Below, piece after piece: positions 1-64,000 of a DNA stretch of 64,000 nucleotides; position 1 is the stretch's first letter, and every line of letters begins with the position of its first letter. Below the pieces are notes generated by a model that saw only the letters and a list, made by a program, of their open reading frames with translations, searched no databases and was not told the origin of the DNA. A program made the position numbers and the translations under genes. Source of the DNA: Candidatus Kapaibacterium sp. (GTDB lineage Bacteria; Bacteroidota; Ignavibacteria; Kapaibacteriales; UBA2268); assembly GCA_938031175.1 (NCBI GenBank), contig CALHGZ010000008.1, positions 124,001 through 188,000 of the forward strand, written 5' to 3'.

Positions 1-333
1 ATATTGTGGTACATTCTGTCGTTTGATAAGCTCTTGTTGCAGTTCTTTTAGCTCATCTTCTTTTGGTAATTCACCTGTAAGCAAAAGATAAAGTATTTCT
101 TCGGGAAGTTTTTCAGTTAGATACTTCAATTCTATGCCACGAATTATTAATCCTTTGTCGGGTGGCACTTCTGAAGTATCGCAAACTAATCCTTTTACTC
201 CCCGCAATCCCCCATAAGCTTGTGCTAATGTTACTTTAGATACTTCTTTATCCCCATATTGCTTAACAAACGCAGAAATATCCGCTTTTTCCTCGGCAAA
301 TTTCTTCGACAGTTTGGTTTTAAGCATTTCCAT
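1..333 (-). CDS. gltA: Citrate synthase, N-terminal part (runs off left edge)
   Basis: The visible 111 residues match the N-terminus of long-form (eukaryote-like) citrate synthases, which condense acetyl-CoA and oxaloacetate at the entry to the TCA cycle. The best landmark is the block AYGGLRGVKGLVCDTS at residues 39-54, followed by a RG-type turn near residue 75 and the LLLTGELP segment near 83-90 that corresponds to the family's LLVTGxxP. The reading frame is open to the window edge, so this is a partial gene and its catalytic His and Asp lie outside. The start is ATG with AAAGG six bases upstream. The 285 bases between this start and the divergent next gene hold only AT-rich leader sequence and that gene's promoter. 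No TAnnTTTG box was found for this gene. Confidence 0.85.
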   Translation of the reverse strand, partial: MEMLKTKLSKKFAEEKADISAFVKQYGDKEVSKVTLAQAYGGLRGVKGLVCDTSEVPPDKGLIIRGIELKYLTEKLPEEILYLLLTGELPKEDELKELQQELIKRQNVPQY

Positions 334-579
334 AGCAAACCTTTCGATAAATTAATAAATAAGTCTTTTTGTATTAGATACAATTAAAGATTGAACGGAA
401 GAATACATTTTTTTAACCTTTTAAACAAATTATCAGAGCTTTTGAAGCAAAAGAAATATAATAAATTTTTGGACTTTGACAAAACTTATTTACTAGAATT
501 ATTTCAAATTTCAAACTTTTGTAATTTCTTTGTTACAATTATTAAAATAAAATTTTAATTCAGATATTATTTTATTTTG

Positions 580-587
580 TACTTTTG
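580..587 (+). promoter_or_regulatory. Bacteroidota-type -7 box (TACTTTTG) for the UDP-glucuronate decarboxylase gene
   Basis: Exact TAnnTTTG match ending 31 nt before the chosen ATG. A more upstream TTG start at 577 would place the start codon inside this box, which supports the downstream ATG. No clear -33 TTG is visible at 19 nt. Confidence 0.5.
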
Positions 588-618
588 CATTATTTTTTTT
601 CAAATTAGGGACTTATTT

Positions 619-1560
619 ATGGCAAGAGTTTTGATAACAGGCGGTGCTGGATTTCTTGGCTCTCACCTTTGTGATAGATTTATAGCTGAAGGTGACGAAG
701 TTATTTGCATGGATAATTTTATCACTGGATCACCTGATAATATTGCCCATTTGTTTGGCAACAAAAAGTTCATGTTCATTCATCATGATGTAACAAATTT
801 TATATATGTACCCGGCGAACTCGATTTTATTCTCCATTTTGCCTCACCTGCTTCACCCATAGATTACTTACAATTACCTATACAAACCTTAAAGGTAGGC
901 TCATTAGGTACTCATAAGACATTAGGTCTTGCCAAAGCAAAAAATGCACGATTTTTACTTGCTAGCACAAGTGAAGTTTATGGAGATCCACTAATCCACC
1001 CACAAAAAGAATCTTATTGGGGCAATGTAAATCCGGTTGGATTTAGGGGAGTTTACGACGAAGCTAAAAGATTTGCAGAAGCTATGACAATGGCTTATCA
1101 TCGTTACCATAAACTCGATACAAGAATTGTTAGAATATTCAACACTTATGGTCCTAGAATGAGAATTAACGATGGTAGAGCTATTCCTGCTTTCATTACT
1201 CAATCATTGAAAAACGAGCCTGTTACTGTTTTTGGTGATGGGTCCCAAACACGCTCCGTTTGTTATGTTGATGATTTGATTGAAGGAATTTTTAGATTAT
1301 TACTCTCCAATGAAATTGAACCAGTTAATATCGGAAATCCAGATGAAACTTCGATGCTTCATCTTGCAGAAGAAATAATTCAGCTTACAAATTCTCAAAG
1401 CAAAATAGTTTTCAAAACACTACCTGAAGATGATCCAAAGGTGCGTAAACCCGATATTACAAAAGCTAGAGAAATATTGGACTGGGAACCTAAAATTGAA
1501 AGAAAAAAAGGATTGCTTAAAACTATTGATTATTTCAAATCTAAACTTAACATTAAATAA
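619..1560 (+). CDS. UDP-glucuronate decarboxylase (UXS-type, SDR superfamily)
   Basis: This extended short-chain dehydrogenase converts UDP-glucuronate to UDP-xylose for envelope polysaccharide synthesis in the cytoplasm. The 313-residue protein begins with the NAD-binding motif GGAGFLGSH near residue 7. It carries the UXS signature around the catalytic dyad ([14 protein letters not shown], Tyr and Lys of YxxxK), the ASTSEVYG strand with the catalytic Ser/Thr, and the conserved FNTYGPRM and [10 protein letters not shown] blocks. The ATG at 619 gives the canonical N-terminus [11 protein letters not shown]; the extension from a TTG upstream adds non-homologous residues. The gene is monocistronic, with a promoter box before it and a strong hairpin after it. 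Its nearest relatives by motif are UXS enzymes rather than dTDP-glucose dehydratases; substrate specificity is inferred. Confidence 0.88.
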
Positions 1561-1563
1561 AAA

Positions 1564-1583
1564 GGGGGCTTATTATAGCCCCC
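1564..1583 (-). terminator. Rho-independent terminator, probably bidirectional
   Basis: Stem GGGGGCT / AGCCCCC with a TATTAT loop lies between two convergent genes. On the minus strand the stem is followed by TTTTTATTT, so it best terminates the HMA protein gene. It can also stop the plus-strand sugar nucleotide gene, although the plus side lacks a long T-run. Confidence 0.75.
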
Positions 1584-1603
1584 CTGAAATTTGTGTGTAA
1601 AAT

Positions 1604-2032
1604 TTATTTGGTTTGAGAGTCTTCATTATTTGTTGTTTTTGTATTGCTTGTTTTGGATGAGCAGCAATTTGATTTTGAACCACAATCCTTTTTACTTGAT
1701 AAATCTTTTGTCGTACCCTTTTCACAGCACTCTGAATCTTTTTTTACAGTGGTTGAATAGCCCAAATCTGCTATCTTCTGAGTAATCTGCTCTTCATTGA
1801 TTTTGGATGGATTGTATGAAACTGTAACAACTTTGTTCTCTAAATTCACATCTGATTTTAAAATACCATCAAGTTTATTCAAACCCTTCTCTATTTTACT
1901 TTTGCATCCACCACAATGTGCATTAGTTTGAATTTGAACTTGCTTAATTGCATCTTCACTGTATGCATTGAAACTTACCAAAGCTAAAAAGAGTACAACT
2001 GATAAAAGTGATTTGAAATAATTTTTATACAT
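1604..2032 (-). CDS. Secreted heavy-metal-associated (HMA) domain protein with Cys-rich tail
   Basis: 142 residues. An N-terminal signal peptide (SLLSVVLFLALVSFNAYS) precedes a single HMA ferredoxin-like domain at about residues 28-98. Its metal-binding loop reads AHCGGCKSK, a CxxC site of the copper/mercury-binding type. The domain is followed by a low-complexity Lys/Ser/Thr tail holding three further Cys clusters (ECC, DCG, NCC), which suggests extra soft-metal binding in the periplasm. GGAGG stands 4 nt before the ATG. Nothing next to it encodes a P-type ATPase, so its partner is elsewhere, although a putative copper receptor locus lies near 51-53.5 kb. Binding of Cu, Hg or another soft metal is inferred from the CxxC loop only. 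Confidence 0.8.
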   Translation of the reverse strand: MYKNYFKSLLSVVLFLALVSFNAYSEDAIKQVQIQTNAHCGGCKSKIEKGLNKLDGILKSDVNLENKVVTVSYNPSKINEEQITQKIADLGYSTTVKKDSECCEKGTTKDLSSKKDCGSKSNCCSSKTSNTKTTNNEDSQTK

Positions 2033-2072
2033 TTAACCTCCAGAAATTTTGTTATTAATAAATATAACTTGT

Positions 2073-2111
2073 TTTACGAAATTACAATCTTTATACGAAT
2101 TTACGAAATTA
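2073..2111. repeat. Direct repeat TTTACGAAATTA upstream of the HMA gene
   Basis: TTTACGAAATTA occurs twice (2073-2084 and 2100-2111), with a related TATACGAAT between the copies. The block lies 41-79 nt upstream of the HMA protein start, where an activator or repressor could bind. No TAnnTTTG box was found in this leader. A regulatory role is inferred. Confidence 0.35.
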
Positions 2112-2130
2112 TTATTTTAGTTTAAACAAA

Positions 2131-4914
2131 TTAATTTTTACTTTTCATGTAAATTTCCTCAATAGCTCTATGAATTAAAGGATCTTCATTTTTAAAAACA
2201 GACTCTTGATTCCATTTAACATTTATAGTGGGTTCAATTGCATTTCCAGTAACTAATGCATTATCAGGCATATATAATTTCAAACCTGTAACTGATAAAT
2301 AATATTTACATGGCAATCTATAAACAATAATATCACCAGGCGAACCAGCTGTAGGAGTACCAATTATTTCACCCAATTTATAATATTTAATTAATGCAAT
2401 TATTGCCTCACTGTAGCCGATTGTCCTCTCGTCTGTTAAAAAACATAAAACACTTTGTAATCTTTTGGGATTTTTATTGATTTGCGAATTTATTAATCTA
2501 TAATTTATAAGTCCACGGTCAGGTTTTGTAAATCTTGGTATTTTCCATGTAAAAGCAGGTAAATTTTCATTAACAAAAAGAGAAAGAAAATGTTCTGACA
2601 TAGTTGAAAGCCCTCTAGCATCGAATATAATCCCCTTTGCATTTCTGATGAGTATGTCAAGTGAATCTTTAAACATTTTATCATCCACCCGCGTCATATC
2701 TATGTAGTAGATATTAGGAACAATTTCGTGGAATTCTGGAAATCTGTCTTCATTAAACATTGCAATGTGAATATTTCTCTCTAAATCTACCTGTAATCGA
2801 GCACCATTTTTCTTTTTGATAGATAATTTTACATTACTTCCCAAATTACCAGATCTTAGCATTACTAATGCTTTTAATTTTCTCCACTCTTCGGTTGCCC
2901 CAGACACTCTACCAGCTACAACTTCAAGAGTATCATGAATATTTTTCCCCATATACTCTATAACTTCATCTCCCGGGGATATATTTGTTACATTCTCACC
3001 TACCTTGGTTATATATACCTTGCCATTTATATAACGCCAGAGAATCGGTAATCCATATTGGTCCCAATCTTTTTCGTACCATACCCTTGCCTGACTGTCA
3101 TTTATGAGAGTTGTTAGTATTCTTAATGTTTCTGAAAATTCACGTTCATTTTTGTCTAGAGATGCTTTGTATAATACTTTACGTAGAGTTGAATATAATT
3201 TATCCTTCTCTATCTCTAATAAGCTGAAATGTCGGAAAAAATTCCACATAACAATTATTGTGGCAAGCCTCGATTGTCTGTCCATTGTGTTTAATGTAAA
3301 ATCATCGCCTTTTTTCAGCTTGGGTGGTGTAAAATTCTCAGGTGGATAAGGTAATGTACGCAAAGAATCTATGTATAAAGATATTTGTAAATCAAAAATT
3401 AATTCTTTACCAGCATTTGCTCTAATGACCTCACCGGGTTGAGGTAACTGTAATCTTGATGATAAATCTGATTGTATCAATAAACACTGCTTACCACTTT
3501 TTGGATTTTGTGTTGTGTTTATAGCTTTATATCCGGCATTTTTTGAATAGATTGGCATAATCCAATTTCGAACAATTTCATCGGGAATACCGGTTTCAAA
3601 ATCGTAGTTTTTAGGTTTTAATGTATCGAATAATCTCCTTGAATCATATACCTCTATAAGAATATCATCGAACCATACCGAGCCATCGCCTATTAGGACA
3701 AGCCCTATCCTAACATCTTCAGCACTGTCAGGCACTTCTGTTGATAATGTATATTTTTTCCATTTATTCTCAATAATGGGATTGTCTTCTGATGCAATTG
3801 TTTTGATTAGATCATTTTTCTCATCGAAAATTGAAATCCAGATTTGACCTTTGCTTTCAACTCCAACTAAATCAGCTTTAGCCCAGGCAGAAAGGACTAT
3901 TTTCATATTTCTCAAAGGAAATCCTTCGATTGATTGCATTACAATACCCGGTTTTTCTCTTTGTGATTCATAAACATTTACAACTTTGCTTTTTATTCTT
4001 GGGTCCTTTAACTCTAATCCCCCAAAATCCTGTATCCAGGATATCGAAACATTTTTCAATGCATTTTTAGGAGGATTTGGATATCTATTATATTCAGTTT
4101 TTGCTGATTTATGGTATATCTTTATGCCTGGTGCTACTGTTGTAAAAAGCCTTTCGAGATTATTTCTCAATTCTGATGTATTATTTGCATTCTCCACTTC
4201 CTGAACACCAAGCAAAGCAAACTCGTCCCAATTTTGAGTTTGTGCTTCTTTGCTGGGATGGAAATATCGCACATAGCCAAAAATATCAGCAAAGGCAATC
4301 AGGTTGTCAATTTGTATATCACTAATTTCTTTTGGTGGCTCATTTTGTGTTGGATCTTTTAATACAACTTCAAGAGAAACATTATCGAGCCAAGCTCTAC
4401 CTGTACCGAATAATAACAATCCGTAATTTAAAACTCCAGTGTACTTCTCGATATCCATCTCCAACTCATAAATAGCCCATTGATTAGATACAATTGGAGC
4501 ATCCTCTAAAAATTCAAATTTCCCTTCGTTTCCATCAATAAAATGCTCTCTAATCCAGATATGGGCAGAGCCTCTTTCGCTTGTAATTTCAGCTCTAACA
4601 GCTGCTCGAAGTTTTACTCTTTTACCTTGATATGGCTTTGCATCAATACTTTGCATTACCGAACCGTAAATACCCTCTTTGTATATTCCCTCATTACTCA
4701 ATTCCAGACAATGTTTACCTTTGTATGGATTTAGATTTGTTATTTGAGCTTTGTAACCTCTTTCTTTGGAAGAAGGAGTAATATGCCATCCTATGGGTAT
4801 TTCGCCGGGATTGCCAATCTCGAAATCTAGATTATATTGCTGAAATATTGTTATATCCTTCGGCTGTGAATATGTTAAATTTAATAAAAGTAAAAAAATG
4901 AAAATTTTTTGCAT
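2131..4914 (-). CDS. Large secreted S41-family (tail-specific protease-like) protein, nucleophile apparently replaced
   Basis: 927 residues with an N-terminal signal peptide. The first ~530 residues contain repeated carbohydrate-binding-like jelly-roll modules. An NxDFExGxP-type start occurs near residue 28 and again near 436, and the ends GRAWLDNVSLEV and GSVWFDDILIEV mark two related modules. A helical region and a PDZ-like segment (SPGDEVIEYMG) follow, then an S41 core with IIFDARG, IIGTPTAG and the AIEPTINV strand. Where active family members read T-x-S-(Y/A)-(A/S)-E, this protein reads TIGYSEA, with Gly833 at the nucleophile position; Ser835 is two residues later. It may be a pseudo-protease that binds peptides or glycans. 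It is 55 nt downstream of ribD and may be co-transcribed with it. Confidence 0.75.
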   Translation of the reverse strand: MQKIFIFLLLLNLTYSQPKDITIFQQYNLDFEIGNPGEIPIGWHITPSSKERGYKAQITNLNPYKGKHCLELSNEGIYKEGIYGSVMQSIDAKPYQGKRVKLRAAVRAEITSERGSAHIWIREHFIDGNEGKFEFLEDAPIVSNQWAIYELEMDIEKYTGVLNYGLLLFGTGRAWLDNVSLEVVLKDPTQNEPPKEISDIQIDNLIAFADIFGYVRYFHPSKEAQTQNWDEFALLGVQEVENANNTSELRNNLERLFTTVAPGIKIYHKSAKTEYNRYPNPPKNALKNVSISWIQDFGGLELKDPRIKSKVVNVYESQREKPGIVMQSIEGFPLRNMKIVLSAWAKADLVGVESKGQIWISIFDEKNDLIKTIASEDNPIIENKWKKYTLSTEVPDSAEDVRIGLVLIGDGSVWFDDILIEVYDSRRLFDTLKPKNYDFETGIPDEIVRNWIMPIYSKNAGYKAINTTQNPKSGKQCLLIQSDLSSRLQLPQPGEVIRANAGKELIFDLQISLYIDSLRTLPYPPENFTPPKLKKGDDFTLNTMDRQSRLATIIVMWNFFRHFSLLEIEKDKLYSTLRKVLYKASLDKNEREFSETLRILTTLINDSQARVWYEKDWDQYGLPILWRYINGKVYITKVGENVTNISPGDEVIEYMGKNIHDTLEVVAGRVSGATEEWRKLKALVMLRSGNLGSNVKLSIKKKNGARLQVDLERNIHIAMFNEDRFPEFHEIVPNIYYIDMTRVDDKMFKDSLDILIRNAKGIIFDARGLSTMSEHFLSLFVNENLPAFTWKIPRFTKPDRGLINYRLINSQINKNPKRLQSVLCFLTDERTIGYSEAIIALIKYYKLGEIIGTPTAGSPGDIIVYRLPCKYYLSVTGLKLYMPDNALVTGNAIEPTINVKWNQESVFKNEDPLIHRAIEEIYMKSKN

Positions 4915-4969
4915 TACAATAACACCATTTGTTAGTCCAAATTTCTCGACGAGAAATTATAAATTTTCT

Positions 4970-6085
4970 TTATAGATCATTTTTCAAAGCAATTAAATGT
5001 ATATCTGTATCACTTTTTGAAATTGCCTTTATTGTAAAACTTTTTGCTTTGTCAACACTTAATGCTTGCCAATCATTCAACAATTTTACTCCATTACCAA
5101 GTATTTTATTTGATATGAAAATCTGGAGTTCATCAAATATATTTTTGCTGATAAATGAAGAAAATATACTTCCCCCTCCTTCAACTAGAATTGAGCCAAT
5201 ATTAAAATGATTTGATAATTTCAACAGTGCATCAACTAAATCTATTTTATTATTTTTATCCAATCTTGCAGCTAATATATTAACACCACTAGATTTCAAT
5301 GTCTCTGCTTTTGCAGTTTGAGCGGCTGTTTCTGCACACAAGACTATTGTATTTTCTCTAAAATCATCTATAAACAAATTTAAATTCATTGGCGAATTTA
5401 AGTTTGTATCTAATAATACGCGTTTTGGATTCCTTCCATTTATATGGCGAACGGTAAGTCTGGGGTTGTCTTTTTCTGCGGTGTTACGACCAATTAACAC
5501 AGCATCACAAATCGAACGTAATATATGGACTCTAAGGCGACTTTCCTCTGAGCTTATCCATCTGGATTCATTGTTGGCTGTTGCAATAAATCCATCAAGA
5601 GAGACAGCTGATTTTAAAATAATATATGGCAAACCGCTCGTTATATGTTTTATAAAAAATCTATTTAGCCATTTACATTCTTCTTCAAGTACACCAACTT
5701 TAATTTCAATTCCTGCATCTTTGAGTAATTTAATTCCACGACCTGAAACAAGTGGATTGGGATCAATAGTGCCAATCACAACTTTTTTAAACTTCTTTTC
5801 TATTATCACATTTACGCAGGGTGGTGTTTTACCTTGATGTGAGCATGGTTCAAGATTTACATAAAGAGTAGCATCTTCAAAACTATTTAGACCTGCATTT
5901 TTAATAGCATTAACTTCAGCGTGTTCAGCTCCAAAATGACTATGATAACCTTCTGATATAATTTCACCATCTCTTACAATAACAGCACCCACTCGTGGAT
6001 TCGGGCTTACGTAACCACTACCTTTTAGAGCTAATTTGATAGCTCGCCACATTAATTCTTCGTCATTGAGCATCAGTTCTACCAT
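4970..6085 (-). CDS. ribD: Bifunctional riboflavin biosynthesis deaminase/reductase RibD
   Basis: RibD carries out steps two and three of riboflavin synthesis: deamination of the pyrimidinone, then NADPH-dependent reduction of its ribose. The N-terminal deaminase domain shows the zinc site as AEHAEVNAI and EPCSHQGKTPPC, and the SPNPRVGAVIV entry block. The C-terminal reductase half has LKSAVSLDGFIAT and the VEGGGSIFSSFI phosphate loop. The length (371 aa) is normal. The first ATG overlaps the stop of the lipoprotein gene upstream (ATGGTAG), which suggests translational coupling; an ATG four codons later gives the more usual N-terminus. No other rib genes are nearby. Confidence 0.93.
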   Translation of the reverse strand: MVELMLNDEELMWRAIKLALKGSGYVSPNPRVGAVIVRDGEIISEGYHSHFGAEHAEVNAIKNAGLNSFEDATLYVNLEPCSHQGKTPPCVNVIIEKKFKKVVIGTIDPNPLVSGRGIKLLKDAGIEIKVGVLEEECKWLNRFFIKHITSGLPYIILKSAVSLDGFIATANNESRWISSEESRLRVHILRSICDAVLIGRNTAEKDNPRLTVRHINGRNPKRVLLDTNLNSPMNLNLFIDDFRENTIVLCAETAAQTAKAETLKSSGVNILAARLDKNNKIDLVDALLKLSNHFNIGSILVEGGGSIFSSFISKNIFDELQIFISNKILGNGVKLLNDWQALSVDKAKSFTIKAISKSDTDIHLIALKNDL

Positions 6086-6549
6086 ACAAAATCTGTTGTT
6101 AACTCATATTCAATAGGTCGGGCAGGTAGTATTAATTTTATTTTATATTTACCTCTTGGTAATTTCTTCCCATTATTGATAATTCCGTCCCATTCCATGG
6201 TGTAAGTGTATTCTTCATCTACTTTAGTAGGCTCAATTGGTGTAATTACCTGAAGATAACTCATATTCAGGTCAGATTTCCAAATCAGATTATCTTTTTC
6301 TGTATATACCTCGACAACAAAATCTTTTGAACTCGGAAAATAAGCCTCATCATTAATCTTTAATCTTTTACAAGTAACAGAAAATACAATCAGTGAATCA
6401 TCAATAATATTAATATTGTGTTTTAGTACCAAGGATGAATCTTTCGTTATATTCCAATCACCTTCTGCCAGTTTAGTGCCTCTACAAGATAAAAAAAACA
6501 CTATAATTATTAAAGCACAAAGAAACTGTATCACCTTTATTTGCTTCAT
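6079..6549 (-). CDS. Small lipoprotein with BsuPI/FlgD-like Ig fold
   Basis: 156 residues. A signal sequence ends in the lipobox FLSC, so the mature protein should be a lipid-anchored envelope protein. The rest is predicted all-beta. Its end, YTMEWDGIINNGKKLPRGKY, resembles the Ig-like strand pair of BsuPI-type inhibitors and of the FlgD C-terminus (compare WDGKDINGNSVSPGQY in the flgD product of this window). It lies between ppx (20 nt) and ribD (overlap) in a tight minus-strand operon. I do not know its function; a scaffold or binding role fits the fold better than catalysis. Confidence 0.65.
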   Translation of the reverse strand: MKQIKVIQFLCALIIIVFFLSCRGTKLAEGDWNITKDSSLVLKHNINIIDDSLIVFSVTCKRLKINDEAYFPSSKDFVVEVYTEKDNLIWKSDLNMSYLQVITPIEPTKVDEEYTYTMEWDGIINNGKKLPRGKYKIKLILPARPIEYELTTDFVW

Positions 6550-6569
6550 AAGTTATACCATCAAAATTT

Positions 6570-8144
6570 CTAATGATTATTTAAAATCTTAACCACAACA
6601 TCCCGTTTGGTAATTTCTTCGAGCAATAACTTTCTCCTTAAAGCACCCCAAAGTTCAATGTCAGGGTAAATCTTATTTTTATCGTAAATAAAGCCAATTT
6701 CTATTGTCTTACTATTTATTGAAATTTTATAATCAGTAACAGCTTGTGTTTGTCTTCTGTCTGAACCTTCAGCAATTCTAAGCATTCCGGCTAATATTTT
6801 GACAATTCTTTGCTTTTCAGGAGTAAGTAGCTTAAAATTTTCGTGTTTAGGCTTTGGATGACTTTTTCGATGATATCTTGCTATATTAGCTATTATCTCT
6901 GTTTCAGAATTTGTAAATCCGGGCAAGGTTGAATTGTAGATAATATAGTAGCTATGTTTATGGTGTTGATCTTGCGATATAAAATACCCCATATCGTGCA
7001 TCAAACTAGCTGATTCGAGCAATTCGCGATCATAATCAGTCAGATTGAATATACTTTGCAAAGAATCGAACAAGCGAATTGATAATTTTGCTACATGGTT
7101 GGAATGTTTTAAATCTACTTGGTATTTTCTACATATATTGATTACCGACTCATATCTCAAATGGCTTAGACTTCTCCATTCTCTGAAGGCTTTAATTTTT
7201 TCTATTTTATCGTAAAGTACGCCTTCTCGAAGTGAATAACTTGAAATCAATAACTTTTGAATATTTAGGTTTTTTATAGCTGAATCGAGTATCAGAGCAC
7301 CAGCTAAAATAATATCAGTTCGTTTTAAATCTATTCCTGGTAATTTGGCACGTTCTTCGTTAGTTTTTGCTGCAATTACCTTTTCGATAACGGCTAATAA
7401 ATCTTCCCGTGGAACTGTCATTCCATTTAAAATATCAGGTATAGGAGCCCCTTTCATTGCTAAGCTCATAACAGCAAGATTGTAAATCGTACCTGCTGTA
7501 CCAATTACAATTTCGAATCCACATTCAATCAATCTCTTTAAAACCGGCGTCCAGTCCCCTTTTATATATTCTCTGCATTGTTGAATCCTTTCCTCAGACG
7601 CATTTCCATCAGGGAAAAATTGTTTAGTTAATCTTATAGCACCAAGTTTAGCACTATTTACATATTTTAGTTCCCCTTTATGCCCAATTATAGTTTCAGT
7701 GCTCCCCCCACCAATGTCTATAATTAGTGCTTTTAAAGTATCAATAGGTAATGCGTGAGATACCCCTTTATAAATTAGTCTTCCTTCTTCAATACCAGAT
7801 ATTATCTCAATATCTATTCCTGTTTCTTTTTTAACAATTTCTATGAATTCATTTTGATTTTCAGCTTCTCTTGTTGCACTTGTAGCAACTGCCCTGATGA
7901 TTGCGTTTTCAGATTTTGCAATTTCAGAAAACCTCTTCAAAGTTTCTACAGCACGTTGGATAGCATCATTAGTGATTTTTTTCATATCACCGCCACTCGA
8001 CCCCAATCTTACCATCTCCTTTTCTCGGCGTTTAATCGTCAGGACACCTCGCTGATCGACAGATGCTATTATCATGTGGAATGAATTAGTACCAACATCT
8101 ATTGCTGCTATCAAATTAGCTGATTTTTCAGTTAGTTCTCTCAT
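6570..8144 (-). CDS. Ppx/GppA exopolyphosphatase / pppGpp phosphohydrolase
   Basis: 524 residues. The actin-like ASKHA core has phosphate loops AIDVGTNSFHMIIA near residue 14 and IIDIGGGSTETIIG near 145. The C-terminal third is an HD-type helical domain with MHDMGYF and nearby His residues, as in the long Ppx/GppA form. Such enzymes release phosphate from polyphosphate chains and can hydrolyse pppGpp to ppGpp, linking phosphate storage to the stringent response. Which activity dominates cannot be told from the sequence. It follows a small membrane-protein gene by 5 nt and precedes the lipoprotein and ribD genes. Confidence 0.88.
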   Translation of the reverse strand: MRELTEKSANLIAAIDVGTNSFHMIIASVDQRGVLTIKRREKEMVRLGSSGGDMKKITNDAIQRAVETLKRFSEIAKSENAIIRAVATSATREAENQNEFIEIVKKETGIDIEIISGIEEGRLIYKGVSHALPIDTLKALIIDIGGGSTETIIGHKGELKYVNSAKLGAIRLTKQFFPDGNASEERIQQCREYIKGDWTPVLKRLIECGFEIVIGTAGTIYNLAVMSLAMKGAPIPDILNGMTVPREDLLAVIEKVIAAKTNEERAKLPGIDLKRTDIILAGALILDSAIKNLNIQKLLISSYSLREGVLYDKIEKIKAFREWRSLSHLRYESVINICRKYQVDLKHSNHVAKLSIRLFDSLQSIFNLTDYDRELLESASLMHDMGYFISQDQHHKHSYYIIYNSTLPGFTNSETEIIANIARYHRKSHPKPKHENFKLLTPEKQRIVKILAGMLRIAEGSDRRQTQAVTDYKISINSKTIEIGFIYDKNKIYPDIELWGALRRKLLLEEITKRDVVVKILNNH

Positions 8145-8149
8145 TTTAC

Positions 8150-8362
8150 TTACTGTTTCCTATCTTTATCCTTACTTTTTGCTTCTCCTTTTAAAACTAT
8201 TATATCGTCTTTTTTGTAAATTATTTCGTTTTTTTCTTCAAATGTATTGGAAGTGTAATTTTTTGTCAACTTCATAAAAAATTTAATGATTGCATTTCTT
8301 ATAACCGCAACTATAATTATAATTAAGGCAATTATTATCAGAATTATTATTAGCAATCTCAT
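8150..8362 (-). CDS. Small single-pass membrane protein
   Basis: 70 residues: one long N-terminal transmembrane helix made almost only of Leu/Ile/Val (residues 2-20), a short basic stretch, then a charged Lys/Glu/Asp tail. The layout resembles the short Bacteroidota DUF4834-type proteins, but I cannot confirm membership. The ATG is preceded 9 nt upstream by GGAG. A TTG five codons earlier overlaps that GGAG and is less likely. It is the first gene of the ppx-lipoprotein-ribD run, 5 nt before ppx. Function unknown. Confidence 0.55.
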   Translation of the reverse strand: MRLLIIILIIIALIIIIVAVIRNAIIKFFMKLTKNYTSNTFEEKNEIIYKKDDIIVLKGEAKSKDKDRKQ

Positions 8363-8514
8363 TTTGAAAAACTCCAAAAATGCAATTTAATTATACAATT
8401 TTTAATATATAACTTTTTCGGGATTTTATTTACTTATTTGTTTGTTTATTCGAGCTTATATTTATATATTTTATCTGTTAAAATTTCGATTTTTCATAAA
8501 AAAGGAGGAAAGCA

Positions 8515-9192
8515 ATGTTAAAATTGACGTATCTGAGCCATTCATCATTTATTTTAGACGACGGAACCCACAATTTAATAATTGACCCATTCATCAATGG
8601 AAATCCAACATGTCCGATTGATATCAGTTCAATTAAATCAAAATATGTAGTTTTAACTCATGGCCACGGTGACCATCTTGGTGACGGATTAACCATTGCA
8701 AAAAATAATCAAGCTTTAGTAATTGCTGTAAATGAACTTGCCAATTATGCTGCTGAACATGGTGCAAATGCTCATAATATGCATATCGGCGGTGCTTGGA
8801 ATTTCCCATTTGGGAGATTAAAATTTACTATAGCTCACCACGGTTCCGCTTCTCCTGATGGTAGATATATGGGTGAACCTGCTGGTGTCGTGATTACTAT
8901 GGGAGGTAAAACTATTTATCACGCGGGCGATACAGGTTTATTCATGGATATGCAATTAATCGGTGAATTGAATAAAATTGATGTATTTTTAGTACCAATC
9001 GGTGATAATTTCACGATGGGAATAGACGATGCTATAGTTGCAACAAAATTTGTGAAACCACAGCTTGTAATACCAATGCACTATAATACCTTCCCGGTTA
9101 TCAAGGCTGATCCGAACGAATTCAAAGCGAAAGCCGAACTCGAAGGTTTCAAGTGCAAGGTAATGGAATATGGTGAAACTATGAATTTATGA
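8515..9192 (+). CDS. MBL-fold metal-dependent hydrolase, UPF0173 type
   Basis: 225 residues forming a single metallo-beta-lactamase domain. Metal ligands are visible as LTHGHGDHLGD near residue 48, the later His in FTIAHHGSASP, YHAGDTGLF and the final PMHYNTFP. The length and the motif order with the short HGHGDH match the UPF0173 family, whose natural substrate is not established. AAAGGAGG stands close before the ATG, one of the strongest ribosome binding sites in the window. The stop is 1 nt from the stop of the convergent HD gene, so there is no space for a separate terminator. Confidence 0.88.
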   Translation: MLKLTYLSHSSFILDDGTHNLIIDPFINGNPTCPIDISSIKSKYVVLTHGHGDHLGDGLTIAKNNQALVIAVNELANYAAEHGANAHNMHIGGAWNFPFGRLKFTIAHHGSASPDGRYMGEPAGVVITMGGKTIYHAGDTGLFMDMQLIGELNKIDVFLVPIGDNFTMGIDDAIVATKFVKPQLVIPMHYNTFPVIKADPNEFKAKAELEGFKCKVMEYGETMNL

Positions 9193-9193
9193 T

Positions 9194-10402
9194 TTAAATT
9201 GTTTCTGGAAAACTCTCGTAAAGTATATTTATTTTCAATGTACTTAATGTTTTGGATATATATTTGTCTTTGATAGTTTGTTTTGCCCTATTTAATTCTT
9301 TAGATTTAATACCAGCAATAATAGAATGATAAGCTTCTAGGTAGGCGGCTAATTCATCAGCCGCTTTTATTATTTCACCATCATAGGGATTATGATAATC
9401 TTGATTGTAATTATTATTAATATCCTCAATTGAAATGCCAGAAATTATTTCCCCATCTTTATTAATTATTTTATTTGTAAATTCATTGTTTGTGAAGTAT
9501 CTTATTTCATTAGCCCATTCATTTTCTAATAAGGGATAAATTTGTTCATCGGCAAGTTCATTTTCAATTTCTTTCAGCAATGTCTCCAATTGTTCGGATG
9601 AACGTTTAACCGGCGAGATTATGTCCCGAGTTACTGCTTCGGGTAAATCATGGAATAGTCCTCCGAAAAAATCATTATATAGTCTCTTGGAACAAGCGTT
9701 AATTTCACGAGCAAATAAATATGAAATACAAGCTACAAGAAGAGAATGGCCAAGTACTGAAGTTCTTGGAATGCGAGGTGTTTGAGCCCATCGAATTTGA
9801 AAACGCAATTGACCAATTAAATCAACAAAATTATAAATCGAATACTGATTGACCAACCTAAAGATACCTTTTAAATGCTTGTATTTATCTAATTTATTGA
9901 GCAATTCAGTTTCTATTCGTGTATTTTGATAGCTGTTTGGATTTGCCTGCTTTATAATTTGAAATTCCCAAAAGCTGGCATAAATATGTGCAGCCTCTAA
10001 AATCTGACGGGTTAAGTTTTCGCTAAGGGAATCTTCGAATAAATATTTTTGCAGTTCCCCTTTAAATATCTCATTTTCAATTTTTGATTCTAATTCATTA
10101 AAAACATATTTATTTAATTGACTGAACACACTTGGATTTTCCCTGATCCGAGAATAAATCGGTGATTTTATATCACTGATTACTATTCTTCGCAAAAGTT
10201 CAAAAATGCCACCTTTAATTATTTCATGCCAATCTATCTTACTTCCGCAATCTTCTTCGTATCGGGAAATAATATATGCTATGACCATTTTATGGGCGTG
10301 TTTATCCATTTCGATTAAATCCATCGGACGAATCCTGTCATTCCAACGCTGGATATAAAAACCACGGAACAATTCATTGATTAAGGCAATATTAGCAAAC
10401 AT
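9194..10402 (-). CDS. HD-domain phosphohydrolase, YfbR-like
   Basis: 402 residues. The central part carries an HD signature: His in VLGHSLLVA near residue 219, the pair in GLFHDLPEAVTRDI, and a distant Asp in IKAADELAAY. HDLPE followed by an acidic/Thr segment is characteristic of the HD hydrolases that include the YfbR 5'-nucleotidases. The N-terminal ~190 residues are helical and not recognised; they may bind the substrate or a partner. It is the last gene of the hemL-prsW-HD operon, 8 nt after the PrsW-type gene. A nucleotide monophosphate substrate is possible but unproven. Confidence 0.7.
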   Translation of the reverse strand: MFANIALINELFRGFYIQRWNDRIRPMDLIEMDKHAHKMVIAYIISRYEEDCGSKIDWHEIIKGGIFELLRRIVISDIKSPIYSRIRENPSVFSQLNKYVFNELESKIENEIFKGELQKYLFEDSLSENLTRQILEAAHIYASFWEFQIIKQANPNSYQNTRIETELLNKLDKYKHLKGIFRLVNQYSIYNFVDLIGQLRFQIRWAQTPRIPRTSVLGHSLLVACISYLFAREINACSKRLYNDFFGGLFHDLPEAVTRDIISPVKRSSEQLETLLKEIENELADEQIYPLLENEWANEIRYFTNNEFTNKIINKDGEIISGISIEDINNNYNQDYHNPYDGEIIKAADELAAYLEAYHSIIAGIKSKELNRAKQTIKDKYISKTLSTLKINILYESFPETI

Positions 10403-10410
10403 AACTTATT

Positions 10411-11157
10411 CTATTTAATGATTGAATTCAATAAAATATCATATTCTTTTTTAACTGCTCTTCCATTTTGAATATCATCTTCGATGGCTAATCTTATTTT
10501 TTTACGAAGAACAGAAAAAGACACTATAATTAGTGGTATATTTAGCAAAGCTGGTAATATACCGAATACAGGAATAGCAAATAGCAGAAAATTGTATGTA
10601 CCGTGGAGTATAACGGCAATTAAAAATCCCTTAATTATTAAATTTTGTTCTAACTGTCTACTCGAAGCAAATTTTGCCTGACCAACGTAGTAGCCCATTA
10701 AGCCAGAGACTATTGCATGTAAAGGAAGAGCTGTGAAAGCTCTTATAATTGCCGTTGTGTATCCTGTATCCAATACATAAAGAATATTTTCAAAAACTGC
10801 AAATCCAAGGCTTGCAAAAATGCAATATATTATCCCATCTACCGCTTCATCAAAGTGAGGTGAACGATAAGCAAATACCAATACAACAATTAATTTAAAG
10901 AATTCTTCACAAACAGCTGCTACAATAAATGCACGAAGAAATATGTATGTTATAAAAAACTGTCCGAAAAAAATTTGATAAAAATTGTCTAATATTATTT
11001 CTACTATCAGCACTGGGATTATACTTAAAATTCCAAATACAAAGACTCTTGTCAACTGCCCTTTTGGTTCGGGCTTAATCTTGTCCTGTTTGTAATAATA
11101 AAAGAGCCATAAAAACGCTGGTATTATTGCTAATGCTAATGAAATAATAACATACAT
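10411..11157 (-). CDS. PrsW-family glutamic-type intramembrane protease
   Basis: 248 residues with about eight hydrophobic segments. The family's catalytic blocks are visible in order: the CEEFFKL motif (EExxK) near residue 92, GFAVFENILY near 127, and a membrane His in LPLHAIVSGLMGYY. PrsW proteases cut anti-sigma factors or other membrane substrates; in Bacillus PrsW starts release of SigW. No anti-sigma factor gene is adjacent here. The start lies 5 nt downstream of the hemL stop, and the stop 8 nt before the HD gene, so the three are probably co-transcribed. Confidence 0.85.
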   Translation of the reverse strand: MYVIISLALAIIPAFLWLFYYYKQDKIKPEPKGQLTRVFVFGILSIIPVLIVEIILDNFYQIFFGQFFITYIFLRAFIVAAVCEEFFKLIVVLVFAYRSPHFDEAVDGIIYCIFASLGFAVFENILYVLDTGYTTAIIRAFTALPLHAIVSGLMGYYVGQAKFASSRQLEQNLIIKGFLIAVILHGTYNFLLFAIPVFGILPALLNIPLIIVSFSVLRKKIRLAIEDDIQNGRAVKKEYDILLNSIIK

Positions 11158-11162
11158 TTTTT

Positions 11163-12467
11163 CTATCCAATGGAAACATTAAAATTTTTAATCGTTTTTT
11201 CAAAAGCCTTGATCGTATTCTCTAAATCTTCATTACTATGAGCTAAAGAAATAAAATACGACTCGAACTGACTCGCAGGTAGATAAATCCCCTCGTCGAG
11301 CATACTCCAGAAATATTTAGAAAATAGTTCAGTGTCGCATTTTATTGCATCATCATAATTACGAACCTCGGTATCTATGAAAAATAGACAAAACATTGAG
11401 CCAACCCTTGAAATGAAATAATTCAAATCGTATTTTTTAAGCACCTGCTTAAAGCCATTTTCGAGAAAAGCACCTTTTCGTTCTAACTCTTCATACAGAT
11501 CGAGATTAGCTTTAATAAATTCCAATGTCGCAATACCAGAAGCCATAGCAACTGGATTACCACTCAAGGTACCGGCTTGATATATTTTACCGGAAGGAGA
11601 AATGTGTTGCATAATTTCTTTTTTTCCTGCATAAGCACCAACAGGCAATCCACCACCAATAATTTTGCCAAAGCAAATTAAATCCGGCCTTATATTATAT
11701 AAACCGCATGCACCGGAAGGACTAACCCGAAAACCTGTCATTACCTCATCAAATATCAATAAAATATCATTTTCATCACAAATTCTTCTCAATCCTGATA
11801 TAAAATCATCATCAGCTTTAATAACTCCCATGTTACCGGCAATGGGTTCAATAATTATGCAAGCTATATCATTATTTGATTCCACAATCGTTTCAACAGA
11901 TTTTAAATCATTATATCGTGCTATTAAAGTATCATTTAAAACTCCAGCGGTTATTCCAGGACTTGTTGGAGCTTGATTAGTCAATGCACCTGAACCAGCC
12001 ATAACTAAAAAGCTATCAGCGTGACCATGATAACATCCCTCAAATTTAATGATCTTATTTTTACCTGTGTAACCTCTGGCAAGTCTAATAGCACTCATTG
12101 TAGCTTCGGTGCCACTGTTGACCATTCTAACCATTTCAACTTGAGGCACAAGCTCAATAATCAGCTCAGCTAATTTAGTTTCTCCCTCAACCGGAGCACC
12201 AAAACTTATCCCCTTTTCTAGTGCTTTATAAATTGCTTCAAGTATGAATGGGGGTTTATGACCAAAAAGATGCGGTCCCCAGCTATTTACGAAATCAATA
12301 TATTCGTTGCCGTCAATATCGATTATTTTCGAACCAACTGCTTTGTCGATAAATAATGGATTACCACCTACAGCTTTGAATGCACGGGCCGGAGAATTAA
12401 CCCCGCCTGGAATCACTTTCTGTGCTCGTTCAAACTGCAGTTTACTATTCTCTCGATTCTTTTTCAT
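11163..12467 (-). CDS. hemL: Glutamate-1-semialdehyde 2,1-aminomutase
   Basis: This PLP enzyme makes 5-aminolevulinate from glutamate-1-semialdehyde in the C5 route of tetrapyrrole synthesis. The 434-residue protein has the family opening VIPGGVNSPARAF, the PLP phosphate-binding MVNSGTEATMSAIRLAR, the cofactor Asp in IFDEVMTGFRV, and the Schiff-base Lys in CFGKIIGGGLPVGA. It heads a run with a PrsW protease and an HD protein. A TAATTTTG box lies 30 nt upstream, facing a second box for the divergent gene. Confidence 0.94.
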   Translation of the reverse strand: MKKNRENSKLQFERAQKVIPGGVNSPARAFKAVGGNPLFIDKAVGSKIIDIDGNEYIDFVNSWGPHLFGHKPPFILEAIYKALEKGISFGAPVEGETKLAELIIELVPQVEMVRMVNSGTEATMSAIRLARGYTGKNKIIKFEGCYHGHADSFLVMAGSGALTNQAPTSPGITAGVLNDTLIARYNDLKSVETIVESNNDIACIIIEPIAGNMGVIKADDDFISGLRRICDENDILLIFDEVMTGFRVSPSGACGLYNIRPDLICFGKIIGGGLPVGAYAGKKEIMQHISPSGKIYQAGTLSGNPVAMASGIATLEFIKANLDLYEELERKGAFLENGFKQVLKKYDLNYFISRVGSMFCLFFIDTEVRNYDDAIKCDTELFSKYFWSMLDEGIYLPASQFESYFISLAHSNEDLENTIKAFEKTIKNFNVSIG

Positions 12468-12497
12468 AAAATGAATTAAATATTAATCCAATATTGA

Positions 12498-12505
12498 CAA
12501 AATTA
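12498..12505 (-). promoter_or_regulatory. Bacteroidota-type -7 box (TAATTTTG) for hemL operon
   Basis: Exact TAnnTTTG on the minus strand, 30 nt upstream of the hemL ATG. No -33 TTG was found at 19 nt. Confidence 0.45.
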
Positions 12506-12533
12506 TTCTGAATAAATATAATCAGTTATTAGC

Positions 12534-12541
12534 TATATTTG
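12534..12541 (+). promoter_or_regulatory. Bacteroidota-type -7 box (TATATTTG) for the DUF3109 gene
   Basis: Exact TAnnTTTG ending 35 nt before the ATG, in the divergent hemL/DUF3109 intergenic region only about 30 bp from the hemL box. Confidence 0.45.
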
Positions 12542-12576
12542 AAAAATTTTTTTTACACATCACCAATTTCGAACAA

Positions 12577-13137
12577 ATGATAGTTATAGATAATATAATT
12601 ATTGAAGATGATATAATACATTCTATGTTTAACTGTGACTTAAAAAAATGTAAAGGTGCATGCTGTACCTTCCCAGGAGAGTTCGGAGCACCTTTGTTAA
12701 ACGAAGAAATCTCTATAATTGAATCTTTACTACCATTTTTAATTGAATATCTCCCTGAAAAAGCCCGTGAAATCATTAATATAAATGGGTTTTACCAGGG
12801 CAAAGAAAATTTTTATTCAACACAATGTATCAATAACAAAGACTGTGTTTTTGTATATTATGATGAAGACGTAGCAAAATGCACCCTTGAAAAAGCCTAC
12901 CACGAGAAAAATACTGGATGGCGTAAACCATTATCCTGCCATCTTTTTCCTATACGAGTTAAATATCACTCTCAACTTTTGTTACATTACGAAAAAATTC
13001 CTGAATGTATTCCGGGCATTATCAAAGGCTATCGCGATAAAATATATCTGACTGATAGTCTGAAAGAAGCACTAATCAGAGCATTCGGAGAAAATTGGTT
13101 CGAAAAAGTTAAAAAATTAACCGGCAATTCAATTTAA
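12577..13137 (+). CDS. DUF3109 family protein (Cys-rich, YkgJ-like)
   Basis: 186 residues. The hallmark is an N-terminal CDLKKCKGACC cluster, followed by CINNKDCVF, the KCTLEKAYHE stretch, CHLFPIRV and a late Cys in PECIPG. This spacing is typical of DUF3109, a family common in Bacteroidota and related to the YkgJ zinc/iron-sulfur cluster proteins. No catalytic role is established. Being cytosolic (no signal peptide) and having eight or more conserved Cys suggests metal binding. It lies between hemL (divergent) and rpoN (63 nt downstream, own promoter box). Confidence 0.85.
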   Translation: MIVIDNIIIEDDIIHSMFNCDLKKCKGACCTFPGEFGAPLLNEEISIIESLLPFLIEYLPEKAREIININGFYQGKENFYSTQCINNKDCVFVYYDEDVAKCTLEKAYHEKNTGWRKPLSCHLFPIRVKYHSQLLLHYEKIPECIPGIIKGYRDKIYLTDSLKEALIRAFGENWFEKVKKLTGNSI

Positions 13138-13154
13138 ATTTTATTCATTTTTCA

Positions 13155-13162
13155 TATATTTG
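13155..13162 (+). promoter_or_regulatory. Bacteroidota-type -7 box (TATATTTG) for rpoN
   Basis: Exact TAnnTTTG followed by C, ending 38 nt before the rpoN ATG, within the short gap after the DUF3109 gene. Confidence 0.45.
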
Positions 13163-13200
13163 CATTAGAATTTTGATTTACTCAATCATTGTAAACATTG

Positions 13201-14916
13201 ATGAAGCTAACAGTAGGAATAAGACCAACTTTAACTCAGACCCTGACGCCACAGCAGATTCAATATTTGAAACTGCTGCAGCTACCTGTTGTTCAACTGG
13301 AACAGCAGGTATTACAAGAACTTGAAACAAATCCTATGTTAGAGCTTGCATCTGATTTTGATGAAGGAGTGGAATCTATCCAAGAATTCGAAAGCGAATT
13401 TCAAGAAGATATACCTTTAGTAACCGAGCTACCAGAAATTAGCGAAAACGCAGATATTCATCCAGAATTAGAACAAACTGAAAATGAGATCGAACCTAAA
13501 GATCCTTTTGAATTCCAAAAACTCATCTGGCAGGATGAACACATATCTCTCAATGATTTTGCTCCCCAATACTCTGATGATGAAGATTACGAACCATTTC
13601 AAATTAAAGATAATCCCACATTTCTCGATGAGTTAAGGCAACAATTAAGGATGCTCGAACTATCAAAAGAGGAATATTTAATCGGCGAACATATCCTCGG
13701 CAATATTGATTCCGACGGATATTTAAGAAGAGATTTAAGTGATATTGTTTATGATGTCAACTCCGACATTAAAGACATTAACTTCGAAATCCTAAAAAGA
13801 ATGCAAACAAATAATATTAATTCTGAAAATCCTGCTAAGCAATTTGCTTTATCCACCGAAAGTGCTTTACTCTTGCATCAAATAAATAACAGCGATTCAA
13901 AGGATTCATCAGAAGTAAAAGTTTCACAAAACAATATTACTACAAACAATTCAACTGAATTACTGAAATATGTTGACATAGCAGACGCTGAAAAAGTATT
14001 ATCAATTATCCAAGAATTAGACCCACCGGGAATCGGTTCAAGAAATGTTCAAGAATGCCTACTTGCCCAATGTAAAGCTTTCCCTAATACTAATCCATAT
14101 AAGCAAATTGCTTACCAGATATTATCAAAAACTTACGATGCATTTACGAAAAAACATTATCATATTATAACCAAAGAGCTTGGAATTAAACAAGAGGACC
14201 TCAAAAATGCCTTAGATTTCATTAGACGGCTCAATCCAAAACCCGGTATTGGTGACTCTCATAGCGAAACAAATACTATAATACCAGATTTCATTATTGA
14301 AAAAGATTACGATACAAATGAATTAAAAATTATTATTAACGATAGCCATATCCCACCAATCAAATTAAATACAGCTTACGAAAAACTTAAGAAAGAAATA
14401 CAATACAAAAACTCTAACAAAGAGACAAAAGAATGGATTAGAGCAAAATATGAAGATGCTAAATTTATGATTCAGGCTATTCAGCAAAGACGTAGAACAA
14501 TGCTAAAAGTAATGACTGCAATTGCTTATCTCCAAAAAGATTTCTTTTACGAAGGGGTATCTGCTTTAAAACCATTGATATACAAAGATGTTGCCAATCA
14601 AACTGGTCTTGATATCTCAACTATATGTCGAATTGTAAATGGAAAATACGTCCAAACTGAGTTTGGAACCTTCGAATTAAAATTTTTTTTCAGCGAATCT
14701 TTACCAACCGAAGATGGCGATGAAGTTGCTGCCAAAGTAGTAAAGGAAATTATCAAAGAAATAATTGATAAAGAACCAAAAAATAAACCATACAGCGACG
14801 ATAAAATTACTAAGATGCTACAGCAAAGAGGCTACAAAGTAGCAAGAAGAACTGTAGCAAAATATCGAGACCAATTAAAAATACCCGTTGCTAGATTAAG
14901 AAAAGAGCTACAATAA
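13201..14916 (+). CDS. rpoN: RNA polymerase sigma-54 factor RpoN
   Basis: 571 residues. Region I (LTQTLTPQQIQYLKLLQLP, rich in Gln/Leu) is followed by an acidic region II. The core-binding region has the DPPGIGSRNVQECLL block, and the C-terminus has an HTH plus the RpoN box ARRTVAKYRDQL, which reads the -24 element. Between residues about 195 and 260 there is a long Asn/Ser/Lys-rich low-complexity stretch that separates parts of the core-binding domain. The ATG immediately follows an in-frame TTG. The factor probably drives the flagellar operon, since a TTGGCAC-N5-TTGTA site lies in front of flgB. The next gene starts right at its stop. Confidence 0.95.
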   Translation: MKLTVGIRPTLTQTLTPQQIQYLKLLQLPVVQLEQQVLQELETNPMLELASDFDEGVESIQEFESEFQEDIPLVTELPEISENADIHPELEQTENEIEPKDPFEFQKLIWQDEHISLNDFAPQYSDDEDYEPFQIKDNPTFLDELRQQLRMLELSKEEYLIGEHILGNIDSDGYLRRDLSDIVYDVNSDIKDINFEILKRMQTNNINSENPAKQFALSTESALLLHQINNSDSKDSSEVKVSQNNITTNNSTELLKYVDIADAEKVLSIIQELDPPGIGSRNVQECLLAQCKAFPNTNPYKQIAYQILSKTYDAFTKKHYHIITKELGIKQEDLKNALDFIRRLNPKPGIGDSHSETNTIIPDFIIEKDYDTNELKIIINDSHIPPIKLNTAYEKLKKEIQYKNSNKETKEWIRAKYEDAKFMIQAIQQRRRTMLKVMTAIAYLQKDFFYEGVSALKPLIYKDVANQTGLDISTICRIVNGKYVQTEFGTFELKFFFSESLPTEDGDEVAAKVVKEIIKEIIDKEPKNKPYSDDKITKMLQQRGYKVARRTVAKYRDQLKIPVARLRKELQ

Positions 14917-16038
14917 GTGGGAATAATTGAAATATTTGCCAAAGCTGAACATCTGATAAGACCATTACTATCTAAGTTACCGCCTGAGCTTTTTTGTGCT
15001 ATTTATTCATCCGGGCGTAAAAAGTTTCTAAAATCATTAACCCAAAACATACCAAAAAAACCAATTGAATTACCATTAACACTTAGAATTAAACTCTGGG
15101 ATATATCATTTGCCTCGCCATTATTCAATGCTGCAGGAATGTTTAAAGATGGAATTGGCTACAAACTGGCTGCCAATCAGGGAGCAGGTGCATTTCTCGC
15201 TGGCACGACAACTTCCAGAAAACGACCTGGTAATTATAAAAAAGGTATATGGCATCCATTTCTACCTTATCCCAAATCACAATCTGCCTCAAATTGGCTT
15301 GGATTACCCAACCCGGGACACTCTGAAGTCGCCAAAATTCTCTCTCAAATCCCAAAACGAAAACACTGTCCTATCGGTGCAAGCCTTAGCATCTCACCTG
15401 ATGAAGAGGAAAGAGTGGCTTTAAATGAACTTATACATGGATTAATGCAATACGAAAAAGCAAATGTTGATTTTATCGAATTAAATGAAAGTTGTCCTAA
15501 TGTAGCACATAATCATTCTATATCCCAAACTCTAGATCAAAATTTTATCAAACGATTAGAATACGTAAGTCAAAATTTCTTAGCGAAAAGAAAAAGAAAC
15601 CTACCTGTTATAATTAAGCTCTCCAATGATTTTGATATCAGTTTATTAGATGAATTAATTGATATCGCTATAACACTGAATTTTGACGGTATCAATTTTG
15701 GTAATACTTCAACCGATTATTCCTATATAAAAGGTTTGATAAGTTACGGGGAATTGAATAAATTCGAATATTTCATAAGTACATTTGGTGGAGGTATCAG
15801 CGGTAAACCATTAAAGAATAAATCTCTTACTTTATGTTCAAAAGCTTGTGAAATTCTAAAAAATAAAAACTTAAGAAAAGAATTCAATATTATAAGAACT
15901 GGAGGAATTGATTCTTATGATGATATTATTGAGTCAAAAAACATCGGAGTTCTTCTCAATCAATGGTTTACAGCATACTTCCTATATTTCGCAAAATATG
16001 GCCATAAATTATATCTTAAATTTTTTGTAAACAAATAA
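14917..16038 (+). CDS. Dihydroorotate dehydrogenase-like protein (PyrD family), class assignment mixed
   Basis: 373 residues and a TIM-barrel flavoenzyme layout. FMN-binding FNAAGMFKDG (Lys) lies near residue 73, the orotate-loop counterpart SNWLGLPNPG near 128, ELNESCPN near 193, IKLSND, NFGNTSTDYS, FGGGISGKPL and IRTGGIDSYDD. The overall shape and N-terminal extension resemble class 2 (quinone, membrane) enzymes, in which the catalytic base is Ser. Here the position is Cys (SCPN), as in class 1 enzymes. The C-terminal phosphate-binding part (VLLNQWFTAYF) is also divergent. The start is GTG immediately after the rpoN stop, so the two are translationally linked. Whether it is the cell's pyrimidine DHODH is uncertain. 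Confidence 0.62.
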   Translation: MGIIEIFAKAEHLIRPLLSKLPPELFCAIYSSGRKKFLKSLTQNIPKKPIELPLTLRIKLWDISFASPLFNAAGMFKDGIGYKLAANQGAGAFLAGTTTSRKRPGNYKKGIWHPFLPYPKSQSASNWLGLPNPGHSEVAKILSQIPKRKHCPIGASLSISPDEEERVALNELIHGLMQYEKANVDFIELNESCPNVAHNHSISQTLDQNFIKRLEYVSQNFLAKRKRNLPVIIKLSNDFDISLLDELIDIAITLNFDGINFGNTSTDYSYIKGLISYGELNKFEYFISTFGGGISGKPLKNKSLTLCSKACEILKNKNLRKEFNIIRTGGIDSYDDIIESKNIGVLLNQWFTAYFLYFAKYGHKLYLKFFVNK

Positions 16039-16181
16039 TTTGTCATTATTTAATATATTAGTAGCGAAATTTTTAAACAAAAAATAATTAGAAATTACAT
16101 TTAGAAAAAATAATTAAACATAGATTTTATAATTAAAATAATGTCGAAAATGTAGTTTAAAAACACTATTATATATTTATT

Positions 16182-18956
16182 ATGGAAAAACTAATTGACT
16201 TTGAATTTATAAATAATTTAACTACTGGTGTGTTTTTCTACCGCTTTAAAGCACCAGACAAGTTATACTTAATCAACGGGAACAAAAGTGCTGAACGTAT
16301 CACAGGTTTAAAAATCAGTGAACTAATAGGAAAAGAGTTCAATGAAATATGGACTAAAGCTAAAGAAAATGGTATCACCGACTCTTATCTAAAAGTAATG
16401 TCAACCGGTAAACCTTTTATCTCAGACCAAGAATTTTACAGCGATAATCACCTAAGGGGTATTTTTAAAATTAATGCATTCAAACTTGAGGATGATTTAC
16501 TCTGTGTGTCATTCGATGAAGTTTCAAAAATAGTCCACACAAATAATTTATTAAGATTAACAGAATACAAATACAATTTATTATTGGATAATGTTTTCGA
16601 TGCTATTCTTCTTCTGAAAGAACGCAAAATTGAATATTGCAATTACAAATTTTGCGAGATAACCGGTTATAATTATGAAGAACTCTTAGATCCGGAATTT
16701 GAATTTACATCTTTGTTAATCGGAAGCAATAAATTAATATTTGACGAATTCTATATGTTCACTAAAAAAGGTTTAATCAAAAAAGATAATTTCAATTTAC
16801 AAATACTCAATAAAAATGGAGAGCTGGTAATTGTCAACGTCAGTGCAAAAATATTTGATCAAAGCGATGAGTTTCTGATATTTTGTGTAATGCGTGATGT
16901 AACCGAGCAAATTAAAATAATGGAAACATTAAAAGAATCAGAACTTAAATACAGAACTGTTGTTGACAATTCTCACGAAGGTATTGCTGTTATCCAAAAT
17001 GATAAGTTCGTATTTGTTAACCAAACCTTTATTAACTTAACAGAAAAAGGAGCAGAACATTTTATTGGTCAAAATATTTATAATTTTATCTATCCCGATG
17101 ACTATGAAATAATAAGAAAAGCTATTCAAAAAAAGATAATCGGGCAAGATTCTGATCAAAAGGTTAGATTCAGATATATTGATGATTCTGATAAAATTAT
17201 ATGGGTCGAAGCTTCATCTGTTGTTATTCACTGGGAAAATAAACCTGCTTTACTGGTATTTTTTACAAATATCAATGAACAAATCGAGATTAAAGAGCAG
17301 TTAACACTAAATCAGGCAATTTTGAAATCTGCTTTAGAGCAGTCAAATATTGGAATTATAATTATGCTCCCACAAAATGAGGTACCACTTTTTATTAGTA
17401 AACATGCAAAAGAATTGTTAGGCATAGATGAAATTGACTTCATTAACCCTGATGAACCAGTATATCCCAATAAATGGCGAGTCATCAAAGATGATGGCAC
17501 AATTTTACCTGTTACCGAATTACCTTTGACGAAAGCCATAGTTCATTCTATCACTACACCATTATTTGATTACAGGATACAAAGAAAAGACGGGAAATTA
17601 CTATATATATCGGGTACAGCTGCACCTGTATTTAATGACTCTAATAAATTAATTGCAGGCATTTTAATTTTTCAAGATATAACCCAACTGAGAGAGTATC
17701 AGGAGGAATTTCGGCAAGCAAAAGAAAAATTATCTATGTTTATCCAAAATGCACAGGACATGATATACTTTGTTACACCCGAATTACAGATTACAATGCT
17801 TAATAATGCTCACTGCAGAATCACAGGGTATACTTTAGAAGAATTTGAAAATGAACCTAATCTTTTTTTAAACCTTATTCATCCCGATGACTTAGATAAA
17901 ATCAAATTATTTTTCAAGAACAATCCTAACGGAACAATATATTACTCTTTTGAATTTAGAATAGCCTCTAAAAATGGTTCCTGGAAATGGATACAAGCTC
18001 GTATGATAGGCATGTATGATAAATACAACAAATTTATCGGTTATAATAGTATTTCTCGAGATATAACTGAATTGAAAGATGCTATGGATGAAATCAAAAA
18101 TATGAATATACAATTAGAAGAGAGAGTAAAAGAACGTACTATTCAACTTGAAAAAATGCTAAATAACTTAAATAATGAAATCAAAGTGAGGCAAGCAACT
18201 GAAAATCAGCTAATCTTAGCTCAACAGGATCTAACCAACGCTTTGCAAAAAGAAAAGGAATTAAACGAATTAAAGAGCCGATTTATATCAATGATTTCTC
18301 ACGAATACCGAACACCGCTCACAGTCATAATGACTTCCACCTACCTATTGGAGCAATTGTTTCATAACAGAAATGAAGAGAATTTCTTGCGCCATCTAGA
18401 AAAAATTCGTGCCTCTGTTAAAACAATGACTAAACTACTTGAAGATGTTTTAACATTAGGTAAAAGCGAATCTGGTAAATTAATTTTAAATCCTACTTCA
18501 TTTGACTTGATTATGGTCTGCAATGAAATTATTGATGAAATGAAATTGATTGATAACAAGCAACATTATTTCAATTTTATTTCTAAAACATCAAGCTGTC
18601 ATATCATAAACGATGAAAAATTAATTCGTCAGATTATCACCAATCTTCTCAGTAATGCAATTAAATATTCCCCAATTAATTCTGAAATTAAATTTGAACT
18701 TGATGTATCAAAAAATTCAGTCAATATTAGTATTACCGATTACGGTATTGGTATCCGACCCGAAGATCAGAAATATTTATTTGAACCATTCCATCGTGGT
18801 AAAAATGTCGGTACAGTTTCAGGAACCGGTCTAGGACTTGCTATTGTTAAAAGATGTCTGGAATTAATGAATGGTAAAATCAGTATCAAAAGCAGTATAT
18901 CCGGTACTACGTTTTTGATAGAATTCCCCCAAAATATACTCAAAAATAAGAACTAA
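16182..18956 (+). CDS. Multi-PAS sensor histidine kinase
   Basis: 924 residues with no membrane segment, so a cytosolic sensor. About five PAS-type modules span residues 1-625; good PAS/PAC ends occur at CVMRDVTEQI, FFTNINEQI, ILIFQDITQL and YNSISRDITEL. A coiled coil follows at about 630-690. The HisKA H-box is FISMISHEYRTPLT with the phosphoacceptor His707. The HATPase domain has the N-box LIRQIITNLLSNAIKY, ITDYGIGIRPED and GTGLGLAIV. No response regulator is adjacent, so it is an orphan kinase. Its stop overlaps the stop of the convergent phosphatase gene. The signal sensed is unknown. Confidence 0.9.
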   Translation: MEKLIDFEFINNLTTGVFFYRFKAPDKLYLINGNKSAERITGLKISELIGKEFNEIWTKAKENGITDSYLKVMSTGKPFISDQEFYSDNHLRGIFKINAFKLEDDLLCVSFDEVSKIVHTNNLLRLTEYKYNLLLDNVFDAILLLKERKIEYCNYKFCEITGYNYEELLDPEFEFTSLLIGSNKLIFDEFYMFTKKGLIKKDNFNLQILNKNGELVIVNVSAKIFDQSDEFLIFCVMRDVTEQIKIMETLKESELKYRTVVDNSHEGIAVIQNDKFVFVNQTFINLTEKGAEHFIGQNIYNFIYPDDYEIIRKAIQKKIIGQDSDQKVRFRYIDDSDKIIWVEASSVVIHWENKPALLVFFTNINEQIEIKEQLTLNQAILKSALEQSNIGIIIMLPQNEVPLFISKHAKELLGIDEIDFINPDEPVYPNKWRVIKDDGTILPVTELPLTKAIVHSITTPLFDYRIQRKDGKLLYISGTAAPVFNDSNKLIAGILIFQDITQLREYQEEFRQAKEKLSMFIQNAQDMIYFVTPELQITMLNNAHCRITGYTLEEFENEPNLFLNLIHPDDLDKIKLFFKNNPNGTIYYSFEFRIASKNGSWKWIQARMIGMYDKYNKFIGYNSISRDITELKDAMDEIKNMNIQLEERVKERTIQLEKMLNNLNNEIKVRQATENQLILAQQDLTNALQKEKELNELKSRFISMISHEYRTPLTVIMTSTYLLEQLFHNRNEENFLRHLEKIRASVKTMTKLLEDVLTLGKSESGKLILNPTSFDLIMVCNEIIDEMKLIDNKQHYFNFISKTSSCHIINDEKLIRQIITNLLSNAIKYSPINSEIKFELDVSKNSVNISITDYGIGIRPEDQKYLFEPFHRGKNVGTVSGTGLGLAIVKRCLELMNGKISIKSSISGTTFLIEFPQNILKNKN

Positions 18957-19630
18957 TAAGGAAAGTCGATATTTTTCTGAACAATCAATTCTAGTGAATT
19001 AATTTCAAGTGCTACTAAATAGCCAAAACCAAAATATCTCCCGGCATAAACACAACCTCCATCAAGATAGACAATATCAGAATTTATAGAACTTCTAATT
19101 TCATCCAAATTTTTAGGCGTATGTCCGACAATTAATTTTCTACCACCGATTTTAGTCAGATCTACAGATTTATTGCGTTCCCAAATCATTGATTCTAAGT
19201 CATTAAAAGGATTTTCTATATTGAAATTTAAACCACCATGAACAATAACATAATTATCCAGCAAATAGTAATATTGCAAATTTTGAAAAAAACTTAAATA
19301 ATTAATATTTAACTGCTTTGGATGATCGATTTGAAAACTTTTCAAAGTGGTTTGGCAACCGTTCTGGTACCATAATTCCAACATTTCAATTGATTCAATT
19401 GCGCGAAGAAGCATATATTCATGATTTCCCATTAAAGGTTTAATATTAAAACCATTTTTTTTAATAGATAAAATCTCATCAATTACTTCTTTGGAATATG
19501 GTCCCCGATCAATATAATCGCCTAAAAGAAATATTTCATCCTGCTTATTAATACCACATTTTTTATATATCAACTCACAAAACGTGTTATAGCAACCGTG
19601 AATATCCCCAATTATAAACGTTCTTTGCAT
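18953..19630 (-). CDS. PPP-type metallophosphoesterase (serine/threonine phosphatase-like)
   Basis: 225 residues with all PPP signature blocks: GDIHGCYNTF at residue 8, GDYIDRGPYS, LMGNHEYM, VHGGLNF and VGHTPKNL. These coordinate the dimetal centre. Relatives act on phosphoproteins or on bis-nucleosyl tetraphosphates, and the sequence does not decide between them. It sits 3 nt downstream of the acyl-CoA dehydrogenase gene and converges with the PAS kinase gene, with overlapping stop codons. Confidence 0.85.
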   Translation of the reverse strand: MQRTFIIGDIHGCYNTFCELIYKKCGINKQDEIFLLGDYIDRGPYSKEVIDEILSIKKNGFNIKPLMGNHEYMLLRAIESIEMLELWYQNGCQTTLKSFQIDHPKQLNINYLSFFQNLQYYYLLDNYVIVHGGLNFNIENPFNDLESMIWERNKSVDLTKIGGRKLIVGHTPKNLDEIRSSINSDIVYLDGGCVYAGRYFGFGYLVALEINSLELIVQKNIDFPY

Positions 19631-19633
19631 TGA

Positions 19634-20797
19634 TCAGATTAAAATTTTTCCAATCGATTTGATTAATTCACGAGCAATAACTATATGAAGAATTTCAGAT
19701 GTACCTTCATATATTTCCGTAACTTTAGCATCCCGATACATTCTTTCAACTTGATATTCCCGTACATATCCATATCCGCCGTGTATTTGTATAGCCTCTC
19801 TTGTAACATCAACTGCTACTCTGGATGCTAATATTTTAGATTCCGCAGCCGCCTGTATATAATTTTGATTTCTATCTTTCAAAAAAGCTGCTTTCCATAC
19901 CAACAATCTGGCAGCATTAATCATAGTTGACATTTCAGCAAGCTTGAACTGAATTGCTTGATGTTCAATTATCGGTTTACCGAAGGCATATCTTTCATTT
20001 GCATATTTGAAAGCCAGTTCGAAGGCACCTTGTGCAATACCGACAGCTTGCGAAGCAATTCCAATCCTGCCCCCGTTTAAACTAGACATAGCTATTTTAA
20101 AACCATCTCCTTCATTCCCAATTAAACTTTCATTATTGACTTCTACATTTAACAAACCGATTGAACAAGTATCACTGGAACGCATCCCCATTTTGTCCTC
20201 TTTTCTCATTGGCTCGAATCCGGGAGTTCCACGTTCAATAATGTAACAATTAATACCTTTATAACCAAGTTCTGGCTTGCTATGAGCAAAAATAATAAAT
20301 AAATCAGCATTTGTTCCACTGGATATCCAATTTTTTGTTCCATTTAAAATCCAGCCTTTGTCAGTTTTCACAGCAGTAGTGTGCTGTTTGGATGCATCGG
20401 AACCAGCTTCAGGTTCACTCAGGCAAAAGGCTCCGAGCTTTTCTCCCCGTGCAAGCGGTCTCAGATATTTTTCTTTTTGTTCATCTGTTCCGTAATGTTC
20501 TAATATCCAATTGACTAAGGAATTATGAACCGAAAAAATTATCCCAACACTTGCATCAACTTTGCAAAATTCCTCTTGAGCTAAAACATAACTTAAAGTA
20601 TCCAATTCGCTACCATCCCACTGATTCGAGACCATAAATCCCATAAAGCCGAGCTCTCCCAATTTTTTTATGATATCAGCAGGATAAATGCAATTTATGT
20701 CACGTTCGATGACACCGGGAGCTATTTCTTCACGTGCAAATTTTTTTGCGGTTTCCTGGATTTGTGATTGAATATCGCTTAATTCAAATGAAATCAT
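19634..20797 (-). CDS. Acyl-CoA dehydrogenase
   Basis: 387 residues with the full acyl-CoA dehydrogenase order. It shows an N-terminal helical domain, CLSEPEAGSDA (FAD and substrate binding), WILNGTKNWISSGTNAD, RYAFGKPIIEHQ, and the C-terminal QIHGGYGYVREYQVERMYRDAKVTEIYEGTSEI in pieces. The catalytic base is Glu of IYEGTSEI. It oxidises an acyl-CoA to the enoyl-CoA and passes electrons to ETF; the short/medium or branched-chain class is the likely subtype. No ETF or thiolase gene is adjacent. The phosphatase gene follows 3 nt later. Confidence 0.92.
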   Translation of the reverse strand: MISFELSDIQSQIQETAKKFAREEIAPGVIERDINCIYPADIIKKLGELGFMGFMVSNQWDGSELDTLSYVLAQEEFCKVDASVGIIFSVHNSLVNWILEHYGTDEQKEKYLRPLARGEKLGAFCLSEPEAGSDASKQHTTAVKTDKGWILNGTKNWISSGTNADLFIIFAHSKPELGYKGINCYIIERGTPGFEPMRKEDKMGMRSSDTCSIGLLNVEVNNESLIGNEGDGFKIAMSSLNGGRIGIASQAVGIAQGAFELAFKYANERYAFGKPIIEHQAIQFKLAEMSTMINAARLLVWKAAFLKDRNQNYIQAAAESKILASRVAVDVTREAIQIHGGYGYVREYQVERMYRDAKVTEIYEGTSEILHIVIARELIKSIGKILI

Positions 20798-20944
20798 CTT
20801 TCAATCCTCAAACATTTATATCCAATAAATTATTTCCGCACACATTTAATCATTTAAAATAAATCAATTTTACTTCTCTTACAAAATTTTTTTCATACTG
20901 TATAGTCTTAATAATTATATAATTTTAAAATTTGAGGACAAAAA

Positions 20945-21640
20945 ATGAGGTTAATAGTAGTTTTCTTTGCTTTAATTTTTCTCCTTAGAGTTTTCTCATA
21001 TTCACAACCTAAATTTGCTATCGAAGGAGGAGATACATTAAATTGGGGTGTTGTTAAACAAACAGAAGAACCACTGAAAGCAAAAGTAAAGTTATTAAAT
21101 TTAAGCAATACTGATACTCTTGTTATTTATAGTGTTAAACCAAGTTGTGGATGCACCACAGCACCATTGAGTAGTAATAGTATACCTCCATTAGGTCATG
21201 CATTTCTTGACGTCCAGCTAAATACTACTGGTTTTCAGGGCGAAATTACCAAAAAAATTGATCTTAATACAAATGACCCCAAGAATCGACGTAGTACTCT
21301 TTATCTCAAAGCAAACATTTTCGAACCAATCAGTTTTTACCCACGATTTGTAAATTTCCCAAACAGCCGATTGAATCAGCTCGATTCAGCAAAGTTAATT
21401 ATCAAAAACAATACCGATCAAGATGTTAGACTGGAAAAATTTATTGTGCAACCCGATGAATTTAAAATTAATATCAAAGATGGAACAATTTTAAATAAAA
21501 ACAGCGAACTTACCCTTGTAGTAACATTTACTCCAGTTGAATATGGTAGGTTTGGCGGAAATATCAAAATCAAAACAAACAGCGAGGATGCTCCAACTTT
21601 AAATATTTCAATTCATGGCTTTGCCCGGGATAAACAATAA
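20945..21640 (+). CDS. Secreted DUF1573 protein (Ig-like/ASPM-type)
   Basis: 231 residues with an N-terminal signal peptide ending near SYSQ. The DUF1573 motif is clear: FGxV-type opening LNWGVVKQTEEP, then VKPSCGCTTAPLS with the CGC pair, and PPLGHAFLDVQLNTTGFQGEITKKI. A second Ig-like domain fills residues 125-231. Such proteins are periplasmic or surface-exposed in Bacteroidota; their function is unknown. GAGG lies 8 nt before the ATG. The stop is 6 nt from the convergent nhaA stop. Confidence 0.82.
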   Translation: MRLIVVFFALIFLLRVFSYSQPKFAIEGGDTLNWGVVKQTEEPLKAKVKLLNLSNTDTLVIYSVKPSCGCTTAPLSSNSIPPLGHAFLDVQLNTTGFQGEITKKIDLNTNDPKNRRSTLYLKANIFEPISFYPRFVNFPNSRLNQLDSAKLIIKNNTDQDVRLEKFIVQPDEFKINIKDGTILNKNSELTLVVTFTPVEYGRFGGNIKIKTNSEDAPTLNISIHGFARDKQ

Positions 21641-21646
21641 TTCAAA

Positions 21647-22984
21647 TTATTTTTTACTAATTTTGGAAATAATACGTATCCAGAAATATCCAATCAATCC
21701 AGCTACGATTGAAGCAGAAAATATACCAATTTTTGATTGTACAATAGCTGAGGGATAATCAAATGCCAACATTGATATGAAGAGCGACATTGTAAATCCT
21801 ATTCCACAAAGCATACTGACAGCATAAACCTGTTTCCAGTTAACATTTGAAGGTAAGGTCGCCCATCCAAACTTCACAGCTAAGTAAGAAAAGCTGAAAA
21901 TGCCAATTTGCTTCCCTAAAGTAAGACCTAAAAATATACCAATGCTCACACTCCCAAAAGCCGAGGCCAATGCTTCAGCATCAATTACAACACCTGCATT
22001 AGCAAGGGCAAATATTGGCATAATAAGGAATGCTACGTATTTAGCTAATATATGTTCTATTCGGTATAATGGAGATTGAACATCAACCGAGAATTCACCT
22101 ATATAACCAAAAATATCTTGCTCATTTTTAACAAAATATTCTTTCGAATTATTTGAGGCTTTTGATTCTAATTCCTCTATGTATGGTTTTGTTTTATTTA
22201 AAAACTCATCTTTTCTCATTTTGGACCTAACCGGGATAGTCATTGCAAGCAAAACACCCGCAACAGTTGCGTGTACACCAGATTTCAAAAAGGCATACCA
22301 GAGAAAAACACCTAAAATTATGTAGATAGCTGGTTTTTTAACTCCAAAAATATTTAAAGCAATTAATAATATCAATATTCCCGCTCCGAAAGCTAAACTG
22401 ATGATCGACAGATCACTTGTATAAAATATCGCAATAATAAGAACAGCACCAATATCATCAACAATAGCAAGTGCAGTGAGAAAAACCTTCATTGCTATAG
22501 GGACCCTTTTGCCGAGCATTGCCAACACCCCAAGAGCAAAGGCAATATCGGTAGCTACAGGAATACCCCAACCTCTGACATATTCAGTATTCCAATTCAG
22601 TGCCAAATAAAAAAGAGCAGGAACAATCATACCACCTATAGCACCAATTATTGGCAATGCAGCTTTGGAAAATGATGATAACTCGCCAACAAGTAATTCC
22701 CGTTTAATTTCTAATCCAACAAAGAAAAAGAATATAACCATTAAACCATCGTTTATCCAATGCAAAAGAGATTTCGACAAAGAAAATTCACCGACTCCGA
22801 TAGTCAAATAACTCCCCCAAATTGCAAAATAAGATTCAGACCAAGGCGAATTTGCCCAAATTATTGCAATAACTGCACTGATAATTAATAAAAATCCTCC
22901 GATTGTATTACTTTGCAAAAATTCCTTAAACTTAGAAATTATCGCACCTACATTGATAATTGATTGATTCTGATTCTGTACCAT
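21647..22984 (-). CDS. nhaA: Na+/H+ antiporter NhaA
   Basis: 445 residues and about twelve membrane segments. Key NhaA motifs are present: the FFFVGLEIKRELLVGEL loop, PVATDIAFALGVLAMLG, and the ion-binding pair in ALAIVDDIGAVL (two adjacent Asp). SGVHATVAGVLLA and the C-terminal GFTMSLFI segments follow. It exchanges Na+ (or Li+) for protons across the inner membrane, protecting against salt and alkali. An extra hydrophilic stretch at about residues 250-300 is normal for the family. It stands alone. Confidence 0.95.
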   Translation of the reverse strand: MVQNQNQSIINVGAIISKFKEFLQSNTIGGFLLIISAVIAIIWANSPWSESYFAIWGSYLTIGVGEFSLSKSLLHWINDGLMVIFFFFVGLEIKRELLVGELSSFSKAALPIIGAIGGMIVPALFYLALNWNTEYVRGWGIPVATDIAFALGVLAMLGKRVPIAMKVFLTALAIVDDIGAVLIIAIFYTSDLSIISLAFGAGILILLIALNIFGVKKPAIYIILGVFLWYAFLKSGVHATVAGVLLAMTIPVRSKMRKDEFLNKTKPYIEELESKASNNSKEYFVKNEQDIFGYIGEFSVDVQSPLYRIEHILAKYVAFLIMPIFALANAGVVIDAEALASAFGSVSIGIFLGLTLGKQIGIFSFSYLAVKFGWATLPSNVNWKQVYAVSMLCGIGFTMSLFISMLAFDYPSAIVQSKIGIFSASIVAGLIGYFWIRIISKISKK

Positions 22985-23019
22985 TTTTCAAATCCAAAAA
23001 ATTGTATTTGCCTATACAC

Positions 23020-23027
23020 TAAATTTG
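23020..23027 (+). promoter_or_regulatory. Bacteroidota-type -7 box (TAAATTTG)
   Basis: Exact TAnnTTTG, 57 nt before the ATG of the PepSY-like secreted protein. Its position argues against translation starting at the upstream in-frame TTG at 23025. Confidence 0.35.
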
Positions 23028-23084
23028 ATCAATAAATATAAAAAAAAAACGTTGAATAATTATTTATTGATAATATGCCATATA

Positions 23085-23588
23085 ATGAAAATGAAGCCAC
23101 GACAAATTTTTCTTATGCTTATTGCACTCACATTCCTATCTCATTTAACAGGATTAGCTCAATTCAAATCTATAAAACAAAAAGATATACCAATTGACAT
23201 CTATACAACTTTTACACGTGCCTTTCCTGAACACGAGGAAGTTGAATTTTTTACATTAGAACTTGATAAGCTCAAAGTTTATCTATTCGACTTTTATATC
23301 GCTGATGTCGGCATGAAATTATTCGTCAACGAGAATAATAAAATTATTCGATATCAAGAAGAAATTGACTTTAAACATCTTCCACGTAAAGCTATCGAAA
23401 CATTCCAAAAAGAATTTACTGGAGGTAAAATCTTAAGAGTCGATAAAATCAATGTCCAAGGGCATTTAGCTGGTTATATTTTAACTGTTGAAAAAGATGA
23501 AAAAAGATATGAAATAGAATTCAATAAAGAAGGCGAAAAGGTTGAGCTTTTGTCAACTCGTTTCAAAATCAGTCCGAACGAACAGTAA
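23085..23588 (+). CDS. Secreted PepSY-like protein
   Basis: 167 residues. An N-terminal signal (FLMLIALTFLSHLTGLAQ) is followed by two related alpha/beta units, with IPIDIYTTFTRAFPEHEEVEFFTLELD then LPRKAIETFQKEFTGGKILRVDKI. This 'helix then strand after a P-x-x-hydrophobic' pattern is that of the periplasmic PepSY-like/BLIP-like fold common in Bacteroidota. Function unknown; such domains often modulate proteases or bind cell-envelope ligands. The ATG at 23085 gives the signal peptide directly; longer in-frame starts add a Lys/Asn-rich leader. Its 3' end overlaps the 3' end of the opposite gene by 20 bp, and its terminator lies inside that gene. Confidence 0.65.
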   Translation: MKMKPRQIFLMLIALTFLSHLTGLAQFKSIKQKDIPIDIYTTFTRAFPEHEEVEFFTLELDKLKVYLFDFYIADVGMKLFVNENNKIIRYQEEIDFKHLPRKAIETFQKEFTGGKILRVDKINVQGHLAGYILTVEKDEKRYEIEFNKEGEKVELLSTRFKISPNEQ

Positions 23589-24186
23589 AAAGTAAAATAA
23601 GTGTAATCAATGCGGAGCCTATTATAATAGCAGGCTCCGCAATTTTTTTGAAAAAACTTTCTTTATGCTCTGGTCGTGTAGACTTTGCAAAATCGAAAGG
23701 CGAATGCTCGATATGATCTAAATCACTCCATTCAATTATTTCTTTATGCTCAATTGAAACTTCTGGGATTAAATCCAATTTATGATTTTTATCCCTCATC
23801 ATCCCTACTATTGAGATATTAAATATTCTCTGCAATTGTTCACTATTTTTTACAATTGAGTACTTTACTGAAATGTCTTTAATGTCTAATAAAATGAGGG
23901 TATTGTTTTGATTCTGTTCATAAAACTGATAGACTTCAATACCTTTTTCAGCAAATGCCTGAACAATATTTCTTTTCAAAAAATTTTCAGCAGGATGACT
24001 ATTTAATTTCATCTCAACGCTTTTTATATTCTTTTCTGTTAAAAACTCAGCTAAATTTTTTGAATATTCGAAAAGCAATGAATCAATTAGATCAATATTT
24101 CTAAGTGGTAGCTCCTTTGCATATATTACTGTTATGCAAACGATCCAGCTTATTATTAAATTCGAAATAAAGTAGTGTTTTCTCAA
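23569..24186 (-). CDS. Membrane-anchored protein of unknown function with C-terminal LLFTVRS tail
   Basis: 205 residues: an N-terminal signal/anchor (residues 6-23), a soluble alpha/beta part and a C-terminal membrane helix (EPAIIIGSALITLILLF) closing with TVRSD. Conserved-looking features are DSLLFEYS near the start and the FFKKIAEP-helix-FTVRS ending, which I have seen as a recurrent ending in Bacteroidota proteins but cannot name. It is convergent with the PepSY-like gene and overlaps it by 20 bp. Its last ~27 codons also contain that gene's transcription terminator on the other strand. It starts 24 nt downstream of the dipeptidase gene and may be co-transcribed with it. Confidence 0.6.
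   Translation of the reverse strand: MRKHYFISNLIISWIVCITVIYAKELPLRNIDLIDSLLFEYSKNLAEFLTEKNIKSVEMKLNSHPAENFLKRNIVQAFAEKGIEVYQFYEQNQNNTLILLDIKDISVKYSIVKNSEQLQRIFNISIVGMMRDKNHKLDLIPEVSIEHKEIIEWSDLDHIEHSPFDFAKSTRPEHKESFFKKIAEPAIIIGSALITLILLFTVRSD
23612..23649 (+). terminator. Rho-independent terminator embedded in the opposite gene's coding sequence
   Basis: Perfect 9-bp stem GCGGAGCCT / AGGCTCCGC with an 11-nt loop, followed by AATTTTTTT. It lies 24 nt after the PepSY-like gene's stop and entirely inside the minus-strand gene, where it encodes part of the region before and within the C-terminal membrane helix. Confidence 0.85.
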
Positions 24187-24210
24187 TTTTTTTCCAGAAA
24201 TTTATATGAA

Positions 24211-25869
24211 TTAATTACTACCGGGCAAAACAGATGGTTCTTTTTCGCGCCATTCAACATTGTAATATCCTGGTCTTTCCATGATGCATTTCCTGAAAAA
24301 CTCATCCCCATAACCAGGACCTTTAGGACTTCTACCATTATTGACGTTTACATCATTAATATACCCGTCGTTATATTTTACAACTAAATATTTCCATAAT
24401 TCCTGCCATCTTTTTACAACTAATTCCCCTTGACTGACAGAATAATTAGTGAGAAACTCAACTGCTTTTTTAGGGCTTTTCTTATATAATTCAAGAGCTT
24501 GTTGCTCGATTTTCTCCTGTTCAGCTAAAAATTTACCTTCAAGTTCTTTTTGAACAATCTGTATATCCTTAATAATGTATGAATACATACGATAAGCTGT
24601 ATTGGCTACCAAATTGAAAATCCAAAAAGCCGATTCGAAAGAGAATTCCTTAATCGATCCAATCTGGTAAGCTTTTGGTACTTTAGTAATAGAACTATAA
24701 AGAGGAAAATAAACAGTAGAATAATTATCGTCAACACCATACCAGAAGCAACCACCAATTTCTCTCGGCAACCATGAACGCATTTGAGCTACAAAAGAAA
24801 ATGCTGTTTGCTGAGTTGAAATAGGGCGTTCCCACCCATATTGAATGGTATCGCCTTCAATTTTCCATCCTAATGGCTTCCATCTATAGGGGTTACCATA
24901 AGGTTCCGCTGCTAAACCTTTTGTCATATCGAATTCAGTTCCCTGAAAATGATCACGCATTAATTCAATAACATCATAAACCGATAATTTTTTGTCAGGT
25001 TTAATCCATAATGGATACGGTTCTGCTCCTTTGACTGCTCTAAAATAATCAGGGGATAGATTTAGAGAAGGTGCAGCTCTTCGGAAAATACTCCATACAC
25101 GACCTTCACAATAGAGAAGTCCGGATGGCTCAAGCGGACAATACGCTGCTTGGAAGCTAAATTCACCTTGACTTGGGTCATAGTAACCTTTTTCAATTGC
25201 AAATTCAATTACATCCGGTGCATACAAACAATTTTCAGGATCATCCAAAGGAAATGTAGTAATTCTTGCCTGATTAGCATGAGCGCTTATGTATCCATCA
25301 GGAACCCGTAAAGCCACCCAAATTGCTCCTTTTCTTCCTGGTCCTTTGCCAATCATTTCCATTATCCATACTTCTTCAGGGTCTGCGATCGAAAAGGATT
25401 CACCCGAACTATAGTAGCCATACTCGCTGACTAAATCCGTCATAACTTTTATTGCTTCGCGGGCAGTTTTCGCTCTATGCAAAGCCAACCACATCAGACT
25501 ACCGTAGTCAATTATTCCAGTTGTATCGCGCAACTCGGGACGTCCACCAAAAGTAGTTTCACCAATTGATACTTGATATTCATTCATATTTCCAACAACG
25601 GTATATGTTATCGGTGCCTGCTTTATTTTACCGAGGTATTTATGACTGTCCCAGTCATAGACATCTATCATTTCGCCGGGTTTATGTTTTTGCCCTTTTT
25701 TAAAATATAATGGTTCCATAAAACCACCCGCATCGGCACTATAGGTAATCATTGTAGAGCCGTCAACAGTTGCACCTTTGCTAATTAAAATATTGGTGCA
25801 GGAGATTGATTCAAAATTCTGCAAAATCAACATCACTATGCACAACATTGCTATTTTGAGTATATTCAT
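24211..25869 (-). CDS. C69-family (PepD-like) dipeptidase
   Basis: 552 residues. After a signal sequence (residues 2-23) the mature protein begins at the N-terminal nucleophile Cys in SCTNILISKGATVDGS, the arrangement of Ntn-hydrolase dipeptidases of family C69. Conserved blocks include QVSIGETTFGGRPEL, the EVWIMEMIGKGPGRKGAIWVA stretch, VPDGYISAHANQARI, and the late YGVDDNYSTVYFPLY. The enzyme is expected to cut dipeptides in the periplasm or outside the cell. The signal sequence ends exactly before the catalytic Cys, so processing could both export and activate it. A helical C-terminal extension (about residues 440-500) is usual for the longer members. Confidence 0.88.
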   Translation of the reverse strand: MNILKIAMLCIVMLILQNFESISCTNILISKGATVDGSTMITYSADAGGFMEPLYFKKGQKHKPGEMIDVYDWDSHKYLGKIKQAPITYTVVGNMNEYQVSIGETTFGGRPELRDTTGIIDYGSLMWLALHRAKTAREAIKVMTDLVSEYGYYSSGESFSIADPEEVWIMEMIGKGPGRKGAIWVALRVPDGYISAHANQARITTFPLDDPENCLYAPDVIEFAIEKGYYDPSQGEFSFQAAYCPLEPSGLLYCEGRVWSIFRRAAPSLNLSPDYFRAVKGAEPYPLWIKPDKKLSVYDVIELMRDHFQGTEFDMTKGLAAEPYGNPYRWKPLGWKIEGDTIQYGWERPISTQQTAFSFVAQMRSWLPREIGGCFWYGVDDNYSTVYFPLYSSITKVPKAYQIGSIKEFSFESAFWIFNLVANTAYRMYSYIIKDIQIVQKELEGKFLAEQEKIEQQALELYKKSPKKAVEFLTNYSVSQGELVVKRWQELWKYLVVKYNDGYINDVNVNNGRSPKGPGYGDEFFRKCIMERPGYYNVEWREKEPSVLPGSN

Positions 25870-26012
25870 AATCTTCCAACAAACTAATTGATAATCACTA
25901 ATTATTTAAAATATAAATATAAATAAATGTTGAATTTTAGACAAATTCACAAATTGCTATTCAATTTTTTGCTTCTTTATCCGTCAAAATCAAAAATAAT
26001 ATTTGTTAAACA

Positions 26013-26020
26013 TAATTTTG
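26013..26020 (+). promoter_or_regulatory. Bacteroidota-type -7 box (TAATTTTG) before glutathione peroxidase
   Basis: Exact TAnnTTTG only 8 nt before the ATG at 26029 and 68 nt before the ATG at 26089. If used, the longer protein would come from a nearly leaderless message. Confidence 0.35.
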
Positions 26021-26028
26021 AAATTTGT

Positions 26029-26607
26029 ATGAGCAAAATTTTAATTACTTTTATCATAGCTATTCTAATCGTTTTTGGAGGAATTTTTATGGATTTATCA
26101 AGCAAGCAAGAAACAAATATCAAAAATGGTAATATTTATCAATTTACTGCTAAAACTATTGATGGTGAGGAAAAAAGTTTAGCAGAATACAAAGGCAAAG
26201 TATTGCTTATCGTCAATGTTGCAAGTAAATGTGGATTTACCAAACAATACACTGGCTTACAAGAACTTTACGAAAAATATAAAGATAAAGGATTCGAAAT
26301 TTTAGCCTTCCCATGCAATCAATTTGGCGGACAAGAACCCGGAACAAATGAAGAGATAAAAGAATTTTGTACAAGCAATTTCAATGTTACTTTCCAACTT
26401 TTCGATAAAATTGATGTGAACGGTGATAATGCCCATCCTCTTTATAAATATCTTACTAGTCAAATAAGCGGCTTTATAACAGATGCTATAAAATGGAATT
26501 TTACAAAATTCTTGGTTGACAAAAAAGGAAATGTTATACAGAGGTTTGCACCACAAACAGAGCCTAAGTCAATTGCTGAACAAATTGAAAAGCTACTCAA
26601 ATCTTAA
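26029..26607 (+). CDS. Glutathione peroxidase (thioredoxin-fold, Cys type)
   Basis: 192 residues from this start. The enzyme reduces peroxides with thiols. Catalytic Cys lies in NVASKCGFTKQY; FPCNQFGGQEPG carries the Gln and the resolving-type Cys; KWNFTKFLVDKKG carries the Trp and Asn of the catalytic tetrad. Residues 4-20 form a hydrophobic helix, so this start gives an exported or membrane-anchored protein. A second ATG at 26089 has a perfect GGAGG 7 nt upstream and gives a cytosolic 172-residue form without the helix. An in-frame ATG at 25927 lies upstream of the promoter box and is unlikely. I prefer 26029 because the hydrophobic leader is well formed, but the choice is open. Confidence 0.85.
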   Translation: MSKILITFIIAILIVFGGIFMDLSSKQETNIKNGNIYQFTAKTIDGEEKSLAEYKGKVLLIVNVASKCGFTKQYTGLQELYEKYKDKGFEILAFPCNQFGGQEPGTNEEIKEFCTSNFNVTFQLFDKIDVNGDNAHPLYKYLTSQISGFITDAIKWNFTKFLVDKKGNVIQRFAPQTEPKSIAEQIEKLLKS

Positions 26608-26633
26608 TTTATAACAAAAATTTACTGAAAAAG

Positions 26634-26656
26634 TCAGATTTAATCATCTGAATTTT
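26634..26656. terminator. Weak bidirectional terminator between convergent genes
   Basis: Six-bp stem TCAGAT / ATCTGA with a TTAATC loop, followed by ATTTTT on the plus strand and preceded by A-rich sequence for the minus strand. It sits between the glutathione peroxidase and asnS stops. The stem is short and AT-rich. Confidence 0.45.
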
Positions 26657-26670
26657 TGCATACAAAAAAA

Positions 26671-28023
26671 TTAAGGCACAATACGATGAATCATACGAGG
26701 CATTGGTATAACTTCTCTAATGTGTTTAGCACCGCTAATCCATTTGACTGTTCTTTCTACACCGAGTCCAAAACCGCTGTGGGGAACGCTACCGTATTTC
26801 CTTAGATCTAAATACCATTGAAATGCCTCAATTGGTAAATTATTCTCAATTATTCTTTGATAAAGTGCATCATAATCATCTTCTCTTTGACTACCACCAA
26901 TAATTTCACCGCCTTTTTCTGGTGCTAACATATCCATAGCAAGTACAACTTTGGGATTCTCAGGGTCTCGCTTCATGTAAAAAGCCTTAACTTCAGCAGG
27001 GTAGCGATGAATAATACAAGGTTTATCAAATTGCTCCATTATCGCTTCTTCTTGGGGAGCGCCGAAATCCTCGCCCCAAGGAAATGGCTCTGCTAACTCT
27101 TTGCCATCTATTTTTCGAATCAATGGAATATTATTTTTTTGAAGCCATTCGACCGCTTCTGTATATGTCATACGATAAAAAGGGCGTTTGACTTTTTCGA
27201 GGGGAGCTGTGTCTCGTTCTAAAACATCAAATTCTCTCTGACATGTTTTAAGACAATATTGGACAATATACTCAACTAAATCTTCTGCTAAATCCATATC
27301 ATCATTTAAATCAAAAAAAGCCATTTCTGGTTCTACCATCCAAAATTCCGTTAAATGTTTACGCGTTTTGGAACGCTCAGCCCGAAAAGTTGGTCCAAAT
27401 GTATAGACCTTGCCGAGAGCCATAGCTGAGGCTTCGGCGTATAATTGACCTGATTGCGATAGATAAGCTTTGCCTAAATCAAAATATTCTGTCTCAAACA
27501 AAGTCGATGTTCCCTCACAAGCTGTTGGAGTTAAAATAGGTGAATCCATCAATTTAAATCCATTACCATCAAAAAAATCTCGAATAGCTTTGACAACTGC
27601 CGCTCTTATTCTCATTATTGCGTGCTGTTGTGAAGAACGAAGCCATAAATGACGATGTTCGAGCAAAAAGCTATCGCCATGCTCTTTTGGCGTTATCGGA
27701 TAATTATTACAAATCTGATAGATTTTTATATCTTTCACATCAATTTCAAATCCTCCAGGTGCTCTTGATTCTTCGCGAACGGTTCCGGTAATCTGCAAAG
27801 AGGATTCCTGTGTAAGTGATTTTGCTGATTGAAATGTTTCTTCGCTCACACTACCTTTAAATACAACACATTGGCATATACCTGTACCATCACGCATTAA
27901 AATAAATTGTAATTTACCCTTGCCTGTTAAATGGTAAACCCAACCTCTGAGGGTTACCTCTTGCCCAACATATCTCTTCAAATCTTCTATATAATGATAT
28001 GTCTTATATCTTGAAATAATCAT
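26671..28023 (-). CDS. asnS: Asparaginyl-tRNA synthetase
   Basis: 450 residues of a class IIb synthetase. The N-terminal OB fold begins at VTLRGWVYHLTGKGKLQF. Motif 2 lies around GPTFRAERSKTRKHLTEFWMVEPEM and motif 3 is GFGLGVERTVKWISG. The block ACEGTSTLFETEYF is typical of AsnRS rather than AspRS. It charges tRNA-Asn directly, so Asn-tRNA need not be made through the amidotransferase route. No neighbour is functionally related. Confidence 0.93.
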   Translation of the reverse strand: MIISRYKTYHYIEDLKRYVGQEVTLRGWVYHLTGKGKLQFILMRDGTGICQCVVFKGSVSEETFQSAKSLTQESSLQITGTVREESRAPGGFEIDVKDIKIYQICNNYPITPKEHGDSFLLEHRHLWLRSSQQHAIMRIRAAVVKAIRDFFDGNGFKLMDSPILTPTACEGTSTLFETEYFDLGKAYLSQSGQLYAEASAMALGKVYTFGPTFRAERSKTRKHLTEFWMVEPEMAFFDLNDDMDLAEDLVEYIVQYCLKTCQREFDVLERDTAPLEKVKRPFYRMTYTEAVEWLQKNNIPLIRKIDGKELAEPFPWGEDFGAPQEEAIMEQFDKPCIIHRYPAEVKAFYMKRDPENPKVVLAMDMLAPEKGGEIIGGSQREDDYDALYQRIIENNLPIEAFQWYLDLRKYGSVPHSGFGLGVERTVKWISGAKHIREVIPMPRMIHRIVP

Positions 28024-28061
28024 AATAACTCCCTATTTTACACTCAATTATACATATAATT

Positions 28062-28397
28062 TCAACATTCTTTAAATTTTATTGACAATCCCAATTCAAG
28101 AATATTCTCTTTCAAATTTTCAATGAATAAATCACAATTTAAAATATTACTTGTCTTAATTCTTTTACCTGCAAATTCAATTTCAATCACTTTGCCATTT
28201 TTTTTGACAAAGCAAACATCATCATAATTAACAAAGTTAGATTCGCCGATAAAATAGCTAATTTCAATATTATCACGCAAAGTGATTTTTTCTACATCAA
28301 CAATTGGACTTGAACCCATAATTAATAAAATGTAGTTGAAAATTTTTGAGAAAATATCCTTGCCAGTTTTTTTGGAGCAAAATTCAGCAAATTTCAT
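28062..28397 (-). CDS. Small protein of unknown function coupled to rfbC
   Basis: 111 residues, no signal peptide and no membrane segment. The middle is predicted beta-rich (VEKITLRDNIEISYFIG, VCFVKKNGKVIEIEFAGKRI) with a helical C-terminus. The start codon overlaps the rfbC stop (ATGA), so it is translationally coupled to that gene. I do not recognise a family. Coding potential rests on the clean overlap and open frame. It could be an accessory factor for the sugar epimerase, but the overlap alone does not show that. Confidence 0.5.
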   Translation of the reverse strand: MKFAEFCSKKTGKDIFSKIFNYILLIMGSSPIVDVEKITLRDNIEISYFIGESNFVNYDDVCFVKKNGKVIEIEFAGKRIKTSNILNCDLFIENLKENILELGLSIKFKEC

Positions 28398-28981
28398 AAT
28401 TTTTTTATATAATTATAACACAATGAATCGAAATATTTGCTTTGAACCCAATCTTCAAATTTAAGTGCTGATTTATCCTTATCTGATAAAATTGGCTCTT
28501 CATCTATATCCCAATCAATACCAACAACTTTGTCATTCCATAAAATTGAAACTTCCCCTTTTGAGTTATAATATTCAGTACATTTATAAAAAACAATTAA
28601 TTCCTCAGTCAAAGCCAGAAATCCATTTGCAAACCCCGGAGGTATCCAAAGACAATGATGATTTTGATCATTTAAATCAAAAGCAAACCATTTCCCTAAC
28701 CAAGGGGAGTTTTTTCTTACATCAATTTCAACTATTTTTGCTGCACCTTTTAAGACACGTATTAGTTTCCCTTGGGGTTTATCCCACTGAAAATGCATTC
28801 CACGCAATACATTTTTCTTTGAATAAGAAAAATTATCTTGTACGAAATTGACATTTACTCCGAATTTAGCAAGTTCATCGATGCGAAAACCCTCAAAAAA
28901 TTGACCTCTATTATCCTTGAAAATCTTTGATGAAAAGAGTTTCAGACCACATGCTAATTCGTTTATTAACTCAAAATGCAT
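28394..28981 (-). CDS. rfbC: dTDP-4-dehydrorhamnose 3,5-epimerase
   Basis: 195 residues, a cupin-fold epimerase of the dTDP-L-rhamnose pathway. Core motifs are FKDNRGQFFEGF, QDNFSYSKKNVLRGMHFQ (His of the active site), KLIRVLKGAAKIVEIDVRKNSP, and the WIPPGFANGFLAL segment. The chosen ATG gives the usual N-terminus; nine extra codons upstream reach within 2 nt or so of the -7 box, so they are not likely to be translated. The rfbA, rfbB and rfbD genes are not next to it, so the pathway is scattered. Its stop overlaps the start of the 111-aa gene. Confidence 0.88.
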   Translation of the reverse strand: MHFELINELACGLKLFSSKIFKDNRGQFFEGFRIDELAKFGVNVNFVQDNFSYSKKNVLRGMHFQWDKPQGKLIRVLKGAAKIVEIDVRKNSPWLGKWFAFDLNDQNHHCLWIPPGFANGFLALTEELIVFYKCTEYYNSKGEVSILWNDKVVGIDWDIDEEPILSDKDKSALKFEDWVQSKYFDSLCYNYIKKL

Positions 28982-29005
28982 AGCTCTCAGTAATAAAAAT
29001 AAATT

Positions 29006-29013
29006 CAAAATTA
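29006..29013 (-). promoter_or_regulatory. Bacteroidota-type -7 box (TAATTTTG) for rfbC
   Basis: Exact TAnnTTTG, 24 nt upstream of the preferred rfbC ATG. A longer rfbC start at 29008 would lie inside this box. Confidence 0.45.
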
Positions 29014-29172
29014 TAAAATTATCGTCAATTACATCACTTTTGAAAATATTATATTTTTATCAATGCTGAATATTAGACAATGGATTAATTTTAGCCAATC
29101 TATTTTTCATCTATCACAATCAATCTGATATAACTATTTGATTTTAAATTTACTACCAATATTGAACAATAA

Positions 29173-29189
29173 TTGGCACTTAAATTGTA
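29173..29189 (+). promoter_or_regulatory. Sigma-54 (-24/-12) promoter for the flagellar operon
   Basis: TTGGCACT-TAAA-TTGTA matches the sigma-54 consensus TTGGCACG-N4-TTGCA at nearly every position. GG and GT (usually GC) are spaced ten bases apart, as required. It ends 37 nt before the flgB start. The window also encodes RpoN. No enhancer-binding activator gene or obvious upstream activator site was found here. Confidence 0.75.
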
Positions 29190-29226
29190 ATTGATTCAAC
29201 ATTGAACATATTACGGAAATGTTGTT

Positions 29227-29646
29227 GTGATTAAAGACTATCTTTTTAAATCACGTATTCCATTAATGCAATCGGCATTAGATGCTTATGCATTGCGTCA
29301 ACAAACTATAGCTAAAAACATAGCAAATGCAACTTCAATTGATTATATTCCTGAAAAAGTAAAATTTGAGGAATTTTTTCAACAGGGAAAAATTTCGGCA
29401 ACTGGAATTAAGACCGATGAACTGCATATAGACATCGGAAAAGCATTGACGAATTCAGTAAAGCCAATAAAAGAACAAGCTGATATCCCTAAAGCCGAAA
29501 TTCTTTTTTCAGGAGAATCGCATGTAAATATAGATAAGGAAATGGCTGAACTAGCAAAAAATCAGATTCGATTCAGACTGGTTTCAAGAACGCTAAAAAA
29601 CTATATGTTAGCATTGCAAACAGCTATTACAGGTATAATAAAATGA
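29227..29646 (+). CDS. flgB: Flagellar basal-body rod protein FlgB
   Basis: 139 residues. The N-terminal rod/hook motif (ALDAYALRQQTIAKNIANATSIDYIPEKV) carries the conserved ANxANxxTxxY pattern in modified form. The C-terminus (NQIRFRLVSRTLKNYMLALQTAITG) forms the matching helix of the rod D0 coiled coil. FlgB is the proximal rod protein, exported by the flagellar type III apparatus. The start is GTG; an ATG 8 nt earlier is out of frame and closed at once. It is the first gene of the flagellar operon, 37 nt after the sigma-54 promoter. Confidence 0.9.
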   Translation: MIKDYLFKSRIPLMQSALDAYALRQQTIAKNIANATSIDYIPEKVKFEEFFQQGKISATGIKTDELHIDIGKALTNSVKPIKEQADIPKAEILFSGESHVNIDKEMAELAKNQIRFRLVSRTLKNYMLALQTAITGIIK

Positions 29647-29703
29647 GATTCAGTATTTTTTCTGATTAATTTTTAATAATTTTTCTACATATTTGATAAA
29701 ACA

Positions 29704-30189
29704 ATGAGTGAAAATTTATTTACGACATTCAATATCAGTTCGCAGGGGCTTTCAGTGCAAAGGCAACGTCTATCGGCAACAGCTAAGAATATAGCCAATG
29801 TCAACACAACAAAAGACATTGACGGTAAACCTTATAGGCGTGAAATAGTTGGAGTCAAAGCTATAAAAGGTACACCATTTGCCTCAGAGCTCAGAAATCA
29901 AATTGAACTCGAAACCACAAATCCTGCTCATACAAGTCGAAGCCTTTCTATAAATCCGGAGGGATACATAAATACCTTAAGAGCAGAAATCAGCAAAGAT
30001 AACTCGCAACCGAGACTGATTTACGAACCATCGCACCCAGACGCTAATGAAGATGGCTATGTAGCAGTTCCCAATATAAATATAGTTACTGAAATGGTTG
30101 AAATGATTGCAGCACAAAGAGCTTTCGAAGCCAATGCAAGTGTCATTGAATCTGCTAAAAATATGGCAAGGGATTCGCTCGAAATTTAA
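29704..30189 (+). CDS. flgC: Flagellar basal-body rod protein FlgC
   Basis: 161 residues. N-terminal rod motif FNISSQGLSVQRQRLSATAKNIANVNTTKD; the DG(K)PYRRE block; and the C-terminal EMVEMIAAQRAFEANASVIESAKNM, the classical FlgC ending. It packs above FlgB in the proximal rod. Spacing to flgB is 57 nt and to the next gene 31 nt. Confidence 0.95.
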   Translation: MSENLFTTFNISSQGLSVQRQRLSATAKNIANVNTTKDIDGKPYRREIVGVKAIKGTPFASELRNQIELETTNPAHTSRSLSINPEGYINTLRAEISKDNSQPRLIYEPSHPDANEDGYVAVPNINIVTEMVEMIAAQRAFEANASVIESAKNMARDSLEI

Positions 30190-30220
30190 TAATTTGTTCT
30201 GGCTCTAATAAAGGAGTGAT

Positions 30221-30517
30221 ATGAAAATCAACGGAATTGATGCTTACAAAAATGATTATGTAAATAAACCTGATAAAATAAAAGATATAATCTACGAAGT
30301 AAACAATAATGGCACTTCGCAGAATAATAATAAACCTGCTATAAAACTAGATTTAAAAGACATAAATGAGCTTGTGAGCAATAAAGAGAGAGATTTTTTC
30401 ATTAAATTATTTCCAGAAAGTTCTGAGCAATTAACCCGTCACGTATTGTTCAATAGAAATGGTAAATTACAGCAACAACCAATTATGAAAGGATTGATTA
30501 TTGACGGGAAAGCATAA
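30221..30517 (+). CDS. Unknown small protein in the flagellar operon (between flgC and fliE)
   Basis: 98 residues, no signal peptide, no Cys. A strong ribosome binding site (AAAGGAG) precedes the ATG, so it is almost certainly translated. The N-terminal half is Asn/Lys-rich and probably disordered. The C-terminal half has a compact amphipathic segment, NELVSNKERDFFIKLFPE, then HVLFNRNGKL. flgB-flgC-fliE are usually contiguous, so an inserted gene here is unusual. I do not recognise a family. Candidates by position are a rod-export chaperone or regulator, but nothing in the sequence proves this. Confidence 0.6.
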   Translation: MKINGIDAYKNDYVNKPDKIKDIIYEVNNNGTSQNNNKPAIKLDLKDINELVSNKERDFFIKLFPESSEQLTRHVLFNRNGKLQQQPIMKGLIIDGKA

Positions 30518-30556
30518 TTAATTAATTTATTAGGATTTATTGTGAAAGGATTCACT

Positions 30557-30856
30557 ATGCTTGATCCAATTCAAATTACAAACGAATTTTCTCCATTGAT
30601 TAAACAGCATAACCAAGTCAATCAGAAAAAAAATGCCTCATCTTTCGTTGATACATTAAAAGAATTCATTGATGATGTAAACAACTTGCAGAAAGAATCA
30701 GCAATACAAAGCGAAAAATTTATAAAAGGCGAACCAGTCGATATTCATACGGTTATGATTACTGCTGAAAAAGCTAAAACATCATTCAATTTACTATTGG
30801 AATTGCGTAATAAAGCATTGGAACTATACAGAGAAATCAATAGACTTCAGGTTTAA
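30557..30856 (+). CDS. fliE: Flagellar hook-basal body protein FliE
   Basis: 99 residues. The conserved C-terminal helix is present (VDIHTVMITAEKAKTSFNLLLELRNKALELYREI, here in pieces), as is the central SSFVDTLKEFIDDVNNLQ. FliE joins the MS ring to the rod and is an early export substrate. An ATG with AAAGGA 6 nt upstream is preferred; a GTG five codons earlier overlaps that site. Confidence 0.93.
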   Translation: MLDPIQITNEFSPLIKQHNQVNQKKNASSFVDTLKEFIDDVNNLQKESAIQSEKFIKGEPVDIHTVMITAEKAKTSFNLLLELRNKALELYREINRLQV

Positions 30857-30885
30857 CTGATGAATTTAATATAGGGTTTAGCTAA

Positions 30886-32658
30886 ATGGCAAAACAGTCT
30901 TTTCTAGAACAAACCACTGGCTTTTTTAAGAGATTAAGCACCGGACAAAAACTAATTTTTGGTGGCACTATCACTCTTGTGGTTTTAATTATTCTAATTT
31001 TGATATTTTCAGCATCAAAGCAAAACATGGCGGTACTTTATAATTCGCTAGATCCACAAGATGCCGCTAAAATTGTTGACATTTTAAATGAAAAAGAAAT
31101 AAAATACGAACTCCGTGATAACGGAACTACTATATTAATTGAAAGAAGCAAAATTTATGAAACACGTCTGCAACTTGCAAATGAAGGTTTACCTCAAACA
31201 AGCATAGTAGGATATGAAATTTTTGACAGGACAAATCTTGGAATGTCTGAATTTGTGCAAAAACTAAACTATCGTCGTGCATTAGAAGGAGAACTTGCCC
31301 GAACCATTAGCTCAGTTCAGGAAATTGAAAAAGCCCGTGTTCACATTGTTATTCCTGAGAAAGCATTGTTTGAAAAAGACCAAAAACCGCCAACTGCTTC
31401 AGTTATTTTAACTTTAAAATCTGGCAGAGGCATAAATAAATCATCAATTGAAGGCATACAAAACTTGATAGCTGGAAGCGTCGAGGGTATGAGCCCCGAC
31501 AACGTTACTGTTGTCGATCACAAAGGTAAAATTCTTAATGAACAACCACTCGATACAAAATCCATATCTGGAATAACAGCACAACAACACGAACAACAAA
31601 AAAAAGTTGAACAATATTTGGCTGATAAAGTTCAATCAATGCTTAATGAAGTATTGGGACCCGGCAATGCTCAGGTACGTGTAAATACAGAATTAGATTT
31701 TACCCAAAAGGAAACAACAATTACCGATTTCGACCCTGAAAAGCAAGTAGAACGTAGCACGCAAACTATTGAGGAAATACAAGAAACAACTGATTCTATT
31801 ATTATACAAAATCCAGATCAGATAGTCCAATCTATTGTACCTTACACAGGTTTAAAAAAGAGCCAAAGCAACATAATAGCTAATTATGAAATACCAAAAA
31901 CAGTAGAACATACCATTGAGGAAGTCGGTAAACTGAAAAGGCTATCCGTTGCTGTTGTTGTAAATGGAACTTACAAAATAGTTGAAGAAAACAATCAAAA
32001 GAGTCTTCAATATCTGCCTCGTTCAGAAGAAGAAATGCAAAAATTAACCGAAATCGTCAAAAACTCAATAGGTTACGATCCTACCCGTAATGATCAGGTT
32101 TCAGTTATCAATGTCCCTTTCAGCTCAAGATATGAAGAAGAAGAGTTGCTTAAAATTGGTGAAATCCCATGGTGGGAAAATCCTGATATTCAGAAATTAA
32201 TACTTCTTGGTGCGATAATCTTGATCACCACAATAATAATGTTCCGAATATTACGAGCCAAAGATATTAGTGAAAAGCTTGGGGTTACATTACTTTTACC
32301 CGAGAAATCATTAAAGGAAAGTTTAGAACAGGAGGGTTTAGAAGATATAGAATTAGTAGGTGAGGATACAATTCTGTTGCCACCGGAAAGCCCAACCCCA
32401 CTATTGTTAGAAACTGTTCAAACAGCTGAAGAATTACCTCCTTTTGAAGGAATTGCAAGCAAGCCACTCTACGACAAAGAAAAACTTCAGGAATTAGCTC
32501 GTACAAAACTCGAAGGTGCTCCAGATTTAACCGAAGATGCACTGATGAAACTTGAAATGAAGAAAAAAGTACAATCATATATGGAAAACGAAACTGAAAA
32601 CGCCGTAAAATTAGTAAGAATGTTATTATCACAAGAACCTGAAGAAAAGTCAAAATAA
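30886..32658 (+). CDS. fliF: Flagellar MS-ring protein FliF
   Basis: 590 residues. A first membrane helix (LIFGGTITLVVLIILILIF, residues ~25-45) and a second near the C-terminus (LILLGAIILITTIIMF, ~445-462) bracket the periplasmic ring-building domains. Conserved segments include VLYNSLDPQDAAKIVDILN, the EGELARTISSVQEIEKARVHIV stretch and GPGNAQVRVNTELDF. The cytoplasmic tail is expected to bind FliG. It forms the MS ring on which rotor and export gate assemble. fliG follows 64 nt later. Confidence 0.96.
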   Translation: MAKQSFLEQTTGFFKRLSTGQKLIFGGTITLVVLIILILIFSASKQNMAVLYNSLDPQDAAKIVDILNEKEIKYELRDNGTTILIERSKIYETRLQLANEGLPQTSIVGYEIFDRTNLGMSEFVQKLNYRRALEGELARTISSVQEIEKARVHIVIPEKALFEKDQKPPTASVILTLKSGRGINKSSIEGIQNLIAGSVEGMSPDNVTVVDHKGKILNEQPLDTKSISGITAQQHEQQKKVEQYLADKVQSMLNEVLGPGNAQVRVNTELDFTQKETTITDFDPEKQVERSTQTIEEIQETTDSIIIQNPDQIVQSIVPYTGLKKSQSNIIANYEIPKTVEHTIEEVGKLKRLSVAVVVNGTYKIVEENNQKSLQYLPRSEEEMQKLTEIVKNSIGYDPTRNDQVSVINVPFSSRYEEEELLKIGEIPWWENPDIQKLILLGAIILITTIIMFRILRAKDISEKLGVTLLLPEKSLKESLEQEGLEDIELVGEDTILLPPESPTPLLLETVQTAEELPPFEGIASKPLYDKEKLQELARTKLEGAPDLTEDALMKLEMKKKVQSYMENETENAVKLVRMLLSQEPEEKSK

Positions 32659-32722
32659 TTTCAATAAATATAATTTAATTTTCGTTTAATTAGTAACTTG
32701 AAAAAAATGTATCATAAATAAA

Positions 32723-33745
32723 ATGAAGAATCTAATAACATCATCCGACCAACTTACGAGCAAGCAAAAAGCAGCGGTATTGCTAATGTCCATGGAAGTA
32801 GATGTTGCAGCAAAAATTTTCAAAGAACTAGATATAAAAGAAGTAGAGCAAATAGCAGTAGAAATAACCAATCTTCGAGACATTTCACCTCAAGTTGTTG
32901 AAGAAGTTATTGAAGAATTCTATCAATTAATGACGGCACAAAGTTATATGGTCGAAGGTGGAATCGACTATGCACAAATGTTGCTCGAAAAAAGTTATGG
33001 GCTTGAACAAGCTAAAGAAATTATTGAAAAAATACGTGTATTAACTACCGTCCGCGGCTTTAATATATTGAAGAAAGCTGATCCACAGCAATTAGCTAAT
33101 TTTTTATCAAAGGAACATCCTCAAACAATAGCATTGATTTTATCACATCTTCCAGCAGATACAACAGCTGAGGTTCTGAACGAATTTCCAGAAGAACTCC
33201 GTGCAGAAACAATAATGAGAATAGCCAAAATCGGCAAAGTATCCCCACAATTGGTAAATCAAATTGAACACGTTGTTGATCAAATTGCTGAGGCAACATT
33301 ATCACAAAACCTTGCAGCACAAGGTGGTGCACAACTCGTTGCTAATATTTTAAATAAAAGTAATAACCAAACTGCAAAAGCTATGCTTGAAGCCATCGAG
33401 GAAAAAGATTTTTCTCTGGCTACTGAAATTAAAAGATTGATGTTTCTATTCGAAGATATTGTCCTTATTGACGATAAAGGAATTCAGCGAATACTTCGTG
33501 AAGTGGATAAAAGAGACCTTGCTCTTGCTCTCAAAGTCTCGGATGAAAAAATTAAACAAAAAATATTCAAAAATATGTCCGAGCGTGCAGCTTCAGTGGT
33601 TAAAGAAGAATTAGAATTTATGGGACCTGTTAAATTAAAAGAAGTTGAAGCTGCACAAATGCGTATTGTAGATATTATTAAACAGCTCGAAGAACAAGAA
33701 GAAATTGTCATCGGTGGTCGTGGTAAAGAAGATATTTTTGTATAA
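32723..33745 (+). CDS. fliG: Flagellar motor switch protein FliG
   Basis: 340 residues, normal length. Armadillo-type domains are visible: N-terminal KQKAAVLLMSMEVDVAAKIF; the middle-domain EHPQTIALILSHLP motif; and a C-terminal torque region with charged residues around FEDIVLIDDKGIQRILREVD and FKNMSERAASVVKEELEFMGPVK. FliG couples stator force to rotation and binds FliF and FliM. No fliM or fliN gene is present in this operon. Confidence 0.97.
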   Translation: MKNLITSSDQLTSKQKAAVLLMSMEVDVAAKIFKELDIKEVEQIAVEITNLRDISPQVVEEVIEEFYQLMTAQSYMVEGGIDYAQMLLEKSYGLEQAKEIIEKIRVLTTVRGFNILKKADPQQLANFLSKEHPQTIALILSHLPADTTAEVLNEFPEELRAETIMRIAKIGKVSPQLVNQIEHVVDQIAEATLSQNLAAQGGAQLVANILNKSNNQTAKAMLEAIEEKDFSLATEIKRLMFLFEDIVLIDDKGIQRILREVDKRDLALALKVSDEKIKQKIFKNMSERAASVVKEELEFMGPVKLKEVEAAQMRIVDIIKQLEEQEEIVIGGRGKEDIFV

Positions 33746-33758
33746 GCGAGTTTAGAAA

Positions 33759-34529
33759 TTGATAATAAAATTAACATCAAAGCAAAAAATCAAATCAATT
33801 TCATTCCAAAATTTTTCCATTCTGGAAAACCATGATGAATTTTTAGAAAATTTTAATGAAAAAGAAATTCAAGTAGAAAATGAACAAGAATCTGTCCCCC
33901 CTGAGATAAATCCACATCAGGAAATAACAGAAGATGAAAATTTATCAAGCGCCAAAATTCAAGAAGAAATTCAGAATGCATACAACCAAGGTTTTAACGA
34001 TGGCCAGCAAACAACAACTGCTGCATTCCAAGCACAAATACAACAACACCAAAAATGGCTGAAAAACATTGATTCAATCATCGAAGATCTACTTCACCAA
34101 TACAGCAAGTTAATTTCAGAACTCGAAAACCAAATTATTGACCTTTCAGTTTCCATCGCTAAACATATTTTGCAGACCGAGACTCTATTCAACTCCGAAA
34201 TTATAATCGAGCAAGTACGCAAAGCAGTAAAAGAATTGGATAATGAAATTGTTTTCAACATACGATTGAACCCCGAAAATATAAATGTATTAAAAAAGGC
34301 TAAAAGCGAATTAATTAATGATTCCACACTCGGTTCAAAAGTTAAGTTAATACCAGACAATTCAATAGAACCTGGAGGTTGTATTCTTGAAACATCAGCC
34401 GGTACAATTGATGCTACTCTTGATTCTCAGCTCGAAAAAATCAGAAATTCCTTGAAATACAATTTATTACAAAATAATGCAAAAAATGATAAAAACTTAA
34501 ACGATCTAAATTCAACAGAATCACAATGA
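33759..34529 (+). CDS. fliH: Flagellar export ATPase regulator FliH
   Basis: 256 residues. An acidic, variable N-terminus is followed by a coiled coil (EIQNAYNQGFNDGQQTTTAAF region) and a C-terminal V-ATPase E-subunit-like domain (LVPDxSIEPGG-type KLIPDNSIEPGGCILET). FliH holds FliI inactive and docks it to the export gate. No ATG is available in the first 80 codons, so a TTG 14 nt after fliG seems to be the start. Its stop overlaps the fliI start. Confidence 0.85.
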   Translation: MIIKLTSKQKIKSISFQNFSILENHDEFLENFNEKEIQVENEQESVPPEINPHQEITEDENLSSAKIQEEIQNAYNQGFNDGQQTTTAAFQAQIQQHQKWLKNIDSIIEDLLHQYSKLISELENQIIDLSVSIAKHILQTETLFNSEIIIEQVRKAVKELDNEIVFNIRLNPENINVLKKAKSELINDSTLGSKVKLIPDNSIEPGGCILETSAGTIDATLDSQLEKIRNSLKYNLLQNNAKNDKNLNDLNSTESQ

Positions 34530-35851
34530 TGAATAAATCATTATTTAAAAATAATTATAAAGAAAGATTAAAAAACATAAACCCGCTTCAATTAAGCGGG
34601 AAAATCACCAAAGTTATCGGTTTGGTACTCGAAAGCGACGGGCCTAAAGCCTCAATAGGAGAAATCTGCATATTGAAAAACAAATACGGTAAAGAAATTA
34701 GTCGTTCAGAAATAGTCGGTTTTAAAGAAAATAGAATATTGTCAATGATACTCGGTGAATTGACGGAAATATCTCCCGGAATGGAAATAGTAGCCACCGG
34801 AGAATCGCTTTCGGTACAGGTAGGTGATGCTTTATTAGGCAGAATCCTCGATGGATTAGGCAATCCAATGGATAATGGCAAACCTCTTAATTGCAATACA
34901 AGACGCTCCATATACGCACAACCGCCAAACCCACTCGAAAGAATGAGAATCACTCAGCCTATAGCAACTGGAATACGTTCCATCGATGGTTTACTCACAT
35001 TAGGAAAGGGGCAAAGAATCGGTATTTTTTCAGGCTCTGGCGTTGGTAAATCAACACTACTAGGAATGATTGCACGTAATACATCTGCTGACATCAATGT
35101 AATTGCTCTCATTGGTGAAAGAGGTCGTGAAGTAAGAGAATTTATCGAGCGCGATCTTGGCGAAGCTGGCTTGAGTAGATCAATAGTCATCGTTGCAACT
35201 AGCGATGCACCATCACTTGTCAGAGTGAAAGCCGCTTTGGTTGCGACAACTATAGCTGAATACTTCAGAGATCGCGGACTCGACGTTATGCTTATGATGG
35301 ATTCTGCCACAAGACTTGCAATGGCACAGCGTGAAGTAGGATTAACAATCGGTGAGCCTCCTACAACTAAAGGCTATACACCGTCGGTTTTTAGCCTTTT
35401 GCAAAAAACAATGGAACGAGCCGGTACATCCACAAGAGGTTCCATAACGGGTCTTTACACTGTCCTCGTCGAAGGCGATGATATGAATGAACCAATTGCT
35501 GATACTGCAAGAGGTATTCTCGATGGTCATATTGTATTATCCAGAAAATTAGCTTCATTAGGACATTACCCTGCCATAGACATACTGGAAAGTATAAGCA
35601 GATTAAAAAATGATATAATTTCTGAAAAACATTATGAAGCTTCGCTGGAAATTATTGAAATCTTAGCTACATATAAAAATGCTGAGGATTTAATCAGTGT
35701 AGGTGCTTACCAACGTGGAACTAATTCAAAAATTGACAAAGCCATTAATATGATTGATACCATAAACAATTTTCTTAAACAAAAAATCTATGAAACTACA
35801 TCATTTCAACAAACTGTCGATGAATTAATTAAAATTGCAAATCTTAAATAG
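34526..35851 (+). CDS. fliI: Flagellum-specific ATP synthase FliI
   Basis: 441 residues of the F1-beta-like export ATPase. Walker A is GIFSGSGVGKST; Walker B ends DVMLMMDSATRLA; the GYTPSVFSLLQKTMERAG and EPIADTARGILDGHIVL segments are typical of FliI. It uses ATP to help unfold and deliver flagellar export substrates. Two adjacent ATG codons begin the gene and overlap the fliH stop, indicating coupling. Confidence 0.97.
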   Translation: MMNKSLFKNNYKERLKNINPLQLSGKITKVIGLVLESDGPKASIGEICILKNKYGKEISRSEIVGFKENRILSMILGELTEISPGMEIVATGESLSVQVGDALLGRILDGLGNPMDNGKPLNCNTRRSIYAQPPNPLERMRITQPIATGIRSIDGLLTLGKGQRIGIFSGSGVGKSTLLGMIARNTSADINVIALIGERGREVREFIERDLGEAGLSRSIVIVATSDAPSLVRVKAALVATTIAEYFRDRGLDVMLMMDSATRLAMAQREVGLTIGEPPTTKGYTPSVFSLLQKTMERAGTSTRGSITGLYTVLVEGDDMNEPIADTARGILDGHIVLSRKLASLGHYPAIDILESISRLKNDIISEKHYEASLEIIEILATYKNAEDLISVGAYQRGTNSKIDKAINMIDTINNFLKQKIYETTSFQQTVDELIKIANLK

Positions 35852-35891
35852 TTTTATTAAATTTCGAATTAATAATTATTAATTTGTTAAA

Positions 35892-36332
35892 ATGGCAAAA
35901 AAATTCACATTTCGGCTCGACCCCATATTAAAAATCCGTTCTTATATAGTTTCGCTCACAAAAGACGAGTTAACTCAAATTGTGAGGAAAAGAAACGAAA
36001 AAGAAGAATTAATAAATAATAAAGAACAATACTATAAAAGTCTTATAGCAATCAAACCAAATTCGGGTAAAGCATTAGATATGCAAGCTATTGTCAGTCA
36101 CCAAGAAAAGGTAAAAGAAGAAATTAAAAAGCTAAAATACGAAAAAACACAACTTCAAGAAATTGAAAATTACAAAAGAGCAAAGCTTACTGACGCTATG
36201 CAAAAAGAAAAAATGTTGGAAAAACTCAAAGAAAGAAAAAAGGAAATACATAACAACCAATTATCCAAGGAAGAAACTATCATCTTAGACGATATTGGGC
36301 GGGTTGCACAATCTAAAATTCAAAAATTTTAA
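35892..36332 (+). CDS. fliJ: Flagellar export chaperone/coiled-coil protein FliJ
   Basis: 146 residues, almost entirely helical coiled coil, starting FTFRLDPILKIRSYI, which is the usual FliJ opening (F-x-L-x-x-I/L-x-x-R). It follows fliI in the position expected for FliJ, the central-stalk-like protein linking the ATPase to the FlhA gate. The sequence is poorly conserved, so identity rests on opening, length, helicity and place. Confidence 0.85.
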   Translation: MAKKFTFRLDPILKIRSYIVSLTKDELTQIVRKRNEKEELINNKEQYYKSLIAIKPNSGKALDMQAIVSHQEKVKEEIKKLKYEKTQLQEIENYKRAKLTDAMQKEKMLEKLKERKKEIHNNQLSKEETIILDDIGRVAQSKIQKF

Positions 36333-36357
36333 ATTTAAATAATTTTCTTGCTTAATA

Positions 36358-37026
36358 ATGAGGTATAGAAATTTAATATTGATTGCAATAGTATCAGTAC
36401 TCTCAACGACCTTACTCTTTACAGCTTTTTTAATTACCTACAAAATTGACCCTGCTATACTTGGCTTACCGAGATCAAATGAAATAATCGAAATGGACTA
36501 TCCCATCGAAATCAGCTCAAAAAAATTAAAAGAATTAGAAAAAAAATCTGCACTAGCAATCCTTATCTCAGAACAGTACGACTCCCTCAATTCATCTTAC
36601 AAACTAATTCAAGACTCATTGAGAGTAAAAAAGAATGAACTTAAAATTCTTTCTGACTCCTCACAAAAGTTTTTCGAAATTATATCCGAAAAGCAAAACG
36701 AAGCAAATAAACTCAGAGATTCATTAGAAAAAATTAAAATAAAATACAATCTGGCAGAAAATGAAATTAGCAATTTAAAAACGAAGCTAGCAGAAACTCA
36801 ACAAATACTTAAATCAAGAAAAGATTCCCTCCAAGAGCAACATTACCGTGTCTTTGCAAAAATATATAACAATTCAAATCCAGCCGATGTTGCAAAAATA
36901 TTAGAAAAAATTGACGAACGAGACGCTTCGCAAATCCTAAAATTTATGAATCAAAAAAAAGCTGGCAAGGTAATTGAGGCATTAGATCCTAAGATAGCTG
37001 CAGCAATTTTGCTATTATCAAATTAA
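36358..37026 (+). CDS. MotE-like protein (membrane helix, coiled coil, MgtE_N domain)
   Basis: 222 residues. One N-terminal membrane helix (LILIAIVSVLSTTLLFTAFLI), a periplasmic coiled coil (about 60-165) and a C-terminal MgtE N-domain (NPADVAKILEKIDERDASQILKFMNQKKAGKVIEALDPKIAAAIL, here in pieces). The fold of that last part is shared with FliG armadillo repeats. The layout matches MotE, the chaperone-like partner of MotC in alphaproteobacteria, and similar proteins encoded near fliJ/fliK in Gram-positives. A periplasmic scaffold for stator or rod is the likely role; this is inferred from family and location. Confidence 0.7.
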   Translation: MRYRNLILIAIVSVLSTTLLFTAFLITYKIDPAILGLPRSNEIIEMDYPIEISSKKLKELEKKSALAILISEQYDSLNSSYKLIQDSLRVKKNELKILSDSSQKFFEIISEKQNEANKLRDSLEKIKIKYNLAENEISNLKTKLAETQQILKSRKDSLQEQHYRVFAKIYNNSNPADVAKILEKIDERDASQILKFMNQKKAGKVIEALDPKIAAAILLLSN

Positions 37027-37072
37027 AATAGCTAAATTGCTCAATTTAGGACTAATCGTGCAAGGAAGCACT

Positions 37073-38428
37073 ATGTATATTAATTCCACAGGCAATAGCA
37101 GTACTGTAAATATTATAAAATGCAATCAAAAGCAAATCAGAGAACTTATCAAATTCTCCGATGAATTAAATTTCATAGATGAAATTAACTTAGAATTCAT
37201 AGACTTAGACAACATAGCAAACCAAGAGGAACAAAATTTCAACTATAACAAACCTATTAAACTATATTCTGAATTATTGCAGACAAATGAAGATAACAAT
37301 TTAGAAATCAGCATCCGAGAAAAGTTAGACAATTCCAATTCATATTTAGCAAGCCCGAGTGATTTATGCAATTTAATCCCACAATTAACTGTCCCGATTG
37401 CTAATAGTAATACTAATTTGACTAATAATCACCAATCTAATCTAATTGGTGAGGATAATATTAACCAATTGCCAAAAATGTTCAATTTTAACCCCAATAT
37501 TATAATGAAATTCAATACTGAAAAATCAGAAATTGATATCGAAAAACCAAAAATTGAACAAGAGGCTAAAGGAAACGAATTAAATTTTAAAACCAGTAAA
37601 ACTACTTACGATTACTTCAATCAGATATCAATTTTCACTCAATCAGCACAAAAAATAAGTAAAAACGAAATGAAAATCATCCCTAATACATTCACATTTT
37701 TAAATCCTGAAACTCAGAAACATACAGAAAAACAAAATGAATTACCGGAAGCAAAAATAGAGAAAATAAAATCCATTGATATAAACCAGAATCCAAAATT
37801 TATAGACAAAGAATCATCCTATTCCAAAAACGATAAAAACGATAATTTTCAATTGAAGACATCTCCAGAAAATAATTCAGAAAAACAGCCCACAACTAAA
37901 CAGAACATTTATTCAATTACTATTCCGATACCAAAAGAGATGAAAACTGTTCCAAAATTAGAAGAAACGATTATCAGATTCATAAAACCGAAAGATTTCG
38001 CTGACGTTACATTTAAGATTATAAATAATTTACCCGCTAATTCAATCAGCAATGCAAGAATATCACTTAATCCTCCATCTCTTGGAAAAATAATGATTGC
38101 AATTCGTTTAATTAACGACAACTTATCGTTAAACATTAAAGTTGAAAATAAAGATATTTTCAAATTAATCGAAAATCAAATTCCCTACCTCAAAGACAAA
38201 TTGCAACTAACCGGTATAAAAATAGAAAATCTTGAATTTAATTCAAATAATGATAAAACAGTTGAATATCAGAACAATAATTATTCCAGCCAACAAAAAA
38301 ATCAAAAAGAAAATTTAATGCGTGAATTTTTAAAAACTTTCCGTCAATTCAACATTAATGCCCCGGAGAATAATACTTTAGAAGCGGGCAATAAAAGTAT
38401 GTTTATAAACAATCAACAGGTAAAATGA
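37073..38428 (+). CDS. fliK: Flagellar hook-length control protein FliK
   Basis: 451 residues. A long Asn/Lys/Glu-rich, largely disordered N-terminal part (about 1-310) acts as the ruler. The C-terminal Flg_hook domain has the signature ARISLNPPSLGKIMIAIRL, then LIENQIPYLKDKLQLTGIKIENLEF. FliK measures hook length and switches export specificity. ATG with AAGGA 6 nt upstream is preferred over a TTG 12 codons earlier. flgD begins 1 nt after its stop. Confidence 0.88.
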   Translation: MYINSTGNSSTVNIIKCNQKQIRELIKFSDELNFIDEINLEFIDLDNIANQEEQNFNYNKPIKLYSELLQTNEDNNLEISIREKLDNSNSYLASPSDLCNLIPQLTVPIANSNTNLTNNHQSNLIGEDNINQLPKMFNFNPNIIMKFNTEKSEIDIEKPKIEQEAKGNELNFKTSKTTYDYFNQISIFTQSAQKISKNEMKIIPNTFTFLNPETQKHTEKQNELPEAKIEKIKSIDINQNPKFIDKESSYSKNDKNDNFQLKTSPENNSEKQPTTKQNIYSITIPIPKEMKTVPKLEETIIRFIKPKDFADVTFKIINNLPANSISNARISLNPPSLGKIMIAIRLINDNLSLNIKVENKDIFKLIENQIPYLKDKLQLTGIKIENLEFNSNNDKTVEYQNNNYSSQQKNQKENLMREFLKTFRQFNINAPENNTLEAGNKSMFINNQQVK

Positions 38429-38429
38429 A

Positions 38430-39119
38430 ATGTTAGATGAAATATTCAATATATCAAGTAATAACGCTACCGACAAAGCTCCAAAAGATTCACCCAGAAC
38501 TGTAAGTAAAGATGAATTTTTAAAATTACTGACGTATCAACTTCGTGCTCAAAATCCCCTGCGACCCTATGACAATCAAGAATTTGCAGCTCAGTTAGCC
38601 CAATTTTCTCAATTAGAGCAACTAACTCAAATTAAATCATTACTGGAAGAACATATAAATATCAATTACTTACTTACAAAAACTATCTCTAATACTGCAC
38701 TCCCCGGCTTAATTGGTAAAAATGCAAGTTCTTATACTAATTCAATCCGATGCGATGGCGAAAAACCAGTTGAAATTAATTATCAGCTCAATTACCCCGT
38801 AGCTTCGGGTGAATTGATTATCAAAGATTCAAACGGCAATCTCATCAAAACAATAACTCTTACAAACGATCAACTTGCTAAAGGAGATCATAAAATTCTC
38901 TGGGACGGAAAAGATATAAATGGAAATTCAGTAAGCCCTGGTCAATACAGTATTTTTCTAAACCTTAAAGATAGTCAAGGTAAAAATATTTCGGTAAAAC
39001 CATTTATAAGTGGCAAAATTGAAGCTGTAAGATTTAAAAACGAAGGCACTGTAATTGTAATTAATGGAACAGAAGTTGCTTTAGGAGATATTTTTGACAT
39101 ATCTACAGATAATATATAA
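38430..39119 (+). CDS. flgD: Flagellar hook-capping protein FlgD
   Basis: 229 residues. The N-terminal cap motif is SKDEFLKLLTYQLRAQNPLRPYDNQEFAAQLAQFSQLEQL (seen in pieces). An Ig-like/FlgD_ig part follows, with HKILWDGKDINGNSVSPGQYSI. FlgD caps the growing hook and is needed for FlgE polymerisation. It starts 1 nt after the fliK stop. Confidence 0.95.
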   Translation: MLDEIFNISSNNATDKAPKDSPRTVSKDEFLKLLTYQLRAQNPLRPYDNQEFAAQLAQFSQLEQLTQIKSLLEEHININYLLTKTISNTALPGLIGKNASSYTNSIRCDGEKPVEINYQLNYPVASGELIIKDSNGNLIKTITLTNDQLAKGDHKILWDGKDINGNSVSPGQYSIFLNLKDSQGKNISVKPFISGKIEAVRFKNEGTVIVINGTEVALGDIFDISTDNI

Positions 39120-39156
39120 ATTCTTTTCAATACTCAATTTATAGAAAGGAGGTAAA

Positions 39157-39543
39157 ATGCCAGAAATTCAGGGAATTCAAGTACCATTTATTCCAGCTGG
39201 TGGTATTGCGGAGCTTAGAAAAAAGAATCTTTTGGAAATTGTGCCTCAAAAAGCTGAAAATTTTAATAAATTACTAACCGAGGAACTAACCAAAATCAAA
39301 TTCTCAGCTCACGCACAATCGAGATTAATAAACAGAGAACTTGTATTAACCGCCGAAGATATAATCAAATTGGAAAATTCGATTGAAAAAGCCCGGCAAA
39401 AGGGAGCAAATGAATCTTTAATATTGATCAACGATAATGCATTTATCGTCAGCGTAAAAAATCAAACTGTTGTAACTATATTCAATAAGCAACAGATGGA
39501 GAATAATGTAATTACAAATATTGATTCGGCAGTATTGTCTTAA
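39157..39543 (+). CDS. Flagellar operon protein, TIGR02530-like
   Basis: 128 residues. The hallmark is FSAHAQSRLINRELVLTAEDIIKLENSIEKARQKGANESLILINDNAFIVSVKNQTVVT (in pieces), the pattern of the short 'flagellar operon protein' family found between flgD and flgE in many phyla. Its function is not established. The start has a perfect AAAGGAGG. A G+C-rich stretch follows its stop and remains open in the same frame for 23 more codons. Confidence 0.85.
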   Translation: MPEIQGIQVPFIPAGGIAELRKKNLLEIVPQKAENFNKLLTEELTKIKFSAHAQSRLINRELVLTAEDIIKLENSIEKARQKGANESLILINDNAFIVSVKNQTVVTIFNKQQMENNVITNIDSAVLS

Positions 39544-39615
39544 CGGTTGGACCTCGATGGGGACCGCTCAATCCTGAACGACCGATGGGTTGAAATACTT
39601 CCGAAAAGAAAATAA
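39544..39615 (+). other. G+C-rich foldable/translatable element before flgE
   Basis: This stretch stands out from the AT-rich surroundings. Two hairpins can be drawn: CGGT-(TGGA)-CCTC-GAT-GGGG-ACCG at 39544-39566, and CAATCC / GGGTTG at 39569-39592 with a 12-nt loop. CGATGGG occurs twice. It is also open in the frame of the preceding gene after its stop and could begin at TTG 39547, giving 22 residues rich in Asp/Arg/Leu. It might be a structured leader, a small peptide gene or a coding remnant. None of these is proven. Confidence 0.4.
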
Positions 39616-39645
39616 AAAAATATTACTAATAAAAGGGAGAATCTT

Positions 39646-40971
39646 ATGGGTTTAACTCGTTCCTTAACAGCAGGTGCTAGTTCACTAAGAGCACACCAAA
39701 GAAGACTGGATATAATTGCAAATAACATCGCTAATTCTAACACAATTGGCTATAAATCAAGCCGTGCAAACTTCGTTGACCAAATTAGTCAGATTATGAA
39801 TACCGGCAAAGTACCAGATTCAAATGCTACTGGCTCGGGTTCCGGGGGTATTAATCCAATCCAATTTGGCTTAGGCGTTCGTCTTGGCTCAATACAGATG
39901 GATATGTCACAAGGTATTCTTGAAAGTACAAACAGACCTTTAGATTTAGCTCTACAAGGCGATGGCTTTTTTGTCTATAAATTGAATGGACGCGAGCTTT
40001 ACTCAAGAGCAGGAGCTTTAGCACTTGATCGGGATGGAAATTTAATAGATCCATCATCAGGCGCTTACATTCAAGGTTACAATCTTTCTGTGGATACTAC
40101 GGGTAGAATACAGAAAAATTCAAGCGGAATAAACGAATTAAGAGGACAAATGGAAAATATCAAAATATCTCCAAATATAATTTCACCCCCAAGGCAAACA
40201 CAGAATATTTCAATTAGCGGTAATCTCAGCTCAAATATGAATGAAGGCGATGAGAGACGAACAAGTATAAACATATATGATAACCAGGGCGGAATCCATA
40301 ATTTAACTTTAATCTTTACTAAAACTGCTAATCCAAATGAATTCACAATCAATGCTGAATTAGGTGGTAATAGTGTACCATTGAGTACAACAACCATTAC
40401 ATTCAATGCTGACGGCTCGCTAAATTCTCCCCTAACTTTATCAATAAATGCTTCGGATTTAAACACAGCCGTTGGTGCAGAATTATTTGATGCAACTACT
40501 CCAAAAAATTTAACAATTAAACTTGCAGACCCCATCAATATTTTAAGTGGTCTAACTCAATATGCAAGCGATAGCTCAGCTACAGCAATTTCACAGGATG
40601 GTTATCAATCAGGAACACTTAATTCGCTATATGTCGATAATACTGGTAAAATCTGGGGATCTTTTACAAATGGGCAAACAGAACTACTCGGGCAAGTTGT
40701 AATTGCTAAATTTACAAACCAGGAGGGATTGAAAAAGGAAGGTGGCAATTTTTATTCAGTAACACCAAATAGCGGTTTAGCTAATATAGGCACTGCTGGC
40801 GAAATTTTCCCCACTACTTTAATTATATCATCTGCATTAGAGGAATCTAATGTCGAACTTACCCGCGAATTTACAGATATGATCTCTACTCAAAGAGCAT
40901 TCGAAGCAGCTGCAAGAACAATTACCGTAAGTGACCAAATGCTTGCCGAAGTAAATCTTCTGAAGAGATAG
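39646..40971 (+). CDS. flgE: Flagellar hook protein FlgE
   Basis: 441 residues. N-terminal D0 motif AHQRRLDIIANNIANSNTIGYKSSRANF; D1/D2 domains in the middle with ALQGDGFFVY and SRAGALALDRDGNLID; C-terminal ALEESNVELTREFTDMISTQRAFEAAARTI (in pieces). It polymerises into the hook. An AAGGGAGA site lies 9 nt upstream of the ATG. It is the last gene of the operon, with a terminator 25 nt downstream. Confidence 0.97.
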   Translation: MGLTRSLTAGASSLRAHQRRLDIIANNIANSNTIGYKSSRANFVDQISQIMNTGKVPDSNATGSGSGGINPIQFGLGVRLGSIQMDMSQGILESTNRPLDLALQGDGFFVYKLNGRELYSRAGALALDRDGNLIDPSSGAYIQGYNLSVDTTGRIQKNSSGINELRGQMENIKISPNIISPPRQTQNISISGNLSSNMNEGDERRTSINIYDNQGGIHNLTLIFTKTANPNEFTINAELGGNSVPLSTTTITFNADGSLNSPLTLSINASDLNTAVGAELFDATTPKNLTIKLADPINILSGLTQYASDSSATAISQDGYQSGTLNSLYVDNTGKIWGSFTNGQTELLGQVVIAKFTNQEGLKKEGGNFYSVTPNSGLANIGTAGEIFPTTLIISSALEESNVELTREFTDMISTQRAFEAAARTITVSDQMLAEVNLLKR

Positions 40972-40995
40972 ATATGAATTTATCCAAAAATAGAT

Positions 40996-41022
40996 AAAGA
41001 GGCGGTGCATAGCTGCCTCTTT
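40996..41022. terminator. Bidirectional terminator after flgE
   Basis: Eight-bp perfect stem AAAGAGGC / GCCTCTTT followed on the plus strand by CTATTTAT. Read the other way, it is followed by ATCTATTTTT. It separates the flagellar operon from the minus-strand tRNA gene and can serve both. Confidence 0.8.
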
Positions 41023-41031
41023 CTATTTATG

Positions 41032-41105
<74 letters not shown>

Positions 41106-41186
41106 GTTTTATTTTACAAAATTAACATTTTAAATACAATTTAGCAATAATATTGTATTTCAATTGAAATTTACATTCAATTCTCA

Positions 41187-42269
41187 TCAACTATGTCGAA
41201 TATTTATAATATCCCCATCTTTTACGATATATTCTTTACCTTCGAGTCTTAAAAGCCCATTCTCTTTGCATTTAAATAAAGAACCGTGTTGGATAAAATC
41301 ATCATAATGAACGACTTCAGCACGAATAAATCTATTATAAAAATCAGTATGTATAACAGCTGCAGATTCTTGTGCATTCATTCCTTCCTTGATGGTCCAT
41401 GCTCGGCATTCATCCTCACCAACAGTAAAAAATGATCGCAATCCAAGCAAATGATAAATACTCCTGATCATTCTATAAAGTGGCGACTCATCTAACCCAT
41501 ATTCCTTCATAAAAACAAGTTTCTCATCCTCGTCAAGTTCGGCAAGTTCCTTTTCAATTCGGGCAAAAAGTGGTTCAATTACTACTTTTTTTGAATTAAT
41601 TGCTTGCTTCAATGGTTCAGTAACTAAATCTCTTTTTGCAATGTCTTCATCCCCCATATTAACTGCAATAATCATTGGTTTTGCAGTTAACGGTTGATAG
41701 TTTTTAATATATTTAATATCAGTTGGGGTATGTTCAATATCTCTTAGTGCGATTCCTTGAGTTAATGCATCATTCCACTTATGCATAATATCTAATTCCC
41801 GCTTCATTACATCTTTGTTTTTTTGTTTCATTAGATCTTTACCAATCTTCTCTATTCTGGATTCAACAAATGCTAAATCGTTTAGTAAAAATTCATCATT
41901 GAACATATTTAAATCACGGAGGGGATCGACTGTCCCCAAAATATGAGGTACGGCATCATTTTGAAACGCCCTCAGTACTAAGAGAAACGCATCATTGTAT
42001 CGGACTTTGGTTAAAAATTGGGTTGTGAATTGTGCTTTTAAATCTTCTGTACCCTGTACCCCCGATATATCAATAATTTCAAGAGTTGCATTAACTTTCC
42101 GCTTGGGATTAAAAATCGCTGTTAATTTATCTAATCTTGCGTCTGGCACTTTTATCAAGGTTTGATTTATTTCTTTTCTAATGGGAGAATTATCCGATTC
42201 CGTTTGCGATAAAATATTGAAAAGTATCGTTTTACCAGAATATGGGAAACCAATTATTCCTATTTGCAT
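41187..42269 (-). CDS. ychF: YchF/OLA1-family ATPase (Obg-related)
   Basis: 360 residues. A P-loop near the start reads GFPYSGKT, a departure from the usual GLPNVGKS of YchF. The family's NxxE-type G4 element appears as VNMGDED in place of NKxD. The C-terminal TGS domain carries FFTVGEDECRAWTIKEGMNAQESAAVIHTDFYNRFIRAEVVHYDDF (in pieces), which is highly typical. YchF proteins bind ATP, associate with ribosomes and respond to redox state. The start overlaps the end of the DUF2520 gene by 10 nt. Confidence 0.85.
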   Translation of the reverse strand: MQIGIIGFPYSGKTILFNILSQTESDNSPIRKEINQTLIKVPDARLDKLTAIFNPKRKVNATLEIIDISGVQGTEDLKAQFTTQFLTKVRYNDAFLLVLRAFQNDAVPHILGTVDPLRDLNMFNDEFLLNDLAFVESRIEKIGKDLMKQKNKDVMKRELDIMHKWNDALTQGIALRDIEHTPTDIKYIKNYQPLTAKPMIIAVNMGDEDIAKRDLVTEPLKQAINSKKVVIEPLFARIEKELAELDEDEKLVFMKEYGLDESPLYRMIRSIYHLLGLRSFFTVGEDECRAWTIKEGMNAQESAAVIHTDFYNRFIRAEVVHYDDFIQHGSLFKCKENGLLRLEGKEYIVKDGDIINIRHS

Positions 42270-43165
42270 TCCGTATTCCTATCAAATTGTTCAAGGTAAT
42301 TCAGCATCAAATTATATTTTGATTCAGATATCATATTTTCTATTTTTAATATTTTTAAAGCTGATAAAGTAAGCTTTTGATAAATATCAAACAACTCTGG
42401 CTGACTTTCCATTGCTATCAGATGCTTTTTAATGATTTCGAAATCCCCGCGTGCAAAAGGACCGGTTAATGGTAATTGATTTTTTAATCCAAAATTTAAG
42501 AAATTGTTAATTGTTTGCTGAATTATCGGAGGTAAAAATTTTTCTGGATTAATTCCACTAATTTCAGTTACTTTTTTGGCAAATGACAAAAATAAAATTA
42601 AATAATTCGAAGCCAAAACAGCCGATAAATGATATAAAATTTTATGTTCTAAAGTTACTGGGCTAAGAAATTCATACTTACCACCTAAATCGGCTATTAT
42701 TGACTTAATCACATTCTTTCCAGCATTGCCTAATTCCACTGCCCACAAGGCATTATCCAATGCCGATAAATCATTGCCATAAAATGTTTGGTAAGGGTGC
42801 ATTGCAAATATAATAGCACCGTAATTCTCACATAATGACAATACATCAGATTTCAAGCTACCGGAAAGGTGGAAAATATACTTACCGATTAATCTTTCAC
42901 CTATGTCATTAGCTAAATTTTTAGCTATATTCTCAATTTCTGAGTCATTTACAGCAATTATAATAACATCAGGAAGATCTTGTATATCGGAAATATTGGG
43001 AAAAACATTGCTGTTATAATTTGTGATTTCTCTAATGTGCTGAAATTTACTGTAATCAGATTCAACAACCCATAATAAAGTTCCCTTATTGGCGAGTTTT
43101 CGAATTAAGATTTGACCAATATTACCAGCACCAATGATACCATATTTTAAATTCACAAGTTTCAT
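42260..43165 (-). CDS. Rossmann-fold/DUF2520 oxidoreductase-like protein
   Basis: 301 residues. The N-terminal dinucleotide-binding fold begins YGIIGAGNIGQIL (GxGxxG). The central DVIIIAVNDSEI and FHLSGSLKSDVLSL segments and the C-terminal helical DUF2520 part (FAMHPYQTF, then LYHLSAVLASNYLI) match the family, which is related to ProC/NADP-F420-type dehydrogenases. Substrate unknown. It sits tightly between cysS (start and stop share one base) and ychF (10 nt overlap). Confidence 0.78.
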   Translation of the reverse strand: MKLVNLKYGIIGAGNIGQILIRKLANKGTLLWVVESDYSKFQHIREITNYNSNVFPNISDIQDLPDVIIIAVNDSEIENIAKNLANDIGERLIGKYIFHLSGSLKSDVLSLCENYGAIIFAMHPYQTFYGNDLSALDNALWAVELGNAGKNVIKSIIADLGGKYEFLSPVTLEHKILYHLSAVLASNYLILFLSFAKKVTEISGINPEKFLPPIIQQTINNFLNFGLKNQLPLTGPFARGDFEIIKKHLIAMESQPELFDIYQKLTLSALKILKIENMISESKYNLMLNYLEQFDRNTECK

Positions 43166-44622
43166 TATGATTTATACCGTTCTAAAACGTAAGAGTCTTT
43201 TGTATCCTTAATATTCCATCCGTAATTCAGAATTATTTGCCTCAATCTATCTGCTTCGGAGTAATTTTTTTCTAACCTTGCTTTGAGTCTCTGTTCTGCT
43301 AAATCAATAATTTCATCAGGAATAATTATGCAAAACTCTGGTCTTGGTCCAAGCTCCCAAACTGCAAAAATCTGATTAAATTTTTCAAAAAATTTGATTA
43401 ACTCTTTCTTAGATTTTTCACTCATGCTCTCTGATTCATATTTATTCAAAAAAGTAAAGAGTCTTGCTAATGCTTTGGGTGTATGCAAATCTTCAGATAA
43501 TTCATTGAATACATCCCTTTCAAGTTCACTAGCATCAATTTCGATTTGTCCACATTTATCTGAAAATAATTCATATATAAATTCTTGAACTCGTTGCCGA
43601 GCCTTTTTTGCAGCATTTAATCCATCGAAAGTAAAATTAAATTTTGATCCAAAATGTGCTGAAAACATCAAATACCGAATATCAAGAGGATCTATACATT
43701 TTTCTTTTAAATCTCTTAATGTAAAGAAATTGCCCAACGATTTACTCATTTTTTCGCCTTCAACTTCCAAGAATTCATTGTGGCACCAGAAAATAGTTGG
43801 CTCAACACCGTAACCAGCTTTACTTTGTGCTATTTCATCTTCGTGATGCGGAAATTTTAGGTCAATTCCGCCTGTGTGTATATCGAAAGGCAAACCGAGT
43901 AATACGTATTCCATAGTCGAACATTCAATATGCCAACCGGGTCTTCCAGGATAATTTACTCCATCAATTACAAAATCCCAATAAGGTTCATTCTCTTTTT
44001 TAGCTTTCCAAAGTACAAAGTCGCAAGCTTGTTCTTTGTCATATTGATCGGCATCTATCCGTTCACCAGAGCGGAAATTCTCAAAGTCAATTTTGTACAA
44101 TTTGCCATATTTATCTATTTCGCGCCACTTAGCAACATTAAAATAAATCGAACCATCAGCAATATAAGCTATACCTTTATCCAATATTTTTAAAATCAAA
44201 TCCTGCATCTGAGGAATAAATTCCGTTGCGCGCGGTGTTGCATACAAATGATTCAAATCTATTCCGAGATCAGTTATATCTTCGAAAAAGCATTTTTCAA
44301 AATATCGTGTAAATAAACTCAAATTCGTAATTGGATCATTAGTTTGCTCGCCCATTTCCGGTAGCCATTCAGTGCTTCCGATCGAACTACCTCTTATAGT
44401 TTTATCATCAATATCTGTGATATTCATAACCCATTTAACATCGTATCCACCGACCACTCGAAGTGTCCTTTGTAATAAGTCAGCAAATAAGAATGCACGC
44501 ATATTTCCTATGTGAGCATAGTTATAGACAGTTGGTCCGCAACTATACATCCGAACTTCATTATTCTTTAATGGTTTGAAGATCTCAATTCTATTTGTTA
44601 ATGAATTAAATAGTTTGATCAT
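43165..44622 (-). CDS. cysS: Cysteinyl-tRNA synthetase
   Basis: 485 residues of a class Ia synthetase. MYSCGPTVYNYAHIGNMR holds the zinc-ligand Cys and the HIGH motif. WHIECSTMEYVLLG and FPHHEDEIAQSKA follow, with KMSKS as EKMSKSLGNFFTLRDL. The start chosen gives IKLFNSLTNRIEIF, the usual opening; a longer start adds 14 residues not expected for the family. It charges tRNA-Cys. It is 47 nt downstream of the methyltransferase gene. Confidence 0.95.
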   Translation of the reverse strand: MIKLFNSLTNRIEIFKPLKNNEVRMYSCGPTVYNYAHIGNMRAFLFADLLQRTLRVVGGYDVKWVMNITDIDDKTIRGSSIGSTEWLPEMGEQTNDPITNLSLFTRYFEKCFFEDITDLGIDLNHLYATPRATEFIPQMQDLILKILDKGIAYIADGSIYFNVAKWREIDKYGKLYKIDFENFRSGERIDADQYDKEQACDFVLWKAKKENEPYWDFVIDGVNYPGRPGWHIECSTMEYVLLGLPFDIHTGGIDLKFPHHEDEIAQSKAGYGVEPTIFWCHNEFLEVEGEKMSKSLGNFFTLRDLKEKCIDPLDIRYLMFSAHFGSKFNFTFDGLNAAKKARQRVQEFIYELFSDKCGQIEIDASELERDVFNELSEDLHTPKALARLFTFLNKYESESMSEKSKKELIKFFEKFNQIFAVWELGPRPEFCIIIPDEIIDLAEQRLKARLEKNYSEADRLRQIILNYGWNIKDTKDSYVLERYKS

Positions 44623-44669
44623 ATAATCTTTTGAAGTTTGTTTAGAACTACTACAAAAATGCAAAATTT

Positions 44670-45323
44670 TTATTTGAGTTTGGCTTTTGCTAATATCAAA
44701 AATTGGAAAATTGAAAATTTCTTTAGTAAACCAATAGTCATTAAATTAAAAATTTTCATCTTGAGAGATTTATTTCTGTTATAAGCAATCTTGATTATCT
44801 CATAACCACTATCTGAAAACATTTTTTGAATAGTATGCAATGTAAAAAATCTAAGATGTGATCTATCAAGAATCCCATAATCTTCGTATTCGAACTTATT
44901 AAGTAAAATCCTAATTACTGGGACTATATATTGCAAATTAGGAATACTAGCAATTAACACTCCATCCTCACTTAAATATCTTTTTAATTTAATCAGTACA
45001 TCCCAGGGATTTACTAAATGTTCAAGCACATCAGCACATATAATACAGTCAAAAAAGTTAGGATCGAATGGCAATTCAATTATTTCAATATTTCCACATA
45101 CAATTTTATCTAATTTCTCTTTGGCAATAGCGCAGGCTTGTTCGTTTAATTCAATTCCGGCAACGTAATCAGCATTCAAAAATATTTTTGCCTCATAAGC
45201 TGTATTGCCTTCACCACATCCGATATCAAGGATTCTTTTTGTATTCGGTGGTATCAAATCAATAATTTCTTTCCTTATAAGTTTAAAATAGTCCGAAGGT
45301 TTATCGCTATATAAATTATTCAT
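44670..45323 (-). CDS. Class I SAM-dependent methyltransferase
   Basis: 217 residues from this ATG. Motif I is ILDIGCGEGNTAYEA, followed by the acidic GIELNEQA and the post-I CADVLEHLVNPWDVL and ASIPNLQYI segments typical of methyltransferase family 11/23 enzymes, often linked to glycan or cell-surface modification. A much longer in-frame start would run across the divergent pyruvate kinase leader and encodes only hydrophobic sequence; it is rejected. The substrate is unknown. It is the first gene before cysS. Confidence 0.8.
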   Translation of the reverse strand: MNNLYSDKPSDYFKLIRKEIIDLIPPNTKRILDIGCGEGNTAYEAKIFLNADYVAGIELNEQACAIAKEKLDKIVCGNIEIIELPFDPNFFDCIICADVLEHLVNPWDVLIKLKRYLSEDGVLIASIPNLQYIVPVIRILLNKFEYEDYGILDRSHLRFFTLHTIQKMFSDSGYEIIKIAYNRNKSLKMKIFNLMTIGLLKKFSIFQFLILAKAKLK

Positions 45324-45358
45324 CTCAAATTGTATGTTAATCTTAAAAAAAATTGTAA

Positions 45359-45388
45359 TTGCAAATAAACATAATGCGAATAAATTTG
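45359..45388 (+). promoter_or_regulatory. pyk: Complete Bacteroidota-type promoter for pyk (TTG-N19-TAAATTTG)
   Basis: -33 TTG (45359-45361), a spacer of exactly 19 nt, and -7 TAAATTTG (45381-45388), 29 nt before the pyk ATG. It is the only site in the window with both halves at the right spacing. Confidence 0.6.
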
Positions 45389-45417
45389 TAATAATACTAA
45401 AATTCAAAGGTAAAAAA

Positions 45418-46833
45418 ATGAATAGACGAAAAACAAAAATTTTTTGCACAATAGGTCCGGCTACAAAAAATGTTGAGACTTTAGTACAGTTAATAAATGC
45501 AGGTATGGACGTAGCACGACTGAATTTTTCTCACGGAACTCAAAACGAACACTTTTTGACCATACAAAATTTACGAAAAGCAGAGGAAATAACCGGGAAA
45601 AAAATATCAATTTTACAAGATTTACAAGGTCCAAAAATTAGAATCGGAAGATTTAGAGATGGCTACATCAATCTTGTTGAAGGGAACAAATTTATAATAA
45701 CAACAGAGGAAGTTGAATACGGCGATGAAACATTTGTTCCAACTAATTACAAACTGCTTGCAAAAGAAGTTAATGAAGGCTCAAAATTGCTAATTGATGA
45801 TGGTTATATCATACTCGAAGTAGTTAAAATTTCAGCGAATAACATTGAAACTATTGTAATCAAAGGCGGTAAGCTAAGCGATAATAAAGGAATAATTGCA
45901 CCTTCAGCCAAAATTTCATCACCTCCATTAAGTGATAAAGATGTGGATGACCTTAAATTCGGATTAGAAACAGGTATAGATTTAGTAGCTCTATCATTTG
46001 TTCGCTCGGAAAGAGATGTAATAGAACTCAAGACAATCATGCGTCACTACAAGCGAACCGTCCCAATAATTTCAAAAATTGAAAGATTCGAAGGATTCGA
46101 AGATCTTGATGATATCATTGAAGAATCAGATGGAATAATGGTCGCACGCGGAGACCTCGGTTTGGAAATGCCTGCAGAAGAAGTACCTTTTCTACAAAAA
46201 GCTATTATCAAAAAATGCAATTTAGCTGGTAAACCCGTCATAACTGCTACACAAATGCTTGAATCAATGATAAACAATCCAATGCCAACTAGGGCTGAAG
46301 CAAGCGATGTTGCCAATGCCGTTCTTGATGGTACTGATGCTGTTATGCTTAGCGGTGAAACAAGTATCGGAAAGTACCCTGTACTTGCCGTAGATTACCT
46401 CAATCGGATCATTACTATTGCGGAAAACAAAATAAAACTTCAACACGGAATACAATTTGATGTTAAAGCAGATAATTCACTCAATAATGCTTTAGGAAAA
46501 GCCTCGAAGGTAATTGCTGAACAAATAAATGCTGATGCAATCATTGCTCTCACTAAATCTGGATATACTGCTTTAAATATAGCTAAGTATAGACCCGAGA
46601 TTCCCATTTATGCAATAACTGACAGATCTGCAACTTTGAGATTTTTAAATATCGTATGGGGAATTAAGCCGGTTCAAATTAATGAAGGATTAAGCCTTGA
46701 AAATATTCTTGATTCCCCAGAGGAGCTCTTGAAAAATTTCGATGATATTCCTAAAGGAATGATTGTTCTTGTTTCCGGTTTATCAGAAGATACACTTAAA
46801 CCAAGAAATATGATAAAAATCCTAAAAATCTGA
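45418..46833 (+). CDS. pyk: Pyruvate kinase
   Basis: 471 residues. The opening RRKTKIFCTIGPAT and GMDVARLNFSHGT are canonical. Active-site residues are seen in ISKIERFEGFEDLDDIIEESDGIMVARGDLGLEMP (in pieces; the Lys and Glu of the metal site) and KPVITATQMLESMI. The C-terminal regulatory domain includes DAIIALTKSGYTA. It converts phosphoenolpyruvate and ADP to pyruvate and ATP. AAAGG stands before the ATG; a longer in-frame TTG start precedes the promoter's -7 box. Confidence 0.96.
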   Translation: MNRRKTKIFCTIGPATKNVETLVQLINAGMDVARLNFSHGTQNEHFLTIQNLRKAEEITGKKISILQDLQGPKIRIGRFRDGYINLVEGNKFIITTEEVEYGDETFVPTNYKLLAKEVNEGSKLLIDDGYIILEVVKISANNIETIVIKGGKLSDNKGIIAPSAKISSPPLSDKDVDDLKFGLETGIDLVALSFVRSERDVIELKTIMRHYKRTVPIISKIERFEGFEDLDDIIEESDGIMVARGDLGLEMPAEEVPFLQKAIIKKCNLAGKPVITATQMLESMINNPMPTRAEASDVANAVLDGTDAVMLSGETSIGKYPVLAVDYLNRIITIAENKIKLQHGIQFDVKADNSLNNALGKASKVIAEQINADAIIALTKSGYTALNIAKYRPEIPIYAITDRSATLRFLNIVWGIKPVQINEGLSLENILDSPEELLKNFDDIPKGMIVLVSGLSEDTLKPRNMIKILKI

Positions 46834-47076
46834 ACCTTATGAAATTTACAATAAACAGTTTTATGTTATGTCTTTGCATATAAATATTAACATTAAACTA
46901 CAAAATTTAAATTTATATTAATTTCTTAACTCTATTTTGTAAATAAATTAATATTTTCTTCAACTAATGACAATAATTTTGATTTAGTTATAATAACATT
47001 TTAATAAAAAATTATTGCATACAATTAAGATTTACAATTATCTATAAATTTCTTGTCTAATTTAAATAGAAAATTA

Positions 47077-49443
47077 ATGAAAGTCGATTTGCATATTCAT
47101 TCCCTCCATTCGGAGACCCCAAGTGATTGGTTTTTACAAAGAATTGGAGCAGCTGAATCTTATACCAAACCAAAACAAATATACAAAATTGCTAAAGAAC
47201 GTGGGATGGACTTAGTTACCATCACTGACCACAATAAAATTAATGGTATTCTCAAACTTATGGATAAATATCCCGAAGATACTTTCACGGGTGTTGAGGT
47301 ATCAACCTATTTTCCAGAGGATTCCTGCCGAATACATATCTTAATCTGGGGATTCAAAGAGAAACAATTTGCAAAAATTGATAAATTCAGGAACAATATA
47401 TATGATTTAAGGGATTACATAAAAGAAAAAAATTTCGCTTATGCAGTTGCCCATCCAAATTATTCTGTTAATGGTAAACTCAAAGCTAGTCATATCGGCA
47501 AACTAATTCTTTTATTCGACCACTTCGAAGTACTTAACGGCTATCGAAGCGCTTATAACAATCAGACAATTTACGAAATATTAAAAAATCTGACACCTGA
47601 TCATATTAGTCAATTATACGAAAAATACCACATAGAACCATTCAGTGATACACCTTGGATAAAGGGATTTGTTGCTGGAAGTAATGATTCTGCTGGTTTA
47701 TTCATTGGTAAAACATATACCGAAACACAAGCAGAATCTATCGAAGAATTTCTCGAAAAGATCAAAAACAAACAAAGCCAAATTTCCGGTCGCTCAAATA
47801 ATTTCGCATCTTTAGCTTTTACTGTTTATAAAACTGCCTGGGACTACTCCGAGTCTAAAAGTAAAAAATTATCTAAAAATTTATTAGCCGATGTTAGCGA
47901 ATTGATTTTCGAACCTAAAACACTAAGTTTTATAAACAGATTGAAATTAAAGGGATACCACGCTACTATTAAAAAAGATGATATTGTTTCCCAAAAAATT
48001 ATCGAATTAATCGAAAAACTGCAAAAAAATATTGAACTAGATGTTGATAAACGAATTGAATCAGTTTACAATTCAATAAGTGATGTAATTGACGCAATAA
48101 TAATCGATATTGTCAAATATTTCAAAGAAAATTTAAAAAATCTGAATGTCATTGAGGCTTTCAGTAAAGTAAGCGGATTTTTGCCTGCTATATTCTTGGC
48201 TGCACCCTTTATATCCTCATTTCATAGCCTTCACAAAGATAGAAGAATTACTTCTAAACTAAAAAAGAACCTTAATATCGAAGAAATTAAGAATAAAAAA
48301 ATTCTCTGGTTTACTGATACAATTGATGATTTAAACGGAGTTTCAGTATCATTAAAGGAATTTGCCAAACTATCTTCAAAACTTGGAGGCAATGTCAAAA
48401 TCGTAAGTACAATTAATGAACTAACCAATAGAAATAATCTTCCAGATGAATTTCTCGAGTTAAAATCAATCATTAGTTTTAAAGCTCCCTATTACGAAAA
48501 ATATATACTTTCAGTTCCTTCATTTCTTGATTCCTTAAAAAAAATTCAAGAGGAAGAGCCTGACGAGATTTATATATCTACCCCCGGATTTATTGGTTTA
48601 ATGGGATTAATCGCAGCTAAATTGTTACATATTAAATCTATTGGTATTTTCCATACTGATTTTGAAAAGCAATTGGGCATGATTGTTACACACGACGACA
48701 CTCTTGAAGAAAAAATTAAATTATATGCCCGATGGTTTTATTCTTATGTGGATGAAGTTGCAGTCCCATCAAAGTACTATCTGCAATATATTCTAGATTA
48801 CGGTATTGATTTTGAAAACATTGTTCATTATATGCACTGGATTGATTCAGATTTATTCAAACCTATTAAAAATGCTAATTCAATTTTAAGAGAAAAGTAT
48901 ACTTTGGATAATAAACCTATATTAATTTTTACCGGAAGAATCTCAAGAGATAAAAATCTTGATTTAATCTTAGAAATTGCACAAGAATTAAATGCTCGTA
49001 ATTATCCTGTAAACATAGTTTTAGTGGGGGATGGACCATACTACAAAGAAATTAAAGAAAATGCAAAAAATATTAAAAATATTTATTTCACTGGAGCAGT
49101 AAAACGAGAAGAACTACCAACCTATTATTCAGGTTCCGATTTACTTATTTTTCCAAGCGAAACAGATACCTTTGGAATGACTGTTTTAGAGGCACAATCC
49201 TGTGGTTTAGTTTCTCTTGTATCCAAGATAGGCGGTCCGTGCGAAATTATTATTGAAGGTACAACCGGCTATTCACTCGATTCGGATAAAAACATCTGGA
49301 CCGATAAAATCATCGAACTATTGGAACTAAAAAACAATTCCCCAGAAAAATTTGAAGAAATGAAAAATGCATCCCGTCAGAATGTAGTTGAAAAATATGC
49401 TTATCAGAATATTATCCCTTATAATGTTATTCAACCTTTATAA
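47077..49443 (+). CDS. PHP-domain / GT4 glycosyltransferase fusion protein
   Basis: 788 residues. Residues 1-240 form a PHP metal-hydrolase domain with the whole ligand set visible: DLHIHSLHS (H6, H8), TITDHN (D51, H52), GVEVS, RIHIL, VAHPNYS and GSNDSAG. A helical linker (about 255-400) follows. The last ~390 residues are a GT4 glycosyltransferase with GIFHTDFEKQ, TGRISRDKNLDLILE, LVGDGPYY and the EX7E-type SETDTFGMTVLEAQSCG. A PHP esterase joined to a glycosyltransferase suggests one polypeptide that both builds and trims, or dephosphorylates, a glycolipid or glycan. The substrate is unknown. ATG 47077 gives the usual PHP start. Confidence 0.85.
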   Translation: MKVDLHIHSLHSETPSDWFLQRIGAAESYTKPKQIYKIAKERGMDLVTITDHNKINGILKLMDKYPEDTFTGVEVSTYFPEDSCRIHILIWGFKEKQFAKIDKFRNNIYDLRDYIKEKNFAYAVAHPNYSVNGKLKASHIGKLILLFDHFEVLNGYRSAYNNQTIYEILKNLTPDHISQLYEKYHIEPFSDTPWIKGFVAGSNDSAGLFIGKTYTETQAESIEEFLEKIKNKQSQISGRSNNFASLAFTVYKTAWDYSESKSKKLSKNLLADVSELIFEPKTLSFINRLKLKGYHATIKKDDIVSQKIIELIEKLQKNIELDVDKRIESVYNSISDVIDAIIIDIVKYFKENLKNLNVIEAFSKVSGFLPAIFLAAPFISSFHSLHKDRRITSKLKKNLNIEEIKNKKILWFTDTIDDLNGVSVSLKEFAKLSSKLGGNVKIVSTINELTNRNNLPDEFLELKSIISFKAPYYEKYILSVPSFLDSLKKIQEEEPDEIYISTPGFIGLMGLIAAKLLHIKSIGIFHTDFEKQLGMIVTHDDTLEEKIKLYARWFYSYVDEVAVPSKYYLQYILDYGIDFENIVHYMHWIDSDLFKPIKNANSILREKYTLDNKPILIFTGRISRDKNLDLILEIAQELNARNYPVNIVLVGDGPYYKEIKENAKNIKNIYFTGAVKREELPTYYSGSDLLIFPSETDTFGMTVLEAQSCGLVSLVSKIGGPCEIIIEGTTGYSLDSDKNIWTDKIIELLELKNNSPEKFEEMKNASRQNVVEKYAYQNIIPYNVIQPL

Positions 49444-49519
49444 TATGCTCTGATCTAAATCATTTAAAAATATATAATATGAGAATATCCGGCATAGCTA
49501 GTAAATTGAATTACTAAAT

Positions 49520-51037
49520 ATGCCAGAATATTTATATACGAAAAACCGAAATCGAATATATCCAAGTCCCTCAAAATTGGCAAAGGCAATAAGTCATTAT
49601 AAATGGTTGATGCCAACTCACTTGAAGTTGATTGAAAATACATTGATACTGCTGACAAAGAGAAAAATAAGAAAATTAATTGTTAATCTTCCACCAAGGC
49701 ATGGCAAGTCCGAACTCATATCCAAATTTTTCCCATTATGGTATTTATGTCATTATCCAAATCATCGGATTATGCTAATTTCCTATAATGCAAGCTTTGC
49801 AAAATATTGGTCTCGAATCATAAGAGATTTAATTTCTGAATTTTCGGGTACAATTCTAAATATTTCACTTTCAAAGATGCATAAATCCTCGGAATCGTTC
49901 GCTTTAAGCAACGCAAAAGGCAGTTTATATGCCATTGGAGCAGGAGGTTCTATAACGGGTAGAGGTGCAGATTTGATCATCATAGATGATCCGATTAAAA
50001 ACGATACACAGGCGAATAGTGCATATTTCCGTGATAAAATCTGGGATTGGTTCAATTCAACAGTATTCACAAGATTAGAACCGAATGGTATTATAATTTT
50101 AGTAATGACACGCTGGAATGAAGATGATGTTTGCGGTAGATTAATAAAAAATCGCCTCACCATTGAATTAAATTATCCGGGTCTTATTCGAAAATGTAAT
50201 TTAGCTGAGTATAAATTAGATTCAAAAATGAAATGGTGCTTAATCAAAATTCCAGCATTAGCAAATGAAAATGATATTCTTCAGAGGGAAAAAGGAGATG
50301 AACTATGGCCTGAAAGGTTCGATAAAGAAAAATTATCCGAAATCAAAAGCCAGATCGGTAATTATTGGTTTTCTGCTTTATACCAGCAGGAACCTATGCC
50401 ACTAGGTAAAGGGATCTTCGAACGTAAATATTTCAAGTATTTCGATATTTATCAAGAATACTACAAAATATACAACGAAAACGGAAAAATAGAACTAAGA
50501 CTAAAAGAAAATTGCAGTTATTTTATAACTGTAGATTTAGCAATCAGCGAAAAAGATTTATCCGACTACACGGTTTTCATTATCTCAGCATTAACAGAAA
50601 AAAAGGAAATTTTGATAATTGATGTAATAAGAACAAGAATAAAAGCTCACGAACATTTGGCAATGTTAAAAAAATTAGCAAAACAATGGTCACCTGCATT
50701 AATTGGCATAGAGTCAGTTCAATACCAAACTTCACTTGTACAATCCGCTTTATTCGAAGGCTTGCACGTCAAAGCCCTAAGACCAGATAAAGATAAAATT
50801 AGCCGGGCAATAGCAATTTCAGCAAAAGTTGAAGTCGGTATGGTATATTTTAGACAAAATGCTAATTGGCTATCTGAATTTGAAAGTGAATTAACTGAAT
50901 TCCCCGATGGGAAATACGATGATCAGGTTGATGCATTCGCATACATCGCAAAAATCCTCGAGTATTTTTCGGATAATAAACCCGCTTCAACCTGTTTAAC
51001 AAGTTACTCTTTTAAAAATACATTATCAAAATTTTGA
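49520..51037 (+). CDS. Orphan phage/GTA-type large terminase (TerL)
   Basis: 505 residues. The ATPase half has Walker A VNLPPRHGKSEL (K63), a coupling segment MTRWNEDDVCGRL and Walker B LIIIDDP (D156, D157). The nuclease half has the three acidic clusters intact: VDLAIS (D339), GIES (E398) and DDQVDAFAY (D467, D468, D471). The join FSALYQQEPMPLGKGIF is typical of terminases of prophages and gene transfer agents. No small terminase, portal, capsid or tail gene is next to it, and base composition matches the neighbours. It is either a lone remnant kept intact or a domesticated packaging-type motor nuclease. Confidence 0.85.
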   Translation: MPEYLYTKNRNRIYPSPSKLAKAISHYKWLMPTHLKLIENTLILLTKRKIRKLIVNLPPRHGKSELISKFFPLWYLCHYPNHRIMLISYNASFAKYWSRIIRDLISEFSGTILNISLSKMHKSSESFALSNAKGSLYAIGAGGSITGRGADLIIIDDPIKNDTQANSAYFRDKIWDWFNSTVFTRLEPNGIIILVMTRWNEDDVCGRLIKNRLTIELNYPGLIRKCNLAEYKLDSKMKWCLIKIPALANENDILQREKGDELWPERFDKEKLSEIKSQIGNYWFSALYQQEPMPLGKGIFERKYFKYFDIYQEYYKIYNENGKIELRLKENCSYFITVDLAISEKDLSDYTVFIISALTEKKEILIIDVIRTRIKAHEHLAMLKKLAKQWSPALIGIESVQYQTSLVQSALFEGLHVKALRPDKDKISRAIAISAKVEVGMVYFRQNANWLSEFESELTEFPDGKYDDQVDAFAYIAKILEYFSDNKPASTCLTSYSFKNTLSKF

Positions 51038-51040
51038 AAT

Positions 51041-51070
51041 CGCCGGGACGTAGAGTTATACGTCCCGGTG
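51041..51070. terminator. Strong hairpin between convergent genes
   Basis: CCGGGACGTA / TACGTCCCGG, 10 perfect pairs plus two outer pairs (one G-T) with a GAGTTA loop, between the stops of the terminase and TonB receptor genes. The T-tracts are poor, so it may act as an end structure or a weak bidirectional terminator. Confidence 0.6.
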
Positions 51071-51085
51071 AATATCTATCCAAAG

Positions 51086-52960
51086 TTAAAATCCCTTATC
51101 TATCATTATTCTGAAGAAAATGGATCTGCCTGGCTCAAAGACTCGGGTACCAGCTGAGTATGGATCCCGTGCAGTTGATAAATATCGGCTAAATCTATGA
51201 TTTAATAGATTATCGACACCAAAAACAAATCTTAAGGGATTAAATTCATAATCAATAGCAAGTCCTAAAATATTCCAGGACTCAGACTGAATCTCTTTTA
51301 ACTTAGTATCAACCCTAGTTTGAGCATTTTCCCACTGATGATATAAAGTTAATCCAATACCATAAATCTTTGGTAATGACAATGTATTTATAAGCCTCAA
51401 AGGTGCAATTTCCGAGAGTGGCTGATTGTTTTCTCTATTCTCTCCCCACGTAAAATTTAATTGACTTTCAAACCATTCATATTTAATCGCTAAATAAGCA
51501 TTAGCGATAATTGCATCTATATTTTTATAAGTTGTTCTCGCTTTAGGACCTGTAATAGTATCCGCTTCAGTATTAATGTAATTCCAAATGTAATTACCAT
51601 TCAAACCCAACTTAAAATATTCTGTAAAGCTGAAATCAAGCCTTATATTCCCTTTCACGTGTTGTTTCAATTCAGGATTACCAAGCCAGTTCGAATTTTG
51701 TCCCAAGCGACGTATTGATAAGAAAAGCTGTTCAGAAGCCGGAGAAGTGGTTGAAATTTCGCCTGATAAGGCAGCCTCAAAATCACTTGTTAATAAAAAA
51801 TTTCGTGAAAGATTCAATGCACCCACAACAAAAATTCTGTTTTTACTGGCGTTGGGATCATATGCTTTAAAAATTGCAAGTACGGAATCATCGGAAAAAC
51901 TTGAATAAGCAAAACCTAAACGAGCATTGGCATAGAAATAATTAAAATCATAGCCATAATTTCCTGTTGCAATTAATTCTATGACATTGGGTAATGCTTT
52001 ATTATCAATTCTCATGGAATTCATTTTATTCAAAATGTAGTTATCAGCATTCCAATTACGAAAAGTAACATCATAATGCTGTCCGGTAAGTCCGATTACA
52101 AGATTTTTCGCATCAGTTTCCATCTCCATCATATTACTGTTATTTCGCAAACCATTATTCATAAGATGAGATGTATAACTGAAATATAGCTTATTGTTTT
52201 TATATTTCGTAAACCCGCTTAAAAACATAGTTTCTCTTTCATCCATCCTTAAATAAGGAAATAATACTTCACCTCCTCTACTGGCTGTTATACCAACTTC
52301 GAAATTACCAAATGCGTGCCTTAATCCAAACGACAAATAATTAGAGTTAGGAGTAGAAGAATAATTATAAAGTGAATCGTAACCCAAGCCATTAGCATCT
52401 TTATAGGGTTGACCATTAAAATATCGTCCCATAATACCAGTCTTAAACCCTTCTGCTAAAATCTGTACATCATACTCATTTTGCATTAATAAATTTCCAG
52501 ATATTATAGAACGTACTCGAAAGTCTTCGCTTAATTCCTTCCTTTGAAATTCAATTTTACCATATAATGATGAATTCCCGGTACTGGACGTTCTTGCTAA
52601 TTTGAATGCATCAATTTCTACAATATTAACTCGAGTAATTGGTGCATCCATCCTGTTAGGACAGGCACATTTTATTTCTTCACCATCCAAAACAAATGAA
52701 ATATCATTTCGTTTAAATCCTTCTGAATAAAAATCCTGTGTCAAACCAGCACCTCTCCTAATTAAACTCATTCTATCTTTTGAAAAAATTATGGATTGAT
52801 ATTCTGGATTAAATTGATAACTTTGTTGAAAATTAAATTCACGAAAGTTAACTACCTTAACTTCCTGCATTTTATAAATTTTTTGTTTGTCTTCCTGTTC
52901 CGCATATAGAAAAATAATATTCAGAACAAAGACAAATCCTAATATATATGATTTATGCAT
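51086..52960 (-). CDS. TonB-dependent outer-membrane receptor, OprC/NosA-like (putative copper)
   Basis: 624 residues with a signal peptide and, after about residue 40, a plug domain (RRGAGLTQDFYSEGF, ISFVLDGEEI). The rest is a beta-barrel ending in Phe (MIDKGF). Two motifs point to copper. C100-P-N-R-M104 in the plug and H265-L-M267 in the barrel reproduce the CxxxM-HxM arrangement known for the copper channel OprC, with a similar separation. The CPNRMD core is also that of the NosA/OprC family. It is 90 nt downstream of a small Cys-rich gene with an operator-like promoter, which suggests a metal-controlled unit. Copper specificity is inferred from the motifs. Confidence 0.72.
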   Translation of the reverse strand: MHKSYILGFVFVLNIIFLYAEQEDKQKIYKMQEVKVVNFREFNFQQSYQFNPEYQSIIFSKDRMSLIRRGAGLTQDFYSEGFKRNDISFVLDGEEIKCACPNRMDAPITRVNIVEIDAFKLARTSSTGNSSLYGKIEFQRKELSEDFRVRSIISGNLLMQNEYDVQILAEGFKTGIMGRYFNGQPYKDANGLGYDSLYNYSSTPNSNYLSFGLRHAFGNFEVGITASRGGEVLFPYLRMDERETMFLSGFTKYKNNKLYFSYTSHLMNNGLRNNSNMMEMETDAKNLVIGLTGQHYDVTFRNWNADNYILNKMNSMRIDNKALPNVIELIATGNYGYDFNYFYANARLGFAYSSFSDDSVLAIFKAYDPNASKNRIFVVGALNLSRNFLLTSDFEAALSGEISTTSPASEQLFLSIRRLGQNSNWLGNPELKQHVKGNIRLDFSFTEYFKLGLNGNYIWNYINTEADTITGPKARTTYKNIDAIIANAYLAIKYEWFESQLNFTWGENRENNQPLSEIAPLRLINTLSLPKIYGIGLTLYHQWENAQTRVDTKLKEIQSESWNILGLAIDYEFNPLRFVFGVDNLLNHRFSRYLSTARDPYSAGTRVFEPGRSIFFRIMIDKGF

Positions 52961-53050
52961 ACTTTTACACCAAAGATTTATAAAACATATTATTTAAATT
53001 GAAATTATTCCACATAAATAAATTTTATAAAAATTAAAATAGAATTATAC

Positions 53051-53446
53051 TTAGCAGGAATGAAATTCAGGTGGAGGGGTTGGAGGTTCTTTTGAATCTA
53101 TATTCTTAAAATTAAATTCTATTAATTTCAATTTATTATAAAAACGATTCTGAGCAATTAAACTCAGTTTTGGGTCGAAAATTCCTGTTATGTTTTCTTC
53201 AAATTTCAATCTCAATTGTGGTATTTTTTCCTTTGATATATCATTTTCTTCATCTGTTTTTTCCAGATTTGCCTTTAGATGGCACTTTCCCTGACATGTG
53301 TTTATAGGTTTATTTTTTTCATTGCAGAGATTTGTGATAATGTATTTATAATTAATCTTGTACTCAAACCAATAAATAATCCCCCGACTGCTAATAGTCA
53401 ACAATAGAATAATTAATGTAGTACAAAATATCTGATTAGAATTCAT
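53051..53446 (-). CDS. Small membrane-anchored Cys protein (CxGKC), partner of the TonB receptor
   Basis: 131 residues. The N-terminal hydrophobic helix (IFCTTLIILLLTISSRGIIYW) is followed by LCNEKNKPINTCQGKCHLKANL, i.e. C-x10-C-x3-C-H, then a charged helix. The C-terminus ends in PPPEFHSC with His and Cys. Paired Cys and terminal HxC suit thiolate binding of Cu(I) or another soft metal. Proteins with this CxGKC-(H/Y)L pattern occur beside TonB receptors in Bacteroidota, to my knowledge without assigned function. A 9-bp inverted repeat embraces its promoter. It is not a cytochrome (no CxxCH). Confidence 0.7.
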   Translation of the reverse strand: MNSNQIFCTTLIILLLTISSRGIIYWFEYKINYKYIITNLCNEKNKPINTCQGKCHLKANLEKTDEENDISKEKIPQLRLKFEENITGIFDPKLSLIAQNRFYNKLKLIEFNFKNIDSKEPPTPPPEFHSC

Positions 53447-53469
53447 TGATATTAAAATAATATTTTATT

Positions 53470-53495
53470 TAAATAGGACAAAATTATCCTATTTA
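53470..53495. promoter_or_regulatory. 9-bp inverted repeat (operator) surrounding the -7 box of the CxGKC/TonB locus
   Basis: TAAATAGGA (53470-53478) and TCCTATTTA (53487-53495) are perfect inverted repeats. The 8-nt centre, read on the minus strand, is TAATTTTG, an exact TAnnTTTG -7 box lying 32 nt before the CxGKC gene ATG. A dimeric repressor bound here would directly block RNA polymerase. Regulator identity unknown. Confidence 0.65.
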
Positions 53496-53613
53496 TATTG
53501 CTAATATAATTCAAAAAAAATAATTACAAAAATTTATAGCTTAATCATCAAATACCAACTGCTGATATTATTAAGGAGTCATAATATTTCAAATTTGCAT
53601 GAATTTTAATAAG

Positions 53614-54930
53614 CTATTTACTGAGAACTCTATCCAGCAGCTTAGCTAATTCACCAGTTAAAACCCGTCTTTCATATTTATTAATTTCATCATCATTTGG
53701 AGTTGTAATTGGTTTTCCATAATACCAATTTGTATAATACTCGAGAAATATTTCTTCAATTTTCTCAATATTAGATTGATGTGCAGTTTTTCCACAGTTC
53801 GTTTCTGACAAAAGCCTTGCAATAGCACTTTCTTCAGGACCTAAAGCGAGGACAGGTTTTCTGACTCCGATATATTCATATACTTTACCGGGTACTATTT
53901 CCGAGCTTTCCTTTGCATCATCAACAACAAGAAGTAATGCATCACTTTCGATAAGTTTTTTTATAGATTCATCGTGTGGCAGATACGATATTGTCTCAAT
54001 CATATCGGTTAAACCGGAGGCATTAAATTCATCAATGATATCTTGTCCAAATCTGCCAATGAATCTAAGGAGGACTTTATTTCTATCTATTTTCCCCTTT
54101 GATAATAAATTATTTATTGCTTTGAGCAAACTTTTGGGATTTCGCCTTCCATACATTGAACCTGTATAAGTGATAACAAATCTACCACCACGTTTGTAAT
54201 TCCATTCTGGAAAATCAGCCGAATCAAAGCCATTTGGTATATGACTAAATTTTGAGATATCTAAATCGGGATATTTATGAATTGCATCTTTTATAATCCC
54301 CTCCCAAGCACATTCTATAGCATCAGCAATCTGGAATACTGATTTTTCCAATTTTTTATCTATCTTTTTTGGAATAGCCCACCTCTTTGGGCTTGTTAAA
54401 AAATCAGTCCACGGATCCCTAAATCCAGCTACCCACGGAAGGCCGGTCCGCTTTTTCAACCATTTAGCTATTAGAGAACAAGTATATGGTGGCGAGGAAC
54501 TATACAATGCATCTATCCTATGATTAGCAAGAACTTGCTTCAGTACTTTTCTCGATGTTACTTGCCATAACATTCGAGCATCGGGTATAAAAAAAGTTGA
54601 GCGGATAAATTCAGCAAATTTTTCTTTAAAAGTCAATCTTTGTGATTCGTGCTTTATTACATTGACATCAACAGCAATATCAGATTTTTTTCCTGTTATT
54701 TTTTTATATGCAGCATAAGGTTCAATTATTTTTGTGCGATAGATATAAATATCCTTAGGTATTTGATCAAGCAATGTCTCATCTCTTGCAGGAAAATTTG
54801 CATCAGATACAGTGAAAATTATTGGCTCCCAACCAAAATCACGTAAATAACGTACATTTTTTAATACTCGCTGTACACCAGGTCCACCTGATGGTGGGAA
54901 ATAATAAGCTATTATCAATACTGTTTTCAT
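53614..54930 (-). CDS. GT4 family glycosyltransferase
   Basis: 438 residues. The N-terminal domain has AYYFPPSGGPGVQRVLKNVRYL and AGFRDPWTDF. The C-terminal donor-binding domain has IPNGFDSADFPE, VITYTGSMYGRRNPKSLLKAI and the EIVPGKVYEYIGVRKPVLAL ending in place of the EX7E motif. It transfers a sugar, probably to an envelope or exopolysaccharide acceptor. It stands alone with a TAAATTTG box 22 nt upstream. Confidence 0.85.
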   Translation of the reverse strand: MKTVLIIAYYFPPSGGPGVQRVLKNVRYLRDFGWEPIIFTVSDANFPARDETLLDQIPKDIYIYRTKIIEPYAAYKKITGKKSDIAVDVNVIKHESQRLTFKEKFAEFIRSTFFIPDARMLWQVTSRKVLKQVLANHRIDALYSSSPPYTCSLIAKWLKKRTGLPWVAGFRDPWTDFLTSPKRWAIPKKIDKKLEKSVFQIADAIECAWEGIIKDAIHKYPDLDISKFSHIPNGFDSADFPEWNYKRGGRFVITYTGSMYGRRNPKSLLKAINNLLSKGKIDRNKVLLRFIGRFGQDIIDEFNASGLTDMIETISYLPHDESIKKLIESDALLLVVDDAKESSEIVPGKVYEYIGVRKPVLALGPEESAIARLLSETNCGKTAHQSNIEKIEEIFLEYYTNWYYGKPITTPNDDEINKYERRVLTGELAKLLDRVLSK

Positions 54931-54952
54931 CCAAAAAAATTTTATAGTTTTA

Positions 54953-54960
54953 CAAATTTA
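54953..54960 (-). promoter_or_regulatory. Bacteroidota-type -7 box (TAAATTTG) for the GT4 gene
   Basis: Exact TAnnTTTG on the minus strand, 22 nt upstream of the ATG. Confidence 0.4.
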
Positions 54961-55168
54961 CTGTTCATTGGGGAAATATAATTGTTAAGGTTCCTTATCC
55001 GAATTTTGTGAATAATTCAATTCATTCCATATAATTTTTAGAAAACCATTTCTTTTTTATTATTGTTTGAAACAATCATCATTAATTTAGCCTAAATTTA
55101 TCTCTTATTCACTATAATGTATATTAAGAACAGGTATACTGTTTACCATTACTATTACAGTGAAAATT

Positions 55169-55783
55169 TCATTTTTTAAACAAAACTTGTGGTTCAGCTT
55201 TAAAAATTATTGGATGGATTTCGTCGTCGGAGATAAATTTTTGTAACTCTTTAGTATCAGCTGTGATTATATAATCATTTTTTCCTAACTTTTTATAACT
55301 GAGGTTATAACTTCCTTTAGCCAGAATATTTTCAATAGCATCAAAACTTGGTATATAGAGATATAATTGATTCCCTGATATTTCAAATTTTAAGAAAGTG
55401 TGTGAAGGGATTAAAAATGCACAATCAAATCTGTTGGATAAATCAGCTTTAAAAATCTGTTTATAATCTGGCGTTAAGTCTAAATACTTATGTTTATTCA
55501 CATCGCATACAACAGCCTCGAAATATGCTGTATCAATTTCAATTTGATTATTAATACCATATTTTGTTATTAAACTTAAATTATAAAGTCCATCTTCTTC
55601 ATAAACAAATTGCCAAAGCTCAACCCATTCTTTTGCATCTGACTTTTTTACCCAGGACCCGCTTAAAATATCAGTTAGAATTATATTATTTTTATCATAA
55701 ATTGGATACAATGTTCTTATGATGCATCCCACCAATACGAGTGGGATGCAAATAAGAATCATTATTAAATTCAAAATTCTCAT
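55169..55783 (-). CDS. Lipoprotein of unknown function
   Basis: 204 residues with a signal sequence and lipobox LVGC near residue 19. The mature part is beta-rich (SGSWVKKSDAKEWVELWQF, LWQF then YNLSLITKYG), as in lipocalin-like or outer-membrane-associated lipoproteins, but I do not recognise the family. It follows the cytochrome c peroxidase gene by 6 nt and is probably co-transcribed with it. Confidence 0.6.
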   Translation of the reverse strand: MRILNLIMILICIPLVLVGCIIRTLYPIYDKNNIILTDILSGSWVKKSDAKEWVELWQFVYEEDGLYNLSLITKYGINNQIEIDTAYFEAVVCDVNKHKYLDLTPDYKQIFKADLSNRFDCAFLIPSHTFLKFEISGNQLYLYIPSFDAIENILAKGSYNLSYKKLGKNDYIITADTKELQKFISDDEIHPIIFKAEPQVLFKK

Positions 55784-55789
55784 AAATCT

Positions 55790-56821
55790 TTATTTTTTTG
55801 CTTGCTTTCGATTTTCAAGATTTTTGTCTGTAAGAGAATTTAAAAAAGCTACTATGTCTGCTACTTCATTATCAGGAAGTTCCTTGCCCAAATTAAGCCA
55901 AGCCATTTTCTTAACAGCATCTTCTAATTTTTCAACTTTCCCATCGTGAAAATACGGATGTGTCAAAGCAACATTACGAAGCATAGCTACTTTGAACATA
56001 TATTTATCACTTTCGAGCTTAGTAACTTCGTATCTACCTAAATCTTCAGTGTTTTCATAAGGATTTATCAATCCCATTTTTTGATATAATGAGCCTCCTA
56101 ACAATGGACCTGTGTGGCACATAATGCAATTATTGTCAATAAACGATTTCATCCCTTTTTTTTCTTGTACTGTCAAAGCATCGCGGTTTCCGTTAACATA
56201 ATCATCAAATCTACTTTTCGATACGAGCGTTCTTTCGAAAGCAGCTATGGCAACTGCTATATTATGAAATGTAATTGGCTTTTTCACATTAGGGAATGCT
56301 TTATTAAACATTTCTTTATATTCATCAATTGCAGCAATGGTTTTTTCGACGGTTTTTTCATCAGGCATAGCCATTTCGAGTGGATTTAATATTGGACCTT
56401 TTGCTTGTTCAACTAAATCAGGCGAACGTCCATCCCAAAACTGAGCAAATTGGAAACCTGCATTAAATACTGTTGGAGAGTTTCTCGTTCCAATTTTGCC
56501 TTCAATAGCACCGGGTGAAAGAGGCTTATTATCAACACCAGCCATTCCATTTGTTATATCGTGGCAAGTATTGCAAGACTGGGTATTATTAACAGAAAGT
56601 TTTGTTTCGAAATATAATTTCTTACCAAGTTCGATTAAAGCTTCTGTATCATTTTCGCTTCCCGGCATTTTATCTGGTAAGGCTCCAAACAATTGCTTGG
56701 CTCTATCATATAAGGTTTGTTCTTCGACTGGTGTTAATTGCGTTTTTTGTTCATCATCTTGTTTACCACCGCAAGATATTAAAAAGGTCACCATTAATGT
56801 AAATAACAATTTTTGTTTCAT
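55790..56821 (-). CDS. Diheme cytochrome c peroxidase (lipoprotein form)
   Basis: 343 residues. Two haem-binding motifs are present, CNTCHD in the N-terminal half and CIMCHTG in the C-terminal half, with DGRSPDLVEQA between them and MLRNVALTHPYFHDGKVEKLEDAV later. This is the CcpA/MauG-type layout. It reduces hydrogen peroxide with electrons from cytochrome c in the periplasm. The start MKQKLLFTLMVTFLISC gives a signal and a lipobox (LISC), so it is likely membrane-tethered. A longer in-frame start lacks this ideal signal. Confidence 0.9.
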   Translation of the reverse strand: MKQKLLFTLMVTFLISCGGKQDDEQKTQLTPVEEQTLYDRAKQLFGALPDKMPGSENDTEALIELGKKLYFETKLSVNNTQSCNTCHDITNGMAGVDNKPLSPGAIEGKIGTRNSPTVFNAGFQFAQFWDGRSPDLVEQAKGPILNPLEMAMPDEKTVEKTIAAIDEYKEMFNKAFPNVKKPITFHNIAVAIAAFERTLVSKSRFDDYVNGNRDALTVQEKKGMKSFIDNNCIMCHTGPLLGGSLYQKMGLINPYENTEDLGRYEVTKLESDKYMFKVAMLRNVALTHPYFHDGKVEKLEDAVKKMAWLNLGKELPDNEVADIVAFLNSLTDKNLENRKQAKK

Positions 56822-56913
56822 TTTTATACTCCGAGACATAAACAAATACAATTAAAATTAGTGAATTTTTTGGAAATTAAAAAAAGTTTTGCCAACAATT
56901 GTATTATACTAAT

Positions 56914-57894
56914 TCAGATTCGCTCTGCAACACGCATTTTTGCACTGCGCGCCCTTGGATTATTTCTTATTTCCTCATCTGAAGGGACTATAGGTTTTTT
57001 CGTGAATATTTTAAGAATTGGCATATCATTTGATAATCTTTCTCTATCTCGTTCTTTGACATTTATTGAATACTTGCGGAAAGCTTGCTTAACTATTCTA
57101 TCTTCAAGCGAATGATATGAAATAACAACAATTCTTCCCCCTGATGCAAGCTTGAAGGGAATACAATTCAAAGTTTCGTTTAGTGTATTCAATTCATCAT
57201 TAACAGCAATACGAAGAGCCTGAAAAACTCTTGCTAATGAACGATTTAGAAATTTTTTAGGTACGCAGTATTCAACTATTTCCTTTAATTGTGCAGTAGT
57301 TTTAATAGGCACAACACGACGTATCAAAACGATACGTCGTGCTATTGCTCTGGCAAAGGGCTCTTCTCCATATTTACGGAGAACTTCGGCAATTTCTTCC
57401 TCTTTGGCTACTGCCAGAAGGGCTTCTGCCGGCTGGTAACTTGGTGAAAATCTAAGGTCGAGTGCTGCGTTTTCCCGGTGGGTAAATCCTTTTTCTCTTA
57501 TGTCCAATTGCCTTGAGGAAACCCCCAGATCCAGCAGTAAGCCCTTCAATTTTCCTTCGATATTCTCTATGCTGCACGCTTTGCTATATGATTCATTAAA
57601 TAAGACAAGGCGACTTTGTTCTCCCGATTGCAATTCATCACTGAATTTAACATTGCAATAATCAATCGCCTCTTTATCTAAATCGAAGGCAAGCAATTTC
57701 CCCCCTGATGCAAGCCTTCTTAGTATTTCTGCCGCGTGCCCTCCGCCACCAACTGTGCCGTCTATATATATGCCATTGGAGTCGGTTATGAGCCAATCTA
57801 CTGCTTCTTTTCTCAATACAGGAAGATGATAATCATAATCTTCCCGACTACTTTTTTTCAAATAACTTTTACTCGAATTTTTGCGTTTCCGCAT
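56914..57894 (-). CDS. rsmH: 16S rRNA m4C1402 methyltransferase RsmH (MraW)
   Basis: 326 residues. HLPVLRKEAVDWL opens the protein; SAM motif IDGTVGGGGHAAEIL; LLLDLGVSSRQLDIREKGFTH; and the C-terminal VVISYHSLEDRIVKQAFRKY are all typical. It methylates C1402 in the ribosomal decoding site. It starts immediately after mraZ. The usual following genes of the dcw cluster (ftsL, pbpB/ftsI, murE) are absent. Confidence 0.96.
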   Translation of the reverse strand: MRKRKNSSKSYLKKSSREDYDYHLPVLRKEAVDWLITDSNGIYIDGTVGGGGHAAEILRRLASGGKLLAFDLDKEAIDYCNVKFSDELQSGEQSRLVLFNESYSKACSIENIEGKLKGLLLDLGVSSRQLDIREKGFTHRENAALDLRFSPSYQPAEALLAVAKEEEIAEVLRKYGEEPFARAIARRIVLIRRVVPIKTTAQLKEIVEYCVPKKFLNRSLARVFQALRIAVNDELNTLNETLNCIPFKLASGGRIVVISYHSLEDRIVKQAFRKYSINVKERDRERLSNDMPILKIFTKKPIVPSDEEIRNNPRARSAKMRVAERI

Positions 57895-58338
57895 TTATTT
57901 AACCATTACTTCCTTAGCTACATCTTTATAAGGTATATTATAACCACTCATATAACTTTCATATTCATCAGGATTCCAAAACTCTATATGGTCCATCATT
58001 CCAATTACTAAAACTCGTCCCTCAATTTCAGCATATTCAAGCAAGTGTTTAGGCAATAAAATTCTTTGCTGAGTATCGAGGGTTACCTCCTCACATAATG
58101 GAAGCACCACTCTTAAAAAAAATCTGTTCTTGTCATCATATTGATTCAATTTCTGAAAACTTTCCTCATACTTTTTCCATTCATCAAGTGGGTAGGCAAC
58201 TATACATTTATCTATACCACGGGTTACAACAAATGTATCATTTGCTTCGGGCGATATGGACTTACGCATCTTAGCAGGTATATTTACCCGCCCTTTGCTA
58301 TCTATTGAAAAATTTTCCCGTCCTTTGAAAAATGCCAT
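57895..58338 (-). CDS. mraZ: Transcriptional regulator MraZ
   Basis: 147 residues with two AbrB-like halves: FSIDSKGRVNIPAKMR near residue 10 and VTLDTQQRILLPKHLLEYA near 84, the DxxGR-type DNA-binding loops of MraZ. It forms a ring that binds TGGG repeats upstream of its own operon. Such repeats occur 70-93 nt upstream of its ATG here. rsmH starts at the very next base after its stop. Confidence 0.95.
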   Translation of the reverse strand: MAFFKGRENFSIDSKGRVNIPAKMRKSISPEANDTFVVTRGIDKCIVAYPLDEWKKYEESFQKLNQYDDKNRFFLRVVLPLCEEVTLDTQQRILLPKHLLEYAEIEGRVLVIGMMDHIEFWNPDEYESYMSGYNIPYKDVAKEVMVK

Positions 58339-58369
58339 TTATACCCGCTTATTATTTATTTGAAATACA

Positions 58370-58377
58370 CAAATATA
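58370..58377 (-). promoter_or_regulatory. Bacteroidota-type -7 box (TATATTTG) for mraZ-rsmH
   Basis: Exact TAnnTTTG on the minus strand, 31 nt upstream of the mraZ ATG. Confidence 0.45.
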
Positions 58378-58407
58378 TTTATATCTAACATTTTGATATA
58401 CTTTTTA

Positions 58408-58431
58408 CCCACTTTTTCCCACTTTTACCTG
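58408..58431 (-). promoter_or_regulatory. MraZ-type operator: TGGG repeats with 10-bp period
   Basis: Two exact TGGG boxes on the minus strand (58408-58411 and 58418-58421) lie 10 bp apart, with a degenerate third (CAGG, 58428-58431) at the next period. This is the known layout of MraZ boxes (TGGGN repeats spaced by 5 nt). They are upstream of the -7 box of mraZ, so autoregulation is likely. Confidence 0.7.
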
Positions 58432-58643
58432 CAATAATAAGAAATTTTTTTTAATACAAAAAATTTTTTTATTCAAGATGGGAAATAAAAATTGGGAAGG
58501 AAATATAATCGTGAGATATTATCAATAAAGGATAGAATGTATTCGATACCATAAAATTTGATAAGAATACAGATTTAATTTATTAGTTTATATATTTTCT
58601 TGAGCCTTATAAAATAGAATTAATGGATACGATTATATTTATT

Positions 58644-60158
58644 CTATTTTAAGAATATTGGCATACCCATTAAGGGCCAGATTAAATAAACAAAAATAGC
58701 AAGGACAATCATAAGTATTATGCTCATCAAAATGCCTGTACGGAAAAATTCAGCCGATGTAAACTGCTTGCTTTCATAAGCTATTGCGTTGGGAGCTGCA
58801 CCGATGAGTAATAAAAAAGGCATACCTGCAGTTACTAATGAAGCAAATAATATGACATAATTAGTTACTCCAAGATAAGGGGCAATAGCGAATGCAACAG
58901 GTAATGAAATAGCAATAGCAGCAACATTCATAATAAAATTAGTCATAATAAGAACGAAAAATGCAATTCCAAGAACAAAAACAATCCAGGGAGCTTTTTG
59001 AAAAACACTCAGCCAATGCACTGCCAACCAATTTGCTGTACCTGTTTGCCATAGGCAAAAACCTATGCTCATAGCGCCACCAAACAACAAAATAATATTC
59101 CAAGGAATTTCTTCGAGATCTTTGATAGTTAAAATTTTAAAGATGAAAAAGGAAATCGTTGTCAAAAGTAATATTGCACTTTTATTGAATTGTTTCAATT
59201 CAGGAACAAAAGACTGCAAGCCTAAAAACAAAAGTGCTAAACCTACAAAAATCATAGTTAAACGCTCATTATTACTAATTTTCCCGAGTTTTCCACGTAG
59301 TATTCTAACTTTGTCTTGCAAACCATCAATACGACTTTTCTCAGGCTTAAAAATAATGAGAAATACAAGCCAGATTATAAATACCATTACTAAACCAACG
59401 GGCAACATATAATAAGTTAGTTCAAAAAAGCCAATATCTTCGCCAGTATTTTGCTTAAACAATCCGATTGCTACTATTCCTCTAGCCGCACCCAATAAAG
59501 TAATTATACTTCCTGCTCCGGCAACGTAAGCCATACCGATAAATAACCCTTTACCAAATTTTGTCACACTCTCATTTTCATCGTATAAATTATAAATCGT
59601 AACTAATAGTGGGAAAACAGCAGCGGCAACAGCAGTATGAGCCATCACGAGAGTTAAAGCTAATATTAGTCCAAAGCTACCGAGATAAATCATCGAAGTT
59701 CTCTCGCCTACTAAAGCCAACATATTATAAGCCAACCTTTTTGTCAAACCTGATCGAGTAAAAGCCATACCAATAGTTAATGACGCAAATATAAACCATA
59801 CGCTTGGGTCCATAAAATCTCTCAATGCAATATCAGCAGATCGTATAAAAAAAAGCACTTGAACTACTCCAATAACTATCGAAGTTACACCAATTGGTAG
59901 AACCTCGAATATCCACCAAGTAGAAGCAAGGAAAAATAAAGCAAGTGCTGATTTGCCCTCATAACTAAGAACAAAGTGCTTACCATAAGGATCTACAGCG
60001 TCGGGTAAGTCAGGCAGTAAATATACTATGGCAAATAAAATAATACCAAGCATTATAAAAGCTAATCTTTTCCATTCAAATTCTTCTCGCCGTCCAGAGA
60101 AAGATTTTTTAAAGATTTTTGACCCTGATTGCTCATTATAATTCTTTGAAGCATTCAT
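58644..60158 (-). CDS. SLC13/DASS-family Na+/anion symporter (second of the operon)
   Basis: 504 residues and 11-13 predicted membrane segments. DASS landmarks are STWWIFEVLPIGVTSI near residue 80, IGMAFTRSGLTKRLAYNML, NFIMNVAAIAISLPVAFAI and GAAPNAIAYESKQFTSAEFFRTG. These form the two re-entrant hairpin tips that hold Na+ and the carboxylate or sulfate substrate. It lies last in the five-gene run with a CBS protein, a two-component pair and another SLC13 transporter. Dicarboxylate or sulfate transport is inferred from the family. Confidence 0.88.
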   Translation of the reverse strand: MNASKNYNEQSGSKIFKKSFSGRREEFEWKRLAFIMLGIILFAIVYLLPDLPDAVDPYGKHFVLSYEGKSALALFFLASTWWIFEVLPIGVTSIVIGVVQVLFFIRSADIALRDFMDPSVWFIFASLTIGMAFTRSGLTKRLAYNMLALVGERTSMIYLGSFGLILALTLVMAHTAVAAAVFPLLVTIYNLYDENESVTKFGKGLFIGMAYVAGAGSIITLLGAARGIVAIGLFKQNTGEDIGFFELTYYMLPVGLVMVFIIWLVFLIIFKPEKSRIDGLQDKVRILRGKLGKISNNERLTMIFVGLALLFLGLQSFVPELKQFNKSAILLLTTISFFIFKILTIKDLEEIPWNIILLFGGAMSIGFCLWQTGTANWLAVHWLSVFQKAPWIVFVLGIAFFVLIMTNFIMNVAAIAISLPVAFAIAPYLGVTNYVILFASLVTAGMPFLLLIGAAPNAIAYESKQFTSAEFFRTGILMSIILMIVLAIFVYLIWPLMGMPIFLK

Positions 60159-60175
60159 AAAAACCCTTTTAGAAA

Positions 60176-60712
60176 TTATATACTTTTTATATTGAGTATA
60201 TCAGCTATCTCATCCATAATTTCAATGGTTCTTAGTACACCGATAACTTTATCATCTTTGATTACCGGTATCAATGTATGTTGGTAGTGATTCAATTCGT
60301 ATATAATTTTAATTATGTGATCATTCCAATTTACCTTGTGCGTGATAGGAACCATTATTTCGCCAACTGTTTTGTTGGCTTTTAGAATAATATCCCTGAT
60401 AAAAGATTTATAAGAAATTTCTAATAAATCTGTATCGAATTGAATTGAGAAAAATATTTTCGATTCCAACTCTTCAGATTTGGGTACTAAGTTAGGTTCA
60501 AATGTTTTTAGAATATCTCTTCGCCTTAACATACCAACTACTTCATTCTTTTTATTTTCTACCAGCAGTGCTCTGGGCATTGAATGCCTTTTATTGGATA
60601 CGATTTCTGTGAACTGCATAAATGCAATCGCTTCTCTAATTGTTGCGTACATTGATATTCGGGGATAAACATCAACTGGCAGCATTAAATCTTGAGCTAT
60701 TTTTTCTTTCAT
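60176..60712 (-). CDS. Two-CBS-domain protein
   Basis: 178 residues with two CBS modules: DLMLPVDVYPRISMYATIREAIAFMQ... VGMLRRRDILKTF and GEIMVPITHKVNWNDHIIKIIYEL... VIGVLRTIEIMDEI (in pieces). CBS pairs bind adenine nucleotides and control transporters and enzymes. Its placement between the sensor kinase (19 nt) and the anion transporter (17 nt) suggests it links energy state to transport or signalling. That link is inferred only. Confidence 0.82.
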   Translation of the reverse strand: MKEKIAQDLMLPVDVYPRISMYATIREAIAFMQFTEIVSNKRHSMPRALLVENKKNEVVGMLRRRDILKTFEPNLVPKSEELESKIFFSIQFDTDLLEISYKSFIRDIILKANKTVGEIMVPITHKVNWNDHIIKIIYELNHYQHTLIPVIKDDKVIGVLRTIEIMDEIADILNIKSI

Positions 60713-60731
60713 AAAATCACCGTTTTGAACT

Positions 60732-62438
60732 TTAAAATAATTTAATTGGTAAATACACTCTAAATGTGCTACCTTTGCCAGGAATGCTTTCTACTTCAAT
60801 ATCACCTCCAAAATTTCTGACTATTCCATAACTCACCGACAAGCCGAGACCAGTACCTTTTCCTACTTCTTTAGTTGTATAAAATGGCAAAAAGATTTTA
60901 TCTATTTGATCTTTTGTAATACCACAACCGGTATCTTTTATAGCAAAGAATACATAATCACCTTTTTTACCTGTAGTTATTGTTATCGTTCCAGGCGGAG
61001 TAATGGCATCTTTTGCGTTATTTAACAAATTCAACAGAACCTGCTTGATCTGATTAGCATCTGTTGTTATTTTTGGTAAATCATTAGCATAATTTTTAAT
61101 TATTCTTATATTTGAAACCGTAAATTCGCGTTCAAAGAATGAATCCACCAAATCATCAATTATATCATTGAGATTATACTCTTTCAATTGAACGTCACTG
61201 TGTCTGACAAAACTTAAAAGTTTTCGCGTAATATCGCGACACCTAAAAGCTGCGTCATGAATATTATCTAGATGAGGTATTATATCTTTTATGTCTGGCT
61301 GTTGATTGAACTGTGGATCAATCAAATCTTTAATTAGACCTACTTCACTTGCTACAATTGCCAAGGGATTATTTATCTCATGGGCTATACCTGCTGCCAA
61401 TTCACCAACCGATGCTAATTTAGATGCATGTTCCAACTGCAATTCGACTATTGCCTTCTCTTCTTCGGCTTCATCTTTTTGACGTTGGCTTTCGACTATT
61501 TGTTTAGATCGTAAAACTATTACTATGAACATGATTATTAAAAGAATCAGCGAGAAAACAATAGTCAATGAATTTATATGCCAGAATGAATCTGTTCCGT
61601 TTGCTTTTTGTACTATCACAATCCAATCAACCGCTGATAACCAACAGTATGCAAATTTTTGCTTTTTATTATTGATGTAAGAATAGCTTAAACCAAGTTT
61701 TTCATCTGAATTCACATTATAAGGAGATAGAGCAAGTAATTGACCAAAAGAAGGATTTACTAACTGATAATATCCATCGCTATTAATAATTGATATATAT
61801 GTATCGCTTGTCTTTTCGTATGATATTAAAAAATTATAGATTTTAGTAGGTTCAAGAGTTGCCCTCAAAACATAAAAATTTTCTCCTACATTTCTGTTTA
61901 CTGCTATTGTAAAATGTGGCTGCATTCGGTAACCGAGATATATATCAGTGATAATAAATCTTTCGCTGCCTTCTTTTAATTTTATGAACCATTTTTCTGC
62001 ACTATAATTAGTTATTTCAAATTTTTCAATTGGTCCTGCATAAGCAATTCTATTGCCCTCAAAATCAAATAAATCAATATCTGTAAAAGCATCGCTATCT
62101 TTTCTTAATCTTTCCAGATATTCGATCATTAGTGCTGAATCAGGCGGAAATTTAAATTTTGGGTCATCAATTAGATTAATTAAATTGACAACACGCTCAT
62201 TCATAAATAAATCGAGCATATTCGATTTATTCTCAGCTATTGACTTGATATGTAGCGAATCGCTTTCTTGAATCAGCTCGGTATATTGCAGTTGGAAATA
62301 AATTATTAAGATAATCATCGGCAAAAGGTAGGTAACCGATAATCGAATAATGTGCTTAATTTGAAGTCCTTTGTAGTAGCGTTCTGTCTGCAAAGTATCC
62401 TTATTGACGATATCGGATTTTTTATTATCGTCCATCAC
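60732..62438 (-). CDS. Membrane sensor histidine kinase (dCache-like sensor)
   Basis: 568 residues. Two membrane helices (about residues 30-52 and 288-306) flank a periplasmic dCache/PAS-like sensing domain (FTDIDLFDFEGNRIAYAGP, WFIKLKEGSERFI). Helical linker, then HisKA with GIAHEINNPLA (His353), and HATPase with VLLNLLNNAKDAI, IKDTGCGITKDQI and GTGLGLSVSYGIV. The H-box type is that of NtrB/DctB-like kinases. It is directly coupled to a receiver-only regulator and SLC13 transporters, so it probably senses an anion carried by them. Confidence 0.9.
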   Translation of the reverse strand: MMDDNKKSDIVNKDTLQTERYYKGLQIKHIIRLSVTYLLPMIILIIYFQLQYTELIQESDSLHIKSIAENKSNMLDLFMNERVVNLINLIDDPKFKFPPDSALMIEYLERLRKDSDAFTDIDLFDFEGNRIAYAGPIEKFEITNYSAEKWFIKLKEGSERFIITDIYLGYRMQPHFTIAVNRNVGENFYVLRATLEPTKIYNFLISYEKTSDTYISIINSDGYYQLVNPSFGQLLALSPYNVNSDEKLGLSYSYINNKKQKFAYCWLSAVDWIVIVQKANGTDSFWHINSLTIVFSLILLIIMFIVIVLRSKQIVESQRQKDEAEEEKAIVELQLEHASKLASVGELAAGIAHEINNPLAIVASEVGLIKDLIDPQFNQQPDIKDIIPHLDNIHDAAFRCRDITRKLLSFVRHSDVQLKEYNLNDIIDDLVDSFFEREFTVSNIRIIKNYANDLPKITTDANQIKQVLLNLLNNAKDAITPPGTITITTGKKGDYVFFAIKDTGCGITKDQIDKIFLPFYTTKEVGKGTGLGLSVSYGIVRNFGGDIEVESIPGKGSTFRVYLPIKLF

Positions 62439-62448
62439 TTAATCGCCT

Positions 62449-62937
62449 TTACTGGTCTTCATCATCAAGTTTTCTCATTTCTCTTAAAATATCAATAGGA
62501 CTTCTTCCTAATGCTAATTGCGATAATTTTTCGAGACGTAATTGATCAGCTTCGAATTTTTTCTTTAATCTTGCTTCATAAGCATCTTTCAATACCTCAA
62601 TTAATTTTTCAAATTCGTATGGTTTAGGCAAATAGCCATAAGCCCCCAGCTTTGTACATTCAACAGCTGATTCCAAAGAACCATGACCAGTTAGCATTAT
62701 TACTTCAATAAATTTATGCTCGCGTTTTAGTATTTCGAGTACCTCTTTGCCATCCATTCCGGGCATTTTTAAATCTAGCAAAGCAAGATCAAATTTCATG
62801 TTTTTTGCATAGTTTATTGCATCAGTTCCATTTGTTGCTTTTGTTACTTCGAATTCACGCATTTCGAGCCTTCGAGCTATAGAATCAAGAAATTTCTCCT
62901 CATCATCTACTATAAGCAATTTTATTTTTCTTTCCAT
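62449..62937 (-). CDS. Receiver-domain response regulator without an output domain
   Basis: 162 residues. The receiver core shows KLLIVDDEEKF, the phosphoacceptor Asp55 in ALLDLKMPGMDG, the MLTGHGS switch and the Lys of YLPKPYEF. The remaining ~40 residues are a charged helix (EADQLRLEKLSQLALG) with no HTH. The receiver type resembles those of NtrC-like regulators. It lies 10 nt before the kinase gene and must act by protein contact or phosphotransfer. Confidence 0.9.
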   Translation of the reverse strand: MERKIKLLIVDDEEKFLDSIARRLEMREFEVTKATNGTDAINYAKNMKFDLALLDLKMPGMDGKEVLEILKREHKFIEVIMLTGHGSLESAVECTKLGAYGYLPKPYEFEKLIEVLKDAYEARLKKKFEADQLRLEKLSQLALGRSPIDILREMRKLDDEDQ

Positions 62938-62959
62938 TTTTTATCCTTTTAAAATAAAC

Positions 62960-64000
62960 TTAAATAATCTTTAATATCATCCCCCAGTATATGAATATGG
63001 TCCATATCCAGAGTACTGCAAAAGATAATAATAATACAATTGCACCGTGCTTAGCTAAATCCGCTAATGTTATTACCCTTTCGCCTGTAATAGGATTTCG
63101 TGATAATGCAAAAACAATTGCATTATTAGGAGTACCAGGTAAGAACATATGGGCAAAAGATGATGCAAATGCTGTTGCCAAGCCGACAACCCAAGGATTT
63201 GTATCAGCAATCGTTGCCATTGGTACCGTAATTGGTCCAATGGAAGCTACTGTAGCTCCATCACTCATAAAATTAGTTATAACACCAGTTATAAAGCTTG
63301 CCGCCATAGCCAATCCCTGTCCACTTTTCATAAATTCAGGCAATAATCCGACAAAGGCATCTGCTAAATATAAAGCAGCACCTGTTGAAGCTAAACCACT
63401 ACCCATCGCTGTCGCTCCTGCATAAAGGGCAACGACTTCCCATTGTATTCTAGATACATCTTTCCAGGTTAATATTCCAAATATGTTCATTAATATAATC
63501 GCTAATATCACTGGACCACCCATTCCCCACATACCTGTTTCGCCGGATAAGATCCATAGTGTTACTAACAGAATCATTATAGCTGCTGTTATGTATTCTG
63601 TTTTAGTCATCGGTCCTATTTTCTCTGAAGCTTGTACAACCATGGTTGAAATATCAACCTTTTTAACCTTCATTTTGCGATAGCAGATAATATAAAAATA
63701 AATCCCAACTACAATAGCAGCAACAGGAACAAAGGGCAAGCCCATCATTACCCATTCACCGAAAGAAGGAGCACCACCATAATCAGCTAGAATTCCGAGC
63801 ATTACAGTATTACGACCTCCTGCAGCTGGTGATCCCGGACCACCTAAATTAGCTGCGAAATTCAATGATAATACTAAAAGAATAGCTAACTTCGGGTCTT
63901 CTCTAACTCCGGCAGCTTGAGTCGATGATGCATAAACCATCATCAAAATTGGCATCATAAAAGCTACCATTGCATGTTCAGATAAAAATGAACAGGTGAT
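62960..64000 (-). CDS. SLC13/DASS-family anion symporter, C-terminal part (runs off right edge)
   Basis: The reading frame stays open to the window edge; 346 codons are visible, and the apparent internal ATG at 63970 is not the start. About nine membrane segments are seen. DASS features include FLSEHAMVAFMMPI at the edge, NFAANLGGPGSPAAGGRN, NFMSDGATVASIGPITVPMA and FLPGTPNNAIVF, the second substrate/Na+ hairpin. It is the first visible gene of the operon that continues with the response regulator 22 nt downstream. Confidence 0.87.
   Translation of the reverse strand: MTCSFLSEHAMVAFMMPILMMVYASSTQAAGVREDPKLAILLVLSLNFAANLGGPGSPAAGGRNTVMLGILADYGGAPSFGEWVMMGLPFVPVAAIVVGIYFYIICYRKMKVKKVDISTMVVQASEKIGPMTKTEYITAAIMILLVTLWILSGETGMWGMGGPVILAIILMNIFGILTWKDVSRIQWEVVALYAGATAMGSGLASTGAALYLADAFVGLLPEFMKSGQGLAMAASFITGVITNFMSDGATVASIGPITVPMATIADTNPWVVGLATAFASSFAHMFLPGTPNNAIVFALSRNPITGERVITLADLAKHGAIVLLLSFAVLWIWTIFIYWGMILKII

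Follow-up and report, generated by a model that had tools for sequence, protein, structure and literature searches.

A predicted OprC-type copper importer behind a putative copper-sensing leader in Candidatus Kapaibacterium sp.

Introduction

To our knowledge, the uptake of copper across the outer membrane is poorly understood. OprC (PDB 6fok, from Pseudomonas aeruginosa; NosA is an ortholog) is described as conserved in Proteobacteria. A TonB-dependent receptor gene of Candidatus Kapaibacterium sp. that appears to carry both halves of an OprC copper site therefore raises two questions: whether it encodes a copper importer so far from that group, and what governs its expression.

The window is the whole 64,000-nt stretch that was analysed, positions 124,001-188,000 of contig CALHGZ010000008.1 (assembly GCA_938031175.1). 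An earlier assignment of this DNA to a flagellated organism of the FCB lineage agrees with FliF-, FliG- and FliI-like ORFs in the window and with nearest named relatives among Candidatus Kapabacteria. We consider it likely, taking the account as a whole, that the locus encodes an OprC-type copper importer behind a copper-sensing leader.

Results

The receptor gene and its motifs

In the ORF listing of the window the receptor ORF lies on the minus strand, with its ATG at 52960; a plus-strand reading of 51086-52960 is ruled out, since stops fall throughout and leave no ORF. The strand was absent from the original prediction, which also overlooked the leader-like gene upstream. The receptor features are as follows.

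51086..52960 (-), predicted OprC-type TonB-dependent receptor, 624 aa (ORF, PDB, NCBIfam, model, structure searches)
52901..52960 (-), probable signal peptide, residues 1-20 (model helix H2-18, and by eye from the sequence)
52850..52864 (-), putative TonB-box-like EVKVV, residues 33-37 (by eye)
52649..52663 (-), C100-P-N-R-M104, plug half of the putative copper site, equivalent to OprC C143/M147 (invariant, 58 homologues)
52244..52246 (-), M239, equivalent to OprC M286 of the methionine track, a ligand of silver site Ag2 (invariant, 58/58)
52160..52168 (-), H265-L-M267, barrel half of the putative copper site, equivalent to OprC H323/M325 (invariant, 58 homologues)
52121..52123 (-), M280, aligning near OprC M341-M343 of the methionine track (47/58 homologues)

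The two motifs are present exactly as first reported, 165 residues apart, and the receptor contains a single CxxxM and a single HxM. With only 2 Cys, 15 Met and 7 His in the protein, chance would supply about 0.05 CxxxM and 0.17 HxM. The copper ligands of OprC are C143, M147, H323 and M325, and M286 is a ligand of its secondary site Ag2, occupied by silver as a Cu(I) proxy (PMC8610252); the spacing of about 180 residues given for OprC in the original prediction is correct, C143 and H323 being 180 apart (PMC8610252). A Pfam scan of the receptor gave nothing above threshold, neither plug nor barrel.

Conservation in relatives

Plain protein similarity, applied with no motif selection, found four relatives, and C100, M104, H265 and M267 are invariant in all four. 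When 84,980 species genomes were scanned by motif plus tblastn, 111 relatives were found, from which 80 loci were kept (labels L0xx). Each had been selected through a single motif, CxxxM or HxM, so that what tells is retention of its partner; all 80 show the pair except L043, which is frameshifted and lacks it in the frame read. The full set of C100, M104, H265, M267 and M239 is invariant across the 58 aligned homologues, the most distant of which has 18% identity, and makes up five of only 14 invariant columns in that alignment. M239 was in neither search pattern, so its invariance is independent of how the loci were selected. The original prediction had allowed that the closest homologues might turn out to lack the four residues; all of them keep the set.

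The family tree has two deep clades. The compact clade (about 620 residues, with ligand halves mostly 165-169 apart) holds the window receptor together with Kapabacteria, Ignavibacteria, some Bacteroidota, WOR-3 and others, while the clade of longer receptors holds Aquificota, Gammaproteobacteria and most of the Bacteroidota rows. The one NCBIfam model that matches all 58 homologues is TIGR01778 ('TonB-dependent copper receptor', an equivalog), which the window receptor matches at 60.4 bits, short of the curated cut-off of 472. Because it misses this cut-off and falls in a separate compact clade, the receptor is classed by sequence as an OprC-type homologue on a deep branch of its own, not as an OprC/NosA ortholog. 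The proposed OprC/NosA-type importer is supported, OprC being the nearest relative in sequence as well as in fold and the ligands being invariant, with the qualification that it is not an ortholog by the curated cut-off.

Match to OprC by profile and by fold

A single-sequence search of the PDB with the receptor returned OprC as the only relevant match (E 1.6e-5), with ACPNRMDAP identical in the two proteins and YxxHxM weakly aligned. With a profile of the 58 homologues OprC was the top PDB match at E 3.5e-91, haem receptors standing well behind (the next match was PhuR, 1.4e-38), and in this alignment C100, M104, H265 and M267 fall column for column on C143, M147, H323 and M325.

The AlphaFold2 model of the receptor, built with the family alignment, is confident (pLDDT 89.6, pTM 0.87). 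It begins with helix H2-18, followed by a low-confidence linker at 21-45, and places H265-L-M267 within barrel strand E256-268. OprC chains were its best fold match in both structure searches (at best Z 35.3 over 552 residues at 2.9 A, with about 17% identity over the whole structure).

Substrate of the receptor

From the sequence, its conservation and the fold match, all of which are direct observations, we infer copper as the substrate and TonB as the source of transport energy; that the receptor has an OprC-type copper site and serves as an importer is, in our judgement, very likely. The structural neighbours that follow OprC (Z 34.2-35.3) are ZnuD and haem receptors (29.7-32.2), which would suit a receptor that takes up a siderophore, haem or a soft ion other than copper (silver, for example, or the zinc of ZnuD), with CxxxM and HxM present by coincidence. 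This we regard as very improbable, given four invariant residues that are collinear with OprC and kept across two deep clades, a genome that needs copper for NosZ and a haem-copper oxidase, and leaders of the same family (see below) that stand before SCO1 and MbnP genes. Import of a copper chelate (a chalkophore, or a methanobactin-like compound) instead of the naked ion has somewhat more to recommend it, though it too is improbable. TonB receptors for chelated copper exist, namely CrtA and MbnT (PMC12914433), and the low overall identity to OprC would leave room for such a cargo. The window receptor is compact, however, and has an invariant C/M/H/M ligand set of the naked-ion kind plus the invariant track position M239, whereas neither Cys nor Met is conserved among CrtA orthologs (PMC12914433). 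Naked copper remains our preferred substrate.

The organism's own genome encodes a nitrous-oxide reductase (NosZ, 963.8 bits) and also the haem-copper oxidase subunit COX1. The window itself has, at 1604-2032 (-), a secreted protein with a heavy-metal-associated domain (HMA, 61.7 bits) and a Cys-rich tail, CC..CGSKSNCCSSK, which is possibly a periplasmic copper chaperone. NosZ, the oxidase and the HMA protein fit an analogy with NosA without proving it.

The upstream ORF and its family

On the same strand, 90 nt upstream of the receptor, lies a short ORF. Its product has a hydrophobic helix at the N-terminus, followed by C41 and C51QGKC55, and ends in PPTPPPEFHSC.

53051..53446 (-), 131-aa ORF upstream of the receptor, small and exported, probably a copper-sensing leader (arrest) peptide (ORF, family comparison)
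53282..53326 (-), C41 ... C51-x-x-x-C55, three invariant Cys, putative sensor (leader alignment)
53069..53086 (-), PPTPPP, residues 121-126, putative ribosome-stalling site (leader alignment, spacing)
52961..53050 (-), 90-nt AU-rich gap from leader ORF to receptor, with no unusually stable structure and no terminator-like site

The ORF matched nothing in Pfam or NCBIfam, and a literature search by motif on CxGKC proteins found no relevant paper. Its family is common: of 395 genomes sampled across the phylum, 158 have a member. Beyond the window, 20 of the fetched loci have an equivalent ORF ahead of the receptor. In the FCB subclade to which the window receptor belongs, 15 of the 20 rows have the leader immediately before the receptor gene; some members of the clade are without it (L029, L030, L032 and L034). 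The arrangement recurs in a distant clade of Flavobacteriia and Cytophagales.

Very little of the leader is conserved. Only C41, C51, C55, P125 and P126 are invariant in a 19-row alignment. When leaders were selected solely on position and the Cys motif, 20 of the 21 had PP at most 9 residues from the stop (the exception, L091, has the Cys motif without PP); as a control, among 717 other ORFs, each 200 aa or longer, 17 have PP in the last 12 residues. CxxxC and PP are separated by 62-73 residues (mean 67.8, s.d. 2.6) in 48 leaders, 28 of which were added with a PP filter, and the residues between are not conserved.

A wider set of 30 leader loci was also collected, ten representatives of which were scanned with Pfam. 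The next gene in nearly all 30 encodes an OprC-like or other TonB receptor, or a protein of the SCO1/SenC, MbnP, YtkA-like or Phenol_MetA_deg family; the 30 loci were the top scorers, which tilts them towards receptor neighbours.

We think the upstream ORF is probably a putative leader of the copper-responsive arrest type. Its hydrophobic helix and three cysteines would equally suit a working membrane-anchored copper binder of the periplasm, such as a chaperone for the cargo of the receptor, and occurrence in so many genomes speaks for a working protein as well. We nevertheless hold that reading to be unlikely, though it deserves to be kept in mind. Between CxxxC and PP almost nothing but length is conserved, the leader model has no confident fold past its N-terminal helices (pTM 0.27), a PPP at the extreme C-terminus is hard to explain in a folded protein, and a homologous family, described next, drops the cysteines yet keeps both PPP and the spacing.

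A relative without the cysteines

In 18 loci labelled Bacteroidales or Chlorobiota an exported ORF ahead of the receptor has no cysteine motif (L064, L068, L069, L072-L077, L079, L081, L083-L085, L087, L088, L090 and L092). In place of CxxxC it has GDIxYLxALIxR, 65-69 residues before a C-terminal PPP. Profile comparison shows it to be homologous to the Cys leader family (probability 96.7%, E 3.5e-10), with the Cys motif aligned to GDIxYL. The receptors behind it form one clade and keep the full set of copper ligands. These relatives offer a natural control for the role of the cysteines.

Non-coding sequence around the leader

We found no intrinsic terminator in the gap between leader and receptor, and an Rfam scan of the locus gave no match. 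A hairpin that would hide the receptor start was looked for at the window locus and not found (z -0.07 and -0.7; duplex p 0.6). In L019-L023 and L036 the leader's final codons are complementary to the Shine-Dalgarno sequence of the receptor gene and pair with it, as in the CutF model (for example AACCUCCG/CGGAGGUU in L023). Such pairing is absent from the window locus and its two nearest relatives, L017 and L018; it reaches p < 0.05 in 16 of 64 leader loci, several of them closely related to each other.

One further element lies upstream of the leader ORF.

53470..53495 (-), 26-bp inverted repeat TAAATAGGA-N8-TCCTATTTA, over a TAnnTTTG promoter-like box

Its core is GGA-N8-TCC with AT-rich flanks. 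The repeat is possibly an operator, if a weak one. As a conserved operator it was rejected: the core was found in 3 of 48 upstream regions (0.8 expected), those of the window, L017 and L019.

Other genes in the window

A phage-type terminase large subunit (Terminase_6N/6C) is encoded at 49520-51037 (+), convergent with the receptor gene; the ORF list of the window shows no obvious phage neighbours for it. At 55790-56851 (-) is a di-haem cytochrome c peroxidase (CCP_MauG) whose MbnH-like NCBIfam match falls below cut-off, adjoined by an unannotated lipoprotein-like ORF at 55169-55783 (-).

Discussion

Proposed mechanism

At the cell surface, copper would be passed by methionines (M239 and M280, by alignment) to a buried site to which the plug contributes C100 and M104 and the barrel H265 and M267. 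TonB would then pull the plug, releasing copper to the periplasm. This copper probably serves the nitrous-oxide reductase and the haem-copper oxidase of the cell.

Gene order and the fixed leader spacing are observed directly; the operon, the stalling and the direction of control are what we infer. The receptor gene would be second in a probable two-gene operon whose first gene most likely encodes a copper-sensing leader and not a working protein. The nascent leader would be exported, so that its three cysteines come out across the membrane with some 67 residues still to be translated before PPP. Copper bound at these cysteines would alter ribosome stalling and with it expression of the importer, which plentiful copper would probably turn down.

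Extending this beyond the window, we are somewhat inclined to think that importers across Bacteroidota, Ignavibacteria and Kapabacteria are run by a copper sensor that acts as a nascent chain and belongs to a family unrelated to DUF2946, with three cysteines set about 67 residues from the terminal PPP and perhaps just outside the translocon at the stall. The Bacteroidales leader would then have lost its cysteines (CxGKCxL to GDIxYLxAL) and kept length and PPP, and must sense something else or act without metal.

The four ligands and one track methionine of an OprC-type site occur in Kapabacteria, Ignavibacteria, WOR-3, Aquificota and Bacteroidota, a far wider spread than the Proteobacteria. 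The receptor family amounts to a natural mutational series around the predicted copper site, and the leader family makes control of copper import without a transcription factor a testable hypothesis.

Comparison with known systems

OprC. The window receptor resembles OprC in fold, in being matched to it first in the PDB, in the aligned positions of its two motifs (CxxxM in the plug, HxM on a strand of the barrel), and in retaining the equivalent of M286 and, judging by M280, apparently part of the M338-M343 track. It differs in length (624 versus 723 residues), in the distance between ligand halves (165 versus 180), in its low identity (about 17%), in scoring far under the TIGR01778 cut-off, and in having a leader gene from another family.

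CruR. CruR is a leader ORF that responds to copper and lies ahead of a copper receptor gene, and ORFs of its type precede OprC-type receptors in Proteobacteria (PMC9426467); its arrest at RAPP has been demonstrated in vitro (PMC12992588). Our leader is likewise a short exported ORF with a Cys pair, a C-terminal proline motif of arrest type, a fixed spacing between them and a copper receptor gene downstream. It has CxxxC and a third Cys where CruR/DUF2946 has CxxC, PPP or xPP instead of RAPP, and a spacing of 62-73 as against 40-49 residues, a ruler about 20 residues longer. DUF2946 (PF11162) was rejected as its family, there being no Pfam match and an hhalign probability of 0.1% against seven DUF2946 proteins. 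Nor was DUF2946 found in the genomes holding the distant receptors L037, L056, L063, L065, L066, L078 and L086.

CutF. CutF of Rhodobacter capsulatus has CxxxC and a C-terminal proline motif (PMC9973294). Proteins of this architecture are shorter than about 150 aa, with a Sec-type N-terminus, CxxxC, PP in the last 15 residues and a copper gene downstream on the same strand. The window leader shares these features, with 131 aa, an exported N-terminus (judged from sequence and model), PPTPPP at 121-126 and the receptor 90 nt downstream (limit 1000). The CutF stem-loop that blocks the Shine-Dalgarno sequence is seen in relatives from Ignavibacteria and is absent at the window locus. List D of CutF-like proteins contains many from Bacteroidota, with TonB-like proteins among the frequent neighbours (PMC9973294), and relatives of our leader may already be within it; because such proteins had been listed in silico, the general kind to which the leader belongs is already known.
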